Shown: piece after piece, positions 1 to 53,527 of the stretch
Position numbering within the stretch: position 1 is the stretch's first letter
Layout of the letters: each line of letters begins with the position of its first letter
Assembly (NCBI GenBank): GCA_003246895.1
Contig: QKCL01000003.1
Span: 1-53,527 of the forward strand
Source: Spirochaetota bacterium
GTDB taxonomy: Bacteria; Spirochaetota; UBA4802; UBA5550
Reading direction: 5' to 3'
DNA: 53,527 nt
The notes under the pieces: model-generated
Databases searched by the model: none
What the model was told of the DNA's origin: nothing
Seen by the model: the letters and a program-made list of their open reading frames with translations, nothing else
Made by a program: the position numbers and the translations under genes

Positions 1-2
1 CT

Positions 3-116
3 ATTGAGAAAAATCCTGAACGATGGGGAAATAAAATCAGGATATGGGAAAGCAAGAATGTGGTTATTTTGAACTCGGAAGTCAGTCAGAAAAACAAATT
101 GAAAAAGGTCGCATAA
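3..116 (+). CDS. C-terminal tail of a truncated ORF, unknown
   Basis: A reading frame is open from the left edge and ends in TAA at 114-116, giving a 37-residue lysine-rich tail (begins IEKNPERWGN, ends KLKKVA). The IEKNPERWG stretch loosely resembles the NP-x-x-W segment near the end of some Y1 (REP-associated) transposase-like proteins, but the fragment is too short to assign. Base use is AT-rich like the lipoprotein gene that follows. It may be the real end of a gene cut by the window edge, or chance. Confidence 0.35.
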   Translation: MEKNPERWGNKIRIWESKNVVILNSEVSQKNKLKKVA

Positions 117-252
117 AACGCGTCATCTTTGTTGACACAAAGCAAAGGCCCGGGAATTCTATAAATGAACCAACGAATGGTCCATGACATAATAAGAGAA
201 GAAAGGTTTTAGAAATACAATATATTTTTATAAGACCCAAAGAGGAGTAACT

Positions 253-771
253 ATGGTTAAAAGAATTGTTTGGTTTTTTATAATATCAATTGCTTGTATT
301 TCTTGTGATAGTCCGCAAAAGATGAATTATTACTTAGGAGTTTGGAATCTTGGGAAGATCGTTAATGAGAAATATGCTTCGACTTTAACATTGAATGGGA
401 AGCATTATAAAGTATCTGATGGTTATATCGTAATTACTACAGGGAAAAAATATATGGGTGCGATTTATGATATTTCGGAAAATCTTCGTATTACGGAAAT
501 TAGTGGTAAGTACCCGATATTTAACTTAAAGGTTGTTCTGATTGATGTTGAGATTGAGAACAATAATGAAGTTGAGAAAAAGTATTTTGGAATTATTAAG
601 GTGCATTTTGTTAATCAGAATAAAATTTGGTTTGAGAATGCATTGAGTAAAGAACTAGATAACCTTTTAAAGGCTCAACATTTTAACATAAGATTCGGTC
701 CTGATAAAATTTATTATAGGGCAGAACAAATATCAAAAACCTTGTCAATGGATCCAAACATTTTACAATAA
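253..771 (+). CDS. Small lipoprotein, function unknown
   Basis: Encodes 172 residues with a basic N-terminus, a short hydrophobic core and a lipobox-like ACISC-D at residues 14-19, so it is probably cleaved by signal peptidase II and lipid-anchored. The mature part has alternating beta-type segments with many Asn, Lys and Tyr, and no domain I recognise. The start is supported by GAGGAG five bases upstream of the ATG. Codon use is AT-rich compared with genes from 1421 onward, which suggests separate ancestry. It stands alone: no partner follows for over 600 bp. A small hairpin (ATCGT/ACGAT) just past the stop could be a weak terminator. Confidence 0.75.
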   Translation: MVKRIVWFFIISIACISCDSPQKMNYYLGVWNLGKIVNEKYASTLTLNGKHYKVSDGYIVITTGKKYMGAIYDISENLRITEISGKYPIFNLKVVLIDVEIENNNEVEKKYFGIIKVHFVNQNKIWFENALSKELDNLLKAQHFNIRFGPDKIYYRAEQISKTLSMDPNILQ

Positions 772-968
772 TTATCGTTTCATGACGATTTATAAAATGT
801 TAATTTTCTCTGCAGTAGCATCACTGCCACAACTGTCCTTGGTGGCGAATAAAATAGATTTGTAGTTTATGCTGAAATATGCTAATAGAAATAATAAAGA
901 CGGCCTTCAGTACTTTTTATAGTTCAGTATAGGCAGATTTAAAAATTGTGCAGTGGTAGAGCAGAGAA

Positions 969-1023
969 GCTTGAGTAGGATGCTCAAGCCGGGTTTGTCC
1001 GCCATGGAGGCGATACAAACCCG
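969..1023. repeat. Tandem pair of perfect hairpins
   Basis: First stem: GCTTGAG at 969-975 pairs with CTCAAGC at 983-989 (7-nt loop). Immediately next to it, CGGGTTTGT at 990-998 pairs with ACAAACCCG at 1015-1023, and inside this stem CGCC (1000-1003) pairs with GGCG (1009-1012) around the loop ATGGA. The two stems abut with no spacer. The sequence just before, GCAGTGGTAGAGC, looks like a tRNA D-arm, but no acceptor or T arm follows. It is probably a structured RNA or a REP/BIME-like palindromic unit. Confidence 0.55.
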
Positions 1024-1115
1024 AATACAATCAGTTTGGGCTGTAAAAGGACCTGCAGGTTTTATATATCAGCAATGTATTGAAATACAGAAAAAATTCA
1101 GGATTCAGCCAGAGA

Positions 1116-1199
1116 GCCTCGCTGGCGAATGAGGCGAAGCCGCCACGGCGCTTGAGTGGCCGGGGGATCTATAAGGGGTATTCGGTAATACCCCTTATA
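1116..1199. repeat. GC-rich palindrome cluster with a 13-bp stem
   Basis: Contains GCCTC/GAGGC (1116-1120 and 1131-1135), GGCG-AAGC-CGCC (1133-1144), GCCAC/GTGGC (1142-1146 and 1156-1160) and a perfect 13-bp stem, TATAAGGGGTATT at 1170-1182 against AATACCCCTTATA at 1187-1199 with loop CGGT. The last stem is not followed by a T-run, so it is not a classical terminator. The overlapping first three stems imply mutually exclusive folds. Confidence 0.55.
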
Positions 1200-1355
1200 A
1201 TTATTTGTATGTTTTGTAAAACATGCACTTCTATTAACTTTGAAAAAGTTCAAGTTACAGAGTACCTCTCTTTTTACATTCAGGAGATGGGAGAAGGTAA
1301 TGGAGAATAAATACAGGGTATTTCATTTCAGAAATAAACAGAAACATCATCGTAG

Positions 1356-1395
1356 GGGCGTATCGTGATACGCCCATTTCAGAACAAAGAATGGG
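1356..1395. repeat. REP-like hairpin with alternative partner
   Basis: GGGCGTAT (1356-1363) pairs with ATACGCCC (1368-1375) around loop CGTG, and is preceded by GTAG. This form, GTAGGGGCG followed by a palindrome, is common in dispersed bacterial REP-like repeats. A second stem, CCCATT (1373-1378) with AATGGG (1390-1395), would compete with it. It lies just beyond the 3' end of the minus-strand radical SAM gene and may protect or terminate that transcript. Confidence 0.5.
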
Positions 1396-1420
1396 GACGC
1401 CCAACCATACATACGATGCC

Positions 1421-2947
1421 TCACGCAGCTCTTCCCCCGGGAAGGCCCTTTCCATGTGACCGGGAACGGGCATGAATTGCATAAAGAAGATAATGTTCGG
1501 CCGGAAGGTACGAATAAACCGATGGCGGCATTACCCATGTCTTTATCTTATCCCAGCGTGCCAGTTCATCCCCGCCTGCGGAAGGATGCCACTGGTTTTC
1601 GTATAACTGTGAGAAGTTTCTACGGTATGTGAAAACCGGTTTGCCTGAAATCATGCAGAGCGTTTCCGGTTCTTCCATGCGGAGATTATACCTTGAACCC
1701 TGTTTCCCGAAGGGTGTATTCTCAAATAGCACAAAATTACTCTCTGTCATTGATGTCGTGAAAGGGGAAACCCTGTTTAAGAAATTAATGGTCCGGTTGA
1801 AGTCATCATGGGATGTTTCCGGCAGGCCGAATATCATCATGAGCATATTGATAATGCCGGCGTTATGTGAATTTTCAAGTATCCATTCAATGCCGGGGGT
1901 ATTGGTTCCCTTGCCGCAGATGTCGAGCAGGCGGTCCGAGCCTGATTCAACTCCCCAGCTTATCCATGCGCAGCCCCCCCTTGACAGAGTGTCAAATGAA
2001 TCGGCATTGAAGTCCTTTTCGTATGGCCGGCCCATGAAGTGATATGAAATGGAACTGTTCCGTAAAGAGAGTTCATTGCCGATTTTTACTGCATCGCTTC
2101 CATTTATGTACTGGTCTGTGAGATAAAAGGAGCTGCAGTTATATTTTGATTTATAGTGCTCAAGTTCATCGGAAAAGGCGGAAATCTCCTTGGCCCTGTA
2201 CCCGGCAAAGCTGAAATTATGTGCGCAGAATCTGCACCTGCGCCATTTGCAGTCCCTTGAAAATGCAGCGGGGAGAACAGGTTCCGGCGTAAAGTAATCA
2301 TCAAGATTGAAATATGAAAAGTCGGCCATCCCGGGAACTGGGTGTGTGGGTTCAATGGATGTGCCTGTGAGGAGAGACAGTACTGCCTCTTCCCCCTCTC
2401 CCTGAAGAAAACCGTCTATGAAATCAATACCTGAAAACTGATTCAGGTCAAGGGCGGATAATGCCGCGCCGCCGCAGTAAACGGTGAACCCGTATTTGTA
2501 CATTTTCAGAAACCGGGTAAATGCAAGTATGTATAACAGCTGGGGCAGAAACATTGCGGAGAATAACAGTGTGTCGGCCTGAAACGTCTGAATCGACCTG
2601 ACATGTTCCAGAAAATGCTCTTCAAGAAGGGGCGGCAGGTTTCCGGTGTTGAGGAAGGTTCTGCACTGGGACTCCAGTTTCTGCTGCCATGAAAAGGCCT
2701 CTCCTCTCCACCTGAGGTTATCGAGATAACTTTCAGGGTTATAGAAATTCCCCTCTTCATTGCGGGTGAATGATTTCCATCTTTTCGCTGCCGTGTCTTT
2801 TCCGACTTCAAGGTTCCAGCTTGTCATGTTAAGGTCAAGAGCCGGTAGAGTAGTTCCTCTTTCATTTGCATATTGGCTGAGTACAGAAATGCCGAATGGC
2901 ATATAGGACGGCTGTGCAGGCGGAGTAAAAAGGAGTAAAGGATTCAT
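1421..2947 (-). CDS. B12-binding-type radical SAM protein
   Basis: About 508 residues. The N-terminus (LLLFTPPAQPSYMPFGISVL) has the look of a cobalamin-binding Rossmann domain, and the centre carries the radical-SAM cluster motif at residues 233-241: C-x4-C-x2-C (CKWRRCRFC), followed by AHNFSF. This spacing differs from the usual C-x3-C-x2-C and matches B12-type groups such as the RiPP-maturation radical SAM proteins with GCWWxxCxFC. Downstream, WGVESGSDRLL and a GLPETSHDDF segment fit the TIM-barrel half. The start is set at 2947: GAGGG lies six bases upstream, whereas the ATG at 2959 has no ribosome binding site. No precursor peptide or partner gene is visible nearby, so the substrate is unknown. 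Confidence 0.8.
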   Translation of the reverse strand: MNPLLLFTPPAQPSYMPFGISVLSQYANERGTTLPALDLNMTSWNLEVGKDTAAKRWKSFTRNEEGNFYNPESYLDNLRWRGEAFSWQQKLESQCRTFLNTGNLPPLLEEHFLEHVRSIQTFQADTLLFSAMFLPQLLYILAFTRFLKMYKYGFTVYCGGAALSALDLNQFSGIDFIDGFLQGEGEEAVLSLLTGTSIEPTHPVPGMADFSYFNLDDYFTPEPVLPAAFSRDCKWRRCRFCAHNFSFAGYRAKEISAFSDELEHYKSKYNCSSFYLTDQYINGSDAVKIGNELSLRNSSISYHFMGRPYEKDFNADSFDTLSRGGCAWISWGVESGSDRLLDICGKGTNTPGIEWILENSHNAGIINMLMMIFGLPETSHDDFNRTINFLNRVSPFTTSMTESNFVLFENTPFGKQGSRYNLRMEEPETLCMISGKPVFTYRRNFSQLYENQWHPSAGGDELARWDKIKTWVMPPSVYSYLPAEHYLLYAIHARSRSHGKGLPGGRAA

Positions 2948-3372
2948 CTCATCCCTCATATTAAATAATAAGAGTCATCTCTCCGGAACGGTACTTTTGT
3001 CAATCAATATGCGGGGTGTGAATTACCGGTTTTTCATGAAATTACGGTTCCAGAGGAAGGATGCATTCCGGGGATCATCCATTTCCCCTGAACCTGTAAA
3101 GGCTTATATCTCCTTCATATCCCTGACTGAAATTAATATTTAATTGACTCTTTGAGTGAAATATCAGATCAATTGACAGGAGATATTTTCTCCTTCCATG
3201 CCTTAACGGGACGGTGCCGCTGCAGAATTTGTAAGTGCCGCTGCTGACAGAAACCGGATGGGTGAGGGTATAATCTCCTTTTAAAAAGAAAGAACCCGGT
3301 ATCTGACAGATGCCGGAAGCTGTTATAAAATCATAAACCGCCCATGCGGAGAAAAACCTACCGGAGGAAAAG
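2948..3372. other. Divergent intergenic region upstream of glcD-like gene
   Basis: These 425 bases separate the divergent radical SAM and oxidase genes, so both promoters should lie here, but I see no clear -35/-10 pair. A short perfect inverted repeat AGGAGA-TATTT-TCTCCT sits at 3178-3194, next to TTGACA at 3173-3178. It could be an operator. The word TCTCCTT occurs three times (3109, 3189 and 3274) at about 80-bp spacing. No gene is supported. Confidence 0.4.
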
Positions 3373-4785
3373 ATGATTACAGAAGAGATAAAAAATAAAC
3401 TGCGCGCCATTGTGGGGAGTGAGTATGTGCTGGACTCAGAGATCGACCGGTTCGGGTACTCATACGATTCATCCTTTGTGCAGTTTTCCGAAAGCAACCA
3501 GCCCGATGTAATTGTACGCCCGGCAAATACCAAAGAGGTATCTGCCGTCATGTCCCTGGCCTCGTCAATGGGCATACCTGTCACGGCCCGGGGCACATCC
3601 AGCGGACGAACAGGCGGAAGTATTCCGGTTTCGGGAGGTATTGCGCTCTCACTCACCCGCATGGACAAAATTATAGAATTTGACGAGCGCAACATGATGG
3701 TCACAGTTGGGCCTGGCATGCGCACAATGGAGCTATATAATCACTGCGCCGAAAAGGGGCTTTTCTATCCGCCTGACCCTGCCAGCTGGAAATATTCAAC
3801 CATAGGCGGAAACATTGCCGAAAACGCAGGGGGCATGCGTGCGGTAAAATACGGTGTCACAAATAATTATGTCATGGGTCTTGAGGTGGTTCTTGCGGAT
3901 GGTTCTGTGATCAGGACAGGGGGCAAGGCCATAAAGAATGTTACAGGCTATAACCTCACACAGCTCTTTGTGGGATCAGAAGGGACTCTGGGGATTGTTA
4001 CGGAGATAGTTCTACGGCTCATACCAATGCCCGCGGCGCGGAACACCATGCAGCTCATGTTTCCGGACATTGAACAGGCCTGCGGCACAATTCACGCCAT
4101 GCTCCAGTCTGGACTTGTCCCTGCAGCTGCAGAACTCATGGACCACACAAGCATACAGGCCGTTGCCCGGCACAGGAGCCTGAACATAGACCCTGCAATC
4201 GGTGCCTGTGTAATAATTGAGATAGACGGAGAGGATGATGCTGCTCTGCAGAAACAGGCCTCCGGCATTGAGGAGACTGCGCGACGTTTCAGCGCAATTG
4301 AGGTGCGCACTGCAGCAAACCAGGCCGAGTCCGATGATATCTGGTCAATCAGGAGGGGCTTAAGCTCGGCAGTGGGAGCCATGGCTCCGAACCGTTTCGG
4401 CGAAGACATTTCCGTGCCGAGGGATGCCTTCCCGGATATGGTGCGCCGGATACGGGACATATCTGAGAAATACAGTTTAACCATTGCTGTATACGGCCAT
4501 GCAGGGGACGGGAATCTCCACCCCTCAGTGCTCTGCGACATGTCAAACCCTGAACATGCAGGCAAGGTTCATACTGCAATCGGAGAGATCTTTGACGCTG
4601 CTCTTCAGGTTGGAGGCACTCTTTCCGGGGAGCACGGCATAGGCATAACCAAACGTTCATACACTGAAAAAGCACTGGGTACTGCGGGCATTGAGGCGCA
4701 TAAGGCAATCAAGGCAGCCCTTGACCCCAAAGGGATTCTGAACCCGGGAAAGATATGGGAACAACCCGTTAAGGAGGGGAACTGA
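3373..4785 (+). CDS. FAD-linked 2-hydroxyacid oxidase/dehydrogenase (GlcD-like)
   Basis: 470 residues, the usual length of glycolate oxidase GlcD and D-lactate dehydrogenase subunits. An FAD-binding PCMH domain covers about residues 35-215 (TARGTSSGRTGGSIP, IGGNIAENAGGMRAVKYG, LFVGSEGTLGIVTEIVLR). The C-terminal FAD-oxidase domain holds YGHAGDGNLHP near 374-384 and SGEHGIGITK near 418-427. These are the family's conserved cofactor and substrate-site segments. It should oxidise glycolate or D-lactate to the keto acid and pass electrons to the Fe-S protein encoded two bases downstream. The start follows GGAGG. The exact substrate cannot be told from sequence. Confidence 0.9.
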   Translation: MITEEIKNKLRAIVGSEYVLDSEIDRFGYSYDSSFVQFSESNQPDVIVRPANTKEVSAVMSLASSMGIPVTARGTSSGRTGGSIPVSGGIALSLTRMDKIIEFDERNMMVTVGPGMRTMELYNHCAEKGLFYPPDPASWKYSTIGGNIAENAGGMRAVKYGVTNNYVMGLEVVLADGSVIRTGGKAIKNVTGYNLTQLFVGSEGTLGIVTEIVLRLIPMPAARNTMQLMFPDIEQACGTIHAMLQSGLVPAAAELMDHTSIQAVARHRSLNIDPAIGACVIIEIDGEDDAALQKQASGIEETARRFSAIEVRTAANQAESDDIWSIRRGLSSAVGAMAPNRFGEDISVPRDAFPDMVRRIRDISEKYSLTIAVYGHAGDGNLHPSVLCDMSNPEHAGKVHTAIGEIFDAALQVGGTLSGEHGIGITKRSYTEKALGTAGIEAHKAIKAALDPKGILNPGKIWEQPVKEGN

Positions 4786-4787
4786 CC

Positions 4788-6014
4788 ATGGCTGAAATGA
4801 AGAAACTCCTCATTGATGCGGCTGCAATAGCCCGTGAATGCGACCGGTGCGGAAACTGCACAACAGTATGCCCCCTTTATGGGGAGATCGATATAGAATC
4901 ATCGGCGGCAAGGGGAAAGAATAACCTCACACTTGGCCTTGCTGCGGGTGTGGTCAAGGCATCTCCTGCACTGCTCAAGGCTGCCAATTTCTGCCTCCTC
5001 TGCCGTACATGCGCAGAGAACTGCCCCACAAAGGTCAGGACAGATGAGGTAATGATTGCACTGCGTCAGCATCTCACAGATGAGCTCGGCGGCCTCACTG
5101 CGAAGTACAGAATGCTTGGTACTATAATGAAAACAAGGCCCCTTGTGAAGCTGGCTGCATTTTCCATGGCGGTTATGCGTTTCCTCCACATAAACCGTTT
5201 TGTTCCCCGGGGGCTTGTTCCCAATGAAAACAGGCGCAGCAGTTTTACGGCTGCATATGCCGGCCCTGCGCTGCTTGGTCAGCCTGTTGTTCCATGGGAA
5301 AGTACAATTGCTCATGACAGCAGAGTTGCCTATTTCCACGGCTGCGGCATGGACATGATGTTCCCCGACGCTGCCGGAAGTTCTATAAAGCTTCTTGAAA
5401 AAACAGCCCCGGGAAAAATACAGGATCTGGCAAATAAATGCTGCGGTCTCATACACCTGGCCCACGGCATGCGCAACGATTTTATTGACCTTGCGAAGGA
5501 GAATATCCGGCTCTATGAAAATACTGATATCATTGTAACGGACTGCGCCAGCTGCAGCAGCACACTGAAGCACACTGCACAGTACTTTGAAGATGATCCT
5601 GAGTGGAGGGACAGGGCAGAGGAGTTCAGCAGCAAGGTAATGGATATTACAGAGTATCTGACCAGGGCCGGTTACAGGCCTCAGCAGAGGGAGGGCGTGC
5701 GCCTGACTTTCCATGAACCATGTCACCTCGGCCGGGGACAGGGGCTCAGGAGCCAGCCCAGGGAACTGTTAAAGTCGGCCGGGGAATATGTTGAGATGAC
5801 AGGGGCGGATGTCTGCTGTGGAGGGTCGGGTTCATTTCATCTGGACTATCCGGAGGTTTCTGAACGGATGCTTGAAAAGAAGCGTGGGAACATTGAGAAG
5901 ACCGGCGCAGCCATTGTTGTAACGGAATGCCCCGCATGCCTTGCACGTATGCAGAAAGCTTCGCGCGACAGCAACGGTAAATTTATCGCAATGCATATCA
6001 GTCAGGTGATCTAG
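4788..6014 (+). CDS. Fe-S oxidoreductase partner of GlcD (GlcF/LldE-like)
   Basis: 408 residues. Two N-terminal [4Fe-4S] ferredoxin motifs are complete: C18-x2-C21-x2-C24-x3-C28 and C69-x2-C72-x2-C75-x3-C79. Two CCG cysteine-rich domains follow, with NKCCG plus a downstream TDCASC segment, and FHEPCHLG followed by VCCGGSG, as in GlcF and the heterodisulfide-reductase HdrD family. It should carry electrons from the flavoprotein upstream to a quinone or other carrier. The ATG at 4788 is preceded by GGAGG and starts right after the upstream stop, so translation is probably coupled. There is no GlcE homologue here, so this is a two-subunit enzyme. Confidence 0.9.
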   Translation: MAEMKKLLIDAAAIARECDRCGNCTTVCPLYGEIDIESSAARGKNNLTLGLAAGVVKASPALLKAANFCLLCRTCAENCPTKVRTDEVMIALRQHLTDELGGLTAKYRMLGTIMKTRPLVKLAAFSMAVMRFLHINRFVPRGLVPNENRRSSFTAAYAGPALLGQPVVPWESTIAHDSRVAYFHGCGMDMMFPDAAGSSIKLLEKTAPGKIQDLANKCCGLIHLAHGMRNDFIDLAKENIRLYENTDIIVTDCASCSSTLKHTAQYFEDDPEWRDRAEEFSSKVMDITEYLTRAGYRPQQREGVRLTFHEPCHLGRGQGLRSQPRELLKSAGEYVEMTGADVCCGGSGSFHLDYPEVSERMLEKKRGNIEKTGAAIVVTECPACLARMQKASRDSNGKFIAMHISQVI

Positions 6015-6211
6015 AGGTATCCTGTATACATAAAATCCCCCTTCGAAGTATCCGGGCGGGGAGTGTTGATGGAAATAAAGAATTACATAATGACGGGAGT
6101 ACCGGTTCAGGTGTTCTGTTCAGTTCTGCAGCGGGAGAAGAAATCTCCCTCTGAATTCTGCTTCAATGGGCTTTTGAGGAGTTCCTGTTCACAGGTGAGT
6201 TATCCGGATTT

Positions 6212-6391
6212 TTATGGGTTGCCGCTGTCTCCGTTCTCTTTTTTTATGAAGAGATTGCAGTATCCTGTTTCAGATACCCTGTGTCCAAAACAGTCACCGC
6301 TGCCGTCCATGAATCCGTTGGCCATGAAATTTTTGCAGTCCCGGCAGGTGCAGCTTTTATCGCAGTGTCTGTCTTTATAACAGATTTTCAT
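6212..6391 (-). CDS. Small Cys-rich protein, unknown
   Basis: 59 residues beginning MKICYKDRHC. It has seven or more cysteines in the pattern C-x4-C-x3-C-x-C-x2-C followed by GDCFGH and GYCNLF, typical of a small metal-binding or disulfide-rich cytoplasmic protein. I do not recognise the family. The longer open frame reaches 6487, but the start is set at 6391 because AGGGGG lies eight bases upstream and a good promoter (6426-6454) would begin transcription inside the longer version. The gene stands alone between the GlcF-like gene and a CsgG-like gene. Confidence 0.6.
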   Translation of the reverse strand: MKICYKDRHCDKSCTCRDCKNFMANGFMDGSGDCFGHRVSETGYCNLFIKKENGDSGNP

Positions 6392-6425
6392 TAAGTCGAC
6401 CCCCTTTCTCCCTGTCTTTTTTATT

Positions 6426-6454
6426 ATAATACCTTTTTCTGCATGGTAAATCAA
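6426..6454 (-). promoter_or_regulatory. Sigma70-type promoter of small Cys-rich gene
   Basis: On the minus strand, TTGATT (6454-6449), a 17-nt spacer and TATTAT (6431-6426) match the -35/-10 consensus at 5 of 6 positions each. Predicted transcription start is about 25 bases upstream of the ATG at 6391, which supports the short start. Confidence 0.5.
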
Positions 6455-6618
6455 GACCTTTTCTTCAGCCCGTGACTTTATGTCCATGAAGAGATAGAAA
6501 AATGCACATATTTTCTCTTTTATTTTTAATCTATGGAAAATATCAGGAGCAGATCCTGTCTGTTTCCTGCGCGAAAGGGCGGGCCGTAGTGTTTTAGCGT
6601 TATATATTTCTCAATGGT

Positions 6619-6654
6619 AAAATCCTGCTGCATATAAACCTGTTCAGCAGGATT
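6619..6654 (-). terminator. Terminator-like hairpin after CsgG-like gene
   Basis: AATCCTGCTG (6621-6630) pairs perfectly with CAGCAGGATT (6645-6654) around a 14-nt loop. On the minus strand the stem runs into TTTT (6622-6619). It lies 38 bases past the stop of the minus-strand gene. The loop is large and the T-run short, so strength is uncertain. Confidence 0.4.
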
Positions 6655-6692
6655 CTGGGGCAGAATGTATGCTTACGGCTCGGACTGAAATA

Positions 6693-7559
6693 TTATTTAA
6701 TTTTTTCTGCAGTGCATCTGTAGTATTTGTCCATTGCATCAAGCCTTGATCTTGATCCTTTCCCCATGCTTGTGTAATTGAAAAAAAGGAGTCCCCTGTT
6801 CAGATAAATTGTTCCCTCCAGAACTCTGGTGAGTTTTTTGAATGCAACAGGTTTTTCATCGAAAAACATCTGCATGGGCCTGTAGTCTATGCTGTTTTTT
6901 TCGATTCTGTATCTCCCCCTGATTTCAACAAAGGTATCTGAATTGTTCACAAGAAACAGCGAGAATGAACCGTCATCCCTTAATTCGATCTTTTCATATT
7001 TCATATCCATTTCCAGAAGATAGGGCGCAGTTGAAGTTACTTTCCATACACCATGAAATGGAGATGAGGCTTTGTTCTTTTTTCCGCTGTCATGGTAGGA
7101 GTAGCTGTAGGAAACGACCCTGATAATTTTTCCTGATTTTGTGTCTATGGCCTTTACTGTAATTTCCGCGCCTTTTTCTGTACGGTAAAGACTTCCGGTA
7201 ATTACAGCATCAACCGATAGAATATTTCCGATTTTCTGTGCGTCCCTGGATTCAATGATGCCGATCATCGAGAGCTCCTTCTCCCTCATGATTGAATCCA
7301 GTTTTTCCCTCTCCACAAGTGTGAGACTGCCTTTTTCGGAGAGTGCGGCAGAGAACTTTGCGGTTGATATGGAACCGTAATGTGAATCTGAAAACCCCAG
7401 TGCCTCAAATGGGATCACTGCAACAGTTTTATTTTTCAGTTTTGAACTGATGGCGGAAATATCATCGGCAGCCTTTCTGAATGTTTTGCCTGCATCATCT
7501 GCAGCGTAGGCACTGCCTATTATTAAAATTGAAAAAATAAATGTCATGATTGTCTTCAT
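6693..7559 (-). CDS. Exported CsgG/FlgO-like domain protein with lipocalin-like C-terminus
   Basis: 288 residues with a standard Sec signal peptide ending SAYA-A near residue 19. Residues ~35-150 resemble the CsgG/FlgO/TolB-N group of envelope proteins: KTVAVIPFE, FSAALSEKGSLTLVEREKLD, IGNILSVDAVITGSLY, and a strand ending in DTKSGKII. Residues ~165-288 form a separate beta-rich part starting FHGVWKV and containing IRGRYRIEKNSIDY, similar to small lipocalin-like domains. There is no lipobox Cys, so it is probably periplasmic rather than a true CsgG pore. The combination suggests ligand or lipid handling in the periplasm. The start is the ATG before MKTIMTF. Confidence 0.65.
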   Translation of the reverse strand: MKTIMTFIFSILIIGSAYAADDAGKTFRKAADDISAISSKLKNKTVAVIPFEALGFSDSHYGSISTAKFSAALSEKGSLTLVEREKLDSIMREKELSMIGIIESRDAQKIGNILSVDAVITGSLYRTEKGAEITVKAIDTKSGKIIRVVSYSYSYHDSGKKNKASSPFHGVWKVTSTAPYLLEMDMKYEKIELRDDGSFSLFLVNNSDTFVEIRGRYRIEKNSIDYRPMQMFFDEKPVAFKKLTRVLEGTIYLNRGLLFFNYTSMGKGSRSRLDAMDKYYRCTAEKIK

Positions 7560-7673
7560 TAAAAGTTTTTATCTCCTTCATAAAACTGAAAAGTTAACAG
7601 CTGTTTATATATGATAATATGCATCCGGGTTAAAAACATTTTTAAGTATCTTAAAGTTGCTGGAAATACAAAA

Positions 7674-8336
7674 TTATGGCCTTTTGTATTCTGCAAAACT
7701 GATATTAATTATTTTCCTTAACTCCCGTGCCGCACTTCCGGGATCATGAGAACCGCAGATCGCAGAAACAACCGCGATTCCGTCCACTCCTGCGGCAATT
7801 ACGTCAGCCGCATTGTCTCTGTTTATTCCGCCTATGGCAACTGCAGGGTGGCCTGTAACTTTCATTGCATCTTTAATGCCGTCCAGGCCGAATGGTTTTG
7901 ATGTGTCTTTCTTTGTCTGTGTACTAAAAGCGGGGGAGAGGCCTATATAATCCACATCCAGTTCATTTGCCTCTATTATCTGTGACATGTTTTCAACTGA
8001 GAGGCCGATTATTTTTTTCTCTCCGAGTATATTCCTTGCTTCAGTGCATGGCATGTCTGACTGGCCTATGTGAATGCCGTCTGCGCCTGATGAAAGGGCA
8101 ACTTCAATATTGTCGTTTATTATGAGAGGAATATTAAAAGGCATCAGCACCTTCTTCATTGATATCGCGGCATCAATAAATTCATCTTTGCTGATGTTTT
8201 TTTCCCTGAGCTGGACCATGGTAACTCCGCCCATTACTGCTTCCCTTACTATACATTCCAGATCCCTGCCATGGGCAAGGGATCTGGCTGTCACAAGGTA
8301 CAGGCTCAGGTCAAATTTCTTTTGAGAATTCTGCAT
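7674..8336 (-). CDS. thiE: Thiamine-phosphate synthase
   Basis: About 220 residues, normal for ThiE, which joins HMP-PP and HET-P to make thiamine phosphate. Conserved (beta/alpha)8 segments are present in order: GGVTMVQLREKN, IPLIINDN, GADGIHIGQSD, IGLSVEN, DYIGLSPAFSTQTK, and the phosphate loop AIGGIN with GVDGIAVVSAI. The frame is open to 8438, but the upstream part encodes the thiM C-terminus in another frame. MQNSQKKF at 8336 gives a normal ThiE N-terminus and overlaps thiM by 26 bases, suggesting translational coupling. With thiM it forms a salvage module; no thiC, thiG, thiH or thiS is present in the window. Confidence 0.9.
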   Translation of the reverse strand: MQNSQKKFDLSLYLVTARSLAHGRDLECIVREAVMGGVTMVQLREKNISKDEFIDAAISMKKVLMPFNIPLIINDNIEVALSSGADGIHIGQSDMPCTEARNILGEKKIIGLSVENMSQIIEANELDVDYIGLSPAFSTQTKKDTSKPFGLDGIKDAMKVTGHPAVAIGGINRDNAADVIAAGVDGIAVVSAICGSHDPGSAARELRKIINISFAEYKRP

Positions 8337-9114
8337 GGGCAATAATCCTGTTCCGGTCGAGGCTGTAGAGTTCATCAATGAAATGCATCTGCATGGACCC
8401 GGGGCCGGAAGATTTTTCTGCGGCGAGCTCTCCTGCAATTCCCATGACAGCCATTGCGGAAACAGAAGCGGTCATGTAATCCCGGTCTACGGCTGCAAAT
8501 GCCCCCACAATTGCCGAGGCAGTGCATCCCATGCCTGTAACTCTCGGCATAAGTTCAGAACCGTTTTTTACAGAATACAATCCTGTACCGTCTGTTATGT
8601 AGTCTGTTTCTCCGCTCACAATAACCACTGCCCCTGTCTCTATGGCCAGTGATTTTGACGCCTCCACTGCACTGGATGATGATGCAGTGCTGTCAACGCC
8701 CTTTGTATTTACAGCTTCTTTTGCAAGGGCAAGTATTTCAGATGCATTACCCCTGATTATTGAAGGCCTGCACTTTTCCAGAATTGCCGCTGCTGTGTCG
8801 TTTCTGTATTTTGTCGCGCCCACTCCAACCGGATCAAATACAACAGGTTTCCCTGTTTCCTTGGCTCTTGTCCCTGCAAGGATCATTGCTTCAACCCATC
8901 TGTCGCTGAGGGTTCCCATATTTATTACAAGGGAGGAGGAGATGGAAACCATATCTTCAACTTCCTCAACAGCGTGTGCCATGACAGGAGACGCTCCGAT
9001 TGAAAGAAGGGCATTGGCTGTATTGTTCATTACAACGAAATTTGTTATGTTATGTACAAGAGGAGATTTTCCCCTTAAACTGTCCAGGTTTACAGCTATC
9101 TTTTCTGGTGTCAT
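8311..9114 (-). CDS. thiM: Hydroxyethylthiazole kinase
   Basis: 267 residues, the family length. It phosphorylates 4-methyl-5-(2-hydroxyethyl)thiazole for use by ThiE. Characteristic segments are LVHNITNFVVMNNTANALL at the N-terminus, GASPVMAHA, INMGTL, KPVVFDPVGVGAT, IIRGNASEI and the ATP-site/catalytic region PRVTGMGCTASAIVGAF. The start has GGAG seven bases upstream. It overlaps thiE. I searched the leader on the minus strand for a TPP riboswitch (CTGAGA box and the second conserved arm) and saw none, so control by thiamine is not evident. Confidence 0.93.
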   Translation of the reverse strand: MTPEKIAVNLDSLRGKSPLVHNITNFVVMNNTANALLSIGASPVMAHAVEEVEDMVSISSSLVINMGTLSDRWVEAMILAGTRAKETGKPVVFDPVGVGATKYRNDTAAAILEKCRPSIIRGNASEILALAKEAVNTKGVDSTASSSSAVEASKSLAIETGAVVIVSGETDYITDGTGLYSVKNGSELMPRVTGMGCTASAIVGAFAAVDRDYMTASVSAMAVMGIAGELAAEKSSGPGSMQMHFIDELYSLDRNRIIAHAEFSKEI

Positions 9115-9286
9115 TTTATGCTCCGGCTTATTATTGATGGTTCATTATTAATAGTTCAGAAATTATGACGCAAGTAATATTTGTATTTTATAGTGAGGGT
9201 GTTTTTATAAGGCGGTTATTCTTTCAAATATAAACGGGGAATCTGTTAGACAGACACCCCGTGGAAGACAGTTTGTTTTAAGTAAA

Positions 9287-10327
9287 TTATTCTTTGGATG
9301 CCTTGAGCATAGGGATAACAACTATGTCCACCCTTCTGTTCAATGCCCTGTTTTCCTTTGTGTTGTTAGGCATGACAGGCGAATACTCGCCGTGGCCCGA
9401 TACAGTGAAGCGGGTAGGGTTGAGGTCCTTATCTGCAAGAATGTAATCGAGTACTGCCAGAGCCCTTGCCGAAGACAGGTGCCAGTTGTTTCGGAACCTT
9501 CTTGTGCTTATGGGTACATTGTCAGTGTGGCCTTCAATAATAATATTGTATTCAGGATACTGGGTAAGTATTTTCCTGATTTTTTCAAGTGACGGGAGAA
9601 CATTCTTTTTCAGAACGGCCTTGCCTGAATCAAAGCTGATTTTTTCATCGATGTTTATAATCAACCTGTCGTGGAATTTCTTAAGCCTGATCTCACCCTT
9701 TTTTATTTCTTCATTGAGCTGTTTTTCAAGTTCCTGTGCCTGGTTGGCCATGCGTGAAAGTTTCTGCTTCTGTTCTGAGTTCAGTTTCTTCAATTCATCA
9801 AGTTCTGAATTGAGATTGTTTATGATGGAGTTCAGTCCTGATATTTCTTTTTCATGTTTTTCTTTCAGGCCAGCAAGTTCTTTTATGTGATTTTCCCTTT
9901 CTGTTTCGAGCTGTTTTTTCAGTTTCTCAATGTCTGTGCTGCATCTGTTCTGAAGAGCCCTGTTCTCGTCGATGAGGCTTTTCTCCCTTTCGCTTCCCTT
10001 TTCTTTCAGTATGTCTGTTCTTTTCTCAAGCTCAGAAATTCTTTTTTCACAAAGGCTTTTATCTGAATTGCATTTATCCTGGAGGGATGCGTACTGCTTC
10101 TTCAGGGTTTCAATCTGGTTTTCAAGGGATCTGATCTTATCGAGAAGATCACCCCTTTCATTGCCGTACTGCTTTTTCAGGGATTTGATCTGCAGTTCAA
10201 GGGCAATTTTTTCATTATACAGTTCGTTATATTCACCGGGCGTGTAGAACACGTCAGCGAAAATACTGTTTTCAGTGAATAGTAATACAGCTGCCATGAT
10301 TGCAAAAAAAACGGTTTTTTTTATCAT
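9287..10327 (-). CDS. OmpA/MotB-type peptidoglycan-binding protein with long coiled coil
   Basis: 346 residues. A Sec signal peptide ends near residue 24 (SIFA-D). Residues ~30-220 are almost continuous heptad-like helix rich in Leu, Glu and Lys. Residues ~225-340 are an OmpA_C domain: DEKISFDSGKAVLKK, IIIEGHTDNVPI, NWHLSSARALAVLDYI and SGHGEYSP...NRRVDIV, including the Asp and Arg that bind diaminopimelate in the family. It should tether to peptidoglycan while the coiled coil reaches across the periplasm. GAGG lies nine bases upstream of the ATG. The gene follows a coiled-coil lipoprotein gene with an 11-base gap; the two probably act together. Confidence 0.85.
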   Translation of the reverse strand: MIKKTVFFAIMAAVLLFTENSIFADVFYTPGEYNELYNEKIALELQIKSLKKQYGNERGDLLDKIRSLENQIETLKKQYASLQDKCNSDKSLCEKRISELEKRTDILKEKGSEREKSLIDENRALQNRCSTDIEKLKKQLETERENHIKELAGLKEKHEKEISGLNSIINNLNSELDELKKLNSEQKQKLSRMANQAQELEKQLNEEIKKGEIRLKKFHDRLIINIDEKISFDSGKAVLKKNVLPSLEKIRKILTQYPEYNIIIEGHTDNVPISTRRFRNNWHLSSARALAVLDYILADKDLNPTRFTVSGHGEYSPVMPNNTKENRALNRRVDIVVIPMLKASKE

Positions 10328-10338
10328 AAAGTGTTACC

Positions 10339-11049
10339 TCATTGTTTAAATCCGGACAGTTCTTTTTCTGCTGCCTTCAGATCAACTTCAGCCTTTTTCT
10401 GTTCTTTCTCTGCTTTTACAACGTCTTTCTTCTGTTTATCAAGGAAGGTCTTGTATTTTTTGTATCCGTATGGGTCATCCTTGTCTTTACCCATGAGTTT
10501 ATCCATAAATTCAAAGCGGCTTTTTTCATTTTTAACAGGTTCTGTTCTTTCCCTGTAGGATTCAGCAATTCTGGATTTATAGTAGTTAAGTTCCGCAACT
10601 GCAAGGGCCAGTTCAGCTGTCCTTAAGTCAGATACTTTTTCCTTGAGTTTAAGGTCTGCACTTGAATATGCCAGTTCAGCTTTTTTCTTTGAAAGTCTGT
10701 TTCCGTTATCTGTTATCTGTTCTTTTTTCTTCTCCGCATTTACTGCATCCTTGTTGTCCATGTACAGCTCATACTGGTCTTTCAGAATCTTTTTCTCTTT
10801 TTCAAGGAGCTCTATTTCGTTTTCGAGTTTTTTGACAACCGGACCTGCATCCTTCAGGGACTGTTCTGCAGAGATTTTAACCTTGTGCCTGGATATTACC
10901 GCTGCTTCAAGTTCTTCTATTTTTTTTGATTCAGTATCGGTTTTTTCAATCAGGTATTTGCTGTCAATTGGTCCCGGTATTGTTGTGCATGAAGTCACTA
11001 CTGAAATTAAAAACATGGTAATGAAACATGCAGATAATTTTCTTTTCAT
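10339..11049 (-). CDS. Coiled-coil lipoprotein
   Basis: 236 residues. The N-terminus is a lipoprotein signal ending in VVTSC-TT (Cys near residue 21). Almost all the rest is charged coiled coil (Lys, Glu, Ala, Leu), with no catalytic domain. AGGAG lies six bases before the ATG. It is the first gene of a two-gene operon with the OmpA-domain protein, and both carry long coiled coils, so they may pair to link outer membrane and peptidoglycan. That partnership is inference. No known family recognised. Confidence 0.75.
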   Translation of the reverse strand: MKRKLSACFITMFLISVVTSCTTIPGPIDSKYLIEKTDTESKKIEELEAAVISRHKVKISAEQSLKDAGPVVKKLENEIELLEKEKKILKDQYELYMDNKDAVNAEKKKEQITDNGNRLSKKKAELAYSSADLKLKEKVSDLRTAELALAVAELNYYKSRIAESYRERTEPVKNEKSRFEFMDKLMGKDKDDPYGYKKYKTFLDKQKKDVVKAEKEQKKAEVDLKAAEKELSGFKQ

Positions 11050-11138
11050 TTTTAACTCCTGAAATGGAATTTTTAATATAAGGTACGGGGAAGTGCGGAA
11101 AAGTCAAGTACTGTTTGAGATAATGGAATATTTAAATT

Positions 11139-11170
11139 TTAATAAGGCGGATCCGTTTCCGCCTTATTAA
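11139..11170 (-). terminator. Rho-independent terminator after NCS2 permease
   Basis: TTAATAAGGCGGA (11139-11151) pairs perfectly over 13 bp with TCCGCCTTATTAA (11158-11170), loop of 6. It lies 9 bases past the stop of the minus-strand permease and continues into an A/T-rich tail on that strand. Confidence 0.65.
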
Positions 11171-11178
11171 TGGCCTTT

Positions 11179-12477
11179 TTAAAGTACCAGGGCAACGACA
11201 GCGAGTATATCAATTGCTATGAGTGTGATAGATATATCATCAGTTTTGCCTTCAAATAGCTTAATGGCTGTCCAGCTCAGGAATCCCCAGACGATTCCCT
11301 GCGTTATGGAATATGTCAACGGCACAAGTATAAGTGCAAGGAAAGACGGTATGGCATCATCAAGTATATCCCAGTTTATTTTTGAAACCGGTTTCATCAT
11401 GAATGCTCCAACAATGACGAGTATGGGAGCTGTTGCAACCGCCGGGATTACTGAGAGTACCGGTGAAAAAAACATAAAGGGTACAAAAAGCAGCCCAACA
11501 ACCACAGCTGTAAGACCAGTGCGTCCTCCCTCTTCAACACCGGAAGCTGATTCAATGTAGCTTGTTCCGGAACTTGTTCCGAAGAGGCCGGAAATTGTTG
11601 TGGAAATTGAATCGACGATGAGACATTCCTTTACGTTTCTCGGTTCACCCTTCTCATCCACAAGGTTAGCTGCTTCAGCTACACCTATGAATGTGGATAT
11701 ACTGTCGAACATGTCAGTGAAAAGGAATGTGAATATGACCGGAATAACTGCAAGCTTCAGTGATCCGACAAAGTCAAGCTGAAAGAGCAGGCTGAAGTCG
11801 GGCATTGCAAATATTCCATGATACACAACCTGTGGAGTATCTCCTCCCCATGACCTTCCGATAGGTATTGCCATGAGCGTGGTAAGAGCTATGCCTATTA
11901 CCATGGCCCCCTTTATTCTCTTTGTTACGAGAACAGCAGTAACGGCAAGTCCGCAGACAAATGTTATTGTAACGGCGTTAAAACCGCCGAAACCAACCAT
12001 TGTCGCAGGGTTCGGTGTAATGAAGCCGGACTGTTTCAGGCCTATTAGCGAAATAAAGAGCCCGATACCTGCAGCAATTGCATACCTGAGCTGTTTCGGG
12101 ATGGCCTTTACTATGTATGTTCTTATGTTGAATACTGATAGAATTATGAAGATGACACCTGACCAGAATACTGCACCCAGTGCTGTCTGCCACGGCACCT
12201 TCATTCCCATTACTACACCAAATGTGAAGAATGCGTTGAGTCCCATTCCCGGAGCAAGGGCAATGGGAGTTTTAGCATAGATCCCCATTGCTATACTGCT
12301 GAAAGCTGACACAAGAACAGTTGCAGTGAGGACTGCATTGAAGGGCATGCCGGAAGCCTTTAGTATTCCCGGGTTTACCACGATGATGTACATCATGGCA
12401 AGGAATGTAGTGGCTCCTGCAATTACCTCTGTCTTTACGTCAGTATTGTTTTTGGAAAGCTGAAAGAATTTATCCAT
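11179..12477 (-). CDS. NCS2/AzgA-type purine nucleobase permease
   Basis: 432 residues and about 12-14 hydrophobic segments, the size of the AzgA (PbuG/GhxP/AdeP) branch. The conserved N-terminal signature is clear: TEVIAGATTFLAMMYIIVVNP, then ALAPGMGLNAFFTF and, in the C-terminal half, LFGTSSGTSYIESASGVEEGGRTGL, which includes the NCS2 substrate-site motif. It should import adenine, guanine or hypoxanthine by proton symport. The gene is alone in its transcript, with a terminator right after it. A purine riboswitch was looked for in the 180-base leader and not seen. Confidence 0.9.
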   Translation of the reverse strand: MDKFFQLSKNNTDVKTEVIAGATTFLAMMYIIVVNPGILKASGMPFNAVLTATVLVSAFSSIAMGIYAKTPIALAPGMGLNAFFTFGVVMGMKVPWQTALGAVFWSGVIFIILSVFNIRTYIVKAIPKQLRYAIAAGIGLFISLIGLKQSGFITPNPATMVGFGGFNAVTITFVCGLAVTAVLVTKRIKGAMVIGIALTTLMAIPIGRSWGGDTPQVVYHGIFAMPDFSLLFQLDFVGSLKLAVIPVIFTFLFTDMFDSISTFIGVAEAANLVDEKGEPRNVKECLIVDSISTTISGLFGTSSGTSYIESASGVEEGGRTGLTAVVVGLLFVPFMFFSPVLSVIPAVATAPILVIVGAFMMKPVSKINWDILDDAIPSFLALILVPLTYSITQGIVWGFLSWTAIKLFEGKTDDISITLIAIDILAVVALVL

Positions 12478-12528
12478 TCATCTGTCTCCTGATTTTTGGT
12501 TTAACTGACTTTTTGATATATGATGTTC

Positions 12529-12555
12529 ATTTTAATTATTTAACTGATTTGTCAA
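12529..12555 (-). promoter_or_regulatory. Possible promoter of NCS2 permease gene
   Basis: Minus-strand TTGACA (12555-12550) and TAAAAT (12534-12529) match consensus well, but the spacer is only 15 nt. It lies about 50 bases upstream of the permease start. Confidence 0.35.
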
Positions 12556-12566
12556 ATAGTTTAGGC

Positions 12567-12597
12567 AAAATTACCATGGAAGTGGAGTGGTAATTTT
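12567..12597. promoter_or_regulatory. 10-bp inverted repeat upstream of NCS2 promoter
   Basis: AAAATTACCA (12567-12576) pairs perfectly with TGGTAATTTT (12588-12597) around an 11-nt spacer. It sits 12 bases upstream of the -35 box of the permease promoter, a place typical of an operator or activator site. Neither strand has a following T-run, so a terminator is less likely. Confidence 0.4.
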
Positions 12598-12610
12598 ATC
12601 CGGAATCTAG

Positions 12611-12636
12611 AAAACCTCCGCTGTTGCGGAGGTTTT
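12611..12636 (-). terminator. Rho-independent terminator after first RICIN-like gene
   Basis: AAAACCTCCGC (12611-12621) and GCGGAGGTTTT (12626-12636) form an 11-bp GC-rich stem with a 4-nt loop. It lies 22 bases past the stop of the minus-strand gene ending at 12659, and the minus strand runs into TTTT. Confidence 0.75.
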
Positions 12637-12658
12637 CGTTTTATGTATGTGTCAGGGT

Positions 12659-13627
12659 TTACTGAAATTTTATCATCAGTCTTTCAAGGTAGCTTTTCCC
12701 TGAAGAATTACTTTCTTTTGTGAGTGTTTTTTGAACCCTGTTTCGTATGGCTGTTTTGTAGATTACCGGTAATGATGCTGTATTCACACTGTAGATTTCA
12801 GAGTATATTGCCCTGCGGAAATCTGCGTCACTGTTATCAATTACCGATTTCAAAACAGTTATGATATATCTGTACTGTGCAGCCTGGCGCAGGCCATTGA
12901 TGTGGTTACGCAGCACGTTGTTTTTGTTGTCATTTGTGAATTGACTGTAGCATGTTCTTTTCATATAGAAGCTGATTGCTGTTTCTCTGAGAGAGCGTGA
13001 CAGTTTATTTTCTGAACTGTCGCTGTTATTATTTACAGGCTGATTTACGATGTTTTGTGCAGAGTTTTTTTCTTTGCCGTAGCTTTTGTAGTTAAAGAGC
13101 TTTAATTTTTTCCCTTCCAGATAATAGATGTACCACATCTGGTTTGAATGGCCGTTCAGCTCGTATGGAATTACTTCTTGTCCCTGGAGGAATTTTTTTC
13201 CGCCTCCCTTTGCATCAGCAACTTTTCCGTTGTCGAGTTTGATAAAGAAGCGCGTGTCGTTTATTGCAAGGAATTTGACCTTTGTATAGATTCCTGAAAC
13301 GCCTAAAATTTCCTGTTTATTATTTATAATTCCTCCGGTTTTTCTGGTTTCAACTTTCAGGTACCTGCCTGCTCCATTGTTCCTGAGCCTGAAGTCTCCA
13401 TCTGAACCGCTTTTGAATGCATACCATTGCTGATATTTGTTGTTTATGTTCCCTCTGTATAGCCTGATTTCATTGCTCCTGGCTTCCATCCATGTATCTG
13501 AACCGATATTTCTGAGAAAGAACTGACCTGGAAGTTCTGTTACGACGGGGTAGCTTCGTGCGTAAAGGGATGTCATTCCTGTTAACAGAATAATTAACAG
13601 GGACAGTATTTTTCTGTTTAGTTTCAT
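12659..13627 (-). CDS. Secreted RICIN-like beta-trefoil protein (copy 1)
   Basis: 322 residues with a Sec signal peptide (MKLNRKILSLLIILLTGMTSLYA). Residues ~25-170 look like a ricin-B-type beta-trefoil: QQWYAF and QMWYIY are QxW-type motifs, with RLRNNGAGRYLKVE between them. A low-complexity Asn/Ser linker and a helical C-terminal region of ~120 residues follow. It probably binds a carbohydrate outside the cytoplasm. The start is the ATG at 13627, because GGAGG lies seven bases before it; the upstream in-frame ATG overlaps that ribosome binding site. It is a clear paralogue of the next gene. Confidence 0.65.
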   Translation of the reverse strand: MKLNRKILSLLIILLTGMTSLYARSYPVVTELPGQFFLRNIGSDTWMEARSNEIRLYRGNINNKYQQWYAFKSGSDGDFRLRNNGAGRYLKVETRKTGGIINNKQEILGVSGIYTKVKFLAINDTRFFIKLDNGKVADAKGGGKKFLQGQEVIPYELNGHSNQMWYIYYLEGKKLKLFNYKSYGKEKNSAQNIVNQPVNNNSDSSENKLSRSLRETAISFYMKRTCYSQFTNDNKNNVLRNHINGLRQAAQYRYIITVLKSVIDNSDADFRRAIYSEIYSVNTASLPVIYKTAIRNRVQKTLTKESNSSGKSYLERLMIKFQ

Positions 13628-13650
13628 GCTGCCCTCCATTATTTTTTGAT

Positions 13651-13681
13651 AAAAAAAAAGACTGCTTTTTCAGGGCAGTCT
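13651..13681 (-). terminator. Rho-independent terminator after second RICIN-like gene
   Basis: AGACTGC (13660-13666) and GCAGTCT (13675-13681) form the stem, and on the minus strand nine T follow (13659-13651). It lies between the two paralogues, so the second copy is probably transcribed on its own or only partly with the first. Confidence 0.75.
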
Positions 13682-13704
13682 CTTCGAAAAAAAGAGTATT
13701 TCCA

Positions 13705-14688
13705 TTAGTTGTATTTTTTGCTAAGGTTCCCGAGGGCTGCCTTGGCAGGATAGTACTTCTCTTTCTGCTGATATTTGAGAATATTCTTTTTCAGCTGGCC
13801 TTTCAGAAGTCTCGCCGCAAAACCGTTTGAGGTGATGTTTGCTTTGTTAAGCTCATTGTAAACGGCTGTCCTGAAGCTGTTGTCACTGTTGTTGCAAGCG
13901 GAGCTTATGACTTTTTCAATGAAATTGAGTCTGCCCACTTCGTCCTGTTTGTTTATGTACTCTGAAAGAATATTGCCGCTGTTTTCAGACCTGAACTGGC
14001 CTGCATTTGCTCTATGCATATACGGTGCAATGGCAACATTGTTCAGAGACTGGCTGAGAGTATTTGAGCTGCCGCCGTTATTTACTGGCTGGTCCCCGCC
14101 GTTTGTTCTGCCGTTACTTGCAGACTGTTTCTCTCTGGCATAATTTGTGAGATGGAACATTTTTATGCGGCCGCCTTCTTCATAGTAGATGTACCACTTC
14201 TGGCCTGCACCATTGTTTAGTCCGTATGGAATTACAGCCTGACCCTGCTGATATGCCTTGGCTCCTCCCTGGGCATCTGCTACTTCATTTCCTGATACCT
14301 TTATGAGGAAACTTGTATCGTTCAGTGCGAGGAATTTGACTTTTGTATATCTGCTGTTAAGACCAAGAATTTTGTGATTCTTCTTGATGAGTTTACCTGT
14401 TTTTATGGTTTCGATATTCAGATATTTGCCTGCGCCAGCGTTTCTTAGTCTGTACTCTCCATCTGATCCGCTTTTGAATGCATACCATTGCTGATTTCTG
14501 TTGTTTGTGTTGAGGGTGTGAAGTTTGATTTCATTACCCTTTGCTTCCATGCTTGTATGGGACCCTACACTTTTAATGAAAATCTTGCTTGGAAGTTCTG
14601 TTACTACCCGATAGGAATTTGCCCATAGTGAAGTGGCTCCTATCATTGTTAAGACTGAAACTAACAGCAGTTTTTTAAAAAATTTCAT
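13705..14688 (-). CDS. Secreted RICIN-like beta-trefoil protein (copy 2)
   Basis: 327 residues with a Sec signal peptide ending SLWA-N. It has the same layout as its neighbour: beta-trefoil-like residues ~25-175 with QQWYAF and QKWYIYY, an NGG/Gln-rich linker, then a helical C-terminal region. The two copies share the same 15-base start region (ATGGAGGGCAGCATG) and roughly half their residues in the N-terminal domain. They therefore arose by tandem duplication, with the C-terminal halves diverging more. The start is the second ATG, placed seven bases after GGAGG. A strong promoter lies at 14720-14749. Confidence 0.65.
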   Translation of the reverse strand: MKFFKKLLLVSVLTMIGATSLWANSYRVVTELPSKIFIKSVGSHTSMEAKGNEIKLHTLNTNNRNQQWYAFKSGSDGEYRLRNAGAGKYLNIETIKTGKLIKKNHKILGLNSRYTKVKFLALNDTSFLIKVSGNEVADAQGGAKAYQQGQAVIPYGLNNGAGQKWYIYYEEGGRIKMFHLTNYAREKQSASNGRTNGGDQPVNNGGSSNTLSQSLNNVAIAPYMHRANAGQFRSENSGNILSEYINKQDEVGRLNFIEKVISSACNNSDNSFRTAVYNELNKANITSNGFAARLLKGQLKKNILKYQQKEKYYPAKAALGNLSKKYN

Positions 14689-14719
14689 GCTGCCCTCCAT
14701 TTTTATTTTGCTTGGTGGT

Positions 14720-14749
14720 ATTCTAAAGGGATTTCTGTTTCAGTGTCAA
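14720..14749 (-). promoter_or_regulatory. Sigma70-type promoter of RICIN-like gene copy 2
   Basis: Minus-strand TTGACA (14749-14744, perfect), an 18-nt spacer and TAGAAT (14725-14720, 5 of 6). Transcription would start near 14713, about 25 bases before the ATG. Confidence 0.6.
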
Positions 14750-14811
14750 TAAAAATAGATAAAATTCTTATATGTGTCGGTTTTATGCAGCAAAAGGCAG
14801 GGTGTTGTGTC

Positions 14812-14839
14812 AAAAAAAAGAGCCCATGTGGGCTTTTTT
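14812..14839. terminator. Bidirectional terminator-like hairpin without an obvious gene
   Basis: AGCCC (14821-14825) and GGGCT (14830-14834) are flanked by eight A on the left and six T on the right, so it would terminate on either strand. No annotated gene ends just before it on either strand; it may end a small RNA or block read-through toward the RICIN-like promoter. Confidence 0.5.
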
Positions 14840-15261
14840 GTCACAAAAAAGTAATTTCTGCTGAGCTAATTATGTTTACGGTATTGTATTTTTCAGAGGG
14901 AGCAGTATGCAGTTTTGGTGCGGAATCGGAATTTCATAAAGAGTATTACCGGATGCTGCATGGGATATGTCATGTGACTGTTTTTCTTATTCTTACGTTT
15001 CCATGCACTTGCCTGTTAATGTTTTCTTAATGCAGGCAATGAAGGGCACTTTTTATGTAGTCCATTTTCTGCTGCACCGGAATAAGGTGTTGTTGAGAAA
15101 AAAAGTAAAATCAGGCCCCTTTGAGAAATTTTCTTGTTAATTTTTGTGAAATCTCCTAGAAATGTATTCATAATATTATTCTTTGAACAGTACCGTGTCT
15201 AAGGCTGATGACATGTTGTTTTGCAGGATATTATTAATTTCAGGTATAACAGGGAGACACC

Positions 15262-16284
15262 ATGGAATATGTTAGATTCGGGAAAACGGGACTGGAAGTA
15301 TCCAGAACATCTTTCGGGGCGCTGCCCATACAGAGAATAAGTTTTGATGAGTCAAAAAAAATACTGCTTTCGGCTTTCGATGCAGGTATTAATTTTTATG
15401 ATACTGCCCGGATGTATTCAGACAGCGAAGAGAAACTGGGGAATGCATTTTCTGAAATCCGCAGGGATCTGATAATTGCAACCAAAAGTGTCGGCACCAC
15501 AAAGTCGGAAGTGCTTGCTGACCTTGAAATAAGTCTGAAAAATCTGAAAACTGATTATGTGGATATACTTCAGCTTCACAACCCCGGACTCCTGCCTGAT
15601 CCGGAAGATGAGGATGGTCTCTATGGTGCTCTTCTTGAGGCAAAGAAAAGAGGCATGACCCGCTTTATAGGTTTTACAAATCATTCAATTGACAGGGCAA
15701 GGACCGCGGCTGAATCTGGTGTTTATGACACAATACAGTATCCTCTAAACGCAATATCAAACGAGAGGGATCTTTCGATAATTGAAGCATGCAGAAAAAA
15801 CGATCTCGGACTTCTCGCCATGAAGGGGATGTCCGGGGGGCTTCTCTCCTCCGCAAAAATGGCCTTTGCATTTCTCAGGCAGTACGAAAACGTTGTTCCA
15901 ATATGGGGGATGCAGAAAATGGAGGAGCTCAATGAGTTTCTTGAATATGAGAATACCCCTCCGGCTCTTGACGACGATATGCTCAGGATGATTGAGAAGG
16001 AGAAATCCGAGCTTGGCGGCAGTTTCTGCAGGTCATGCGGATACTGTCTCCCGTGCCCGGCTGATATTCCAATACCCAATGCTGCCAGGATGTCGCTTCT
16101 TTTAAGGAGGGCTCCATACGAGCAGTTTATCACTCCGGACTGGAAGGAGAAGATGGGCAGAATACGTAACTGCATTGAGTGCGGCGCATGTGCATCAAGA
16201 TGCCCCTATTCGCTCAATGTTCCGGAACTTCTGAAGGATAATCTGGCCGATTATGATGAATTTTGTAAAACGCATTCGTTGTAG
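15262..16284 (+). CDS. Aldo/keto reductase with C-terminal 2x[4Fe-4S] ferredoxin domain
   Basis: 340 residues. Residues 1-240 form an aldo/keto reductase barrel: FGKTGLEVSR, the catalytic Asp/Tyr in YDTARMY, Lys in ATKSV and His in LQLHNPG. Residues ~250-320 carry two ferredoxin-type motifs, C-x2-C-x2-C-x3-P with the first Cys at 256, and C-x2-C-x2-C-x3-C-P starting at 304. This fused form is widespread in anaerobes and is thought to couple carbonyl reduction to Fe-S electron transfer rather than NADPH alone; the substrate is unknown. The first cluster motif has only three closely spaced Cys before CPADIP. A GGGAGA ribosome binding site precedes the ATG. Confidence 0.88.
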   Translation: MEYVRFGKTGLEVSRTSFGALPIQRISFDESKKILLSAFDAGINFYDTARMYSDSEEKLGNAFSEIRRDLIIATKSVGTTKSEVLADLEISLKNLKTDYVDILQLHNPGLLPDPEDEDGLYGALLEAKKRGMTRFIGFTNHSIDRARTAAESGVYDTIQYPLNAISNERDLSIIEACRKNDLGLLAMKGMSGGLLSSAKMAFAFLRQYENVVPIWGMQKMEELNEFLEYENTPPALDDDMLRMIEKEKSELGGSFCRSCGYCLPCPADIPIPNAARMSLLLRRAPYEQFITPDWKEKMGRIRNCIECGACASRCPYSLNVPELLKDNLADYDEFCKTHSL

Positions 16285-16307
16285 GGCAGTTGAAAGATGA
16301 AAGCGGA

Positions 16308-16355
16308 AAGTCTAAAGTTTTTGAGCAGAGACTTTTTACTTTCAACTTTAGACTT
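16308..16355. repeat. 12-bp perfect inverted repeat
   Basis: AAGTCTAAAGTT (16308-16319) and AACTTTAGACTT (16344-16355) are exact reverse complements around a 24-nt loop. The flanks add a second, competing pair (TTGAAAG and CTTTCAA). A/G-rich words repeat within it (GAAAG, AAAGTC). It sits between the reductase and phosphoribosyltransferase genes and looks like a dispersed palindromic repeat rather than a terminator, because no T-run follows. Confidence 0.45.
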
Positions 16356-16417
16356 AATAGTAGTTGAAATACCGGGCAAGGAGCCCTTTATTTTTATAAC
16401 AATATCAGGAGAATTAA

Positions 16418-16843
16418 ATGAGTCACGTAAATATAAGCTATAATGATTTTGTGGAGCTGAGCTATTCGCTTCTGGAAAAGGTACAGGATAACAGGGACGA
16501 GTACAAGGCCATACTCTGCCCCTTGAGGGGAGGTTTTTTTCTCTCCTACTTTATGAGCCAGCACCTTAAGCTGCCCATATCGTATATAGAAATATCATCT
16601 TACGCGGGGAAGGAACAGAGGCGTTTCCAGATCGGAATAAAGCCCGATATTATAGAAGGCAAGTTTTTACTCTGTGATGATATCTATGACAGCGGCAATA
16701 CAATAAAGAAAATTCATTCCATGTATCCCAATGTTGATTTTGATACCATATGTCTTGTCTCAAAGATCCGGGAGGCTGAAGTGATGTATGCAAAACTTGT
16801 CGAACCGGACAGGTGGGTGGATTTTTTCTGGGAGGTCATGTAA
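16418..16843 (+). CDS. Purine-type phosphoribosyltransferase
   Basis: 141 residues, type I PRTase fold. The PRPP-binding signature LLCDDIYDSGNT lies at residues 84-95, and ILCPLRGGFFLSYF near 31-44 is the PPi loop. The hood is short and SYIEISSYAGKEQ resembles the flexible loop of xanthine or hypoxanthine PRTases. It should make a nucleotide from PRPP and a nucleobase. The substrate cannot be fixed, though an NCS2 purine permease gene lies 4 kb upstream. AGGAG precedes the ATG. It ends directly against the plsC-like start. Confidence 0.8.
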   Translation: MSHVNISYNDFVELSYSLLEKVQDNRDEYKAILCPLRGGFFLSYFMSQHLKLPISYIEISSYAGKEQRRFQIGIKPDIIEGKFLLCDDIYDSGNTIKKIHSMYPNVDFDTICLVSKIREAEVMYAKLVEPDRWVDFFWEVM

Positions 16844-17593
16844 TTGGCTATTATAAATAAAATTCTAACAGTCTGGATACTGCTGGTATTAGTGGTTCTT
16901 TCTGTATTCATGTTCTGTATTTCGGCTCCTCTCTGGGTTGTTTCGCATCTTTTCGACCGCAGAAAAAGGCTCCTTCATCTTTTTGCCTGTGCCTGGGGTT
17001 CAATCCCGGTATGGTTGTTTCCGGGATGGAAAACAATAGTAATAGACAGAAAGAAATTTGATAACAGCAAAACCTATGTGATAGTTGCCAACCATCAGTC
17101 GCAGCTTGATATTCTTTTGTCATTCAATCTGTTCAAACATTTTAAGTGGATCTCCAAGACTGAAGTTTTTAAGGTTCCCTTTATCGGATGGAACATGTAT
17201 CTCAATGATTACATTGGAATTGACAGGGGCAACAAAAACAGCACTGAGAAGATGATGCAGCAGTGTGAAGACAGGCTCAATGAGGGCAGCTCCGTGTTCT
17301 TCTTTCCAGAGGGTACAAGGTCCAGGACTACTGAAGTAATGAAATTCAAGGCAGGGGCTTTTCATCTTGCCCACAAAATGAAGAAACCAATTCTTCTCAT
17401 TGCAATTCACGGCACAGGCAAGGCCCTGCCAAAGCATTCGCTGAAATATACAGGAAGGCAGAACCTTTACCTTAAGGTAATTGGTGAAATGGCCTATGAG
17501 GATTATGCGTCACTTTCGGTTGAGGAAACTGCCGAAAAGGCAAGGTCTATTATTATAGATGAAGTAAATAAACTAAAATCGCTGGAGGGATGA
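16844..17593 (+). CDS. plsC: 1-acyl-sn-glycerol-3-phosphate acyltransferase
   Basis: 249 residues, family length. One N-terminal membrane segment (residues ~5-35), then the acyltransferase motifs: NHQSQLD (H84-x4-D89, catalytic), YIGIDRG, FPEGTRSR and the later PILLIAIHGTGKALP. It makes phosphatidic acid from lysophosphatidic acid at the inner membrane. The start is a TTG directly after the previous stop (TAATTG), with GGAGG nine bases upstream inside the preceding gene, so translation is coupled to the phosphoribosyltransferase. Confidence 0.88.
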   Translation: MAIINKILTVWILLVLVVLSVFMFCISAPLWVVSHLFDRRKRLLHLFACAWGSIPVWLFPGWKTIVIDRKKFDNSKTYVIVANHQSQLDILLSFNLFKHFKWISKTEVFKVPFIGWNMYLNDYIGIDRGNKNSTEKMMQQCEDRLNEGSSVFFFPEGTRSRTTEVMKFKAGAFHLAHKMKKPILLIAIHGTGKALPKHSLKYTGRQNLYLKVIGEMAYEDYASLSVEETAEKARSIIIDEVNKLKSLEG

Positions 17594-17594
17594 C

Positions 17595-18656
17595 ATGAGC
17601 AGGGTGTACTTTATAAAATCCCGGGAAGATGATAACGATGACAAACTGGCACTGAGGCTCAGGGATGCTCTTGATAGTCTCAGTCTTATGGATTTTATTC
17701 AGGAGAGGGACATGGTGGCAATAAAGACCCATTTCGGCGAGACGCCGAAATCAGGTTATCCGAGACCTGTTTTTCTTAAAACTCTTGGAGATCTTGCCAG
17801 GGAGAGAAAGGCCCAGCCTTTCATGACTGAGACGTCGACACTTTACAAGGGCCAGAGGAATAATGCTGCAATACATACAGAGCACGCATTGTCACAGGGA
17901 TTCGGATTTGAAAATACAGGAATGGCCATAGTAATGGCAGACGGGCTTTTTGGTGATGAGGAGACTGAAGTCAGCGTGAACGGCAGAATATATGAATCTG
18001 TAAAAATAGCCTCTCTCTTTGCCAAGTGCCAGTCTTTCATATGTCTTTCACATTTTACGGGTCACATTCTTGCGGGTTTTGGCGCTGCGTTAAAGAATAT
18101 GGGAATGGGCTGCGCAAGCAGGAGAGGGAAAATGGTCCAGCATTCAACGGCAAAGCCTTCTGTGAAACAGAAGAAGTGTACTTCCTGCGGGCAGTGCGTT
18201 AAATGGTGCCCCGTTGAGGCAATATCAATGAGTGCAGAGGGAGCTGTAATAGACCAGGATAAATGTATAGGATGCGGAGAATGCCTTGCCGTGTGCAGGT
18301 TTGATGCCGTGAGCTATAACTGGGGCGCTACCTATGAGGAACTTCAGAAAAAAGTAACCGAGCATGCAATGGGGGTGTATAATCTTCATGAGAAGAGCTC
18401 AATATACATAAATCTGCTTACACGTATTTCAAAGGATTGCGACTGCATGACAGGTTATGAGGAGCTCTGTTCAGATATAGGGATTGTGATTTCGTCAGAC
18501 CCGGTTGCAGCGGATGCGGCTTCTCTGGATCTGGTCGAGAAAAAACTCGGGAAGAAACTCTCTGAAGCAGGACATGATATTCCATACAGAATACAGATGG
18601 AGTATGCACGTGAAATCGGATTCGGTGACCCCGATTATGAACTCATCGAGATATAG
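17595..18656 (+). CDS. DUF362 protein with central 2x[4Fe-4S] ferredoxin domain
   Basis: 353 residues. The DUF362 domain spans most of the protein, with AIKTHFGE near residue 45 and LSHFTGHILAGFGAALKNMGMGCASR near 155-180. Two canonical C-x2-C-x2-C-x3-C-P/R clusters begin at Cys195 (CTSCGQCVKWCP) and near 224 (CIGCGECLAVC). DUF362 proteins are common in anaerobes next to electron-transfer enzymes, but their reaction is not firmly known. It follows plsC by one base and is last in the operon before a strong terminator. Confidence 0.85.
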   Translation: MSRVYFIKSREDDNDDKLALRLRDALDSLSLMDFIQERDMVAIKTHFGETPKSGYPRPVFLKTLGDLARERKAQPFMTETSTLYKGQRNNAAIHTEHALSQGFGFENTGMAIVMADGLFGDEETEVSVNGRIYESVKIASLFAKCQSFICLSHFTGHILAGFGAALKNMGMGCASRRGKMVQHSTAKPSVKQKKCTSCGQCVKWCPVEAISMSAEGAVIDQDKCIGCGECLAVCRFDAVSYNWGATYEELQKKVTEHAMGVYNLHEKSSIYINLLTRISKDCDCMTGYEELCSDIGIVISSDPVAADAASLDLVEKKLGKKLSEAGHDIPYRIQMEYAREIGFGDPDYELIEI

Positions 18657-18671
18657 CAAATAAAAGAAGTG

Positions 18672-18704
18672 AAAAAAGCCATGATAAATATCATGGCTTT
18701 TTTT
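18672..18704 (+). terminator. Rho-independent terminator after DUF362 gene
   Basis: A 14-bp perfect stem (AAAAAAGCCATGAT at 18672-18685 with ATCATGGCTTTTTT at 18690-18703), loop AAAT, ending in seven T. It closes the 15262-18656 gene group. Confidence 0.85.
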
Positions 18705-18831
18705 ATTATATTTTTACATACAGAGCTTTGCTAAGTGTATTTCATTTGATATATTACTTTTATCGCGGGTAAAAGAAAGTGATATTTCTCCTGAATTGTT
18801 TTGTTAATAATGACATAGAGGCGGTAGTATA

Positions 18832-19821
18832 ATGGAATTCAAACTCAGCGCTGCATCATTTGTTTCGGAAAAGAATTTTTTACCTCTTGATCAGTCAGCC
18901 CTATATGACGTGTTTATCATAGGAGGAGGCCCTGCTGGATTAACTGCTGCTGTTTATTGCATGAGAAAGGGACTCTCTACAGGTATAGTTGTAAAGTCTC
19001 TGGGAGGACAGGTCGCTGATACATCCGATGTTGAAAATTATATGGGCTACAGGCATATTTCCGGAGTAGATCTTGTTGAAAAGTTCAGGGAACAGGTTCA
19101 CCAGTTCCCAATCGGTTATGATGAGGGTGCCGAAGTTGTCTCCTTTTCTGAAGGTAAAATTAAAAAGGTAGTTTTCAGTGACGGAAGAAGCTTCTCCTGC
19201 AAAGCTCTTATCATTGCTTCGGGAAAGTCATGGAGAAGGCTCGGAGTTCCGGGTGAGGACCGGCTCACGGGCAGGGGGGTTGCCTTCTGTACTGTATGTG
19301 ATGCGCCCCTGTTTGCCGGGAAAAATGTTGTAGTGGTCGGCGGAGGAAATTCAGGAGTTGAGTCAGCAATAGATCTTGCTCCACTGGCATCAAAGGTTAC
19401 TGTTATACAGAATCTCTCTGAACTCACGGCAGATACTGTTCTTGTTAAAAAGCTTAATTCGTTTAATAACGTAGAATTTATCTATAACAGTATTGTCGAG
19501 GAAATACTCGGTGAAGACATTGTTTCAGGAGTGAAACTGAGAGACCTTGGAACAGGCAGAGTAAGTGAGATTGCAACAGAAGGAGTTTTTGTTGAGATAG
19601 GTCTTGACCCAAACAGCAGATTCGTTCCCCCATCGCTTGAACTGAACCGCTTCGGGGAGATTCCCGTTGACTGCAATTGCAGGACATCTCTTACAGGGGT
19701 ATTCGCTGCAGGAGACGTTACAACTGTTGCATACAAGCAGATAATTATTGCCGGAGGAGAGGGAGCGAAGGCAGCTCTTGCGGCATGGGATTACCTTTTA
19801 AAACTTAATGAGGAGGAGTAG
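18832..19821 (+). CDS. Thioredoxin reductase/AhpF-like flavoprotein
   Basis: 329 residues. FAD-binding GGGPAGLTAAVYC near residue 30, NAD(P)H-binding VVVGGGNSGVESA near 165-178, and redox-active C153-TV-C156-DAP. The CxxC-D-x-PLF context is closer to AhpF (CPHCDGPLF) than to classic TrxB (CATCDGFF). GVFAAGDVTT near the C-terminus completes the FAD site. About 25 extra residues precede the flavin domain. It should pass electrons from NAD(P)H to the two-CxxC protein encoded three bases downstream. The gene starts the run up to 23043. Confidence 0.88.
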   Translation: MEFKLSAASFVSEKNFLPLDQSALYDVFIIGGGPAGLTAAVYCMRKGLSTGIVVKSLGGQVADTSDVENYMGYRHISGVDLVEKFREQVHQFPIGYDEGAEVVSFSEGKIKKVVFSDGRSFSCKALIIASGKSWRRLGVPGEDRLTGRGVAFCTVCDAPLFAGKNVVVVGGGNSGVESAIDLAPLASKVTVIQNLSELTADTVLVKKLNSFNNVEFIYNSIVEEILGEDIVSGVKLRDLGTGRVSEIATEGVFVEIGLDPNSRFVPPSLELNRFGEIPVDCNCRTSLTGVFAAGDVTTVAYKQIIIAGGEGAKAALAAWDYLLKLNEEE

Positions 19822-19823
19822 CT

Positions 19824-20477
19824 ATGGCTCTTTTTGAAAATGAAGTCAGAAAACAGTTAACCGAAATCCTGAATGAAATGAAAGATGATGTGAAACTTGT
19901 GTATTTTACACAGCAGATCGAGTGCCCCATGTGCAGGGAAGCAAGCATGTTTGTTAATGAGATATCATCTCTTTCTGAAAAGCTTTCACAGAAAACATAT
20001 AATTTTGTAACAGACAAAACTGTTGCTGAGGAGTATGGAGTTGATAAAATTCCGGCAATAGTCATCCTCGACAAAGACGGAACCGATCTGGGAATAAAAT
20101 ATTACGGGGTTCCAGGAGGGTATGAGATAAATTCATTTCTTGGAACCGTGCTTGAGGTTTCGGGTCACGGAGAGGAGATTCCTGATGAAATTCTGAATGA
20201 AATCAAATCTGTAAAAAACAAGATTGATATAAAGGTCTTTGTAAGCCTTGCATGTCCACACTGTCCGGGTGCAGTTTCCACCTCCCACAGGCTCGCACTG
20301 GAGAATGAAAACATCAGGGCCGAGATGATAGATTCCAATACTTTCCCCTATCTGGCTCAACGATACAACGTTACGGGAGTTCCAAAAATAATAATAAATG
20401 AAAAATATGAATTAACCGGGGCTCATCCCATTAATTCCTTTCTTGAGATAATGAAAAAAATAGAACAGGAGCAGTAA
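19824..20477 (+). CDS. Protein disulfide oxidoreductase with two thioredoxin folds (PDO/AhpF-N-like)
   Basis: 217 residues made of two tandem thioredoxin folds, each with its own active site: C34-PM-C37 and C144-PH-C147. The cis-Pro segments DKIPAIVIL and TGVPKIII follow each. This is the layout of archaeal/thermophile PDO proteins and of the N-terminal domain of AhpF. With the flavoprotein gene just upstream it looks like a split AhpF or a TrxR-PDO pair, able to reduce disulfides or a peroxiredoxin. GGAGGAG precedes the start. The ABC transporter gene follows after ten bases. Confidence 0.85.
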   Translation: MALFENEVRKQLTEILNEMKDDVKLVYFTQQIECPMCREASMFVNEISSLSEKLSQKTYNFVTDKTVAEEYGVDKIPAIVILDKDGTDLGIKYYGVPGGYEINSFLGTVLEVSGHGEEIPDEILNEIKSVKNKIDIKVFVSLACPHCPGAVSTSHRLALENENIRAEMIDSNTFPYLAQRYNVTGVPKIIINEKYELTGAHPINSFLEIMKKIEQEQ

Positions 20478-20487
20478 AAGGCAGGAG

Positions 20488-21315
20488 ATGGCTGAAGATA
20501 ACAGGAAAGGGGTGATGTCTGGCAGCTTCGTGTCTGCAGTAAAAACCGGAACATTTTTACGGCGCATTGCCAAATTGTTACTGTATGGTTCATCTGCTGC
20601 CGCTCTTCTGGTTATCGGATCACAGAGTATTGATTACAACTGGCAGTGGGAGAGAATCCCCCGTTATATCTTCACTTATGATGAAAAGGGACTGAAAGCC
20701 GGCCTGCTTCTGCAGGGGCTATGGGTGACAGTGAAAATCTCCGCCATTAGCATAGTCCCGGCTTTTGCAGTTTCTGTAATTGCGGCAATGATGAGGCTTT
20801 CCGATTCGTTAATGTCGAGAGCTGTTTCAACCATATATATTGAACTTATCAGGAATACACCTCTCCTCATACAGATATTTTTTGTATATTTTGTACTGGC
20901 TCCCATATTCGGTATAGGGGCATTCGCCTCGGCAGTATTGTCTCTTACTCTTTTTGAAGGTGCCTACGGGGCTGAGATCGTACGGGGAGGGATTGCTTCA
21001 ATAGACAGAGGGCAGTGGGAAGCATCTTTCAGTCTCGGTATGGGCAGGATGACAGCATACAGGTATATTATTCTGCCTCAGGCTCTCAGGCGTGTCCTCC
21101 CTCCTCTTACGGGACAGGGGGTTTCGCTTATCAAGGATTCGGCTCTTGTCAGTACCATTTCAATTTTTGATCTTACAATGAGAGGGCAGGAGATAATTTC
21201 TGAAACCTTTCTGACATTCGAGGTATGGTTTACTGTTGCCGCAATATATCTGCTCCTGACTTTATCTCTGTCCCGTTTTTCGGACAGCCTGGAAAAGAGG
21301 ATTGAACTGCGCTGA
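20488..21315 (+). CDS. Polar amino acid ABC transporter permease (1)
   Basis: 275 residues of the HisM/GlnP type. After a basic N-terminus and one membrane segment comes the characteristic periplasmic stretch PRYIFTYDEKGLKAGLLLQG. The core permease has IYIELIRNTPLLIQIFFVYF and the EAA loop QWEASFSLGMGRMTAYRYIILPQALRR, split by a few residues, that contacts the ATPase. The start is uncertain: the first ATG has AAGG seven bases upstream, and ATG at 20515 is a possible alternative. It is grouped with a binding protein and a second permease. Confidence 0.88.
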   Translation: MAEDNRKGVMSGSFVSAVKTGTFLRRIAKLLLYGSSAAALLVIGSQSIDYNWQWERIPRYIFTYDEKGLKAGLLLQGLWVTVKISAISIVPAFAVSVIAAMMRLSDSLMSRAVSTIYIELIRNTPLLIQIFFVYFVLAPIFGIGAFASAVLSLTLFEGAYGAEIVRGGIASIDRGQWEASFSLGMGRMTAYRYIILPQALRRVLPPLTGQGVSLIKDSALVSTISIFDLTMRGQEIISETFLTFEVWFTVAAIYLLLTLSLSRFSDSLEKRIELR

Positions 21316-21350
21316 ATTGATTTTAATAAATATAAATGGAGATTATGCAA

Positions 21351-22154
21351 ATGAAGAAAACCGGAATTTTAGCATTACTGTTTTTCAGTCTGCTGTTTCT
21401 GTCATGCGGGAAGGGCAGCAGCACAGGCCCAATGATTGACTCTGTAAAGAAGAAGGGAGTTTTAAGAGTGGGAATGTCAACATTTGTTCCCTGGGCTATG
21501 AACGATAAAAAGGGCAGCCTCATTGGATTTGAAATTGATGTCGCAAAGGAACTGGCAAAGGATCTTGGAGTAAAAGTGGAATTTATACCCACAAAATGGT
21601 CAGGGATAATCCCTGCTCTGCTCACAGGGAAGTTTGATATAATAATTGGAGGAATGGGCATAACCGAAGAAAGGAAGAAGAAGGTGGATTTTACAAAGCC
21701 CTATGAGTATTCGGGAATGTCTATTGTTGCCAATATGAAAAACGCTCCCGGGCTCAGGAACCTTGAGGATTTTAACAGGCAGGAGATTATTATAGCCGTG
21801 AGGCTCGGGACAACCGCGGCAGAAGCGGCAAAGAAATATTTTCCAAAGGCCCGTATAAAACTTTTTGACGATGAATCCCAGGCCGTTCAGGAGCTTCTCA
21901 ACGGGAGGGCACACGCAGTAGTGGCATCAGCACCGCTGCCTGAATTTCAGTCACTCAAATACAGTAAAAAATTATATCTGCCGCTTAAAGATACCTTTAC
22001 AAGAGAGCCCATCGGATTTGCCCTGAGGAAAGGCGACGGCAAATCTGTTGAAGTGCTGAATAAATGGATTGATGAAAAATGGTCCGGCGGGTTCCTGGAC
22101 AGCAGAAAGAATTACTGGTTCAGAACACGCAAGTGGGCAGGGCAGATTGAGTAA
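21351..22154 (+). CDS. Amino acid ABC transporter substrate-binding lipoprotein
   Basis: About 267 residues of the SBP_bac_3 family. The lipoprotein signal is MKKTGILALLFFSLLFLSC-GKG, so it is anchored to the membrane. The ligand-binding lobe carries GVLRVGMSTFVPWA, GFEIDVAKELAKDLGV, GKFDIIIGGMGITEERKKKVDFTKPY and AVRLGTTAAEAAKKY, typical of binding proteins for polar or acidic amino acids or cystine. The ATG at 21351 is chosen because GGAG lies nine bases upstream and the signal peptide then has normal length; the two earlier in-frame ATGs have no usable site. Confidence 0.9.
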   Translation: MKKTGILALLFFSLLFLSCGKGSSTGPMIDSVKKKGVLRVGMSTFVPWAMNDKKGSLIGFEIDVAKELAKDLGVKVEFIPTKWSGIIPALLTGKFDIIIGGMGITEERKKKVDFTKPYEYSGMSIVANMKNAPGLRNLEDFNRQEIIIAVRLGTTAAEAAKKYFPKARIKLFDDESQAVQELLNGRAHAVVASAPLPEFQSLKYSKKLYLPLKDTFTREPIGFALRKGDGKSVEVLNKWIDEKWSGGFLDSRKNYWFRTRKWAGQIE

Positions 22155-23043
22155 AACTAAAACACGCGCCGGGCTGAAGTACCCCGACCTGGCGCTCTTT
22201 GCATTTCTGGTTATTTTTATCGGGTTTGTGGTCTACAGAGTCAGTTATTCCCTTGAGTACAGATGGGACTGGGGAGTTATCCGGCAGTATCTGTTCAGAT
22301 TTGATGCGGATAAAGGAGGCTATGTACCCGGTATCCTTGTAAAGGGACTTGCTGCAACAGTGAGGCTCAGTATATGGTCAGGGATAATTGCAACAGTTCT
22401 CGGTTTTTTATTCGGGGTCAGCCGAGTATACGGAAATTTTTTTCTTAAAAAAATATCCTATATCTATGTTCAGACTGTGAGAAATATACCATCAATAGTA
22501 TTCGTATTTATATTTTACTTTTTTTTCAGCAGTCAGGTTCTGGCCTGGTTTGGCATTGATGAAGCAATGTCGGATCTCTCTCCGGTTTCTGAAGAAATAG
22601 TTCAAATGCTTTTCTGTAAACCATCCCTTTTTACGGCTTTCCTTTCCGCCATTCTTACACTGGGCATATACGAAGGGGCATATATGACGGAGATATTCAG
22701 AGCCGGCATTGAATCCGTTGACAGGGGACAGTGGGAAGCCTCTGACTCCCTGGGGTTCTCCATGTTTCAGCAGATGAGGTATATTATTCTGCCCCAGGCA
22801 TTGAGGAGAATACTTCCTGCCATTGCAGGACAGATTATTTCAATAATAAAGGATTCTGCCATAGTATCTGTCATCTCTGTGCAGGAGCTGACTTTTCAGG
22901 GAATGGAATTGATGGCTTCAACGTATCGTACCTTTGAGGTATGGATAATTATAATGGTCATGTACTTCGGGCTGACATATACATGTTCATTTTTTATTGG
23001 AAAGCTGAATGAAAGGATGGATAGAAAGGGTTATCAGAGATAA
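22147..23043 (+). CDS. Polar amino acid ABC transporter permease (2)
   Basis: About 298 residues, same family as the first permease, with YLFRFDADKGGYVPGILVKG before the core, VQTVRNIPSIVFVFIFYF, and an EAA loop reading QWEASDSLGFSMFQQMRYIILPQALRR across 27 residues. The likely start is TTG at 22147, overlapping the binding-protein stop by eight bases; the frame is open further upstream only as a shadow of that gene. The two permeases probably form a heterodimer. No gene for the matching ATP-binding protein follows: the next gene runs in the opposite direction. Confidence 0.88.
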   Translation: MSKTKTRAGLKYPDLALFAFLVIFIGFVVYRVSYSLEYRWDWGVIRQYLFRFDADKGGYVPGILVKGLAATVRLSIWSGIIATVLGFLFGVSRVYGNFFLKKISYIYVQTVRNIPSIVFVFIFYFFFSSQVLAWFGIDEAMSDLSPVSEEIVQMLFCKPSLFTAFLSAILTLGIYEGAYMTEIFRAGIESVDRGQWEASDSLGFSMFQQMRYIILPQALRRILPAIAGQIISIIKDSAIVSVISVQELTFQGMELMASTYRTFEVWIIIMVMYFGLTYTCSFFIGKLNERMDRKGYQR

Positions 23044-23049
23044 CCCTTT
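23025..23049. terminator. Bidirectional terminator between permease and tolC-like genes
   Basis: AAAGGGTTATC (23025-23035) and GATAACCCTTT (23039-23049) form an 11-bp stem with a 3-nt loop. It contains the permease stop codon and sits 11 bases from the convergent TolC-like stop. Confidence 0.6.
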
Positions 23050-23059
23050 AATAAATCTA

Positions 23060-24604
23060 TTATTTCTTCGGCAGGTGCTTGTTAATGTCTATGCCGAACT
23101 CTTCAAATAGAACGTTCTTTGATACTTTAAACTGTAGAAGCGAAACGTTATATAGAACCAGAGTCTGAAGTTCCGCTTCCCTGCTGCTGATGAGTCCGTC
23201 GAGACCTTCCCGTACATCTGAAGCCGTAAATCTTCCCCGACGCAGACTGCTCAGAAGCCTCATGTAGTATGTCTGGGCCTGAAAACGACCTTCCTTGGCC
23301 TTCTGGTAGAGGTTGTAGTTTGTTGATATCTGTTCAATTCTGCTTTTAATATCATCTTTAACTATCCGTTTGTACTTGTCCAGCTGATGTTCGCTCTGTT
23401 TAACTCCCCACCTGGCATTTCTTTCATTTGTCTTCTGGGCAGTATCATTCAGCGGATAAGTAAGGGCGACTCTTGCATCAATTTTTGGGTATTTGAGTGA
23501 CATCGTGTTGTCGTATGATTCATCAAGATCCCCCACGGAATCACCTGTGGAAACAGTTACTTTTCCTGTCAGCGAGGGGAGTGCGTTGTTGCTGTATATT
23601 TCGAGCTGATATCTGGCATTCTCCAGTGTCAAAAGTGCATTATTGTAATCGACCCTTTTTTCAAAAGCTGTTTTAAGAGATTCCTCTTCATCAATTTTAA
23701 CAAATTTATTTGAAAGCACTGCTTTCCCTTCCAGTGTATTCTTTGTATCAAGATTCACATCCTGCAGAAATTTTCTCAGGGAATCCCTGTATCTCTGTTC
23801 TGAACCTGCAAGATTAGCCTCCGATGAGGCCACAAGGGCATTCCAATAGTTGAGTATGAATTTTTCTGAAAGGCCCAGCCTGACATTTCCTGAAACAATA
23901 TTTCTTACCCTTTTGGTTTCTCTAAGCATGAGTCTTGAGTTGTTCATCTGAATTTTTTTTACCACAAGATCCCAGTAGTCTGCTATAACTCCAACTACAA
24001 TTACCGAGAGCGCATACTTGATCTGGTTTTCTCCCATTTTTGCGGCATTCTTCAGGATTTTCTGCTGTCTTCTGTCTGTGTATCCAAATGAATTTTTTAA
24101 AAGCTCCTGCTGTATGGATGCAAAGAAAAAGGGGCTGTAGATGTTGTCCGGGGCTCCGGTAAATGCCCATTTGTTTCTGCTTATTGACTGTGAATATCCG
24201 CCGCTTAATGTTGTTCCGCTTTCAAATGTTTTGCTTAGAGATGCGGAGATATCTGTTGATTTTCTCTCTATGGGGTCATCGGACCAGTAGAGTTCGGGAT
24301 TTTTCAGCTTCGTTACTCCGCCTTCAGCCTGAAAAAAAGCAGAGTATTTGCTCAGGTACTTACTGTAATCTGAATCTGACATTGCAAGATCATATGCACC
24401 GCTCAGAAGATCATGGTTTTTTTCTATTGCAGTTTTTATGGCGTCAGAAAGTGTTACTTTCATACTGCCGATTATGATTGCCGGTTCGTCAGCAAGTTCC
24501 ACCTCCATCGGAACAATTGAATCATTCTGAGCCAGGGCGGCTGTGGCTGGAAGGGCAAGAATTATTGTTATTATTGTCTTTGCAAGCCGGCTTTTTATTC
24601 GCAT
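23060..24604 (-). CDS. TolC-family outer-membrane efflux protein
   Basis: 514 residues with a Sec signal peptide ending ALA-QN near residue 26. The remainder has the long helices, Asn/Ser-rich turns and amphipathic strands of the OEP fold, with an internally repeated plan. SLSKTFESGTTLSGGYSQS and VRVALTYPLNDT-type strands (here ARVALTYPLNDT) are barrel-like, and LENARYQLEIYSNNALPSL is the conserved end of a helical repeat. It should form a trimeric channel for an efflux pump or type I exporter. It overlaps the tetR stop by ten bases, so the two are co-transcribed. The RND pump gene lies 2 kb away on the other strand. Confidence 0.85.
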   Translation of the reverse strand: MRIKSRLAKTIITIILALPATAALAQNDSIVPMEVELADEPAIIIGSMKVTLSDAIKTAIEKNHDLLSGAYDLAMSDSDYSKYLSKYSAFFQAEGGVTKLKNPELYWSDDPIERKSTDISASLSKTFESGTTLSGGYSQSISRNKWAFTGAPDNIYSPFFFASIQQELLKNSFGYTDRRQQKILKNAAKMGENQIKYALSVIVVGVIADYWDLVVKKIQMNNSRLMLRETKRVRNIVSGNVRLGLSEKFILNYWNALVASSEANLAGSEQRYRDSLRKFLQDVNLDTKNTLEGKAVLSNKFVKIDEEESLKTAFEKRVDYNNALLTLENARYQLEIYSNNALPSLTGKVTVSTGDSVGDLDESYDNTMSLKYPKIDARVALTYPLNDTAQKTNERNARWGVKQSEHQLDKYKRIVKDDIKSRIEQISTNYNLYQKAKEGRFQAQTYYMRLLSSLRRGRFTASDVREGLDGLISSREAELQTLVLYNVSLLQFKVSKNVLFEEFGIDINKHLPKK

Positions 24605-25314
24605 TTGAATCTCTCCTTCTTAATTTTGTCTAAAACTGAATTTATGTAAGTCATCTGTTCTCCGTCAAGTTCAGGAATATCGAGTTTCCCGTCTGCAGGG
24701 CGGAGACTTTTAAATGTTGTTTCAATAATATGGTTCAGTATTTTTGATTCCTTATCGGTATATATTTTCTCCTGCCATTCTCCACCGGATAAAATGAATT
24801 CAGCCTGTAGAACATCGCTGGAAAAGGTGAAAATATTCAGTATGAGAAGTTCGGGGCATGTTGTTTCAAAGACTCCCTCCTTCCGGCCTTTTTCAATTAT
24901 CCTTTTCATGGTCTCCATGTGGGGGATAAAATAGTTTCTGGCTATGTTCTTTATTTCATTGCTTTTGTCGATTATTGCCTTGGAAATAAGACGTTCAAGT
25001 TCATCATCAACAAAAAGAAGATGTGCATGTATGTGGAGATATAGATTTGCGTAGAGCTCAATTTCCGGCGTTACAAACCAGTTTTTTATCTCCTCACTTG
25101 CAGACATGACGATGCTGCTTTTTTTCTCTCCAATAAATTTTTCAAAAACCTGAAGGTACAGGTTCTCCTTGGACTTGTAGTGGTAGTGAAGAAGAGCCTG
25201 ATTTACTTCTGCGAGTGTGGCAATTGAGCTCATTCTCGCTCCGTTGTAACCTCTGTTTGCAAATTCATTTTTTGCTGCCAGAAGTATTTTTCTGCGGGTT
25301 TCACAGATGTTCAT
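24595..25314 (-). CDS. TetR-family transcriptional repressor
   Basis: 239 residues. The N-terminal helix-turn-helix reads RRKILLAAKNEFANRGYNGA...IATLAEVNQALLHYHYKSKENLY, the family signature; the C-terminal ligand domain is helical and unclassified. It is the first gene of tetR-tolC. A perfect 18-bp palindrome 25 bases upstream of its start overlaps the likely -10 region, which indicates autoregulation. A drug or envelope-stress ligand is likely given the adjacent TolC and RND genes, but that is inference. Confidence 0.9.
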   Translation of the reverse strand: MNICETRRKILLAAKNEFANRGYNGARMSSIATLAEVNQALLHYHYKSKENLYLQVFEKFIGEKKSSIVMSASEEIKNWFVTPEIELYANLYLHIHAHLLFVDDELERLISKAIIDKSNEIKNIARNYFIPHMETMKRIIEKGRKEGVFETTCPELLILNIFTFSSDVLQAEFILSGGEWQEKIYTDKESKILNHIIETTFKSLRPADGKLDIPELDGEQMTYINSVLDKIKKERFKCE

Positions 25315-25338
25315 TTTAGCTGCCTCTCATAGATGTTC

Positions 25339-25377
25339 TAATTAACCAGTTAATTAAAATGATGCATTCAGTGTCAA
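25339..25377 (-). promoter_or_regulatory. tetR promoter with palindromic TetR operator
   Basis: TAATTAAC-CA-GTTAATTA (25339-25356) is a perfect 8+2+8 palindrome, the usual size and form of a TetR-family operator. On the minus strand a perfect -35 box TTGACA (25377-25372) lies 15 bases upstream, so the operator covers the -10 position. No second exact copy was seen near the Usp or RND starts. Confidence 0.65.
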
Positions 25378-25677
25378 GTACTTATATAATAAAATTATGC
25401 GGGCTGTATTTAGAGAACAGAAGATGGAAAGATTTTTGGCAATTATAATTTTTCTATCTGGTTCAGTTGGAATCAGGGATTAACATTTTTTTATTACATT
25501 CTCAATAAAATTCATTGATGTATGGCATGATACTGATTTACTGGTTTTGTATAATCAAATTTATAAGAGGTTTGAAAACAGCACTGTATTGTTTTATCAG
25601 ATATAACTCTTTTTTACGAGATTTTTATTATAAAATAACATGAAAAGTGAATAAAAGTCGTATAACTGTAAAATATC

Positions 25678-25706
25678 TTGACTTAATGATTAATGAGGGC
25701 TATTTT
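25678..25706 (+). promoter_or_regulatory. Sigma70-type promoter of universal stress gene
   Basis: TTGACT (25678-25683), a 17-nt spacer and TATTTT (25701-25706). Transcription would start near 25713, about 48 bases before the ATG. Confidence 0.5.
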
Positions 25707-25760
25707 TAGTGTATCTATCTATATGTTTGATAATATTTTCATTTAACAGGGGTTTGGGAA

Positions 25761-26600
25761 ATGATCAAAAGAATACTTGTTCCATTGGATACGTCTGAAT
25801 ATTCGGAAGCTGCCGTAGATTATGCATGTGGCATAGCAAAGCAGCATGATTCAACATTAACAGGCATTGTGGTTCTCAATCTCTTTGGACTGAAGAAGTC
25901 CCTTGGAAGGCCCGGAGTCGGCGGTATTCATTACTACAAGAAGCTTGAGAGTTTCAAGATAAAGGAAGCCCAGGAGCATATTGAGACCCTGAAAAAGAAT
26001 TTTGCATCGAAATGCAAAAAAGAAGGTATTAAGTATACTATAGATGATGAGCAGGGCAGGCCGAGTTCATGGATTCTTGAAGACGGAAGATTTCATGACC
26101 TCATTGTAATAGGTATGAAAACACATTTCAGGCTTGGATCCGCGGCAGAGACAAATTCCTCCAGTGAAAGAATAATAGAAAGCAGTGTTACCCCTAAATA
26201 TCTTGTCCCGGCAAAGAAGGGGCTCAGGCAGAAGCATAATAAAGTTCTCATAATAATCGATGAGAGTCAGCCTTCAGGCAGGGCTCTTCAGAGATACTGT
26301 CAGGTGGGGCTTCCTGAGGCAACTGGAAAGGTCCGTGTAATAATGGCTTCCAAGAAGGAGAAGGAAGGCAGAGAATCCCTTGAAAGGGCAAAGGCTCTCC
26401 TTAATGCCCATAATTTTACAGATGTCGAAACGGTGTGGTGCCCCAATAAGCTTAAAGATGTCCTTCAGGACGAACAGGTTGACTGGGCGGACCTTATTGT
26501 AAAAGCCCCTAACCATGAAAGTGATCTTATTCATTTTAAATTCAGCAATCTCACAAAGTTTCTTATAAAACTCGAAAAAAAGCCCCTTTTCCTCGGATAG
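25761..26600 (+). CDS. Tandem universal stress protein (UspA family)
   Basis: 279 residues with two UspA-like halves. The first (residues 1-155) has MIKRILVPLDTSEYSEAAV and HDLIVIGMKTHFRLG, but the usual G-x2-G-x9-G-S/T nucleotide motif is only partly kept. The second (from NKVLIIIDESQPSGRALQ, about 165) is shorter and ends DLIVKAPNHESDLI, lacking the motif. It is probably a signalling or stress protein that does not bind ATP strongly. It lies between tetR-tolC and the RND pump gene. The stop codon is inside the terminator stem. Confidence 0.8.
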   Translation: MIKRILVPLDTSEYSEAAVDYACGIAKQHDSTLTGIVVLNLFGLKKSLGRPGVGGIHYYKKLESFKIKEAQEHIETLKKNFASKCKKEGIKYTIDDEQGRPSSWILEDGRFHDLIVIGMKTHFRLGSAAETNSSSERIIESSVTPKYLVPAKKGLRQKHNKVLIIIDESQPSGRALQRYCQVGLPEATGKVRVIMASKKEKEGRESLERAKALLNAHNFTDVETVWCPNKLKDVLQDEQVDWADLIVKAPNHESDLIHFKFSNLTKFLIKLEKKPLFLG

Positions 26601-26608
26601 GGGCTTTT
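26577..26608 (+). terminator. Rho-independent terminator overlapping usp stop
   Basis: AAAAGCCCC (26578-26586) pairs with GGGGCTTTT (26600-26608). The stem starts within the last codons of the universal stress gene. It separates that gene from the RND gene, which has its own promoter. Confidence 0.7.
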
Positions 26609-26630
26609 CTGTTGAAAAAGGATTGACGTG

Positions 26631-26658
26631 TTGAAATTATTTTAGAATATTGTAAAAT
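26631..26658 (+). promoter_or_regulatory. Promoter of RND pump gene
   Basis: TTGAAA (26631-26636), a 16-nt spacer and TAAAAT (26653-26658), about 20-25 bases upstream of the AAAGGGAG ribosome binding site. Confidence 0.45.
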
Positions 26659-26684
26659 GCTTAAATAACTAAAGGGAGTGCCTT

Positions 26685-29600
26685 ATGAACTGGACCGGAA
26701 AGCTGGCGCAGATATTTATCAGAAACGGGAACCTTTCCCTGCTTATTGTGATATCTGTTTTTATATGGGGAATATTCTCCTTTATTCTTACTCCGAAGCA
26801 GTATAATCCTAAAATTACCGCTCCTTCTTTTCAGGTGGTCATTAACTATCCCGGAGCCTCCAAGAATGAGGTCGTGGAGGAGGTTACAAAGCCCCTTGAA
26901 AGGGTACTGGCAAATATCCCGGGCATTGAGGATATATATTCAGTCTCATACGGCGGCGGCAGGGCAGTACTTAATGTGAATTTTTATGTAGGAGAGGATG
27001 TTGATTCCGCAAAGATTACTCTCGATGACAGGATCAGAAGCAACATGCATCTCATCCCCATGGGAATTGATAATCCTGTAATTGTATCAATCGATCCGGA
27101 GGATGTTCCGGTCATGACAGTTGCGCTTACCTCATCCGGCATGAATCCGGTTGAGTTAAGGAAATTTGCCTTCAGGCTCCGTGACAGGCTTGGAAATGTT
27201 CCGGGTACATCCACAATAGATGTTCTTGGAGGCAGGAGAAAGGGGCTTTATATAAATCTTGATCCCATGAAGCTTGCCAGCAGCGGTGTGGGTATTATGG
27301 ATATAGAGAATGCCCTTTCAAGAGATAACCTGTATCTGCCTTCGGGTAAGATCAGGGGCCGGGACAGGTATATCCCCCTTGAGGCGGAAAGCCTTATAAA
27401 AAAGCCTGAAGACCTTGAGAATAGTATAATAATATCCGGTGACTACGGTCAGATAAGGCTTAAGGAAATTGCCAGGGTAAAGGAAGAGGTTGAGGAAACA
27501 AACAGTTACATAAGGCATTTGACAAAGAGAAAGGGGTTGGCTGAAAAAACCGGCACTAATTCAGTCCTTATAAGTATTGCAAAACTAAACGGTGAGAATA
27601 TATCCGATGTAACAGACGCTGTCCGTAAAAAAATTGAAGAACTTAAAAAGGGCTTTATTCCGTCGAATGTCACGGCTGATGTAATAGTGGATGAAGGGCA
27701 GATTGCCCGCAATGAAATCATGGGCCTTGTTGTGAATCTTTTTACGGCAGTAGTTATTGTTGTCGTTATTCTGTTTCTGTTTCTTAACCGGAGAGCGGCG
27801 CTTCTTGTGGCTGTCTCAATTCCGTTGACCCTGGCTGTTGTATTCATTGTTGCTCTGCTTTCAGGAGAGAACGTAAACCGGATAACCCTCTTTGCACTGA
27901 TTCTTTCTCTGGGACTCCTTGTGGACAGTTCAACGGTAGTAATAGAAAATATAGTTCGCCATCTGAATAAGGACGGAGAGAGGAGAAGTAGATCGGGAAT
28001 TGTAATTAACGCTGTAAATGAAGTGGGGCCCGGCCTGTTCATGTCCACAGTCACAACAATTCTGGCCTTTGTGCCAATGGCTTTTGTCACCGGCATGATG
28101 GGGCCCTATATGGGGCCCATACCATTCTTTGTGCCGGTTGCTCTTGTTGCATCTCTCCTTATATCATTGACAATAAATCCATGGATGGCTGCGGTTCTCT
28201 TAAGGGAGGAGATTCATCATCATGCACGCAAAAAAGACAGAATAGCATACATTAAGGAAAAATTTGACTTCATTGGAAACAGAATAGTTGATTATTACGG
28301 TAACTATCTCCGACAGCTCATGAATGACAGGAAGAAACTCAGGAGGACAATGTCTGTAATTGCTGTTCTGGTTCTGGTTTCACTGTCTCTTCCTGTATTA
28401 AAACTGGTCAAATTCAGGATGCTGCCCAAGGCCGACAGGGAGCAGTTTTTTCTTTATATTGACATGCCGTCGGGGACATCTCTTGAAAAAACATTTGATG
28501 CTTCAGTTCTTTTTGAAAAGGAACTGTTAAAAAGTAAATATGTTGCTATGGTTCAGAGCTATGTGGGGACTCCGCCAGTCATGGATTTTAATGGGCTCTT
28601 CAGGAACGTATCTTCTCGACAGGAGCATAACCAGGCAACCATAAGGGTGGGGCTTGTTACGGCTGATAAGAGGAGTCTTAAGTCAGAGGAGATTGTGGAG
28701 AGACTGCGTCCAGTCCTTGAAGAGAAGGCTTTGAATTTCCCAGTCAGCAAGGGCCGTGTGAAACTGAAACTTGTAGAAGATCCTCCGGGGCCTCCTGTAC
28801 AGTCAACTATGCTTGTTAAAATTCAGGGGGAGAATGAGAGTCTTTTAAGACAGGTTGCAGAGGATCTCTTCCCGAAAATCAAGAAGATAGAAGGCATTGT
28901 TGATACTGACAGTTCCGTTGAGGAGGGAACTGAAACCATAAGAGTCAGGGTTAATCACGCCAGGGCCTTTATGAGCAGAATCAGTGCCAGGAGAATAGTC
29001 AAAAGCCTGAATACTGCATATTCAGGCGCTGTCATGGGGGTCTATCACAATGATGAAAATATTGAACAGGAATACATTACAATAAGATTTGACAGGCACT
29101 TCAGACAGGACCCATCGATACTCGACAGGATCTATCTCTATAATGACCTTCGTATCAGGATTAAACTGAAGGACCTTGTTACGGTTGAAAAAATTAAAAC
29201 ACCCTATAAACTTATGCGGGAAAACGGCAGAAATACCGTCTATTTTTACGGGGATATGTCGGGGCGTTCGGTTACCTATGCTGCTATAGATATTATTAAA
29301 CTGCTCTATGTCTACAGACTTCACGACGGCAAGGGGAAGCTTGAACATCTGTCTCTTTTCGGAGCAGACTATTCCGGTTCAGGCGGAGCCGGCATATCCG
29401 TTGCAATAGGCGGCGAATGGGAACTGACTCTTGAGGTTTTCAGGGATCTTGGCATTGCCATGATCATAGCTGTTCTGTTTATTTATGCTGTTCTTGTGGG
29501 ACAGTTCAGATCCTTCGGTGAACCGGTTCTTGTCATGTCTACAATACCTCTCGGTCTCATAGGAATAATGCCCGGTTTCATGATTCTTGGAGTTGCATCA

Positions 29601-29933
29601 GGGGTTTATTTTAATGCTACTTCCATGATCGGGTTTATTGCGCTGGCCGGAATCGCGGTTAACAATTCAATAATATTTCTGGAGTACCTTAAAAGTTTCA
29701 GGGGGAGAGGGGTTGATATTGTCGAGGCCATTTCTGATTCTGCGGTCACAAGGTTCAGACCCATTCTCCTTACTTCGGTAACAACAATCCTCGGTTCTCT
29801 GACTATTATCAATGATCCGGTTTGGGCCGGGCTGGCATATTCGCTGATTTTCGGGCTGGCGGTTTCGTCACTGCTGACCCTGGTAGTTTTTCCAGCGCTT
29901 TTTTTTATGATTTATGAAAAGAAGTGGGATTGA
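26685..29933 (+). CDS. RND-superfamily efflux transporter (AcrB-like, variant proton relay)
   Basis: 1082 residues, with the two-fold repeat of twelve membrane helices and two large periplasmic loops. YPGASKNEVVEEVTKPLE, SVSYGGGRAVLNVNF and PVALVASLLISLTINPWMAAVLL are typical HAE-type segments. In helix 4, AcrB's D407-D408 corresponds to D414-S415 (LLVDSSTVVIENI); in helix 10, AcrB's K940 corresponds to N993 (GIAVNNSI). Two of the three canonical relay residues therefore differ. No membrane-fusion (adaptor) gene is adjacent, although tolC and tetR lie 2 kb upstream on the other strand. Substrate unknown. Confidence 0.88.
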   Translation: MNWTGKLAQIFIRNGNLSLLIVISVFIWGIFSFILTPKQYNPKITAPSFQVVINYPGASKNEVVEEVTKPLERVLANIPGIEDIYSVSYGGGRAVLNVNFYVGEDVDSAKITLDDRIRSNMHLIPMGIDNPVIVSIDPEDVPVMTVALTSSGMNPVELRKFAFRLRDRLGNVPGTSTIDVLGGRRKGLYINLDPMKLASSGVGIMDIENALSRDNLYLPSGKIRGRDRYIPLEAESLIKKPEDLENSIIISGDYGQIRLKEIARVKEEVEETNSYIRHLTKRKGLAEKTGTNSVLISIAKLNGENISDVTDAVRKKIEELKKGFIPSNVTADVIVDEGQIARNEIMGLVVNLFTAVVIVVVILFLFLNRRAALLVAVSIPLTLAVVFIVALLSGENVNRITLFALILSLGLLVDSSTVVIENIVRHLNKDGERRSRSGIVINAVNEVGPGLFMSTVTTILAFVPMAFVTGMMGPYMGPIPFFVPVALVASLLISLTINPWMAAVLLREEIHHHARKKDRIAYIKEKFDFIGNRIVDYYGNYLRQLMNDRKKLRRTMSVIAVLVLVSLSLPVLKLVKFRMLPKADREQFFLYIDMPSGTSLEKTFDASVLFEKELLKSKYVAMVQSYVGTPPVMDFNGLFRNVSSRQEHNQATIRVGLVTADKRSLKSEEIVERLRPVLEEKALNFPVSKGRVKLKLVEDPPGPPVQSTMLVKIQGENESLLRQVAEDLFPKIKKIEGIVDTDSSVEEGTETIRVRVNHARAFMSRISARRIVKSLNTAYSGAVMGVYHNDENIEQEYITIRFDRHFRQDPSILDRIYLYNDLRIRIKLKDLVTVEKIKTPYKLMRENGRNTVYFYGDMSGRSVTYAAIDIIKLLYVYRLHDGKGKLEHLSLFGADYSGSGGAGISVAIGGEWELTLEVFRDLGIAMIIAVLFIYAVLVGQFRSFGEPVLVMSTIPLGLIGIMPGFMILGVASGVYFNATSMIGFIALAGIAVNNSIIFLEYLKSFRGRGVDIVEAISDSAVTRFRPILLTSVTTILGSLTIINDPVWAGLAYSLIFGLAVSSLLTLVVFPALFFMIYEKKWD

Positions 29934-29948
29934 TCGTTTTATGGGTAG

Positions 29949-29981
29949 AAAAAGGGAGGAATGCGGTATGCATTCCTCCCT
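29949..29981 (-). terminator. Terminator after OadA-like gene
   Basis: AGGGAGGAATGC (29953-29964) and GCATTCCTCCCT (29970-29981) form a 12-bp perfect stem with a 5-nt loop; the minus strand then runs TTTTT. It also lies 20 bases past the convergent RND stop. Confidence 0.7.
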
Positions 29982-30048
29982 GATATGATTTATTACAAAG
30001 TCTGATACTCTCAATGCAGGCAAAGGCAGCCTTCATTTGATGGAGATT

Positions 30049-31728
30049 TTATTTGATAACTGTTACAATTGTGTCTCTGCCCTTTACTTCAGTACCGGGT
30101 ACTGCCACAACAGTATCTATTGTGCAGTCAAATGGAGCAGAAACCTCAACGGGTTTTCCATTTTCCATTACGGTAATGAGGGTATCTCCGGTTTTGACTT
30201 TCATTCCAGTTACAACACTTATGCTTTTGACATTTCCAAAAGCTGATGTTTCAAGATCCATGGACCCTGCTGATTTAGTCTTTTCAGCTTTCTGTGAAGG
30301 CTCATCTGAAATTCCGTTTTTCCGTACGCCGATTGTGGCTTCTCCTTTCAGGAAGGCTATCCCCTTTTCTCCACATGTTGCTGCAATGAAGATGTTTTCA
30401 TCACTGTGGTCAGTGATGCCTGCATCGGTAAGCATTTTTTTCGCAGCAGGAATTCCTTTTTTGGGATTCTTGTCATTTATTTCAAGAGGAGTAAGGGTTG
30501 TCGGTTCAAGGCCAAGCTGCTTCGATGCGATCTTGACGATTTCCGGATCCGGTTTTACCGGAGTCTTTCCGAAATATCCCAGAACCATTTTCCCGTATCC
30601 ATCGGCAATTTTTTTCCATGGCCCCATCATGACATTTGTATAGGCCTGCTGAAAGTAGAACTGGGAGACAGGTGTTACGGAAGTTCCGAATCCTCCTCTC
30701 CTGACAACTTCACCCATAGCCTTGATTACTTCGGGGTATCTGTCCATGGTGTTATTATCACGCATCATCTGGGTATTAGCTGTGAGGGCTCCGCCGGGCA
30801 TTGGGGAGAATGGTATTGTCGGTTCAACAGCCTTTGATTCCGGCGGCAGGAAGTAGTCTTTCATGCAGTCCTTGAAAACTTCCTCGGCAATCTGAATTTT
30901 CTGTATATCAAGGTCCAGTTTGTATTCTGTTCCCCTTAGTGTATGCCACATTGTTATAACATCTGGCTGGCAGGTTCCTCCTGAGGCAGGAGCCATTGAA
31001 AGGTCAACTCCGTCAGCACCAGCACGAATTGCCGCTTCATAACATGCGGTCCCGGTGCCTGCTGTGTCATGTGTATGGAATCTTAGTTTGACTTCCTTCG
31101 GCAGCATTTTGCGTGCCTGCTGAATTGTGTCGAATACGGTTTTTGGAGTAGCTGTACCGGATGCATCCTTGAAACAGACTGAGTCGAAGTCAATTCCTGC
31201 ATCAAGGATCTGTTTAAGTGTATTGCAGTAGAATTCAGGAGTATGAACATTTTCTTTAATGTCCCAGAAAGGCGAGAGAGACATCATCGTTATCGCTACT
31301 TCCTGTTTCAGTCCGGCATCCTTAATGCATTTGCCGCTGTATATTAAATTCTCAACATCGTTGAGAGCATCAAAATTTCTGATTGTCGTCACTCCGTGCT
31401 TTTTAAAGAGTTTTGCATGGAGATTTATTATGTCGCTGCTCTGGGATTCAAGACCTACAACGTTTACTCCCCTTGCCAGAGTCTGGAGATTTGCATCGGG
31501 ACCTGCGGCCTGTCTGAATCTGTCCATCATGTCAAATGCATCTTCGTTGCAGTAAAAGTAGAGAGACTGAAATCTTGCTCCACCGCCTGACTCGAAGTAT
31601 CTGACGCCGGCATCTCTTGCTGCTTCAACTGCGGGCAGGAAGTCTTCAGTAAAAACTCTTGCACCGTATACTGATTGAAAACCGTCCCTGAAAGCCGTAA
31701 TCATTACATCTACACTTCTATTTGGCAC
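30049..31728 (-). CDS. Oxaloacetate decarboxylase alpha / carboxyltransferase 5S-type protein
   Basis: 559 residues. Residues ~5-300 form the carboxyltransferase TIM barrel: TAFRDGFQSVYGARV, the carbamyl-Lys segment VCFKDASGTATP, and metal-binding RFHTHDTAGTGTACYEAAIRAG. The conserved PYC/OADA domain follows (GGALTANTQ, TPVSQFYFQQAY). Residues ~490-559 are a biotinyl-like domain, but the attachment motif reads VMENGKPVE with Lys525, not EAMKM. No oadB, oadG or biotin ligase gene is near. It could be a decarboxylase subunit, pyruvate carboxylase B or a transcarboxylase 5S subunit. The start is GTG at 31728 with GGGGG about ten bases upstream; the ATG at 31704 has no site. Confidence 0.82.
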   Translation of the reverse strand: MPNRSVDVMITAFRDGFQSVYGARVFTEDFLPAVEAARDAGVRYFESGGGARFQSLYFYCNEDAFDMMDRFRQAAGPDANLQTLARGVNVVGLESQSSDIINLHAKLFKKHGVTTIRNFDALNDVENLIYSGKCIKDAGLKQEVAITMMSLSPFWDIKENVHTPEFYCNTLKQILDAGIDFDSVCFKDASGTATPKTVFDTIQQARKMLPKEVKLRFHTHDTAGTGTACYEAAIRAGADGVDLSMAPASGGTCQPDVITMWHTLRGTEYKLDLDIQKIQIAEEVFKDCMKDYFLPPESKAVEPTIPFSPMPGGALTANTQMMRDNNTMDRYPEVIKAMGEVVRRGGFGTSVTPVSQFYFQQAYTNVMMGPWKKIADGYGKMVLGYFGKTPVKPDPEIVKIASKQLGLEPTTLTPLEINDKNPKKGIPAAKKMLTDAGITDHSDENIFIAATCGEKGIAFLKGEATIGVRKNGISDEPSQKAEKTKSAGSMDLETSAFGNVKSISVVTGMKVKTGDTLITVMENGKPVEVSAPFDCTIDTVVAVPGTEVKGRDTIVTVIK

Positions 31729-32035
31729 TTTGGGTTTCCCCCTTAATATTTATAAATATTTGTTAATATAACTATTCACTAGAAAGAATGCTTTTTTTAT
31801 GTCAATAAAAAGTTCCGGCATTCATTTTATTTTACTTGAAAATTTATCTGTGTTATGCTTTTGCCACAGGTAGTATTTTTTTTGCAACAGTCTGTTCTAT
31901 GCTGCTCTCCATTTCCGCAGGGGTGATTTTGCATGCTCAATTAATTCCTTTTTATGTTTGACTTATTATAGCGATGAAGAGGCTATTACATATAGGTTAA
32001 ATTGTTATACTAGTTTTAAATCTACGGGAGCTGAT
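31729..32035. other. Divergent regulatory region
   Basis: 307 bases between the OadA-like gene (-) and the four-gene envelope operon (+). TTGACT at 31958-31963 could be a -35 box, but no good -10 lies 17 bases away; TATACT at 32006-32011 is a possible -10 without a matching -35. The 17 bases at 31951-31967 are identical to 43117-43133 upstream of the PPDK-like gene. No gene is supported here. Confidence 0.4.
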
Positions 32036-34858
32036 ATGTCAGAAAGGATGAAGAGAGCTGTTTACATTATATTGCCGGCAGTTGTCGCGGTGCTATTGTT
32101 CAAGCTTACTCTTGGGAAGTGGGATCGAATTGCGGGAATATACCCATATCTTAACAGAATATTCTCTGTGATTGTTCTGGCCTGGCTTTCTGTGAAGCTC
32201 CTGAAAATTCATGAAAAAACCGCAGGATTTTCATCTTTATTAAAAAAAATTTTTATCGGATGCGGTATTCTGTCTGTGTCTGTTTCTGTTTTTCTCGTTA
32301 TCTGGTATAATTACTGTTTTTTTCCCGATGATGAGGATTATCTTTTAAAACAGGCTGATTCTGTAACATATAACGGTAATAGTATTGAACGGGTCCAGTC
32401 TGACCTGGTGAGAGAACTCGGTAAAAGCATAATCTCCTCCCCACTTGAAAAGAAGGATCTGGATTATCTCCTTAACCCTGAACTGAAAAGCAGGGATATC
32501 TATATTGATGAAAACCCTTACGGAAATAATTCACGGAACAACCTGAAATATGCGACGGGTAAAACCTTTTATTATATTTATCAGAAGAACTGCGCTGTTA
32601 TTAAGAATCACTCATCAATCAGATGGACGCAGAAACAATCTCGGTCGGAGAGATTTCTTGAATTTGACGCGGTTATTCCAAATATTGACAGCAGCAGTAA
32701 TTTTCACGGCCGTGTAGTTGTTTCATATTCACTGCAGGGCGGAAAAAAGGTGAAGTTATATGAAAAAAATATCGGTTCTGAAGTAAAACCTGATATTGAA
32801 GCATTCCGATTTTCGAATGTTTTCAAGGCTGTACTGTTTTATCTTAAGAATCCTGGACGTTCTGTGATAACAGATAATACGGGGTGGGAAAAGATTAAGT
32901 TGGCTATACCCAGAGAAAAGGGGTCGCTTGAAATAAGGTTTGAATCCAGTGAACATGATAATGCCTATTTCTTTGCAGGTACACCGCGTGTATTTGAAGC
33001 AGAAAAGAAACCTTTAAAAAAGGAACTGAATATTGTTTATATAATATTTGATACAATAGGTCAGCCACATATTGATTTGTATGAATATTATAAGCTCTTT
33101 AAGGAAAAGGGCTATGATGCAGCCATAAGTGAAATGGGGAAAAATAACGTAAGGACACCGGAGATAGACAGATATTTTGATAAATCCATACTGTTCTACA
33201 ATATGACCACAGAAGGGGAAACTACAAGGCCTTCAATAGTTTCTTTATGGACTTCACAGATTTATACTAAGTGCCGCATGCCTGTTTTCAGGAATATCGT
33301 TTCTATTAAGAATCAGAAGAAATTTTATGAGAAAGAATTTGCCACACTTGGTGATGAACTTTCAAAAAGGGGATACCTTACAAAGCAGATTGCCTGCAAT
33401 GCACAGGGGCATAATGTTTCCGGTGTAGGTTCAGATCTGGGCTTTGATGAGAATCATGATTATACCATGGAGACTTCCGAGTATCCGGCAAATATAAAGC
33501 ATATAGTAAAATTTTTAGAGGAAAACCAGAAGAGAAAGTTTTTTCTATACACCCATTTGAATATACCGCATACTCCCAAGTGGATTCCTTCAAAGTATTT
33601 TATAAATGAGCTATGGGGATCAATGTTCAATATCGATGCTGCCAAAATCAGGGGCAACATAAGATATGCAGATTTTAATTTCAAAATGATAATGGATACA
33701 CTGAAAAAACTGAAGCTTGATAAAAATACACTTGTTGTTCTTACGGCAGATCACAGCATGGGGGAACCCTTTCTGTTCAGGGAAAAGCCCGGAAGGCAGC
33801 TTTCTGCTGCTATGAAAAACGGCCGTGAATCGCAAAGTGTTGCTACCTTTCACCCAAATGCCATTTATGCAAGAAAGGGCGGGCAGCATCTCTATAGTGA
33901 CTATATGAAAATTCCGTTTATTGTTATCCCCCCTGCCGGTGTAGTAAATGGAGTAAAGAAAAATGAAACCTACATCAGCACACTCGATGTTGCACCAACT
34001 CTTCTTGATATAACTACCGGAGAAAAACAGAAAAAATTCAGCGGCAGCTCGTTCAAAAATCTTCTTGAAAAGCCTGAAACTGAGATGAAGTACACACATG
34101 AGTTTATTCCAATGGTTGGAAGATTCATGCGCGGCTTTATATATCAGGGAAGATACAAGTACTGGTGGAATATTACAGGAATTTACAAATATGATGTTAA
34201 AAAAGGCATTAAGTATATAAAACAGCCGGAACATCTCTATGATCTTGAAAATGACTATTTCAATACTAAAAACCTTGTAAGTGATGAAAAATACCGGGAT
34301 GTCCTCAGAAGAATGAGAGTTCTGCGTATGAATTCTTATAGAGATTATGATGAGATTAATTTTCTGCAGTTCCCTGAGTTTTCCAAACCCGGGGAGAGGC
34401 TGGATGTAAAAATTGAGGCCATTGGAGGAGAAATAGTATATCCCGAAGTATTCGGCAAAAATATCTCCTACAAAAGAAAATCTTCCGGTAAACTGGAACT
34501 TGCGGTTCGCAATGACAGTGCAAACAGAATTTTTTCATTTGAAACAAAACCCTATAGAAGCAGACTAAAAATTAGTATATATTCAAACGGTAGACCTGTT
34601 AATTCAGACAGGATAAAAATTGGAGTTGAAAAAAATAACCCCTTTGGAAAGGTAATAAGCCTGAATGATCCTTCTGACTTCTTTGTTTCAAGGATTACCG
34701 GACGTACCGGTTATGAAAGTACGGATACGGAAAAGGGCTTTGTTTATTTTTTCAGGGTTCCGGTAAATTACTGGCTTGAAATGAACAGTGATACCAAGGA
34801 TATAAATCTCAGCCCGGGAATCAAGGAAGTTCTCCGTGGGTGGGGATACATTCAGTGA
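32036..34858 (+). CDS. Membrane alkaline-phosphatase-superfamily enzyme (sulfatase/phosphotransferase fold)
   Basis: 940 residues. Three hydrophobic segments lie within residues ~5-105, then an extracytoplasmic region. From ~330 the metal-binding core appears: NIVYIIFDT, nucleophile region T396-T397-R398-P399-S400-I401 (GETTRPSI), KFFLYTHLNIPHTPK, and LTADHS (D572-H573). Aligning TRPSIVSLW with the sulfatase motif CxPSRxSLL puts Thr at the nucleophile and Ile at the signature Arg. It is therefore probably a phospho- or phosphoglycerol-type transferase or phosphatase, not a formylglycine sulfatase. About 250 further C-terminal residues are unassigned. The start is set at 32036 (GGGAG five bases upstream). 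First gene of a four-gene operon. Confidence 0.8.
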   Translation: MSERMKRAVYIILPAVVAVLLFKLTLGKWDRIAGIYPYLNRIFSVIVLAWLSVKLLKIHEKTAGFSSLLKKIFIGCGILSVSVSVFLVIWYNYCFFPDDEDYLLKQADSVTYNGNSIERVQSDLVRELGKSIISSPLEKKDLDYLLNPELKSRDIYIDENPYGNNSRNNLKYATGKTFYYIYQKNCAVIKNHSSIRWTQKQSRSERFLEFDAVIPNIDSSSNFHGRVVVSYSLQGGKKVKLYEKNIGSEVKPDIEAFRFSNVFKAVLFYLKNPGRSVITDNTGWEKIKLAIPREKGSLEIRFESSEHDNAYFFAGTPRVFEAEKKPLKKELNIVYIIFDTIGQPHIDLYEYYKLFKEKGYDAAISEMGKNNVRTPEIDRYFDKSILFYNMTTEGETTRPSIVSLWTSQIYTKCRMPVFRNIVSIKNQKKFYEKEFATLGDELSKRGYLTKQIACNAQGHNVSGVGSDLGFDENHDYTMETSEYPANIKHIVKFLEENQKRKFFLYTHLNIPHTPKWIPSKYFINELWGSMFNIDAAKIRGNIRYADFNFKMIMDTLKKLKLDKNTLVVLTADHSMGEPFLFREKPGRQLSAAMKNGRESQSVATFHPNAIYARKGGQHLYSDYMKIPFIVIPPAGVVNGVKKNETYISTLDVAPTLLDITTGEKQKKFSGSSFKNLLEKPETEMKYTHEFIPMVGRFMRGFIYQGRYKYWWNITGIYKYDVKKGIKYIKQPEHLYDLENDYFNTKNLVSDEKYRDVLRRMRVLRMNSYRDYDEINFLQFPEFSKPGERLDVKIEAIGGEIVYPEVFGKNISYKRKSSGKLELAVRNDSANRIFSFETKPYRSRLKISIYSNGRPVNSDRIKIGVEKNNPFGKVISLNDPSDFFVSRITGRTGYESTDTEKGFVYFFRVPVNYWLEMNSDTKDINLSPGIKEVLRGWGYIQ

Positions 34859-34876
34859 GATTTTAAGGAGTATATT

Positions 34877-35953
34877 ATGGCAGTGAGCAATAAAAATCAG
34901 GTTTTTAAAAGAAGTTTATGGAACAAGGTCCGTATAGGAACACACTATCTGGGCAGATATATAATGAAAAAGCCTGTTGTCTTTAACCTGAATTTTAATG
35001 TGACAAATATATGTAACCAGCAGTGTCCCATGTGTAATGCTGCTCTTCCGGGAAGGGGGGGAGAATCGGTAACTTTTGATTCCTATGTGAATTTGATAGA
35101 GAAACTGAATCCATATAATATAGCATCCCTGACTATTTCCGGAGGGGAACCCTCTCTTGTTAAGGATATTGATAAAATTCTCGATTATTCAGCGAAAAAG
35201 TTTCCCTTTGGAGTAAATGTAAATTCGAATCTCTATGGTTCTGAAAAAATAGTAAGGCCCTTTGCTGAAGCTGCACTTCGTAACAACATCAGAATAGGCA
35301 CTTCATTCGACGGTCTCGGCGCTGTTGCCGACAGGTTAAGGGGGGCTAAAAATGTTTCCAAAAGGGTTCTGGCAAATATAGAAATGGTGACTGAAATGAG
35401 AAAGGAAATGGGGTCAAAGTCAACCCTGAACATGAATACAGTTATTTCAGACCAGAACCTGCATCAGATACCTGAAATTCTTGATATTTCACAGAAATAC
35501 GGATGGACCCAGACAATTGCGCCGTGGAACAGTTTCTTCTATCAGGATCAAAATCCGAATATGCCTACACTGAAGTACAGCGAGGAACTGCAGAAGGTGG
35601 TTGATCTGGCTCTGACAAGGGAGAATGTATCATGTTCAAGGACATTTCTTGAAAATATTCCAAACTATGTTCAGGGTAAAACCGATAAACTCTGCCCATA
35701 CCTTACAGGCCTCTTCAGAACTTATAAAATTTTTGTGGATCCAAACGGGGATGTGTCTTTATGCAGCAGAAATCCAATAGGCAATCTCAATGAGTCAACA
35801 CTGGAAGAGATATTTGATCCGCGTTCAGAAAAATACAAAGAAGATATTGAGGGTTATAAAAAATGCCCCAAATGCTGGATGGCATGTTTTGTGGAAATAA
35901 TGCTGGCTTCACCATCTGTTTACAGAAACAGGGTAAAAAATATTTATAAATAG
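34877..35953 (+). CDS. Radical SAM enzyme with SPASM/twitch-like C-terminus
   Basis: 358 residues. The radical SAM cluster motif C46-x3-C50-x2-C53 (CNQQCPMC) is followed by LTISGGEPSLV. In the C-terminal part, CPYL, DPNGDVSLCS and CPKCWMAC give five cysteines, fewer than a full SPASM domain; this points to one auxiliary [4Fe-4S] cluster. Relatives include enzymes that modify peptides and those that modify sugars or lipids. Because the neighbour has a sulfatase fold, an anaerobic sulfatase-maturing role is tempting, but the neighbour's active site has Thr and no C/S-x-P-x-R. GGAG lies six bases before the ATG. Confidence 0.82.
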   Translation: MAVSNKNQVFKRSLWNKVRIGTHYLGRYIMKKPVVFNLNFNVTNICNQQCPMCNAALPGRGGESVTFDSYVNLIEKLNPYNIASLTISGGEPSLVKDIDKILDYSAKKFPFGVNVNSNLYGSEKIVRPFAEAALRNNIRIGTSFDGLGAVADRLRGAKNVSKRVLANIEMVTEMRKEMGSKSTLNMNTVISDQNLHQIPEILDISQKYGWTQTIAPWNSFFYQDQNPNMPTLKYSEELQKVVDLALTRENVSCSRTFLENIPNYVQGKTDKLCPYLTGLFRTYKIFVDPNGDVSLCSRNPIGNLNESTLEEIFDPRSEKYKEDIEGYKKCPKCWMACFVEIMLASPSVYRNRVKNIYK

Positions 35954-35964
35954 GCCGGGTTTTT

Positions 35965-37161
35965 ATGAATCTGAAAAATGCACTTATAACTGCGATCAGG
36001 TCCCTCAGAAGAAACAAGATGAGGTCCATGCTGACAAGTATAGGTATAATAATCGGTGTTTCATCTGTTATTCTCATGATTGGTCTCGGAAGCAGTGCAA
36101 GGATTGAGGTTAAAGATAAAGTAACAAATTTTGGAGAGAACGGAATATCCCTTGAAACAAAACCGGGAGGAAAACTCTTCACCTATAATGATGTTGCAAA
36201 TATCACAAAAGATATTTTTGAAATAAAATATTTAACTCCTGTCTGCTACAGGTCGGAAAAGTCTAATCTTCTTCGATTTCGCAATTCACTAACTCATGCA
36301 GTTGTGTGGGGTGTAAATAATGATTTCTTTGAAATCAAGGGGAGATCTGTCGCAACTGGCCGTGCCTTTACAGATGAGGATATAAATACCTATGCAAAGG
36401 TTGCAATTATAGGAGAGACTGTGAAAAAGAATCTCTTCGGCAGGCAGAATCCCATTGGTGAGCATATACTTCTTAATGATGTACCTTTGAAAATAATAGG
36501 TATAGCAAACCGTGCAGGAAGAGCTTTTTCCGGAAGGGACTTTGATAATATTGTAATCATTCCCTATACAACAACAAATGTACGTTTTTTCGGCAGGAGA
36601 TTTGTGTATAATGAACTCCTCCTTGCCACAAAGGACGACAGCATGATCAACTCCGCAGAAAAGAAACTTGTGTCATATTTCAGGCAGATGCATAATCTCA
36701 GAAGTGATGCAGAGGATGACTTCTTTATCAATACCAGCAAGCAGAAACTGAAAATGACCGAGGACATAATGACTGCTCTTTCTTTTCTCCTGGCCGGGAT
36801 CGCTTCGATTTCACTCTTTGTCGGGGGAGTTGGCATAATGAATATTATGCTTGTATCTGTAACGGAGAGGACTAGGGAAATTGGGATACGTATGGCAATA
36901 GGAGCCAAAAAGAAAGATGTTCTTGTTCAGTTTCTTATTGAGTCTGTGACGCTTACATCTGTGGGCGGATCTGTTGGTATAGCTCTGGGGCTGATTATGT
37001 ACCTGATTATTGTAATTGCACTGAAGTGGACATTTGTTTTTTCATTTGTTGCGGTTCTGCTGTCATTCTGTTTTTCAACTGCAGTTGGAGTATTTTTCGG
37101 ATATTATCCCGCAAAGAAGGCTTCAAATCTGAAGCCCATTGAAGCCCTTAAATTTGAGTAG
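35965..37161 (+). CDS. MacB/FtsX-type ABC permease without its ATPase
   Basis: 398 residues. A first membrane helix comes at residues ~20-45 (MLTSIGIIIGVSSVILMIGLG), then a periplasmic MacB_PCD domain, then three C-terminal helices with the FtsX motif VGGVGIMNIMLVSVTERTREIGIRMAIGA and YYPAKKASNLKPIEALKFE. This matches the permease half of MacB, which moves substrates out of the inner membrane by mechanotransmission. Here there is no fused or adjacent ATP-binding domain of the LolD/MacB class; the only ATPase nearby belongs to an ABC-2 pair on the other strand. It lies 11 bases after the radical SAM gene and 3 before the glycosyltransferase gene. Confidence 0.88.
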   Translation: MNLKNALITAIRSLRRNKMRSMLTSIGIIIGVSSVILMIGLGSSARIEVKDKVTNFGENGISLETKPGGKLFTYNDVANITKDIFEIKYLTPVCYRSEKSNLLRFRNSLTHAVVWGVNNDFFEIKGRSVATGRAFTDEDINTYAKVAIIGETVKKNLFGRQNPIGEHILLNDVPLKIIGIANRAGRAFSGRDFDNIVIIPYTTTNVRFFGRRFVYNELLLATKDDSMINSAEKKLVSYFRQMHNLRSDAEDDFFINTSKQKLKMTEDIMTALSFLLAGIASISLFVGGVGIMNIMLVSVTERTREIGIRMAIGAKKKDVLVQFLIESVTLTSVGGSVGIALGLIMYLIIVIALKWTFVFSFVAVLLSFCFSTAVGVFFGYYPAKKASNLKPIEALKFE

Positions 37162-37164
37162 GTT

Positions 37165-38802
37165 ATGATTTCAGAAAATTTGAATTTTTTTAAAAACAGA
37201 CGGATCCTCTGGTTCATGTTTCTTTTCAGTCTCATTTTTATAATGAGACTGCCCACACTTTTTAACGACTACTACGACGTGGATGAACTTGCAGCGATCT
37301 GTCAGGCACGCGACTATCTTGCTGGGGATATACCAGGAGTGGATTTTTCAGAGAGCAAGAAACCTCTCTATCATTTGATCTTCAAGGGGGCATACTCTCT
37401 TTCAATGAGCCATGGATGGGTCATTGTTCATGTTGTGACAATATTTTTTATTTTTGTGACATCACTCTTCCTGTACCTTATTGGAAGGAGAGTGGACTGC
37501 GAGAATACCGGATTAGTATCCGCCATGCTCTATGGGGTACTCATTTCTTCATTCAACCGGCAGTTTATGGCTACAAATGGTGAAGTTATATATAATCTTT
37601 TTCTTGCCGCAGGCCTTCTCTTGTTTATTATTTCAATTGAATCTGAAAAAATCAGGAGAGTGTTGTCATTTGCAGCTGCGGTTGTAATGGGGCTCTGTGC
37701 GTGGCAGGTGAAATTTCACGGCATAATTCTCATACTGTTTATGGCCTTTTTTATTGTGATTTATATTCCATATATTAAGTTCGGCCTCAGGAACAGGTAT
37801 TTCCTGTTTCTCTTCATTTCAGGATTTTCTCTCATGGGGCTCATTCTGGTTCTCAAAGCTGCAGGTTTCAAGCCGGCAGGTGATGCAGTTGCACAGGCCC
37901 TTTCTCTTCTGTATTACGCCAGTTCCCCTGGGAGAAATTTCACCATTGCGGATCTGCTCATAAGATTTTTTCACAGACAGACCCTGATCGGCCTGTGGCA
38001 TTTTGTGCTCTGGGTGCCCGCGGCACTGATTATTTTCAGGTTTGTAAAATTCAGATTCAAAGGGAAGGGGCTGTCGGAATCGGCGGTTATACTGTTTGCC
38101 CTGATAACATATTTAATGATATTTGGAGGAGGGGCCAGGATATACTTCCACTACTACATGGCTGCATACCCATTCCTGTCCATTGCGGCTGCCATGGCAA
38201 TAAATAATCCGAATTTTTACAGAATGGATGTATTCAGAAGAAAATTTACGCTGCTCCTTGCCATTCCCGGTCTTTTCTTCTTTTTATGGAATATGAAGGA
38301 TATATACATAAGGCATTTTGCTCAGCAGGCTTTCTACAATGAAGGCAGGGTTCTTTACTGGACGAGGGCTGTTCTGGCAGGGACATTCAATCATTACCTT
38401 CTTCCGGGTAAGGAGTATCTTGAAACAGTTAATTATATCAGAAATAATACCGGATCCTCTGACAGGCTTTTTGTATGGGGAGACGGCCCATATCTGAACT
38501 ATTTTGCCGACAGAAGACAGGGCGGAACAGGACTCTGGATGAAGAATACTGCCTACAGAATAAAAGGGTATTATGATATTGGTACAGCTCAGTCTCTTGA
38601 ACAGGCTGCCGGTGAGGAGAGAGGGCTTGTTGCAGTACTTGAAAGAAAGAAGCCTGAACTGATCGTGGATGTTTCTGGAAATGGCCTTTCCGGTTTCAGG
38701 GTGCCTCTTTCAACCCTGAAAGTTCTTAATAAATATATAAGTACAAAGTACAGGAAGGAAAAGAATATAAACGGTTTTGAAATTTACAGGAGAGTTCTAT
38801 GA
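37165..38802 (+). CDS. GT39/ArnT-like membrane glycosyltransferase
   Basis: 545 residues with about ten or more membrane helices in the first ~400, then a soluble periplasmic tail. The acidic motif YYDVDE (residues 36-41) after the first helix is the metal/donor-binding signature of GT-C enzymes in the dolichyl/undecaprenyl-phosphate sugar transferase class (PMT_2). The C-terminal part has NYIRNNTGSSDRLFVWGDGPYLNYFADRR across 29 residues. It should move a sugar from a polyprenyl-phosphate donor to an acceptor on the outer face of the inner membrane. It is last of the four-gene operon. The start follows TAGG and lies 3 bases after the previous stop. Confidence 0.82.
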   Translation: MISENLNFFKNRRILWFMFLFSLIFIMRLPTLFNDYYDVDELAAICQARDYLAGDIPGVDFSESKKPLYHLIFKGAYSLSMSHGWVIVHVVTIFFIFVTSLFLYLIGRRVDCENTGLVSAMLYGVLISSFNRQFMATNGEVIYNLFLAAGLLLFIISIESEKIRRVLSFAAAVVMGLCAWQVKFHGIILILFMAFFIVIYIPYIKFGLRNRYFLFLFISGFSLMGLILVLKAAGFKPAGDAVAQALSLLYYASSPGRNFTIADLLIRFFHRQTLIGLWHFVLWVPAALIIFRFVKFRFKGKGLSESAVILFALITYLMIFGGGARIYFHYYMAAYPFLSIAAAMAINNPNFYRMDVFRRKFTLLLAIPGLFFFLWNMKDIYIRHFAQQAFYNEGRVLYWTRAVLAGTFNHYLLPGKEYLETVNYIRNNTGSSDRLFVWGDGPYLNYFADRRQGGTGLWMKNTAYRIKGYYDIGTAQSLEQAAGEERGLVAVLERKKPELIVDVSGNGLSGFRVPLSTLKVLNKYISTKYRKEKNINGFEIYRRVL

Positions 38803-38817
38803 TAAAATTCTCTCCTG
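38787..38817. terminator. Convergent terminator-like hairpin
   Basis: CAGGAGAG (38787-38794) pairs with CTCTCCTG (38810-38817) around a 15-nt loop. It spans the stop of the glycosyltransferase and precedes the convergent ABC-2 stop by seven bases. The loop is long and no strong T-run follows, so this is only moderate support. Confidence 0.4.
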
Positions 38818-38823
38818 CATATT

Positions 38824-39864
38824 TTATTCGTCCTTTTGCCATTTGAAAAGTATGGATCCGATGAGCAGAAAAAATACTGACATCCCTGCAAGTGCCATTA
38901 TATTGTATCGGATCTCGTAAAGCCCGGCTCCATCATTCATTATCATTCTTGCACTCTCCGTAAGGTGTGAAAGCGGAAAGAACTTTGAAATTACCCTGAC
39001 TCCAGGCCTGGCACCCTCCAGAGAAAACCAGACTTCCGACAGAAACATCATGGGCCATGATATTAGATTTAAAATTCCTCCTGCAAACTCTTCACTGCTG
39101 CTCCTTGATGCAATTGTAAGAGAAAGGGATATCATGCTCAGGCTCCCCAGTATGAATACAGAAAGCAGAAGCAGGTAGGAACCTCTGTTTGTGAAACCAT
39201 AAATTAAATAGCAGCCAACGTAGACTATTAAGGTGGTGATTATGATTACAAAGAGTCTGGAGAGAATCTGTGAACTCAGAAATTCAAATGCACTGAGAGG
39301 TGTAACACTCAGTCTCTTGAGAACTCCGTTTTTCCTGTATCTTACAACTGTATAGCCAACTCCGAAAAGGGCGCTGAACATCATGTTCATGGCCAGTATG
39401 CCCGGGAAGAGCCATTCAATATAGGGGATCTCCCGGATGTTCTGCACTTCCTCCTTTGTCATTGCCATTTTTGCAGGATCAAAACCGCTTGCAATGAGAG
39501 CCTTTTCTGCAACAAGTCCTTTTGGAGATGTTGTGCTGTTCCAGAATCTGCCGCTCCCTTCATCTATGAGCAGGTCAATTCTGTGATGGCTGAGTTTTGT
39601 TATACCTGAATTTATGCTGTCTATGTCCACAAAATCAAATATACCTGTCTTCCTGAACCGTGATATCTGTTCTGCAATTTCAGAGGTCGCCGCTTTACCC
39701 GTAATGATTCCGATTTTGTACTGTTTCTTTCCGTCCTGGCTGAAGAGCAGGCTGAATCCAACTATTATCAGAAAGGGGAAGAGTATGTTCCAGCCGAAAC
39801 CTGACTTGTCCCGGTAAAATTCCTTGTTTCGTGAAATAAGCAGAAGCCATATTCTTTTAAGCAT
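38824..39864 (-). CDS. ABC-2 type exporter permease
   Basis: 346 residues. One N-terminal membrane segment (NILFPFLIIVGFSLLF) is followed by a periplasmic domain of ~130 residues, then five helices in the second half; the SWPMMFLSEVWFSLEGA segment is the conserved late helix of the ABC-2/YadH-DrrB class. It pairs with the ATPase gene 10 bases upstream in the operon. Such exporters move drugs, lipids or polysaccharide precursors; the substrate here is unknown. Confidence 0.88.
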   Translation of the reverse strand: MLKRIWLLLISRNKEFYRDKSGFGWNILFPFLIIVGFSLLFSQDGKKQYKIGIITGKAATSEIAEQISRFRKTGIFDFVDIDSINSGITKLSHHRIDLLIDEGSGRFWNSTTSPKGLVAEKALIASGFDPAKMAMTKEEVQNIREIPYIEWLFPGILAMNMMFSALFGVGYTVVRYRKNGVLKRLSVTPLSAFEFLSSQILSRLFVIIITTLIVYVGCYLIYGFTNRGSYLLLLSVFILGSLSMISLSLTIASRSSSEEFAGGILNLISWPMMFLSEVWFSLEGARPGVRVISKFFPLSHLTESARMIMNDGAGLYEIRYNIMALAGMSVFFLLIGSILFKWQKDE

Positions 39865-39874
39865 TATCTGTTCC

Positions 39875-40759
39875 TTATGTTCTGAGGGAGTGACCTGTGA
39901 GACTCAGGAAAACATCTTCAAGATTCGGTGTCCTCACTGTGAGTCCCGAGAGGTCTGCTCCTGATGCTGCAAGGGCCTGTATGCAGCTGTTGAGTTTATC
40001 TGTCTGTATCTCCACAGAATCATCCTTTCTGTACCATTTACAGCTTATACCTGTAAGTATACTTTCAGGTATATCGGGCGGGAGTATAATTGTTGATCTG
40101 CCTCCATGCTTCTTAAGGAGGCCTTCAGTTGTATCAAAATCTATTATTTTCCCGCTGTCCATTATGGCTATTTCATCGCAGAGTTTTTCAGCCTCTTCCA
40201 TGTAGTGAGTAGTGAGAATAAGTGTTTTTCCCATATTCTTTATGTGGCCCACAATATCCCAGAGATGGCGTCTGGCCTGTGGATCCAGTCCGGTGGTGGG
40301 TTCATCAAGCACTATGAGTTCCGGATCATTTGCAAGTGCAATTGCAAGAAGCAGCCTCTGTTTCTGCCCTCCCGAAATTTTCCGGTTGTCCCTGTCCAGT
40401 ATGTCCTGAAGCATGCAAACTTCTATAAGCCAGTCCAGATCGGCATGTTCATGGTACATTCCCATGAATGTCCTGACAGTTTCAATTACTGAAAGAAACT
40501 GCGGAAGTTCCGTGTTCTGGAATTGTATTCCCACTTTTGCCTTGAATTCCCTTCCCCTTGGTTTTCCATTGAAGAGAATCTCTCCTGAGTCAGCTTTGAG
40601 AATACCTTCTATGAGTTCTATAGTTGTGGTTTTCCCTGCTCCATTTGGGCCCAGAAGGCCGAAACATGTTCCGGATTTAATTGAGAAGCTTACTCCGTCA
40701 ACGGCCTTTATCTTGCCGTAGTGTTTCCTGAGGTCCCTGACCTCCAGTATATTTGTCAT
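39875..40759 (-). CDS. ABC exporter ATP-binding protein (ABC-2 class)
   Basis: 294 residues. Walker A GPNGAGKTT near residue 38, Q-loop QFQNTELPQ, signature ISGGQKQRL, Walker B LIVLDEPTTGLD, and H-loop LTTHYMEEAEKL. A C-terminal domain of ~80 residues is typical of DrrA/CcmA-like ATPases. It partners the ABC-2 permease downstream. The ATG overlaps the stop of the small upstream gene by four bases. Confidence 0.92.
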   Translation of the reverse strand: MTNILEVRDLRKHYGKIKAVDGVSFSIKSGTCFGLLGPNGAGKTTTIELIEGILKADSGEILFNGKPRGREFKAKVGIQFQNTELPQFLSVIETVRTFMGMYHEHADLDWLIEVCMLQDILDRDNRKISGGQKQRLLLAIALANDPELIVLDEPTTGLDPQARRHLWDIVGHIKNMGKTLILTTHYMEEAEKLCDEIAIMDSGKIIDFDTTEGLLKKHGGRSTIILPPDIPESILTGISCKWYRKDDSVEIQTDKLNSCIQALAASGADLSGLTVRTPNLEDVFLSLTGHSLRT

Positions 40760-40998
40760 CTCTTTACTTTACTAACCAGCCATAATAGAATGAGTGCTCC
40801 CACTGTGGCAGAGATTATCTGTGCAATTATTCCGTACATTCTGAAACCTGCAAGATGAAAAAGGAACCCTCCGATTAGTGCTCCGCCTATACCTACAACG
40901 AGATTGCCCAAAAGGCCGAAACCTTTCCCCTTTCTGATAAGGCCTGCCAGGAATCCTGCTGCAAGGCCAACTATTATCAAAATAATTATTCCCTTCAT
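40756..40998 (-). CDS. GlsB/YeaQ/YmgE-family small membrane protein
   Basis: 80 residues with three hydrophobic, Gly-rich segments: GLAAGFLAGLIRKGKGFGLLG, split here by a short basic loop, then GNLVVGIGGALIGGFLF and an ATVGALILLWLVSK end. This matches the transglycosylase-associated (GlsB/YeaQ) family, usually stress-induced and of unclear biochemical role. GGAGG lies about eight bases before the ATG. It is the first gene of a transcript with the ABC-2 exporter and overlaps the ATPase gene by four bases, which is an unusual pairing. Confidence 0.9.
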   Translation of the reverse strand: MKGIIILIIVGLAAGFLAGLIRKGKGFGLLGNLVVGIGGALIGGFLFHLAGFRMYGIIAQIISATVGALILLWLVSKVKR

Positions 40999-41103
40999 CT
41001 GTCGCCTCCATGTTACTTTATGGTTTTATATTATTGATACAATCTGTTTTTATTAAGGTCAATTGTAAATTGTAATTCAGATTTATTTCAGTCATTATTC
41101 TGT

Positions 41104-42249
41104 TTATCTGGTGAACCTTATCTGAAAGATAACTATTTCCGGGAATGCTGTAGTCCGCACCGGAGGCCCCCATGTGCCGTAACCGCATGATACATAGACA
41201 CTGGTACTGTTAAATTTTTCATATCCGTAATTCACCCTGAAAAGGAGTGATGTGATATAGTTAAAGGGCCAGAGCTGGCCTCTGTGAGTATGTCCCGAAA
41301 GGTGAAGGTCAACATTGTTACTGACAGATTCGTCAATCCTTCGTGGCTGATGATCCATGACAATTACCGGGAGTCCTCTGGGTGTATCTTTAAGAATATC
41401 TGAAAGGGAGAGCCCCTTTTTGTCTGAAAATCTTTTTATACTCTGGTCTTCCCGTCCGGCAATAATTATTGATTTATCTATGATAACCGCCTTGTCGCGC
41501 AGCAGTATCATTCCGTGGCTGTTTATGAAATTTTCGGCTTTATCCACTCCACCGATGTATTCATGATTTCCCGTTGAAAGATATATTCCGTATTTTGACC
41601 TGATTGACTGAAGCATTCCGCCCAGGTTGTTTTTTATTACCGGTTCAGGGGATTCATCGAAAAAATCACCGGGAATGAGAACAAGATCAGGATTTAAACG
41701 GTTTATCTCCCTCACGAGCCTCTGGAGGTGATTCTTCCCTATGACTGCGCCCAGATGTATATCTGAGATGACTGCTACATTCAGCTCCTTCAGTCTGGTT
41801 TCCCGATTTTTTACAGTGATATCCATGACCCTGGTCACCGGGGTTGATGCAATCCAGGCTCCGGTTAATACAATTAACAGTGCAGCCACAGGAACAAACA
41901 TGTAAATATATACCCCAGTTTTTTTAATGGCAGGAGAGAAGCCCGTTCCGGAAACAGAAATCATAAATTTAACCAGGTCGAAGATTCCGTACAGAATTAC
42001 AGAGTAGAGAAGAAAGGCCAGCCAGAGGCCTCCTGCAATGAAAAGAAATTTCGAACAGTATACTCCGGTCTTCTCCAGAATCTCGGCAACTATGAATGAA
42101 AAGGAGAAGAAAATGAATGCTGTACGGAACAGGATGAGAGGCCATGTCCTGGATGGAATAAATTTTCTGAGTTTCCGGTATAGATATACATTGCCCGAAA
42201 TATAAACAAGAATAAATATCGAAAGAAAAATTATAAATCCGTTTCTCAT
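41104..42249 (-). CDS. Membrane-anchored metallophosphoesterase
   Basis: 381 residues. Four or five membrane helices occupy residues 1-140. The calcineurin-type catalytic domain follows: AVISDIHLGA, LIPGDFFDE, LSTGNHEY, VMDHQPRR and LSGHTHRGQLWP, so all five metal-ligand blocks are present. This is the YaeI/YkuE-like class; some members hydrolyse UDP-diacylglucosamine or similar lipids, others have unknown substrates. It overlaps the TerC-like stop by four bases, so the two are co-expressed. Confidence 0.88.
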   Translation of the reverse strand: MRNGFIIFLSIFILVYISGNVYLYRKLRKFIPSRTWPLILFRTAFIFFSFSFIVAEILEKTGVYCSKFLFIAGGLWLAFLLYSVILYGIFDLVKFMISVSGTGFSPAIKKTGVYIYMFVPVAALLIVLTGAWIASTPVTRVMDITVKNRETRLKELNVAVISDIHLGAVIGKNHLQRLVREINRLNPDLVLIPGDFFDESPEPVIKNNLGGMLQSIRSKYGIYLSTGNHEYIGGVDKAENFINSHGMILLRDKAVIIDKSIIIAGREDQSIKRFSDKKGLSLSDILKDTPRGLPVIVMDHQPRRIDESVSNNVDLHLSGHTHRGQLWPFNYITSLLFRVNYGYEKFNSTSVYVSCGYGTWGPPVRTTAFPEIVIFQIRFTR

Positions 42250-42974
42250 TTTGTATTGTCACCTATATGGTTAAGATTGAGCTGTTTTTTCTTTCTCAGC
42301 CTCATGTTTAGAAGTTCTACAAAGAGTGAGAAGAAAACTGCAAAGTATATATACCCCTTAGGTATGTCGTAATGGAAGCCTTCAAGCACAAGCATAAATC
42401 CTATGAGTATAAGGAACGACAGTGCAAGTATTTCAAGGGTCGGATTTTTGTGAATAAAATCAGCCACCTTTACTGAAAATATGACCATGATAATCATGGC
42501 AATAATAACTGCGCCGATCATTGTATAGAGATGGTTTGTGAGCCCAATGGCTGTAAGAATTGAGTCAAAGGAGAAGACAATGTCTATGAGGCCGATCTGT
42601 ATTATTACGCTTAAGAACCCGGCTTTTTTCATGGATTCTTCTCCCCCTGAAACCTGCAGTTCCAGCTTGTGATGAATTTCAACTGTGCTCTTGGCCAGCA
42701 AAAATATTCCCCCTGACATAAGAATAAGTTCCCTTATGCTGAACTGCCATTTGAGAAATGCGAAAATAGGGCTGGTCATGTGTTTCATGAGCCATGTGAG
42801 AGAAAACAGCAGAATGATTCTGAATAAAAGTGCAAGCATGAGCCCCAGAAAACGTCCCTTTGTCTTCTGGTTCCGGGGAAGTTTATTTGTTATGATAGAT
42901 ATGAAAATAATATTGTCAATGCCTAGTACAATTTCGAGAAATGTAAGGGTCAGAAGTGCTATTACTATTTCCAT
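42246..42974 (-). CDS. TerC-family integral membrane protein
   Basis: 242 residues with about seven helices. TerC signatures are LTFLEIVLGIDNIIFISII at the N-terminus and IQIGLIDIVFSFDSILTAIGL in the middle; the acidic residues in the two repeats (E/D in helices 1 and 4-5) are the proposed metal site. Related proteins (Alx, YkoY, MeeF/MeeY) act in manganese export or metallation of exoenzymes. This fits co-transcription with a metal-dependent phosphoesterase that faces the cell surface, but that is inference. Confidence 0.9.
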   Translation of the reverse strand: MEIVIALLTLTFLEIVLGIDNIIFISIITNKLPRNQKTKGRFLGLMLALLFRIILLFSLTWLMKHMTSPIFAFLKWQFSIRELILMSGGIFLLAKSTVEIHHKLELQVSGGEESMKKAGFLSVIIQIGLIDIVFSFDSILTAIGLTNHLYTMIGAVIIAMIIMVIFSVKVADFIHKNPTLEILALSFLILIGFMLVLEGFHYDIPKGYIYFAVFFSLFVELLNMRLRKKKQLNLNHIGDNTK

Positions 42975-43123
42975 TTCAGGTCCTTTTCTTTTTTATTAAA
43001 TCTTACTTTTATTACCGGCACTGTCAATATTTAATCCTCTAATATAATGAATTGAAGTAAATTTACGGCATCCTCTGTCTGCTGCTGTAACCGTGGGGCG
43101 GGAAATACCTCTGTGATTTATGT

Positions 43124-43152
43124 TTGACTTATTTTAAAAACTGCTGTTTTAT
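43124..43152 (+). promoter_or_regulatory. Promoter of PPDK-like gene
   Basis: TTGACT (43124-43129), a 17-nt spacer and TTTTAT (43147-43152), just upstream of the TAGGAG ribosome binding site of the 1003-residue gene. The -35 region is within a 17-base word also found at 31951-31967. Confidence 0.45.
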
Positions 43153-43174
43153 TTGTTTAATGTAGGAGATTGCC

Positions 43175-46100
43175 ATGTTTACCGGAAAGGAATGTTACAG
43201 GGATCTTAAACTTGCTGATGACGTGAGCGAGCTGCTTAAATGCCTTGTTCACAATGATGATATCAATTTCATAAAGAAAAAACTGGTGGAGATAATCCTT
43301 TTCCTCCGTTACGAAACGAAAACCCGGGGCTCCCTGAAGGGCGAGCGGACGGAATCTCTCGGAGAACTGGAAAAGGATGTTATACTTTTCCTGAACAGCT
43401 ATCAGGGGCAGCAGTTTGAGAATTTCTATACGCTTATATATGAACTGATCGTTCAGATACCTAAATTCAAGATATACGGCATTGATATAACAGAACTTCG
43501 TGATATCGCCCACGATTTTGATGCCGAATTCCGATATGATGATATATTCGGCTCCATCGCATCCGATATAAGAAAACTGACACACCAGCACCTTTCGGAA
43601 AAGGTAATTCACAAGATTGAAAAATTTGAGGAATTCCTTCATTCAGACAAGCCCTCGGCAATCATTGAGGGGAGTACCGTTGTCAATGCAACAAGGGATG
43701 CAAAGGATGAGATGCTTTCATCACAGGTTTTCATGGATCTCATATTCCTTAAGAATAAGCTTAAAACAGCATGGTCAGACGAGGGGGAGAGTAAAAACCA
43801 CCAGAAGAGAAATGAATTTTTTGAAATAATGGAAACCTTTCTTAAAAGATACGGAACGGCAGAACTTGAGAAGCTGAATTCATTTGTTGAGTTCATGGGT
43901 TATTTTGACCGTGCCAGGGGGAAGATAGCCGATTCCGACTGGCTTGAAATTAAACCCGGCAGGCTCAGGTACTATCTGAAGAAACTCATCCATGACATCA
44001 GTTTCAGCAATATGCAGTCCAAGGGGGAGATACTCTTCAGCTTTATCACAGCAGATTCCCTGCTTGAGCAGGTGTCATTTATTTATTATTCGAATCTGGT
44101 AAATGGAAGGCTTAAATATATAACAGACGATACATATATTGAGGCAATGAGAGTTGTAATAGATCTGGCATTCAGTACCCGGGCAGTGGGGCACGGCACA
44201 AAAATTCTCGGAAGATTCGCCTTCCTCATAAAGAGAATAATGAGGCAGCTCGATGTCCGTCCTGACCGTATAGCCCATTTCCCCAGTATCGTTGAGGCCA
44301 TGAATTCAGAGCTTGAGAATAACTTTATCAACCTGAAAGAACTCTATGCATCTGTACTCCTGGAGAAGAACAATTCTCCTGCATTGACATCTATTCTGAA
44401 TAATACCATCCGAGAGAAGAGCACACACCTTCTGGCCAATATGATTAACAGTGTAAAGAGTTTTGAGCACAGAAAATTTCTGGAACCCTATGACAGGATA
44501 CTTGATATAATAAATAACAGGAGGGAGCTCCCTCTGAGGTCATTTGTATTCGAATACGGAACAGGCCGGGATATTGATTACGGCGAGTTTGAAAACCCTG
44601 AATTTATGGGAGGCAAGGGGTATTCCCAGATAAGAAACACAAGAATTATTACAGATCATGTGCTGGAGAATTTTGCGGTGCCTCCCGGTTTCGGTTTCAG
44701 TACCCTTACCTGGAGTCATGTAAAATCAGGTGCTTTTCCTGTGGATGATCTGAGAGATGAACTTTCGTATATTATTTCATCACTTGAAGAAAGAACCGGT
44801 AAAAAATTCAGGAGTGAAACCGATCCGCTGCTTGTCATGGCCAGATCAGGAGCCGTTGCTTCCATGCCGGGAATAATGGATACGGTGAGTCATATTGGAC
44901 TCAACAGGGAAATAGTGGAAAAGTGGTCAATCACACTTCTGGAACCGGAAAGGGCATATCAGGCATACATTACATTTATGCTCAGTTACGCTAAAAGTGT
45001 TCTGTCTCTGAATACAAGGTCTGTGCTCAGGGAGACCGGATTTGACAGTGTAGTTTCAGTTTTCCGGGAAGGGCTCTATATAATAAAGCAGATAGCAGAG
45101 GCAATAGAAAATACAATAAATGAAATGACCGGAGGCGCGTTACCTGTTGACCCATTTGAGCAGCTTTACAACTCGACTGTTGCGGTGTTTAAGTCCTTTG
45201 AAAATGAAGTGGTACAGAAACAGATGAAAAATATGGGCATACCATCCGAGTTTCAGACCGGCTGCCTCATACAGCAGTGCCTTCCTGTTCTCGGTGCCAT
45301 GGACTGTTCAGGTGTGTTCTTTACGAGAAATCCCGGCACAGGAAAGATCGGCAGCGAGTATGAGGAACAGATTGAATTCAGTGACGGCTTCTTCGGAGAT
45401 GTAATAGCAGATGGGACCATAAGTCCAAATACGATAGAAGATTTCATAAGGCTTCATTCTGAGCACTATGAAAATTTCAGAAAGTTCAAATATTATGATG
45501 AAAGGATACAGAGGTTTCCAACTGATATTGAATTTGCCATCCGGGGAGACAAGACCTATATCGTTCAGTCACGGGTTCTGAAACAGTCCCCCATTGCGCA
45601 GATCATAAACAGTTATGATTTTTACAAGGAGAACATCTACACAAAGTATAAACTCATAAAGAGAACAGCTTTCGGCCTGAATAAAAACATTACAGGTACA
45701 TATCTTGACAGGAAGGCACTCAGTGAAGCTCCGGTACTTGCCCAGGGAAAACCCGTAAATGGAGGAGCTGTGCGTGGGCGTATCATTACGGATCATAAAA
45801 ATATAGGCAGATATGAGGGACCGCTCATATTTTTAACAGAAAGCAATGTCCCCACAAAGGTAATTGTGGACGAGAAAAGATTTTACGGATATATATCCAA
45901 GGAAGGGGGTGTGACTTCCCATGCTGCCCTTGTGGCAATAGGAGAGGGTAAGCCATGTGTAACAGATATCAACTGGGAACATGGTGCGCGGGATGGAGAT
46001 ATCATATTTGGCAACAGCCTTCTCCATGAAGGAGATTATATTACACTTGATGCAAACACCGGGAATCTCTACATCAGGGATATTCCCATCATGGAAGTAT

Positions 46101-46186
46101 CTGTTGTGGACAGTGATTACAAGGAGATAAAGGATGAGATATTCTCAGTCATCGAGGAGCTTGTGGCGCCTGTTGAGAGTGAGTAA
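43175..46186 (+). CDS. PEP/pyruvate-binding PPDK-like protein with novel N-terminal region
   Basis: 1003 residues. Residues 1 to ~470 are helical, charged and unassigned. From ~478 a PPDK/PEP-synthase type ATP-grasp begins (FMGGKGYSQIR, VPPGFGFSTLTW, RSGAVASMPGIMDTV at 557-571, GVFFTRNPGTG, YIVQSRVL). Residues ~870-975 are the phosphohistidine swivel domain with GGVTSHAALVA (His916). The PEP/pyruvate TIM barrel that normally follows is absent; the protein ends ~30 residues after the swivel. It could phosphorylate another substrate from ATP through His916, as rifampin phosphotransferases and related enzymes do. GGAG precedes the ATG. It stands alone. Confidence 0.85.
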   Translation: MFTGKECYRDLKLADDVSELLKCLVHNDDINFIKKKLVEIILFLRYETKTRGSLKGERTESLGELEKDVILFLNSYQGQQFENFYTLIYELIVQIPKFKIYGIDITELRDIAHDFDAEFRYDDIFGSIASDIRKLTHQHLSEKVIHKIEKFEEFLHSDKPSAIIEGSTVVNATRDAKDEMLSSQVFMDLIFLKNKLKTAWSDEGESKNHQKRNEFFEIMETFLKRYGTAELEKLNSFVEFMGYFDRARGKIADSDWLEIKPGRLRYYLKKLIHDISFSNMQSKGEILFSFITADSLLEQVSFIYYSNLVNGRLKYITDDTYIEAMRVVIDLAFSTRAVGHGTKILGRFAFLIKRIMRQLDVRPDRIAHFPSIVEAMNSELENNFINLKELYASVLLEKNNSPALTSILNNTIREKSTHLLANMINSVKSFEHRKFLEPYDRILDIINNRRELPLRSFVFEYGTGRDIDYGEFENPEFMGGKGYSQIRNTRIITDHVLENFAVPPGFGFSTLTWSHVKSGAFPVDDLRDELSYIISSLEERTGKKFRSETDPLLVMARSGAVASMPGIMDTVSHIGLNREIVEKWSITLLEPERAYQAYITFMLSYAKSVLSLNTRSVLRETGFDSVVSVFREGLYIIKQIAEAIENTINEMTGGALPVDPFEQLYNSTVAVFKSFENEVVQKQMKNMGIPSEFQTGCLIQQCLPVLGAMDCSGVFFTRNPGTGKIGSEYEEQIEFSDGFFGDVIADGTISPNTIEDFIRLHSEHYENFRKFKYYDERIQRFPTDIEFAIRGDKTYIVQSRVLKQSPIAQIINSYDFYKENIYTKYKLIKRTAFGLNKNITGTYLDRKALSEAPVLAQGKPVNGGAVRGRIITDHKNIGRYEGPLIFLTESNVPTKVIVDEKRFYGYISKEGGVTSHAALVAIGEGKPCVTDINWEHGARDGDIIFGNSLLHEGDYITLDANTGNLYIRDIPIMEVSVVDSDYKEIKDEIFSVIEELVAPVESE

Positions 46187-46243
46187 TACATTTTTTTTAA
46201 AGTCCTTTACAAAAAATATGTTTATATCTAGACTGCAAAAAGT

Positions 46244-46267
46244 TGTACTGTTTTGTACATTTTTTTT
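46244..46267 (+). terminator. Terminator after PPDK-like gene
   Basis: TGTAC (46244-46248) and GTACA (46255-46259), loop of 6, followed by eight T (46260-46267); A-runs upstream extend the stem. It lies 58 bases past the stop. Confidence 0.5.
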
Positions 46268-46303
46268 ACGTTACCTCTTACTGCTGGGGAATGATCTCAA
46301 ATA

Positions 46304-46984
46304 ATGAATTTTATTTTTATACTTAAACTACTTGGAACCGTCTGTTTTGGAACTCTTCTCGGGTTTGTTTCCTCCATACCTGTGGGGGCAGTGCAGCTGG
46401 AAGTTATCAAAAAGACCATAAATGGTCATACAAAGCCTGCCATCGCAACTGCTGCGGGGTCAGCTACTTCTGACCTAATGTATGGGATTCTGGCTCTTTT
46501 CGGATTCGGTCATTTCCTTCTTATGAAGGATTTTCAGATAGCAATCTATTCGCTGGGAATTGCAGTTCTCTCTTTCCTTGTATATAAATCTTTCAGAGAG
46601 AGGGAATACATGATGCACAGTGAGTGTCAGGTGGTGTATAAGAAGAGACTCTCCTTTCTGACCGGATTTACAATTTCAGTTTCAAATCCGGGAATGATTA
46701 TATGGTGGTTTGTGGGGTTCAAACTTTTTCTCGACCTGAAGATGTTTGATGTTGTCACAATTCCGGTGAAACTGCTTTTTGTTTTTTCCGGTGCATTCGG
46801 ACTGGGCCTTTATCTTACACTTGAGGCTCTGATTCTGCACAAATTTCAGAAATCATTTTCCGAGAGGTTCCTGTTCAGGGCAAACATGGTTCTCATGTCG
46901 ATTCTTGCTGTTCTCATTCTCTACTTCATTTTTAAACTCTCAGGAATTATTCTGGGATTCAACACCGATCTCCTTCAAAACTAA
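46304..46984 (+). CDS. LysE-family membrane exporter
   Basis: 226 residues with six hydrophobic segments. GFVSSIPVGAVQLEVIKKTINGHTKPA near residues 21-47 matches the LysE/RhtB signature (S-x-x-PGP-x-x of the family, here SSIPVGA), and FTISVSNPGMIIWWFVGF around residue 125 is the second conserved block. It probably exports amino acids or small metabolites. It has no operon partner. The substitution of the usual PGP by PVG is notable, so the substrate prediction is weak. Confidence 0.75.
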   Translation: MNFIFILKLLGTVCFGTLLGFVSSIPVGAVQLEVIKKTINGHTKPAIATAAGSATSDLMYGILALFGFGHFLLMKDFQIAIYSLGIAVLSFLVYKSFREREYMMHSECQVVYKKRLSFLTGFTISVSNPGMIIWWFVGFKLFLDLKMFDVVTIPVKLLFVFSGAFGLGLYLTLEALILHKFQKSFSERFLFRANMVLMSILAVLILYFIFKLSGIILGFNTDLLQN

Positions 46985-47069
46985 ACTTCTTAAATTTTTT
47001 TCATTCCTTTTTTGATTCTTTTATTATTTGAATTATTATTAATGCATCTTTCCATGTTCAGGAGGATCC

Positions 47070-48758
47070 ATGTCTGAAAAAATTGTTATCATAGGCGGTT
47101 CCGCAGCCGGGCCTAAAGCTGCGGCAAGAGCAAGGAGAATGGATGAAAATTCGGAGATCGTCATGTTCCAGATGGGAAGTGATCTTTCCATGGCTTCATG
47201 CGGTTTTCCATACTACGTAGGGGGATTCTTTGACAACAGGAACATGCTTCTGTGTACACCTACGGGAGTTGTACGTGATCCGGATTTTTACTGGAATTCA
47301 AAGGGCATTGTCACAAAAACCAATACCGAGGTTACATCAATAAATCCTGATGTCAGGAATGTGGAATACAGAAATCTTGCGACCGGCGAGAGGGGAGTGG
47401 AGAGTTATGACAGGCTTATTATTGCCACAGGTGCAAAGGCAAAGATGCCGCCCGTACCCGGTGCCGGGCTTGATGGAATAACGAATCTTCAGACAATGCA
47501 GGATGCAGATTACCTTCGTAAAATCCGGGATGACGGGAATGTCAGGAAGGCGGTTGTAATCGGCGGCGGACTCATCGGTATTGAGACAATGGAAGCTCTT
47601 AATCTTGCCGGTATAGAAATCACCATCATTGAGCTCATGCCTCAGCTGCTGAGTTTTCTTGACTGGGAGATGGCAAGGCTGGTAGAGAATTATATAAAGG
47701 GCAAGGCAAATGTCATAACAAAGAGCGGCGTGGCCGAATTTATCGGCAGCGGCGGATCTTTGTGCGCAGTAAAACTCGATAACGGTACAGAGATACCCTG
47801 TGAACTGGCTGTTGTTGCAGTCGGTGTTTCTCCAAATGTCAGGCTTGCAAGGGAAGCAGGGATTGCAATAGGTAATCTTGGAGGAATTCTGGTTAATGAG
47901 CATATGGAGACATCAATACCCGGAATATATGCTGCTGGTGACTGCTGTGAAATACGGAATATGATTACAGGGGAGAATGTGCTGGCCCCCTATGGGGACC
48001 TGGCAAATCTTGAAGGCCGTGTTGCAGGAGAAAATGCGGTAAAGGGGAACATTGCGGTTTTCCCCGGTACAATTCAGACAGGTATATGCAAACTTTTTGA
48101 TTACGGCATAGGCATGACCGGTCTGTCTGAATCAGCAGCTAGAAAATCAGGACTTGACTATATGACAGTTGTTAATGCAAGTCCTGACAAACCCGGGTAT
48201 ATGAACGGAAAGCTTCTTGTAACTAAGCTTGTAGTCCATGGTAAAACAGGGAAGATCCTCGGAGCACAGTGCCTGGGTCCGGGGGATGTCAGCAAACAGC
48301 TTGCTATCTGGGCTACAGCCATACGTGGAAACCTTGCCGTAGACGATTTGGTTAATAATGATCTTCCTTATGCTCCTCCATATTCACTTGCCATTGATCA
48401 CAGTATAGCAACAGTGCATATTATGCAGAACAAGATGAAAGGTCTATTCAGAGGGATATCTTCTATTGAATTCAAGGACAAGCTGACGGCCAGAGATGAA
48501 ATGTTTATACTTGACGTGAGGGGAGCTGATGAATTTGAACAGAGCAGGCTGGGGGCAGGAGAGGTCCTGATTCCGCTTGGTACCCTGCGTAATCGCCTGA
48601 AGGAACTTCCTGAAGATAAAAAAACAGAAATCGTAACCTACTGCAAAATTTCGCTGAGGGGGTATGAAGCTGCTGTGCTGCTTCAGTCCGTGGGATACGA
48701 AAATGTTAAGGTTCTTGAAGGAGGCCTCATGGCATGGCCCTTTGTGAAGGAGAAGTAG
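47070..48758 (+). CDS. CoA-disulfide reductase / NADH oxidase with rhodanese domain
   Basis: 562 residues. The FAD/NAD core (1-450) has IVIIGGSAAGPKAAARARR at the N-terminus, the single redox Cys44 in MASCGFPYYVGG (the CoADR motif SFxxCGxPY), VVIGGGLIGIETMEAL and GIYAAGDCCEI. Residues ~465-560 form a rhodanese domain with Cys525 in TYCKISLRGYEAA. This is the CoADR-rhodanese fusion, whose known members reduce CoA disulfides, CoA persulfides or polysulfide in anaerobes and thermophiles. AGGAGG lies six bases before the ATG. It could couple CoA redox balance to sulfur handling. Confidence 0.9.
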   Translation: MSEKIVIIGGSAAGPKAAARARRMDENSEIVMFQMGSDLSMASCGFPYYVGGFFDNRNMLLCTPTGVVRDPDFYWNSKGIVTKTNTEVTSINPDVRNVEYRNLATGERGVESYDRLIIATGAKAKMPPVPGAGLDGITNLQTMQDADYLRKIRDDGNVRKAVVIGGGLIGIETMEALNLAGIEITIIELMPQLLSFLDWEMARLVENYIKGKANVITKSGVAEFIGSGGSLCAVKLDNGTEIPCELAVVAVGVSPNVRLAREAGIAIGNLGGILVNEHMETSIPGIYAAGDCCEIRNMITGENVLAPYGDLANLEGRVAGENAVKGNIAVFPGTIQTGICKLFDYGIGMTGLSESAARKSGLDYMTVVNASPDKPGYMNGKLLVTKLVVHGKTGKILGAQCLGPGDVSKQLAIWATAIRGNLAVDDLVNNDLPYAPPYSLAIDHSIATVHIMQNKMKGLFRGISSIEFKDKLTARDEMFILDVRGADEFEQSRLGAGEVLIPLGTLRNRLKELPEDKKTEIVTYCKISLRGYEAAVLLQSVGYENVKVLEGGLMAWPFVKEK

Positions 48759-48809
48759 TATTCCCTGTAAAGACTTTGTCTTATAACTTTTTAAATTTCA
48801 GCAAGGAAG

Positions 48810-48844
48810 AAGGGATAATTTTATACGGCATAAAATTATCCCTT
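48810..48844. terminator. Bidirectional terminator between CoADR and chemoreceptor genes
   Basis: AAGGGATAATTTTAT (48810-48824) and ATAAAATTATCCCTT (48830-48844) form a 15-bp perfect stem with loop ACGGC between two convergent genes. Confidence 0.65.
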
Positions 48845-48864
48845 TGATAAAGCTTCATTGAATA

Positions 48865-50568
48865 TCAGAATGTTTCAAATTCATCAGTGTCATTGAAGGG
48901 ACTTGATTTAATCTCTTCACGTTTTGGTTTATTCTGTTTGTTCCCACTGCTGAATCTTGTACCGGGTTTGTATCCTGGTTTATGTGCCTGTATTTCAGTA
49001 TTTACATAGTTTGTATTTATCTCAAATTTTTCCGCGCTTGATAAAAGGCTCTGGGCCATTGCAACCATTTCCTCGGAAGCCGCTGACGTTTCTTCCACAA
49101 GACTGGCGTTCTGCTGGGTCATTGTGTCAATCTCATTGAGAGCAACATTTATCTGATCGGCTCCACGCCTCTGCTCTTCAGAGGCGGCTGAAATTTCAGC
49201 AACAAATCCAGTTACATCATTAATCAGTGATTCTCCTGCCTTCTGTGCCATGGTATTGCCTCTTTCGACTTTTGACAGTGATTCGCGTATTAGCTCGCCA
49301 ATTTCCCTTGAAGCGTTTCCTGAACGCTGTGCCAGGTTTCTTACCTCATTTGCAACCACTGCAAAACCACGTCCCTGCTCTCCGGCTCTGGCTGCCTCAA
49401 CAGCGGCGTTAAGGGCAAGAAGATTTGTCTGAAAGGCTATTTCATCGATGACTGTAATGATCTGTTCAATTCTTTTGCTCGATTCAGTGATGTCATTTAT
49501 TGCTCCGATTGCCTCTTTCATTACATCTCCGCCTTCTACAGCCATGGCATTTGTTTTCTGTGCAAGGGAGTCAGCCTCAATTGCATTTGATGCATTGTTG
49601 GCAATGGTGGAGGAGTTCTCCTCCATTGTGGCCGCAACTTCTTCAACTGATGATGCCTGTTCAGATGTCCTTTGTGACAGGTTTTCGTTGCCAATAGAGA
49701 TTTCCTGTGCTGACTGGAACAGGCTTCCTGCATTTGATATTATTAGTGCAATCATCTCCTCCAGTTTATCCAGCGTTTCATTGAGGCTTGATATAAGTTC
49801 TCCGATTTCGTCTTTTTTACCGCTTTCAAAACGTTCATGGAGTTTTCCGTTTGCCAGATTTGACATGGCTGTTTTTAAAAGTTCTATTCTCTTTACAATA
49901 TTTTTTTTGACTATGAGATATGTGAAGAAAATTCCAAATAGTATTATGATAACTGCAATAAGTGTAATTTTCATGAGGACGTTTTTCAGATGTGTCTGAA
50001 CCTCCTCACTTTCCTGTATGTCCGGTACACCCACATAGAGAATTCCTGTTATTTCCCCCTTGCCGTTGAAAATCGGGTCATATGCGGTAATGTATGGTTT
50101 TTTCAGGATGATGGCCTTTCCTACAAATGTTTTTCCCGATATTACAGTACTGTATGCGGCACTGCTCTTCCCAAGCATTGTTCCCACCGCTCTTGAGCCG
50201 TCTTCTTTTTTGATGTTTGTAATTACTCTGACAAAGTCATCTCCCTTTTTGGCAAAGATGGTAGCAGTGTCACCCAGGTCTTTGAGTATTGTGTCGACCA
50301 TGTCGTATCGACCGTTAATGAGATTGCCCTTTGAATCCCTGTAACTGTTATTTTCAGGGTCAAATGCCAGGGTGCCGAAGTGTGTAGTTATGTATGAGTA
50401 TGCGGATTTAACATCTCCGTTAAGTTTTTTTTCAGCTGAAAGTTTCAGGAGTTTAATGCTGATGTCATTGGTATTTATTGTTGAAAATACAGTAATTGTG
50501 ACAGTTGAGATCAGTATCATTACTACTGTGAAGAGAATCATTGTTGTTGAAATTTTCAGGTTTTTCAT
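48865..50568 (-). CDS. Methyl-accepting chemotaxis protein with periplasmic Cache-type sensor
   Basis: 567 residues. Membrane helices at ~8-30 and ~196-220 flank a sensor domain of ~165 residues with Cache-like features (YSYITTHFGT, GKTFVGKAIILKKPYITAYDPIF, GILYVGVP). A HAMP domain follows (KRIELLKTAMSNLANGKL). The conserved signalling hairpin IDEIAFQTNLLALNAAVEAARAGEQGRGFAVVA, split here by residue number only, lies at ~385-420. The last five residues, EFETF, fit the CheR-docking pentapeptide consensus (aromatic at positions 2 and 5). No che genes are near. GAGG lies nine bases before the ATG. Confidence 0.92.
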   Translation of the reverse strand: MKNLKISTTMILFTVVMILISTVTITVFSTINTNDISIKLLKLSAEKKLNGDVKSAYSYITTHFGTLAFDPENNSYRDSKGNLINGRYDMVDTILKDLGDTATIFAKKGDDFVRVITNIKKEDGSRAVGTMLGKSSAAYSTVISGKTFVGKAIILKKPYITAYDPIFNGKGEITGILYVGVPDIQESEEVQTHLKNVLMKITLIAVIIILFGIFFTYLIVKKNIVKRIELLKTAMSNLANGKLHERFESGKKDEIGELISSLNETLDKLEEMIALIISNAGSLFQSAQEISIGNENLSQRTSEQASSVEEVAATMEENSSTIANNASNAIEADSLAQKTNAMAVEGGDVMKEAIGAINDITESSKRIEQIITVIDEIAFQTNLLALNAAVEAARAGEQGRGFAVVANEVRNLAQRSGNASREIGELIRESLSKVERGNTMAQKAGESLINDVTGFVAEISAASEEQRRGADQINVALNEIDTMTQQNASLVEETSAASEEMVAMAQSLLSSAEKFEINTNYVNTEIQAHKPGYKPGTRFSSGNKQNKPKREEIKSSPFNDTDEFETF

Positions 50569-50732
50569 AGATTCATGCCTCAGGTGTTTTTAGTTGAAAC
50601 TGTTTATAGTAAAATATACTTTAATTTGTGCATATTTTTATAATATAAATTTATTTTAATTTAAAGGTTTTTTTTGAGTTAGACAAGTTTATTTGTGATT
50701 TTATTCAGCAGATTCAGGTGGGTTATATTCTG

Positions 50733-52097
50733 TTATATTCCAAATCCCACGGAAAATGAAAGCTGGTTGAGTCCGGTTTTCATGTTCCGTGCATAGTTGA
50801 AGCCTATGGCAGGTATAGCAACCCTTTTCAGGTACAGCCTTAATCCGGCTCCGGGCCCATAATATGCCATGTTTTCATCGGCAGCATTCTTAAACGTGCC
50901 CTGTTCCCAGAACGCCAGAACAGTTGCAAAACCCCATGAAAATTTTGTGACAGGAATTTCATATGAGGTCTTTGATCCCAGGTACCAGTCCGAGGCAATT
51001 ATATCTCCTGGCAGTGTCTGAAAGCCTTCACGGGATCCTATCCTGTCCTGGAATATTACAGGCTGATCTCCTGCCGCACCGCTTATAAAAAAACGGAGCT
51101 TGTTGCTTTTTAGAATTTTATGAGAGTATTCCGCCGTGATTTTTGATGTCGTATAGTGTTTGTCCGTCTCCGAATCGGGGTCTTCGAGAGTAAAATTTTC
51201 TGAGATATCCACTTTTCCTCTTATGCCGAAGTTAAGGAATTCATTGTATCTCATTCGGTTTATGACGATCTGGCATCCTGAAAATATTTTTTCACCGGAG
51301 CCGGGTTCATTGAGGTTTTCTTTGTATTCACCGTCAATTTCTGAACTTCTGTAGCCGTTTATTATACGGAGATTAACATATCTGCTGATGTAATAACCAA
51401 AGCCCATGCTTAGGTTTATGCTTTCAGATCTGTATTTCTGGAATAGTCTTTCTTCCTGGTCTCCTGTTTCAATTTCACTGTTTGCATAACTCGAGAAGAT
51501 GTTGTAGTTAAAATTGCTGCCCAGGAACGAGTCGTCAGTATATCCCCCCATGAAAGACTTTGAAAGTGTTGAGTACATTCCGCCTATGAAGATCCTTTTG
51601 TTGAGTCCAAGGAAATTGTTTTCCATGACAAAGAGTCCGTATGTTGTGGAATGGCCGTTGTCTATATACATGGGTATTGGGATGAGTGTGACCTTCTCCT
51701 TAACATGAACACCAATTATTACCTCATTGTTTTCATCTTTCATGTATGTGATGTTTATGTAACTGAAAATACCCCTGCCATTGAGCCTGTTAACCGCATC
51801 GTATGGAGAAAAATCCGTTAAAAACTTTCCTTCTATGTTTCCCACAGCCCTTAATATGAGCGATTCCCTTGTCTTGATATTGCCTGTTACTATTACAGAA
51901 CTTATTACAAGATTACCGTTATCTGAAATAAAATCCGATTTCTGCTTGTCAAGATATTCCTTTTCATAAAGCAGTGAGGATTTGTCCGGCAGTTCCGGCT
52001 GTGAGAATGTGTACTGTATACTGCAGACAGCGATTATAGCAGACAGTGTCATGACGGTTAATGTTTTTCTGATTGCCGAGATCATTTTCGCACTCAC
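50733..52097 (-). CDS. Omp85-like outer-membrane protein with a single POTRA
   Basis: 454 residues with a signal peptide (ending YTFS-QP). Residues ~60-140 look like one POTRA domain (VISSVIVTGNIKTRESLILRAVG...FSYINITYM). The rest is beta-strand rich with alternating aromatic residues and ends in SFSVGFGI, and a GPGAGLRLYLKRVAIPAIGFNY stretch that resembles the last strands of Omp85 barrels. BamA has five POTRA domains, so this is a shorter relative. The start is GTG at 52097, overlapping the mtaB stop by one base, and ATG at 52085 is an alternative. It may insert or secrete proteins, or move lipids. Confidence 0.75.
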   Translation of the reverse strand: MSAKMISAIRKTLTVMTLSAIIAVCSIQYTFSQPELPDKSSLLYEKEYLDKQKSDFISDNGNLVISSVIVTGNIKTRESLILRAVGNIEGKFLTDFSPYDAVNRLNGRGIFSYINITYMKDENNEVIIGVHVKEKVTLIPIPMYIDNGHSTTYGLFVMENNFLGLNKRIFIGGMYSTLSKSFMGGYTDDSFLGSNFNYNIFSSYANSEIETGDQEERLFQKYRSESINLSMGFGYYISRYVNLRIINGYRSSEIDGEYKENLNEPGSGEKIFSGCQIVINRMRYNEFLNFGIRGKVDISENFTLEDPDSETDKHYTTSKITAEYSHKILKSNKLRFFISGAAGDQPVIFQDRIGSREGFQTLPGDIIASDWYLGSKTSYEIPVTKFSWGFATVLAFWEQGTFKNAADENMAYYGPGAGLRLYLKRVAIPAIGFNYARNMKTGLNQLSFSVGFGI

Positions 52098-53350
52098 TAT
52101 ACCAGTGTCCCTTTGAGTACATAGTTTTTTTCATCAAGGATGGTGTTGACCGCATGGAAACTGTTTTTTTCAAGTTCTGATCCTATTTCAACTGGGATGT
52201 AGTATTCGTTGTGGCCCGTTGTAAAATCTTTGCCTGTTTTCTCTGTCAGGACAGTGGATTTTCTGTTATTGAATCTGGAGTAATAGTTGAGCTTCTGTTC
52301 ATGGCAGAGGTCTGTAATTATTTTACTCCGTTCGGTTTTGACTATTTCAGGTATCTGGCTCTCCATGACGGCTGCTTTTGTGCCCGGTCTGGGGGAGAAT
52401 CTGAAAGTGTGTATGTGTGAGTACCCGACGTTTTTTATCAGATTTAAGGTATCCCTGAATTCAGAATCGCTTTCACCGGGAAAACCTGCGATTACATCTG
52501 TAGTGAAGTTGAAATCCATGTCTATTGATTTGAGTTTGTCAGCGACCTGGAGATACTTTTCGCCCGTATAGGGCCTGTTCATCCTTTCAAGCACACTGTT
52601 GCTCCCGCTCTGGAGAGACAGGTGCAGGTGCCTGACCATTTTTTCATGTGCAAAGAGCTCAAGGAGACTGTTCTCTGTACAGTCCGGATCAAGTGAAGTC
52701 AGGTGAAGTCTGTATTTCCCCTTAATTTTCAGCAGCCTCTCAAGAAGTCCCGGGAGCCCCTCTCCTTCATGCCTGTATTTTCCGATGTTGACTCCGGTTA
52801 GTATAATCTCCTTGTAGCCATGTTCCAGGAGGGTTTGAAATTCAGTCAGTACCTGGTCCATGGGCTTGCTCACGGGAGTTCCCCTGTGGAAGGGAATGAT
52901 GCAGTAGGAGCAGAAGTTGTCGCACCCGTCCTGGATTTTCAGGTTCACCCTGCTCGTTGAGCTCATGAGGGGGGGAGTGAATCTGAATCTTGCCGCAGTG
53001 TCTGTCTCCAGTTCCTCTGCTGAAATATTCTCATCAATTATATCCGGAATCAGATATTTGTGGTCATTTGAAATATATGTTATGTTCCGGTCTGTTTTAA
53101 TCTCATCGCCGGAACAGCCTGTCACAATTATTCTTCGGGGGGTGTTCTCTCCGGTAAATCCCATGGCCTGATATATTATCTGCCTGGTTTTTCTTTCGCT
53201 TTTCTGTGTTACGGCGCATGAGTTTATGATAAATATATCGGCGTCATTTGAAAACGTTATTTCATGGCCTCTCATTTGAAGAAGAGTTGAAACTGATTCA
53301 ATTTCCGACTGGTTTAGTCTGCATCCAAGCGAGGTTATTTTTATTTTCAT
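52097..53350 (-). CDS. mtaB: tRNA t6A37 methylthiotransferase
   Basis: About 417 residues. N-terminal UPF0004 domain with three cluster cysteines, including SLGCRLNQSE and INSCAVTQKSERKTRQ; radical SAM motif CDNFCSYCIIPFHRG; then HLSLQSGSNSVLERMNRPYT, and a C-terminal TRAM-like region. SLGCRLNQ plus SCAVT marks the MtaB (e-MtaB/YqeV) group rather than MiaB (GCQMN) or RimO. It adds a methylthio group to t6A37 of ANN-decoding tRNAs. The ATG at 53350 is chosen over the upstream TTG, which has no suitable ribosome binding site. A TTGACA lies at 53410-53405 in the leader. Confidence 0.9.
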   Translation of the reverse strand: MKIKITSLGCRLNQSEIESVSTLLQMRGHEITFSNDADIFIINSCAVTQKSERKTRQIIYQAMGFTGENTPRRIIVTGCSGDEIKTDRNITYISNDHKYLIPDIIDENISAEELETDTAARFRFTPPLMSSTSRVNLKIQDGCDNFCSYCIIPFHRGTPVSKPMDQVLTEFQTLLEHGYKEIILTGVNIGKYRHEGEGLPGLLERLLKIKGKYRLHLTSLDPDCTENSLLELFAHEKMVRHLHLSLQSGSNSVLERMNRPYTGEKYLQVADKLKSIDMDFNFTTDVIAGFPGESDSEFRDTLNLIKNVGYSHIHTFRFSPRPGTKAAVMESQIPEIVKTERSKIITDLCHEQKLNYYSRFNNRKSTVLTEKTGKDFTTGHNEYYIPVEIGSELEKNSFHAVNTILDEKNYVLKGTLV

Positions 53351-53527
53351 ACTAATTCTTTGCAAATCCTGAAATACTGTCAGAGTTTATGATGGCGTCC
53401 TGTCTGTCAATACAAGTTTGACGGTAATAATGTATGATTTGCCATATATTGTCTATTTATTTTTTAGGCATCATATATATAAATATGAATATATAATTAT
53501 TTAAAATAATTAAAATATTTATTGTCG

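Follow-up and report, generated by a model that had tools for sequence, protein, structure and literature searches.

The window, a 53,527-nt stretch of DNA that comprises the entire contig C10 of a Spirochaetota bacterium assembly (3.57 Mb, 95.7% complete), carries four + strand open reading frames in tandem, at 31958(TTG)-34858, 34877-35953, 35965-37161 and 37165-38802. Genes 1 and 2, 2 and 3, and 3 and 4 are separated by 18, 11 and 3 bases, so that the packed, same-strand four-gene operon described in an earlier note is confirmed in the sequence. Its start requires correction: the operon had been taken to begin at 31951, the ORF of gene 1 opens at the TTG at 31958, and the likely start of gene 1 is neither of these positions but the ATG at 32036, which is preceded by a GGGAG motif and gives a product of 940 aa. 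The genes are:

Gene 1, 32036..34858, + strand: membrane-anchored alkaline-phosphatase-superfamily (sulfatase-fold) enzyme, 940 aa (PF00884, SGSH_C)
Gene 2, 34877..35953, + strand: radical SAM/SPASM (twitch-type) enzyme (PF04055, PF13186)
Gene 3, 35965..37161, + strand: MacB-type ABC permease without an ATPase domain (MacB_PCD, FtsX, MacB structures)
Gene 4, 37165..38802, + strand: multi-helix GT-C/PMT_2-like putative polyprenyl-phosphate-dependent glycosyltransferase, 545 aa (PMT_2 matches in its family)

The operon is flanked upstream by a divergent PYC_OADA/HMGL-like carboxylase gene and downstream, 21 bases past gene 4, by a convergent ABC-2 permease gene. The latter belongs to a convergent DrrAB/NodIJ-like ABC-2 exporter pair directly 3' of the operon (38824-40759); the same pair comes after the permease and transferase genes in genomes G014 and G016. 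Another ORF of the window, at 43175-46186, encodes a 1003-aa protein whose sole match is a weak PPDK_N hit over residues 526-754. Promoter and terminator scans returned promoter-like sites at no more than chance level.

To place the operon in its phylogenetic context, we compared 59 relatives and then 393 genomes sampled from the phylum; outside the phylum, the comparison consisted of a close-relative scan. Among the 393 genomes, the four-gene order occurs only in its own genome, distant occurrences beyond this sample being possible, and each gene has a context of its own elsewhere; by the criterion that the earlier note itself set, the idea of one undescribed biosynthetic line fails in part. 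A literature search found no paper on this gene combination. Strong orthologues of gene 2 (57-67%) are present in eight of the 393 genomes: G022, G031, G035 and G039 of family f4, G024, G028 and G033 of family f6, and the genome studied here (f1). Seven of these, all except the only 69% complete G039, also contain strong orthologues of gene 1 (40-49%). Outside f1, strong orthologues are confined to f4 and f6 of the order, and in every other carrier genome genes 1 and 2 lie on different contigs. Apart from G039, all gene 2 carriers have a gene 4 orthologue (42-58%, mostly 44-49%), as do three further f1 genomes; these copies, too, show no linkage to genes 1 and 2. Genes 1, 2 and 4 are never adjacent outside the window.

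The co-occurrence of genes 1 and 2 has a naive hypergeometric p of 3e-14, a value confounded by kinship; the independent signals amount to ~1 in 20 inside family f1 and to ~1 in 15 across families, and are weak once kinship is corrected for. A pair of gene 1 paralogues has nearly the same phyletic pattern as genes 1 and 2, and the match between the two genes is therefore not specific. Recent foreign acquisition was rejected: GC3 of genes 1-3, including that of the native gene 3, is just 1.2-1.7 s.d. low, and the trees, of which the radical SAM tree has a root that depends on a partial sequence, give genes 1 and 2 no clear nested position in another family. Vertical descent with repeated loss would fit these trees, which do not prove it.

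Gene 3 matches MacB_PCD (5e-35) and FtsX (5e-17) in Pfam and MacB as its best structure match (1e-64), and the ATPase domain is absent, as the earlier note had proposed. In f4, f6 and f7, its orthologue is located inside a TolC-MFP-ATPase-PERM-XerD-SpoIID-QueA operon. Contig C83 of the same genome as the window (L222, 4532-10953) carries TolC-MFP-ATPase-XerD-SpoIID-QueA with the permease slot empty. Together, these gene orders argue that gene 3 is a permease relocated from the operon of a MacAB-TolC-type tripartite exporter, the other components of which (TolC, adaptor and ATPase) are encoded on C83; it has no ATPase partner in the operon because the permease gene sits apart from the exporter operon. 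G003, G004, G006 and G009 contain the same operon from which exactly the permease gene is missing; G003, G004 and G009, like the genome studied here, have the permease gene outside the exporter operon, and at the threshold applied G006 yielded none. By gene position, displacement of this subunit is family-wide. Gene 3 corresponds to the permease half of MacB (MacB_PCD and FtsX) in MacAB-TolC, but here, unlike in that system, a separate protein supplies the ATPase and the permease gene lies away from the operon. Gene 3 may still work with the ATPase and adaptor encoded on C83. Some genomes that lack genes 1 and 2 also have it, and distant gene 4-like transferases adjoin the permease in G009, G014 and G016 and lie near it in f7.

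Gene 1 matches the Sulfatase profile PF00884 at 1e-24, above the gathering score, as well as SGSH_C, which bears out its assignment to the alkaline phosphatase (AP) superfamily; two hydrophobic helices are located at its N-terminus. Alignment to S1 sulfatase structures places a Thr at the formylglycine position, and this residue is Thr in 10/10 aligned sequences. In the C/S-x-P-x-R motif, Cys/Ser is thus exchanged for Thr, and the motif Arg is replaced as well. The protein therefore has the PF00884 fold of S1 sulfatases but not the Cys/Ser from which formylglycine is made. T397-R398, D339 and D572-H573 are invariant in the orthologues and paralogues (10 aligned sequences), among them the Thr and the putative metal-ligand positions expected of a Thr-type AP-superfamily enzyme (T397, D339, D572, H573). 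Thr is the nucleophile of LtaS, EptA, MCR and YejM (PMC7576196). This precedent, the position of the Thr and the invariant residues make gene 1 more likely a phospho-transferase or hydrolase, as predicted from the alignment; it is no substrate of an anSME-type radical enzyme, which would need Cys/Ser at the formylglycine site.

An inner-membrane anchor, the AP fold and the Thr nucleophile position are shared with LtaS, EptA/MCR, OpgB/MdoB and YejM. Unlike these proteins, gene 1 is nearer in sequence to the S1 sulfatases (SGSH_C domain), has a long stretch that separates the anchor from the catalytic domain, and carries an extra C-terminal region ending in WGYIQ. An AlphaFold single-sequence model of the C-terminus was uninformative (pLDDT 33). 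The tail is nearly invariant up to the last residue, and WGYIQ is equally conserved in gene 1 homologues from genomes without gene 2; it is a trait of a wider spirochaetal AP-fold family and not of gene 2 carriers. The extended motif L(K/R)xWGYIQ (34800-34855 in the window) is near-invariant in spirochaetal AP-fold proteins (L092-L114), where it lies at the C-terminus or close to it; over the rest of their length these proteins are just ~25% identical.

In f4 and f6, a second AP-fold gene, AP2, precedes the orthologue of gene 1. The AP2 orthologue of the genome studied here is located on contig C35, adjoining a second AP2-AP pair, and several f5 genomes have AP2-like genes near an LPG_synthase_TM flippase. 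On C35 (L197, 8327-10845), the paralogous AP gene beside AP2 is split into two ORFs of 439 and 363 aa, where the relatives have a single ORF of ~825 aa; the split reflects a frameshift, decay or an assembly error.

Gene 2 is the SPASM-like radical SAM enzyme that the earlier note had recognized, with matches to Radical_SAM (PF04055, 4e-14) and SPASM (PF13186, 1e-7). A CxxxCxxC motif spans residues 46-53, C273, C296, C330, C333 and C337 are the auxiliary-cluster cysteines, and 8/8 cysteines are invariant in the family alignment. It reaches the curated cut-off of no NCBIfam model listed and stays far below all of them. By these profile scores, gene 2 belongs to a radical SAM/SPASM family that has no name so far. 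It has the CxxxCxxC motif and a C-terminal auxiliary-cluster domain in common with PqqE, NirJ, AhbC and the PTO1314 family, but differs from them in falling far under the NCBIfam cut-offs and in that its relatives' copies adjoin an LPG_synthase_TM flippase.

In f4 and f6, the gene 2 orthologues stand after genes for a SpoIIE-type phosphatase and an LPG_synthase_TM (UPF0104) protein. The phosphatase ORF was uncalled in G022 and G035, and in G028 an AMP-ligase ORF separates flippase and phosphatase. The phosphatase-flippase pair also exists without gene 2 in many genomes of the order, including contig C31 of the genome studied here. The closest named relative in the close-relative scan is a Spirochaetes MAG of the same order (G033). 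A partial relative of gene 2 (47%) on deltaproteobacterial contig L126 is divergent from a distant LPG_synthase_TM gene, whose product is only 26% identical to the spirochaetal flippase; its neighbours are NTP-transferase, HAD and CDP-alcohol phosphotransferase genes. A search of that deltaproteobacterial genome did not find gene 1, but covered just 1.4 Mb, so that the absence says little. A plasmid search for gene 2 returned only generic matches at ~25% identity.

Gene 4 itself matches no Pfam or NCBIfam profile, and the GT39-like assignment put forward earlier is supported indirectly, through the family, in which 8/16 aligned members match PMT_2 (best 2e-10). The protein has at least eight hydrophobic helices and an invariant D40 near the N-terminus; a structure search found no match, and an AlphaFold single-sequence model was uninformative (pLDDT 43). 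In G003, G004 and G006, which represent three genera of its own family, the gene 4 orthologue adjoins an LPG_synthase_TM flippase gene. In archaea and Pseudomonas, glycosyltransferases of the PMT/STT3 type and others are encoded next to UPF0104 proteins (PMC5898192, PMC12713373), and these three loci resemble GpgSDF, HexSDF and archaeal AglD-type loci in that an LPG_synthase_TM protein adjoins a glycosyltransferase (PMC12713373, PMC5898192). The genome studied here differs from such loci in that its flippase is encoded on another contig, C31, and in f4 and f6 the flippase adjoins the radical SAM gene instead.

We tentatively favor, at somewhat under even likelihood, an explanation in which the operon is lineage-specific, gene 3 being a displaced exporter permease and genes 1, 2 and 4 taking part in lipid-linked envelope glycan or phospholipid head-group work. 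The permease gene would have left the C83 TolC-adaptor-ATPase operon within its own family. Gene 2 would carry out a cytosolic radical step on a lipid, sugar or head group, the modified molecule would be flipped by an LPG_synthase_TM/UPF0104 protein (C31 in this genome), and then, at the periplasmic face, the GT-C-like gene 4 would use a polyprenyl-phosphate donor to transfer a sugar and gene 1, with its AP fold and Thr nucleophile, would transfer or remove a phospho group. From linkage, a single lipid-linked envelope glycan or head group is a plausible common target of the three; we infer their activities, the order of the steps and the single common product. The phyletic pattern common to genes 1 and 2 and the same flippase family beside genes 2 and 4 fit envelope lipid or glycan work without proving one pathway. 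Against one product, genes 1, 2 and 4 are not adjacent elsewhere, and the flippase is also found in genomes without gene 2; the similar phyletic pattern of the gene 1 paralogue pair, the low identity of the L126 flippase and the AMP-ligase ORF in G028 weigh on the same side. Of the single undescribed biosynthetic line that had been envisaged, these partial links among three genes survive; gene 3 is instead part of a tripartite exporter of an ordinary kind.

It is quite possible, if less so, that unrelated genes were gathered here by rearrangement, gene 3 as an exporter subunit, gene 4 as a glycosyltransferase that travels with gene 3 in part of the order, and genes 1 and 2 independently. The occurrence of the order in no other genome, the separate context of every gene, the distant transferases beside the permease in G009, G014 and G016 and the weakness of the gene 1/gene 2 co-occurrence after kinship correction would all be expected of such neighbours; chance is harder to square with the phyletic pattern that genes 1 and 2 have in common and with the one flippase family found beside both genes 2 and 4. 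A dedicated four-gene pathway whose product is exported by gene 3 would account for the tight same-strand packing seen in this one genome, but it is improbable given that the order is unconserved and that gene 3 orthologues reside in an exporter operon and also occur where genes 1 and 2 are missing.

Other readings center on the substrate of gene 2. SPASM enzymes often act on peptides, and the substrate of gene 2 might be a short precursor peptide or else the gene 1 tail, which is nearly invariant to its final residue. However, no precursor-like small ORF, which the earlier note had suggested seeking nearby, fits between the genes of the operon or is evident upstream of it, which speaks against a precursor peptide; the presence of WGYIQ in homologues from genomes without gene 2 speaks against the tail, leaving peptide maturation very improbable. 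The sulfatase fold beside a SPASM radical SAM gene, together with the common phyletic pattern, recalls a sulfatase and its anSME-type maturase, in which gene 2 would convert the active-site residue of gene 1. Against such a pair, all orthologues and paralogues have Thr, and neither Cys nor Ser, where formylglycine would form, and the best 25 NCBIfam matches of gene 2, which lies under all cut-offs listed, include no anSME model; we give this reading next to no credence.

Within the favored envelope explanation, a bolder and rather unlikely version makes gene 2 the first member of an undescribed radical SAM family. Its substrate would be a membrane lipid, a polyprenyl-linked sugar or a head group, which a UPF0104 flippase would move after the modification, and gene 1 would be a Thr-type phospho-transferase dedicated to that product. 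To our knowledge, few enzymes perform radical chemistry on membrane lipids or lipid-linked sugars.

Thus, the operon is a one-off assembly and not a conserved undescribed system, and it provides a lead to two undescribed enzyme families. It illustrates that an operon can resemble a novel system when one subunit of an exporter has moved into it. The flippase-linked radical SAM family, for which a similar link was seen once in a deltaproteobacterium, is a concrete lead that is worth a targeted survey.
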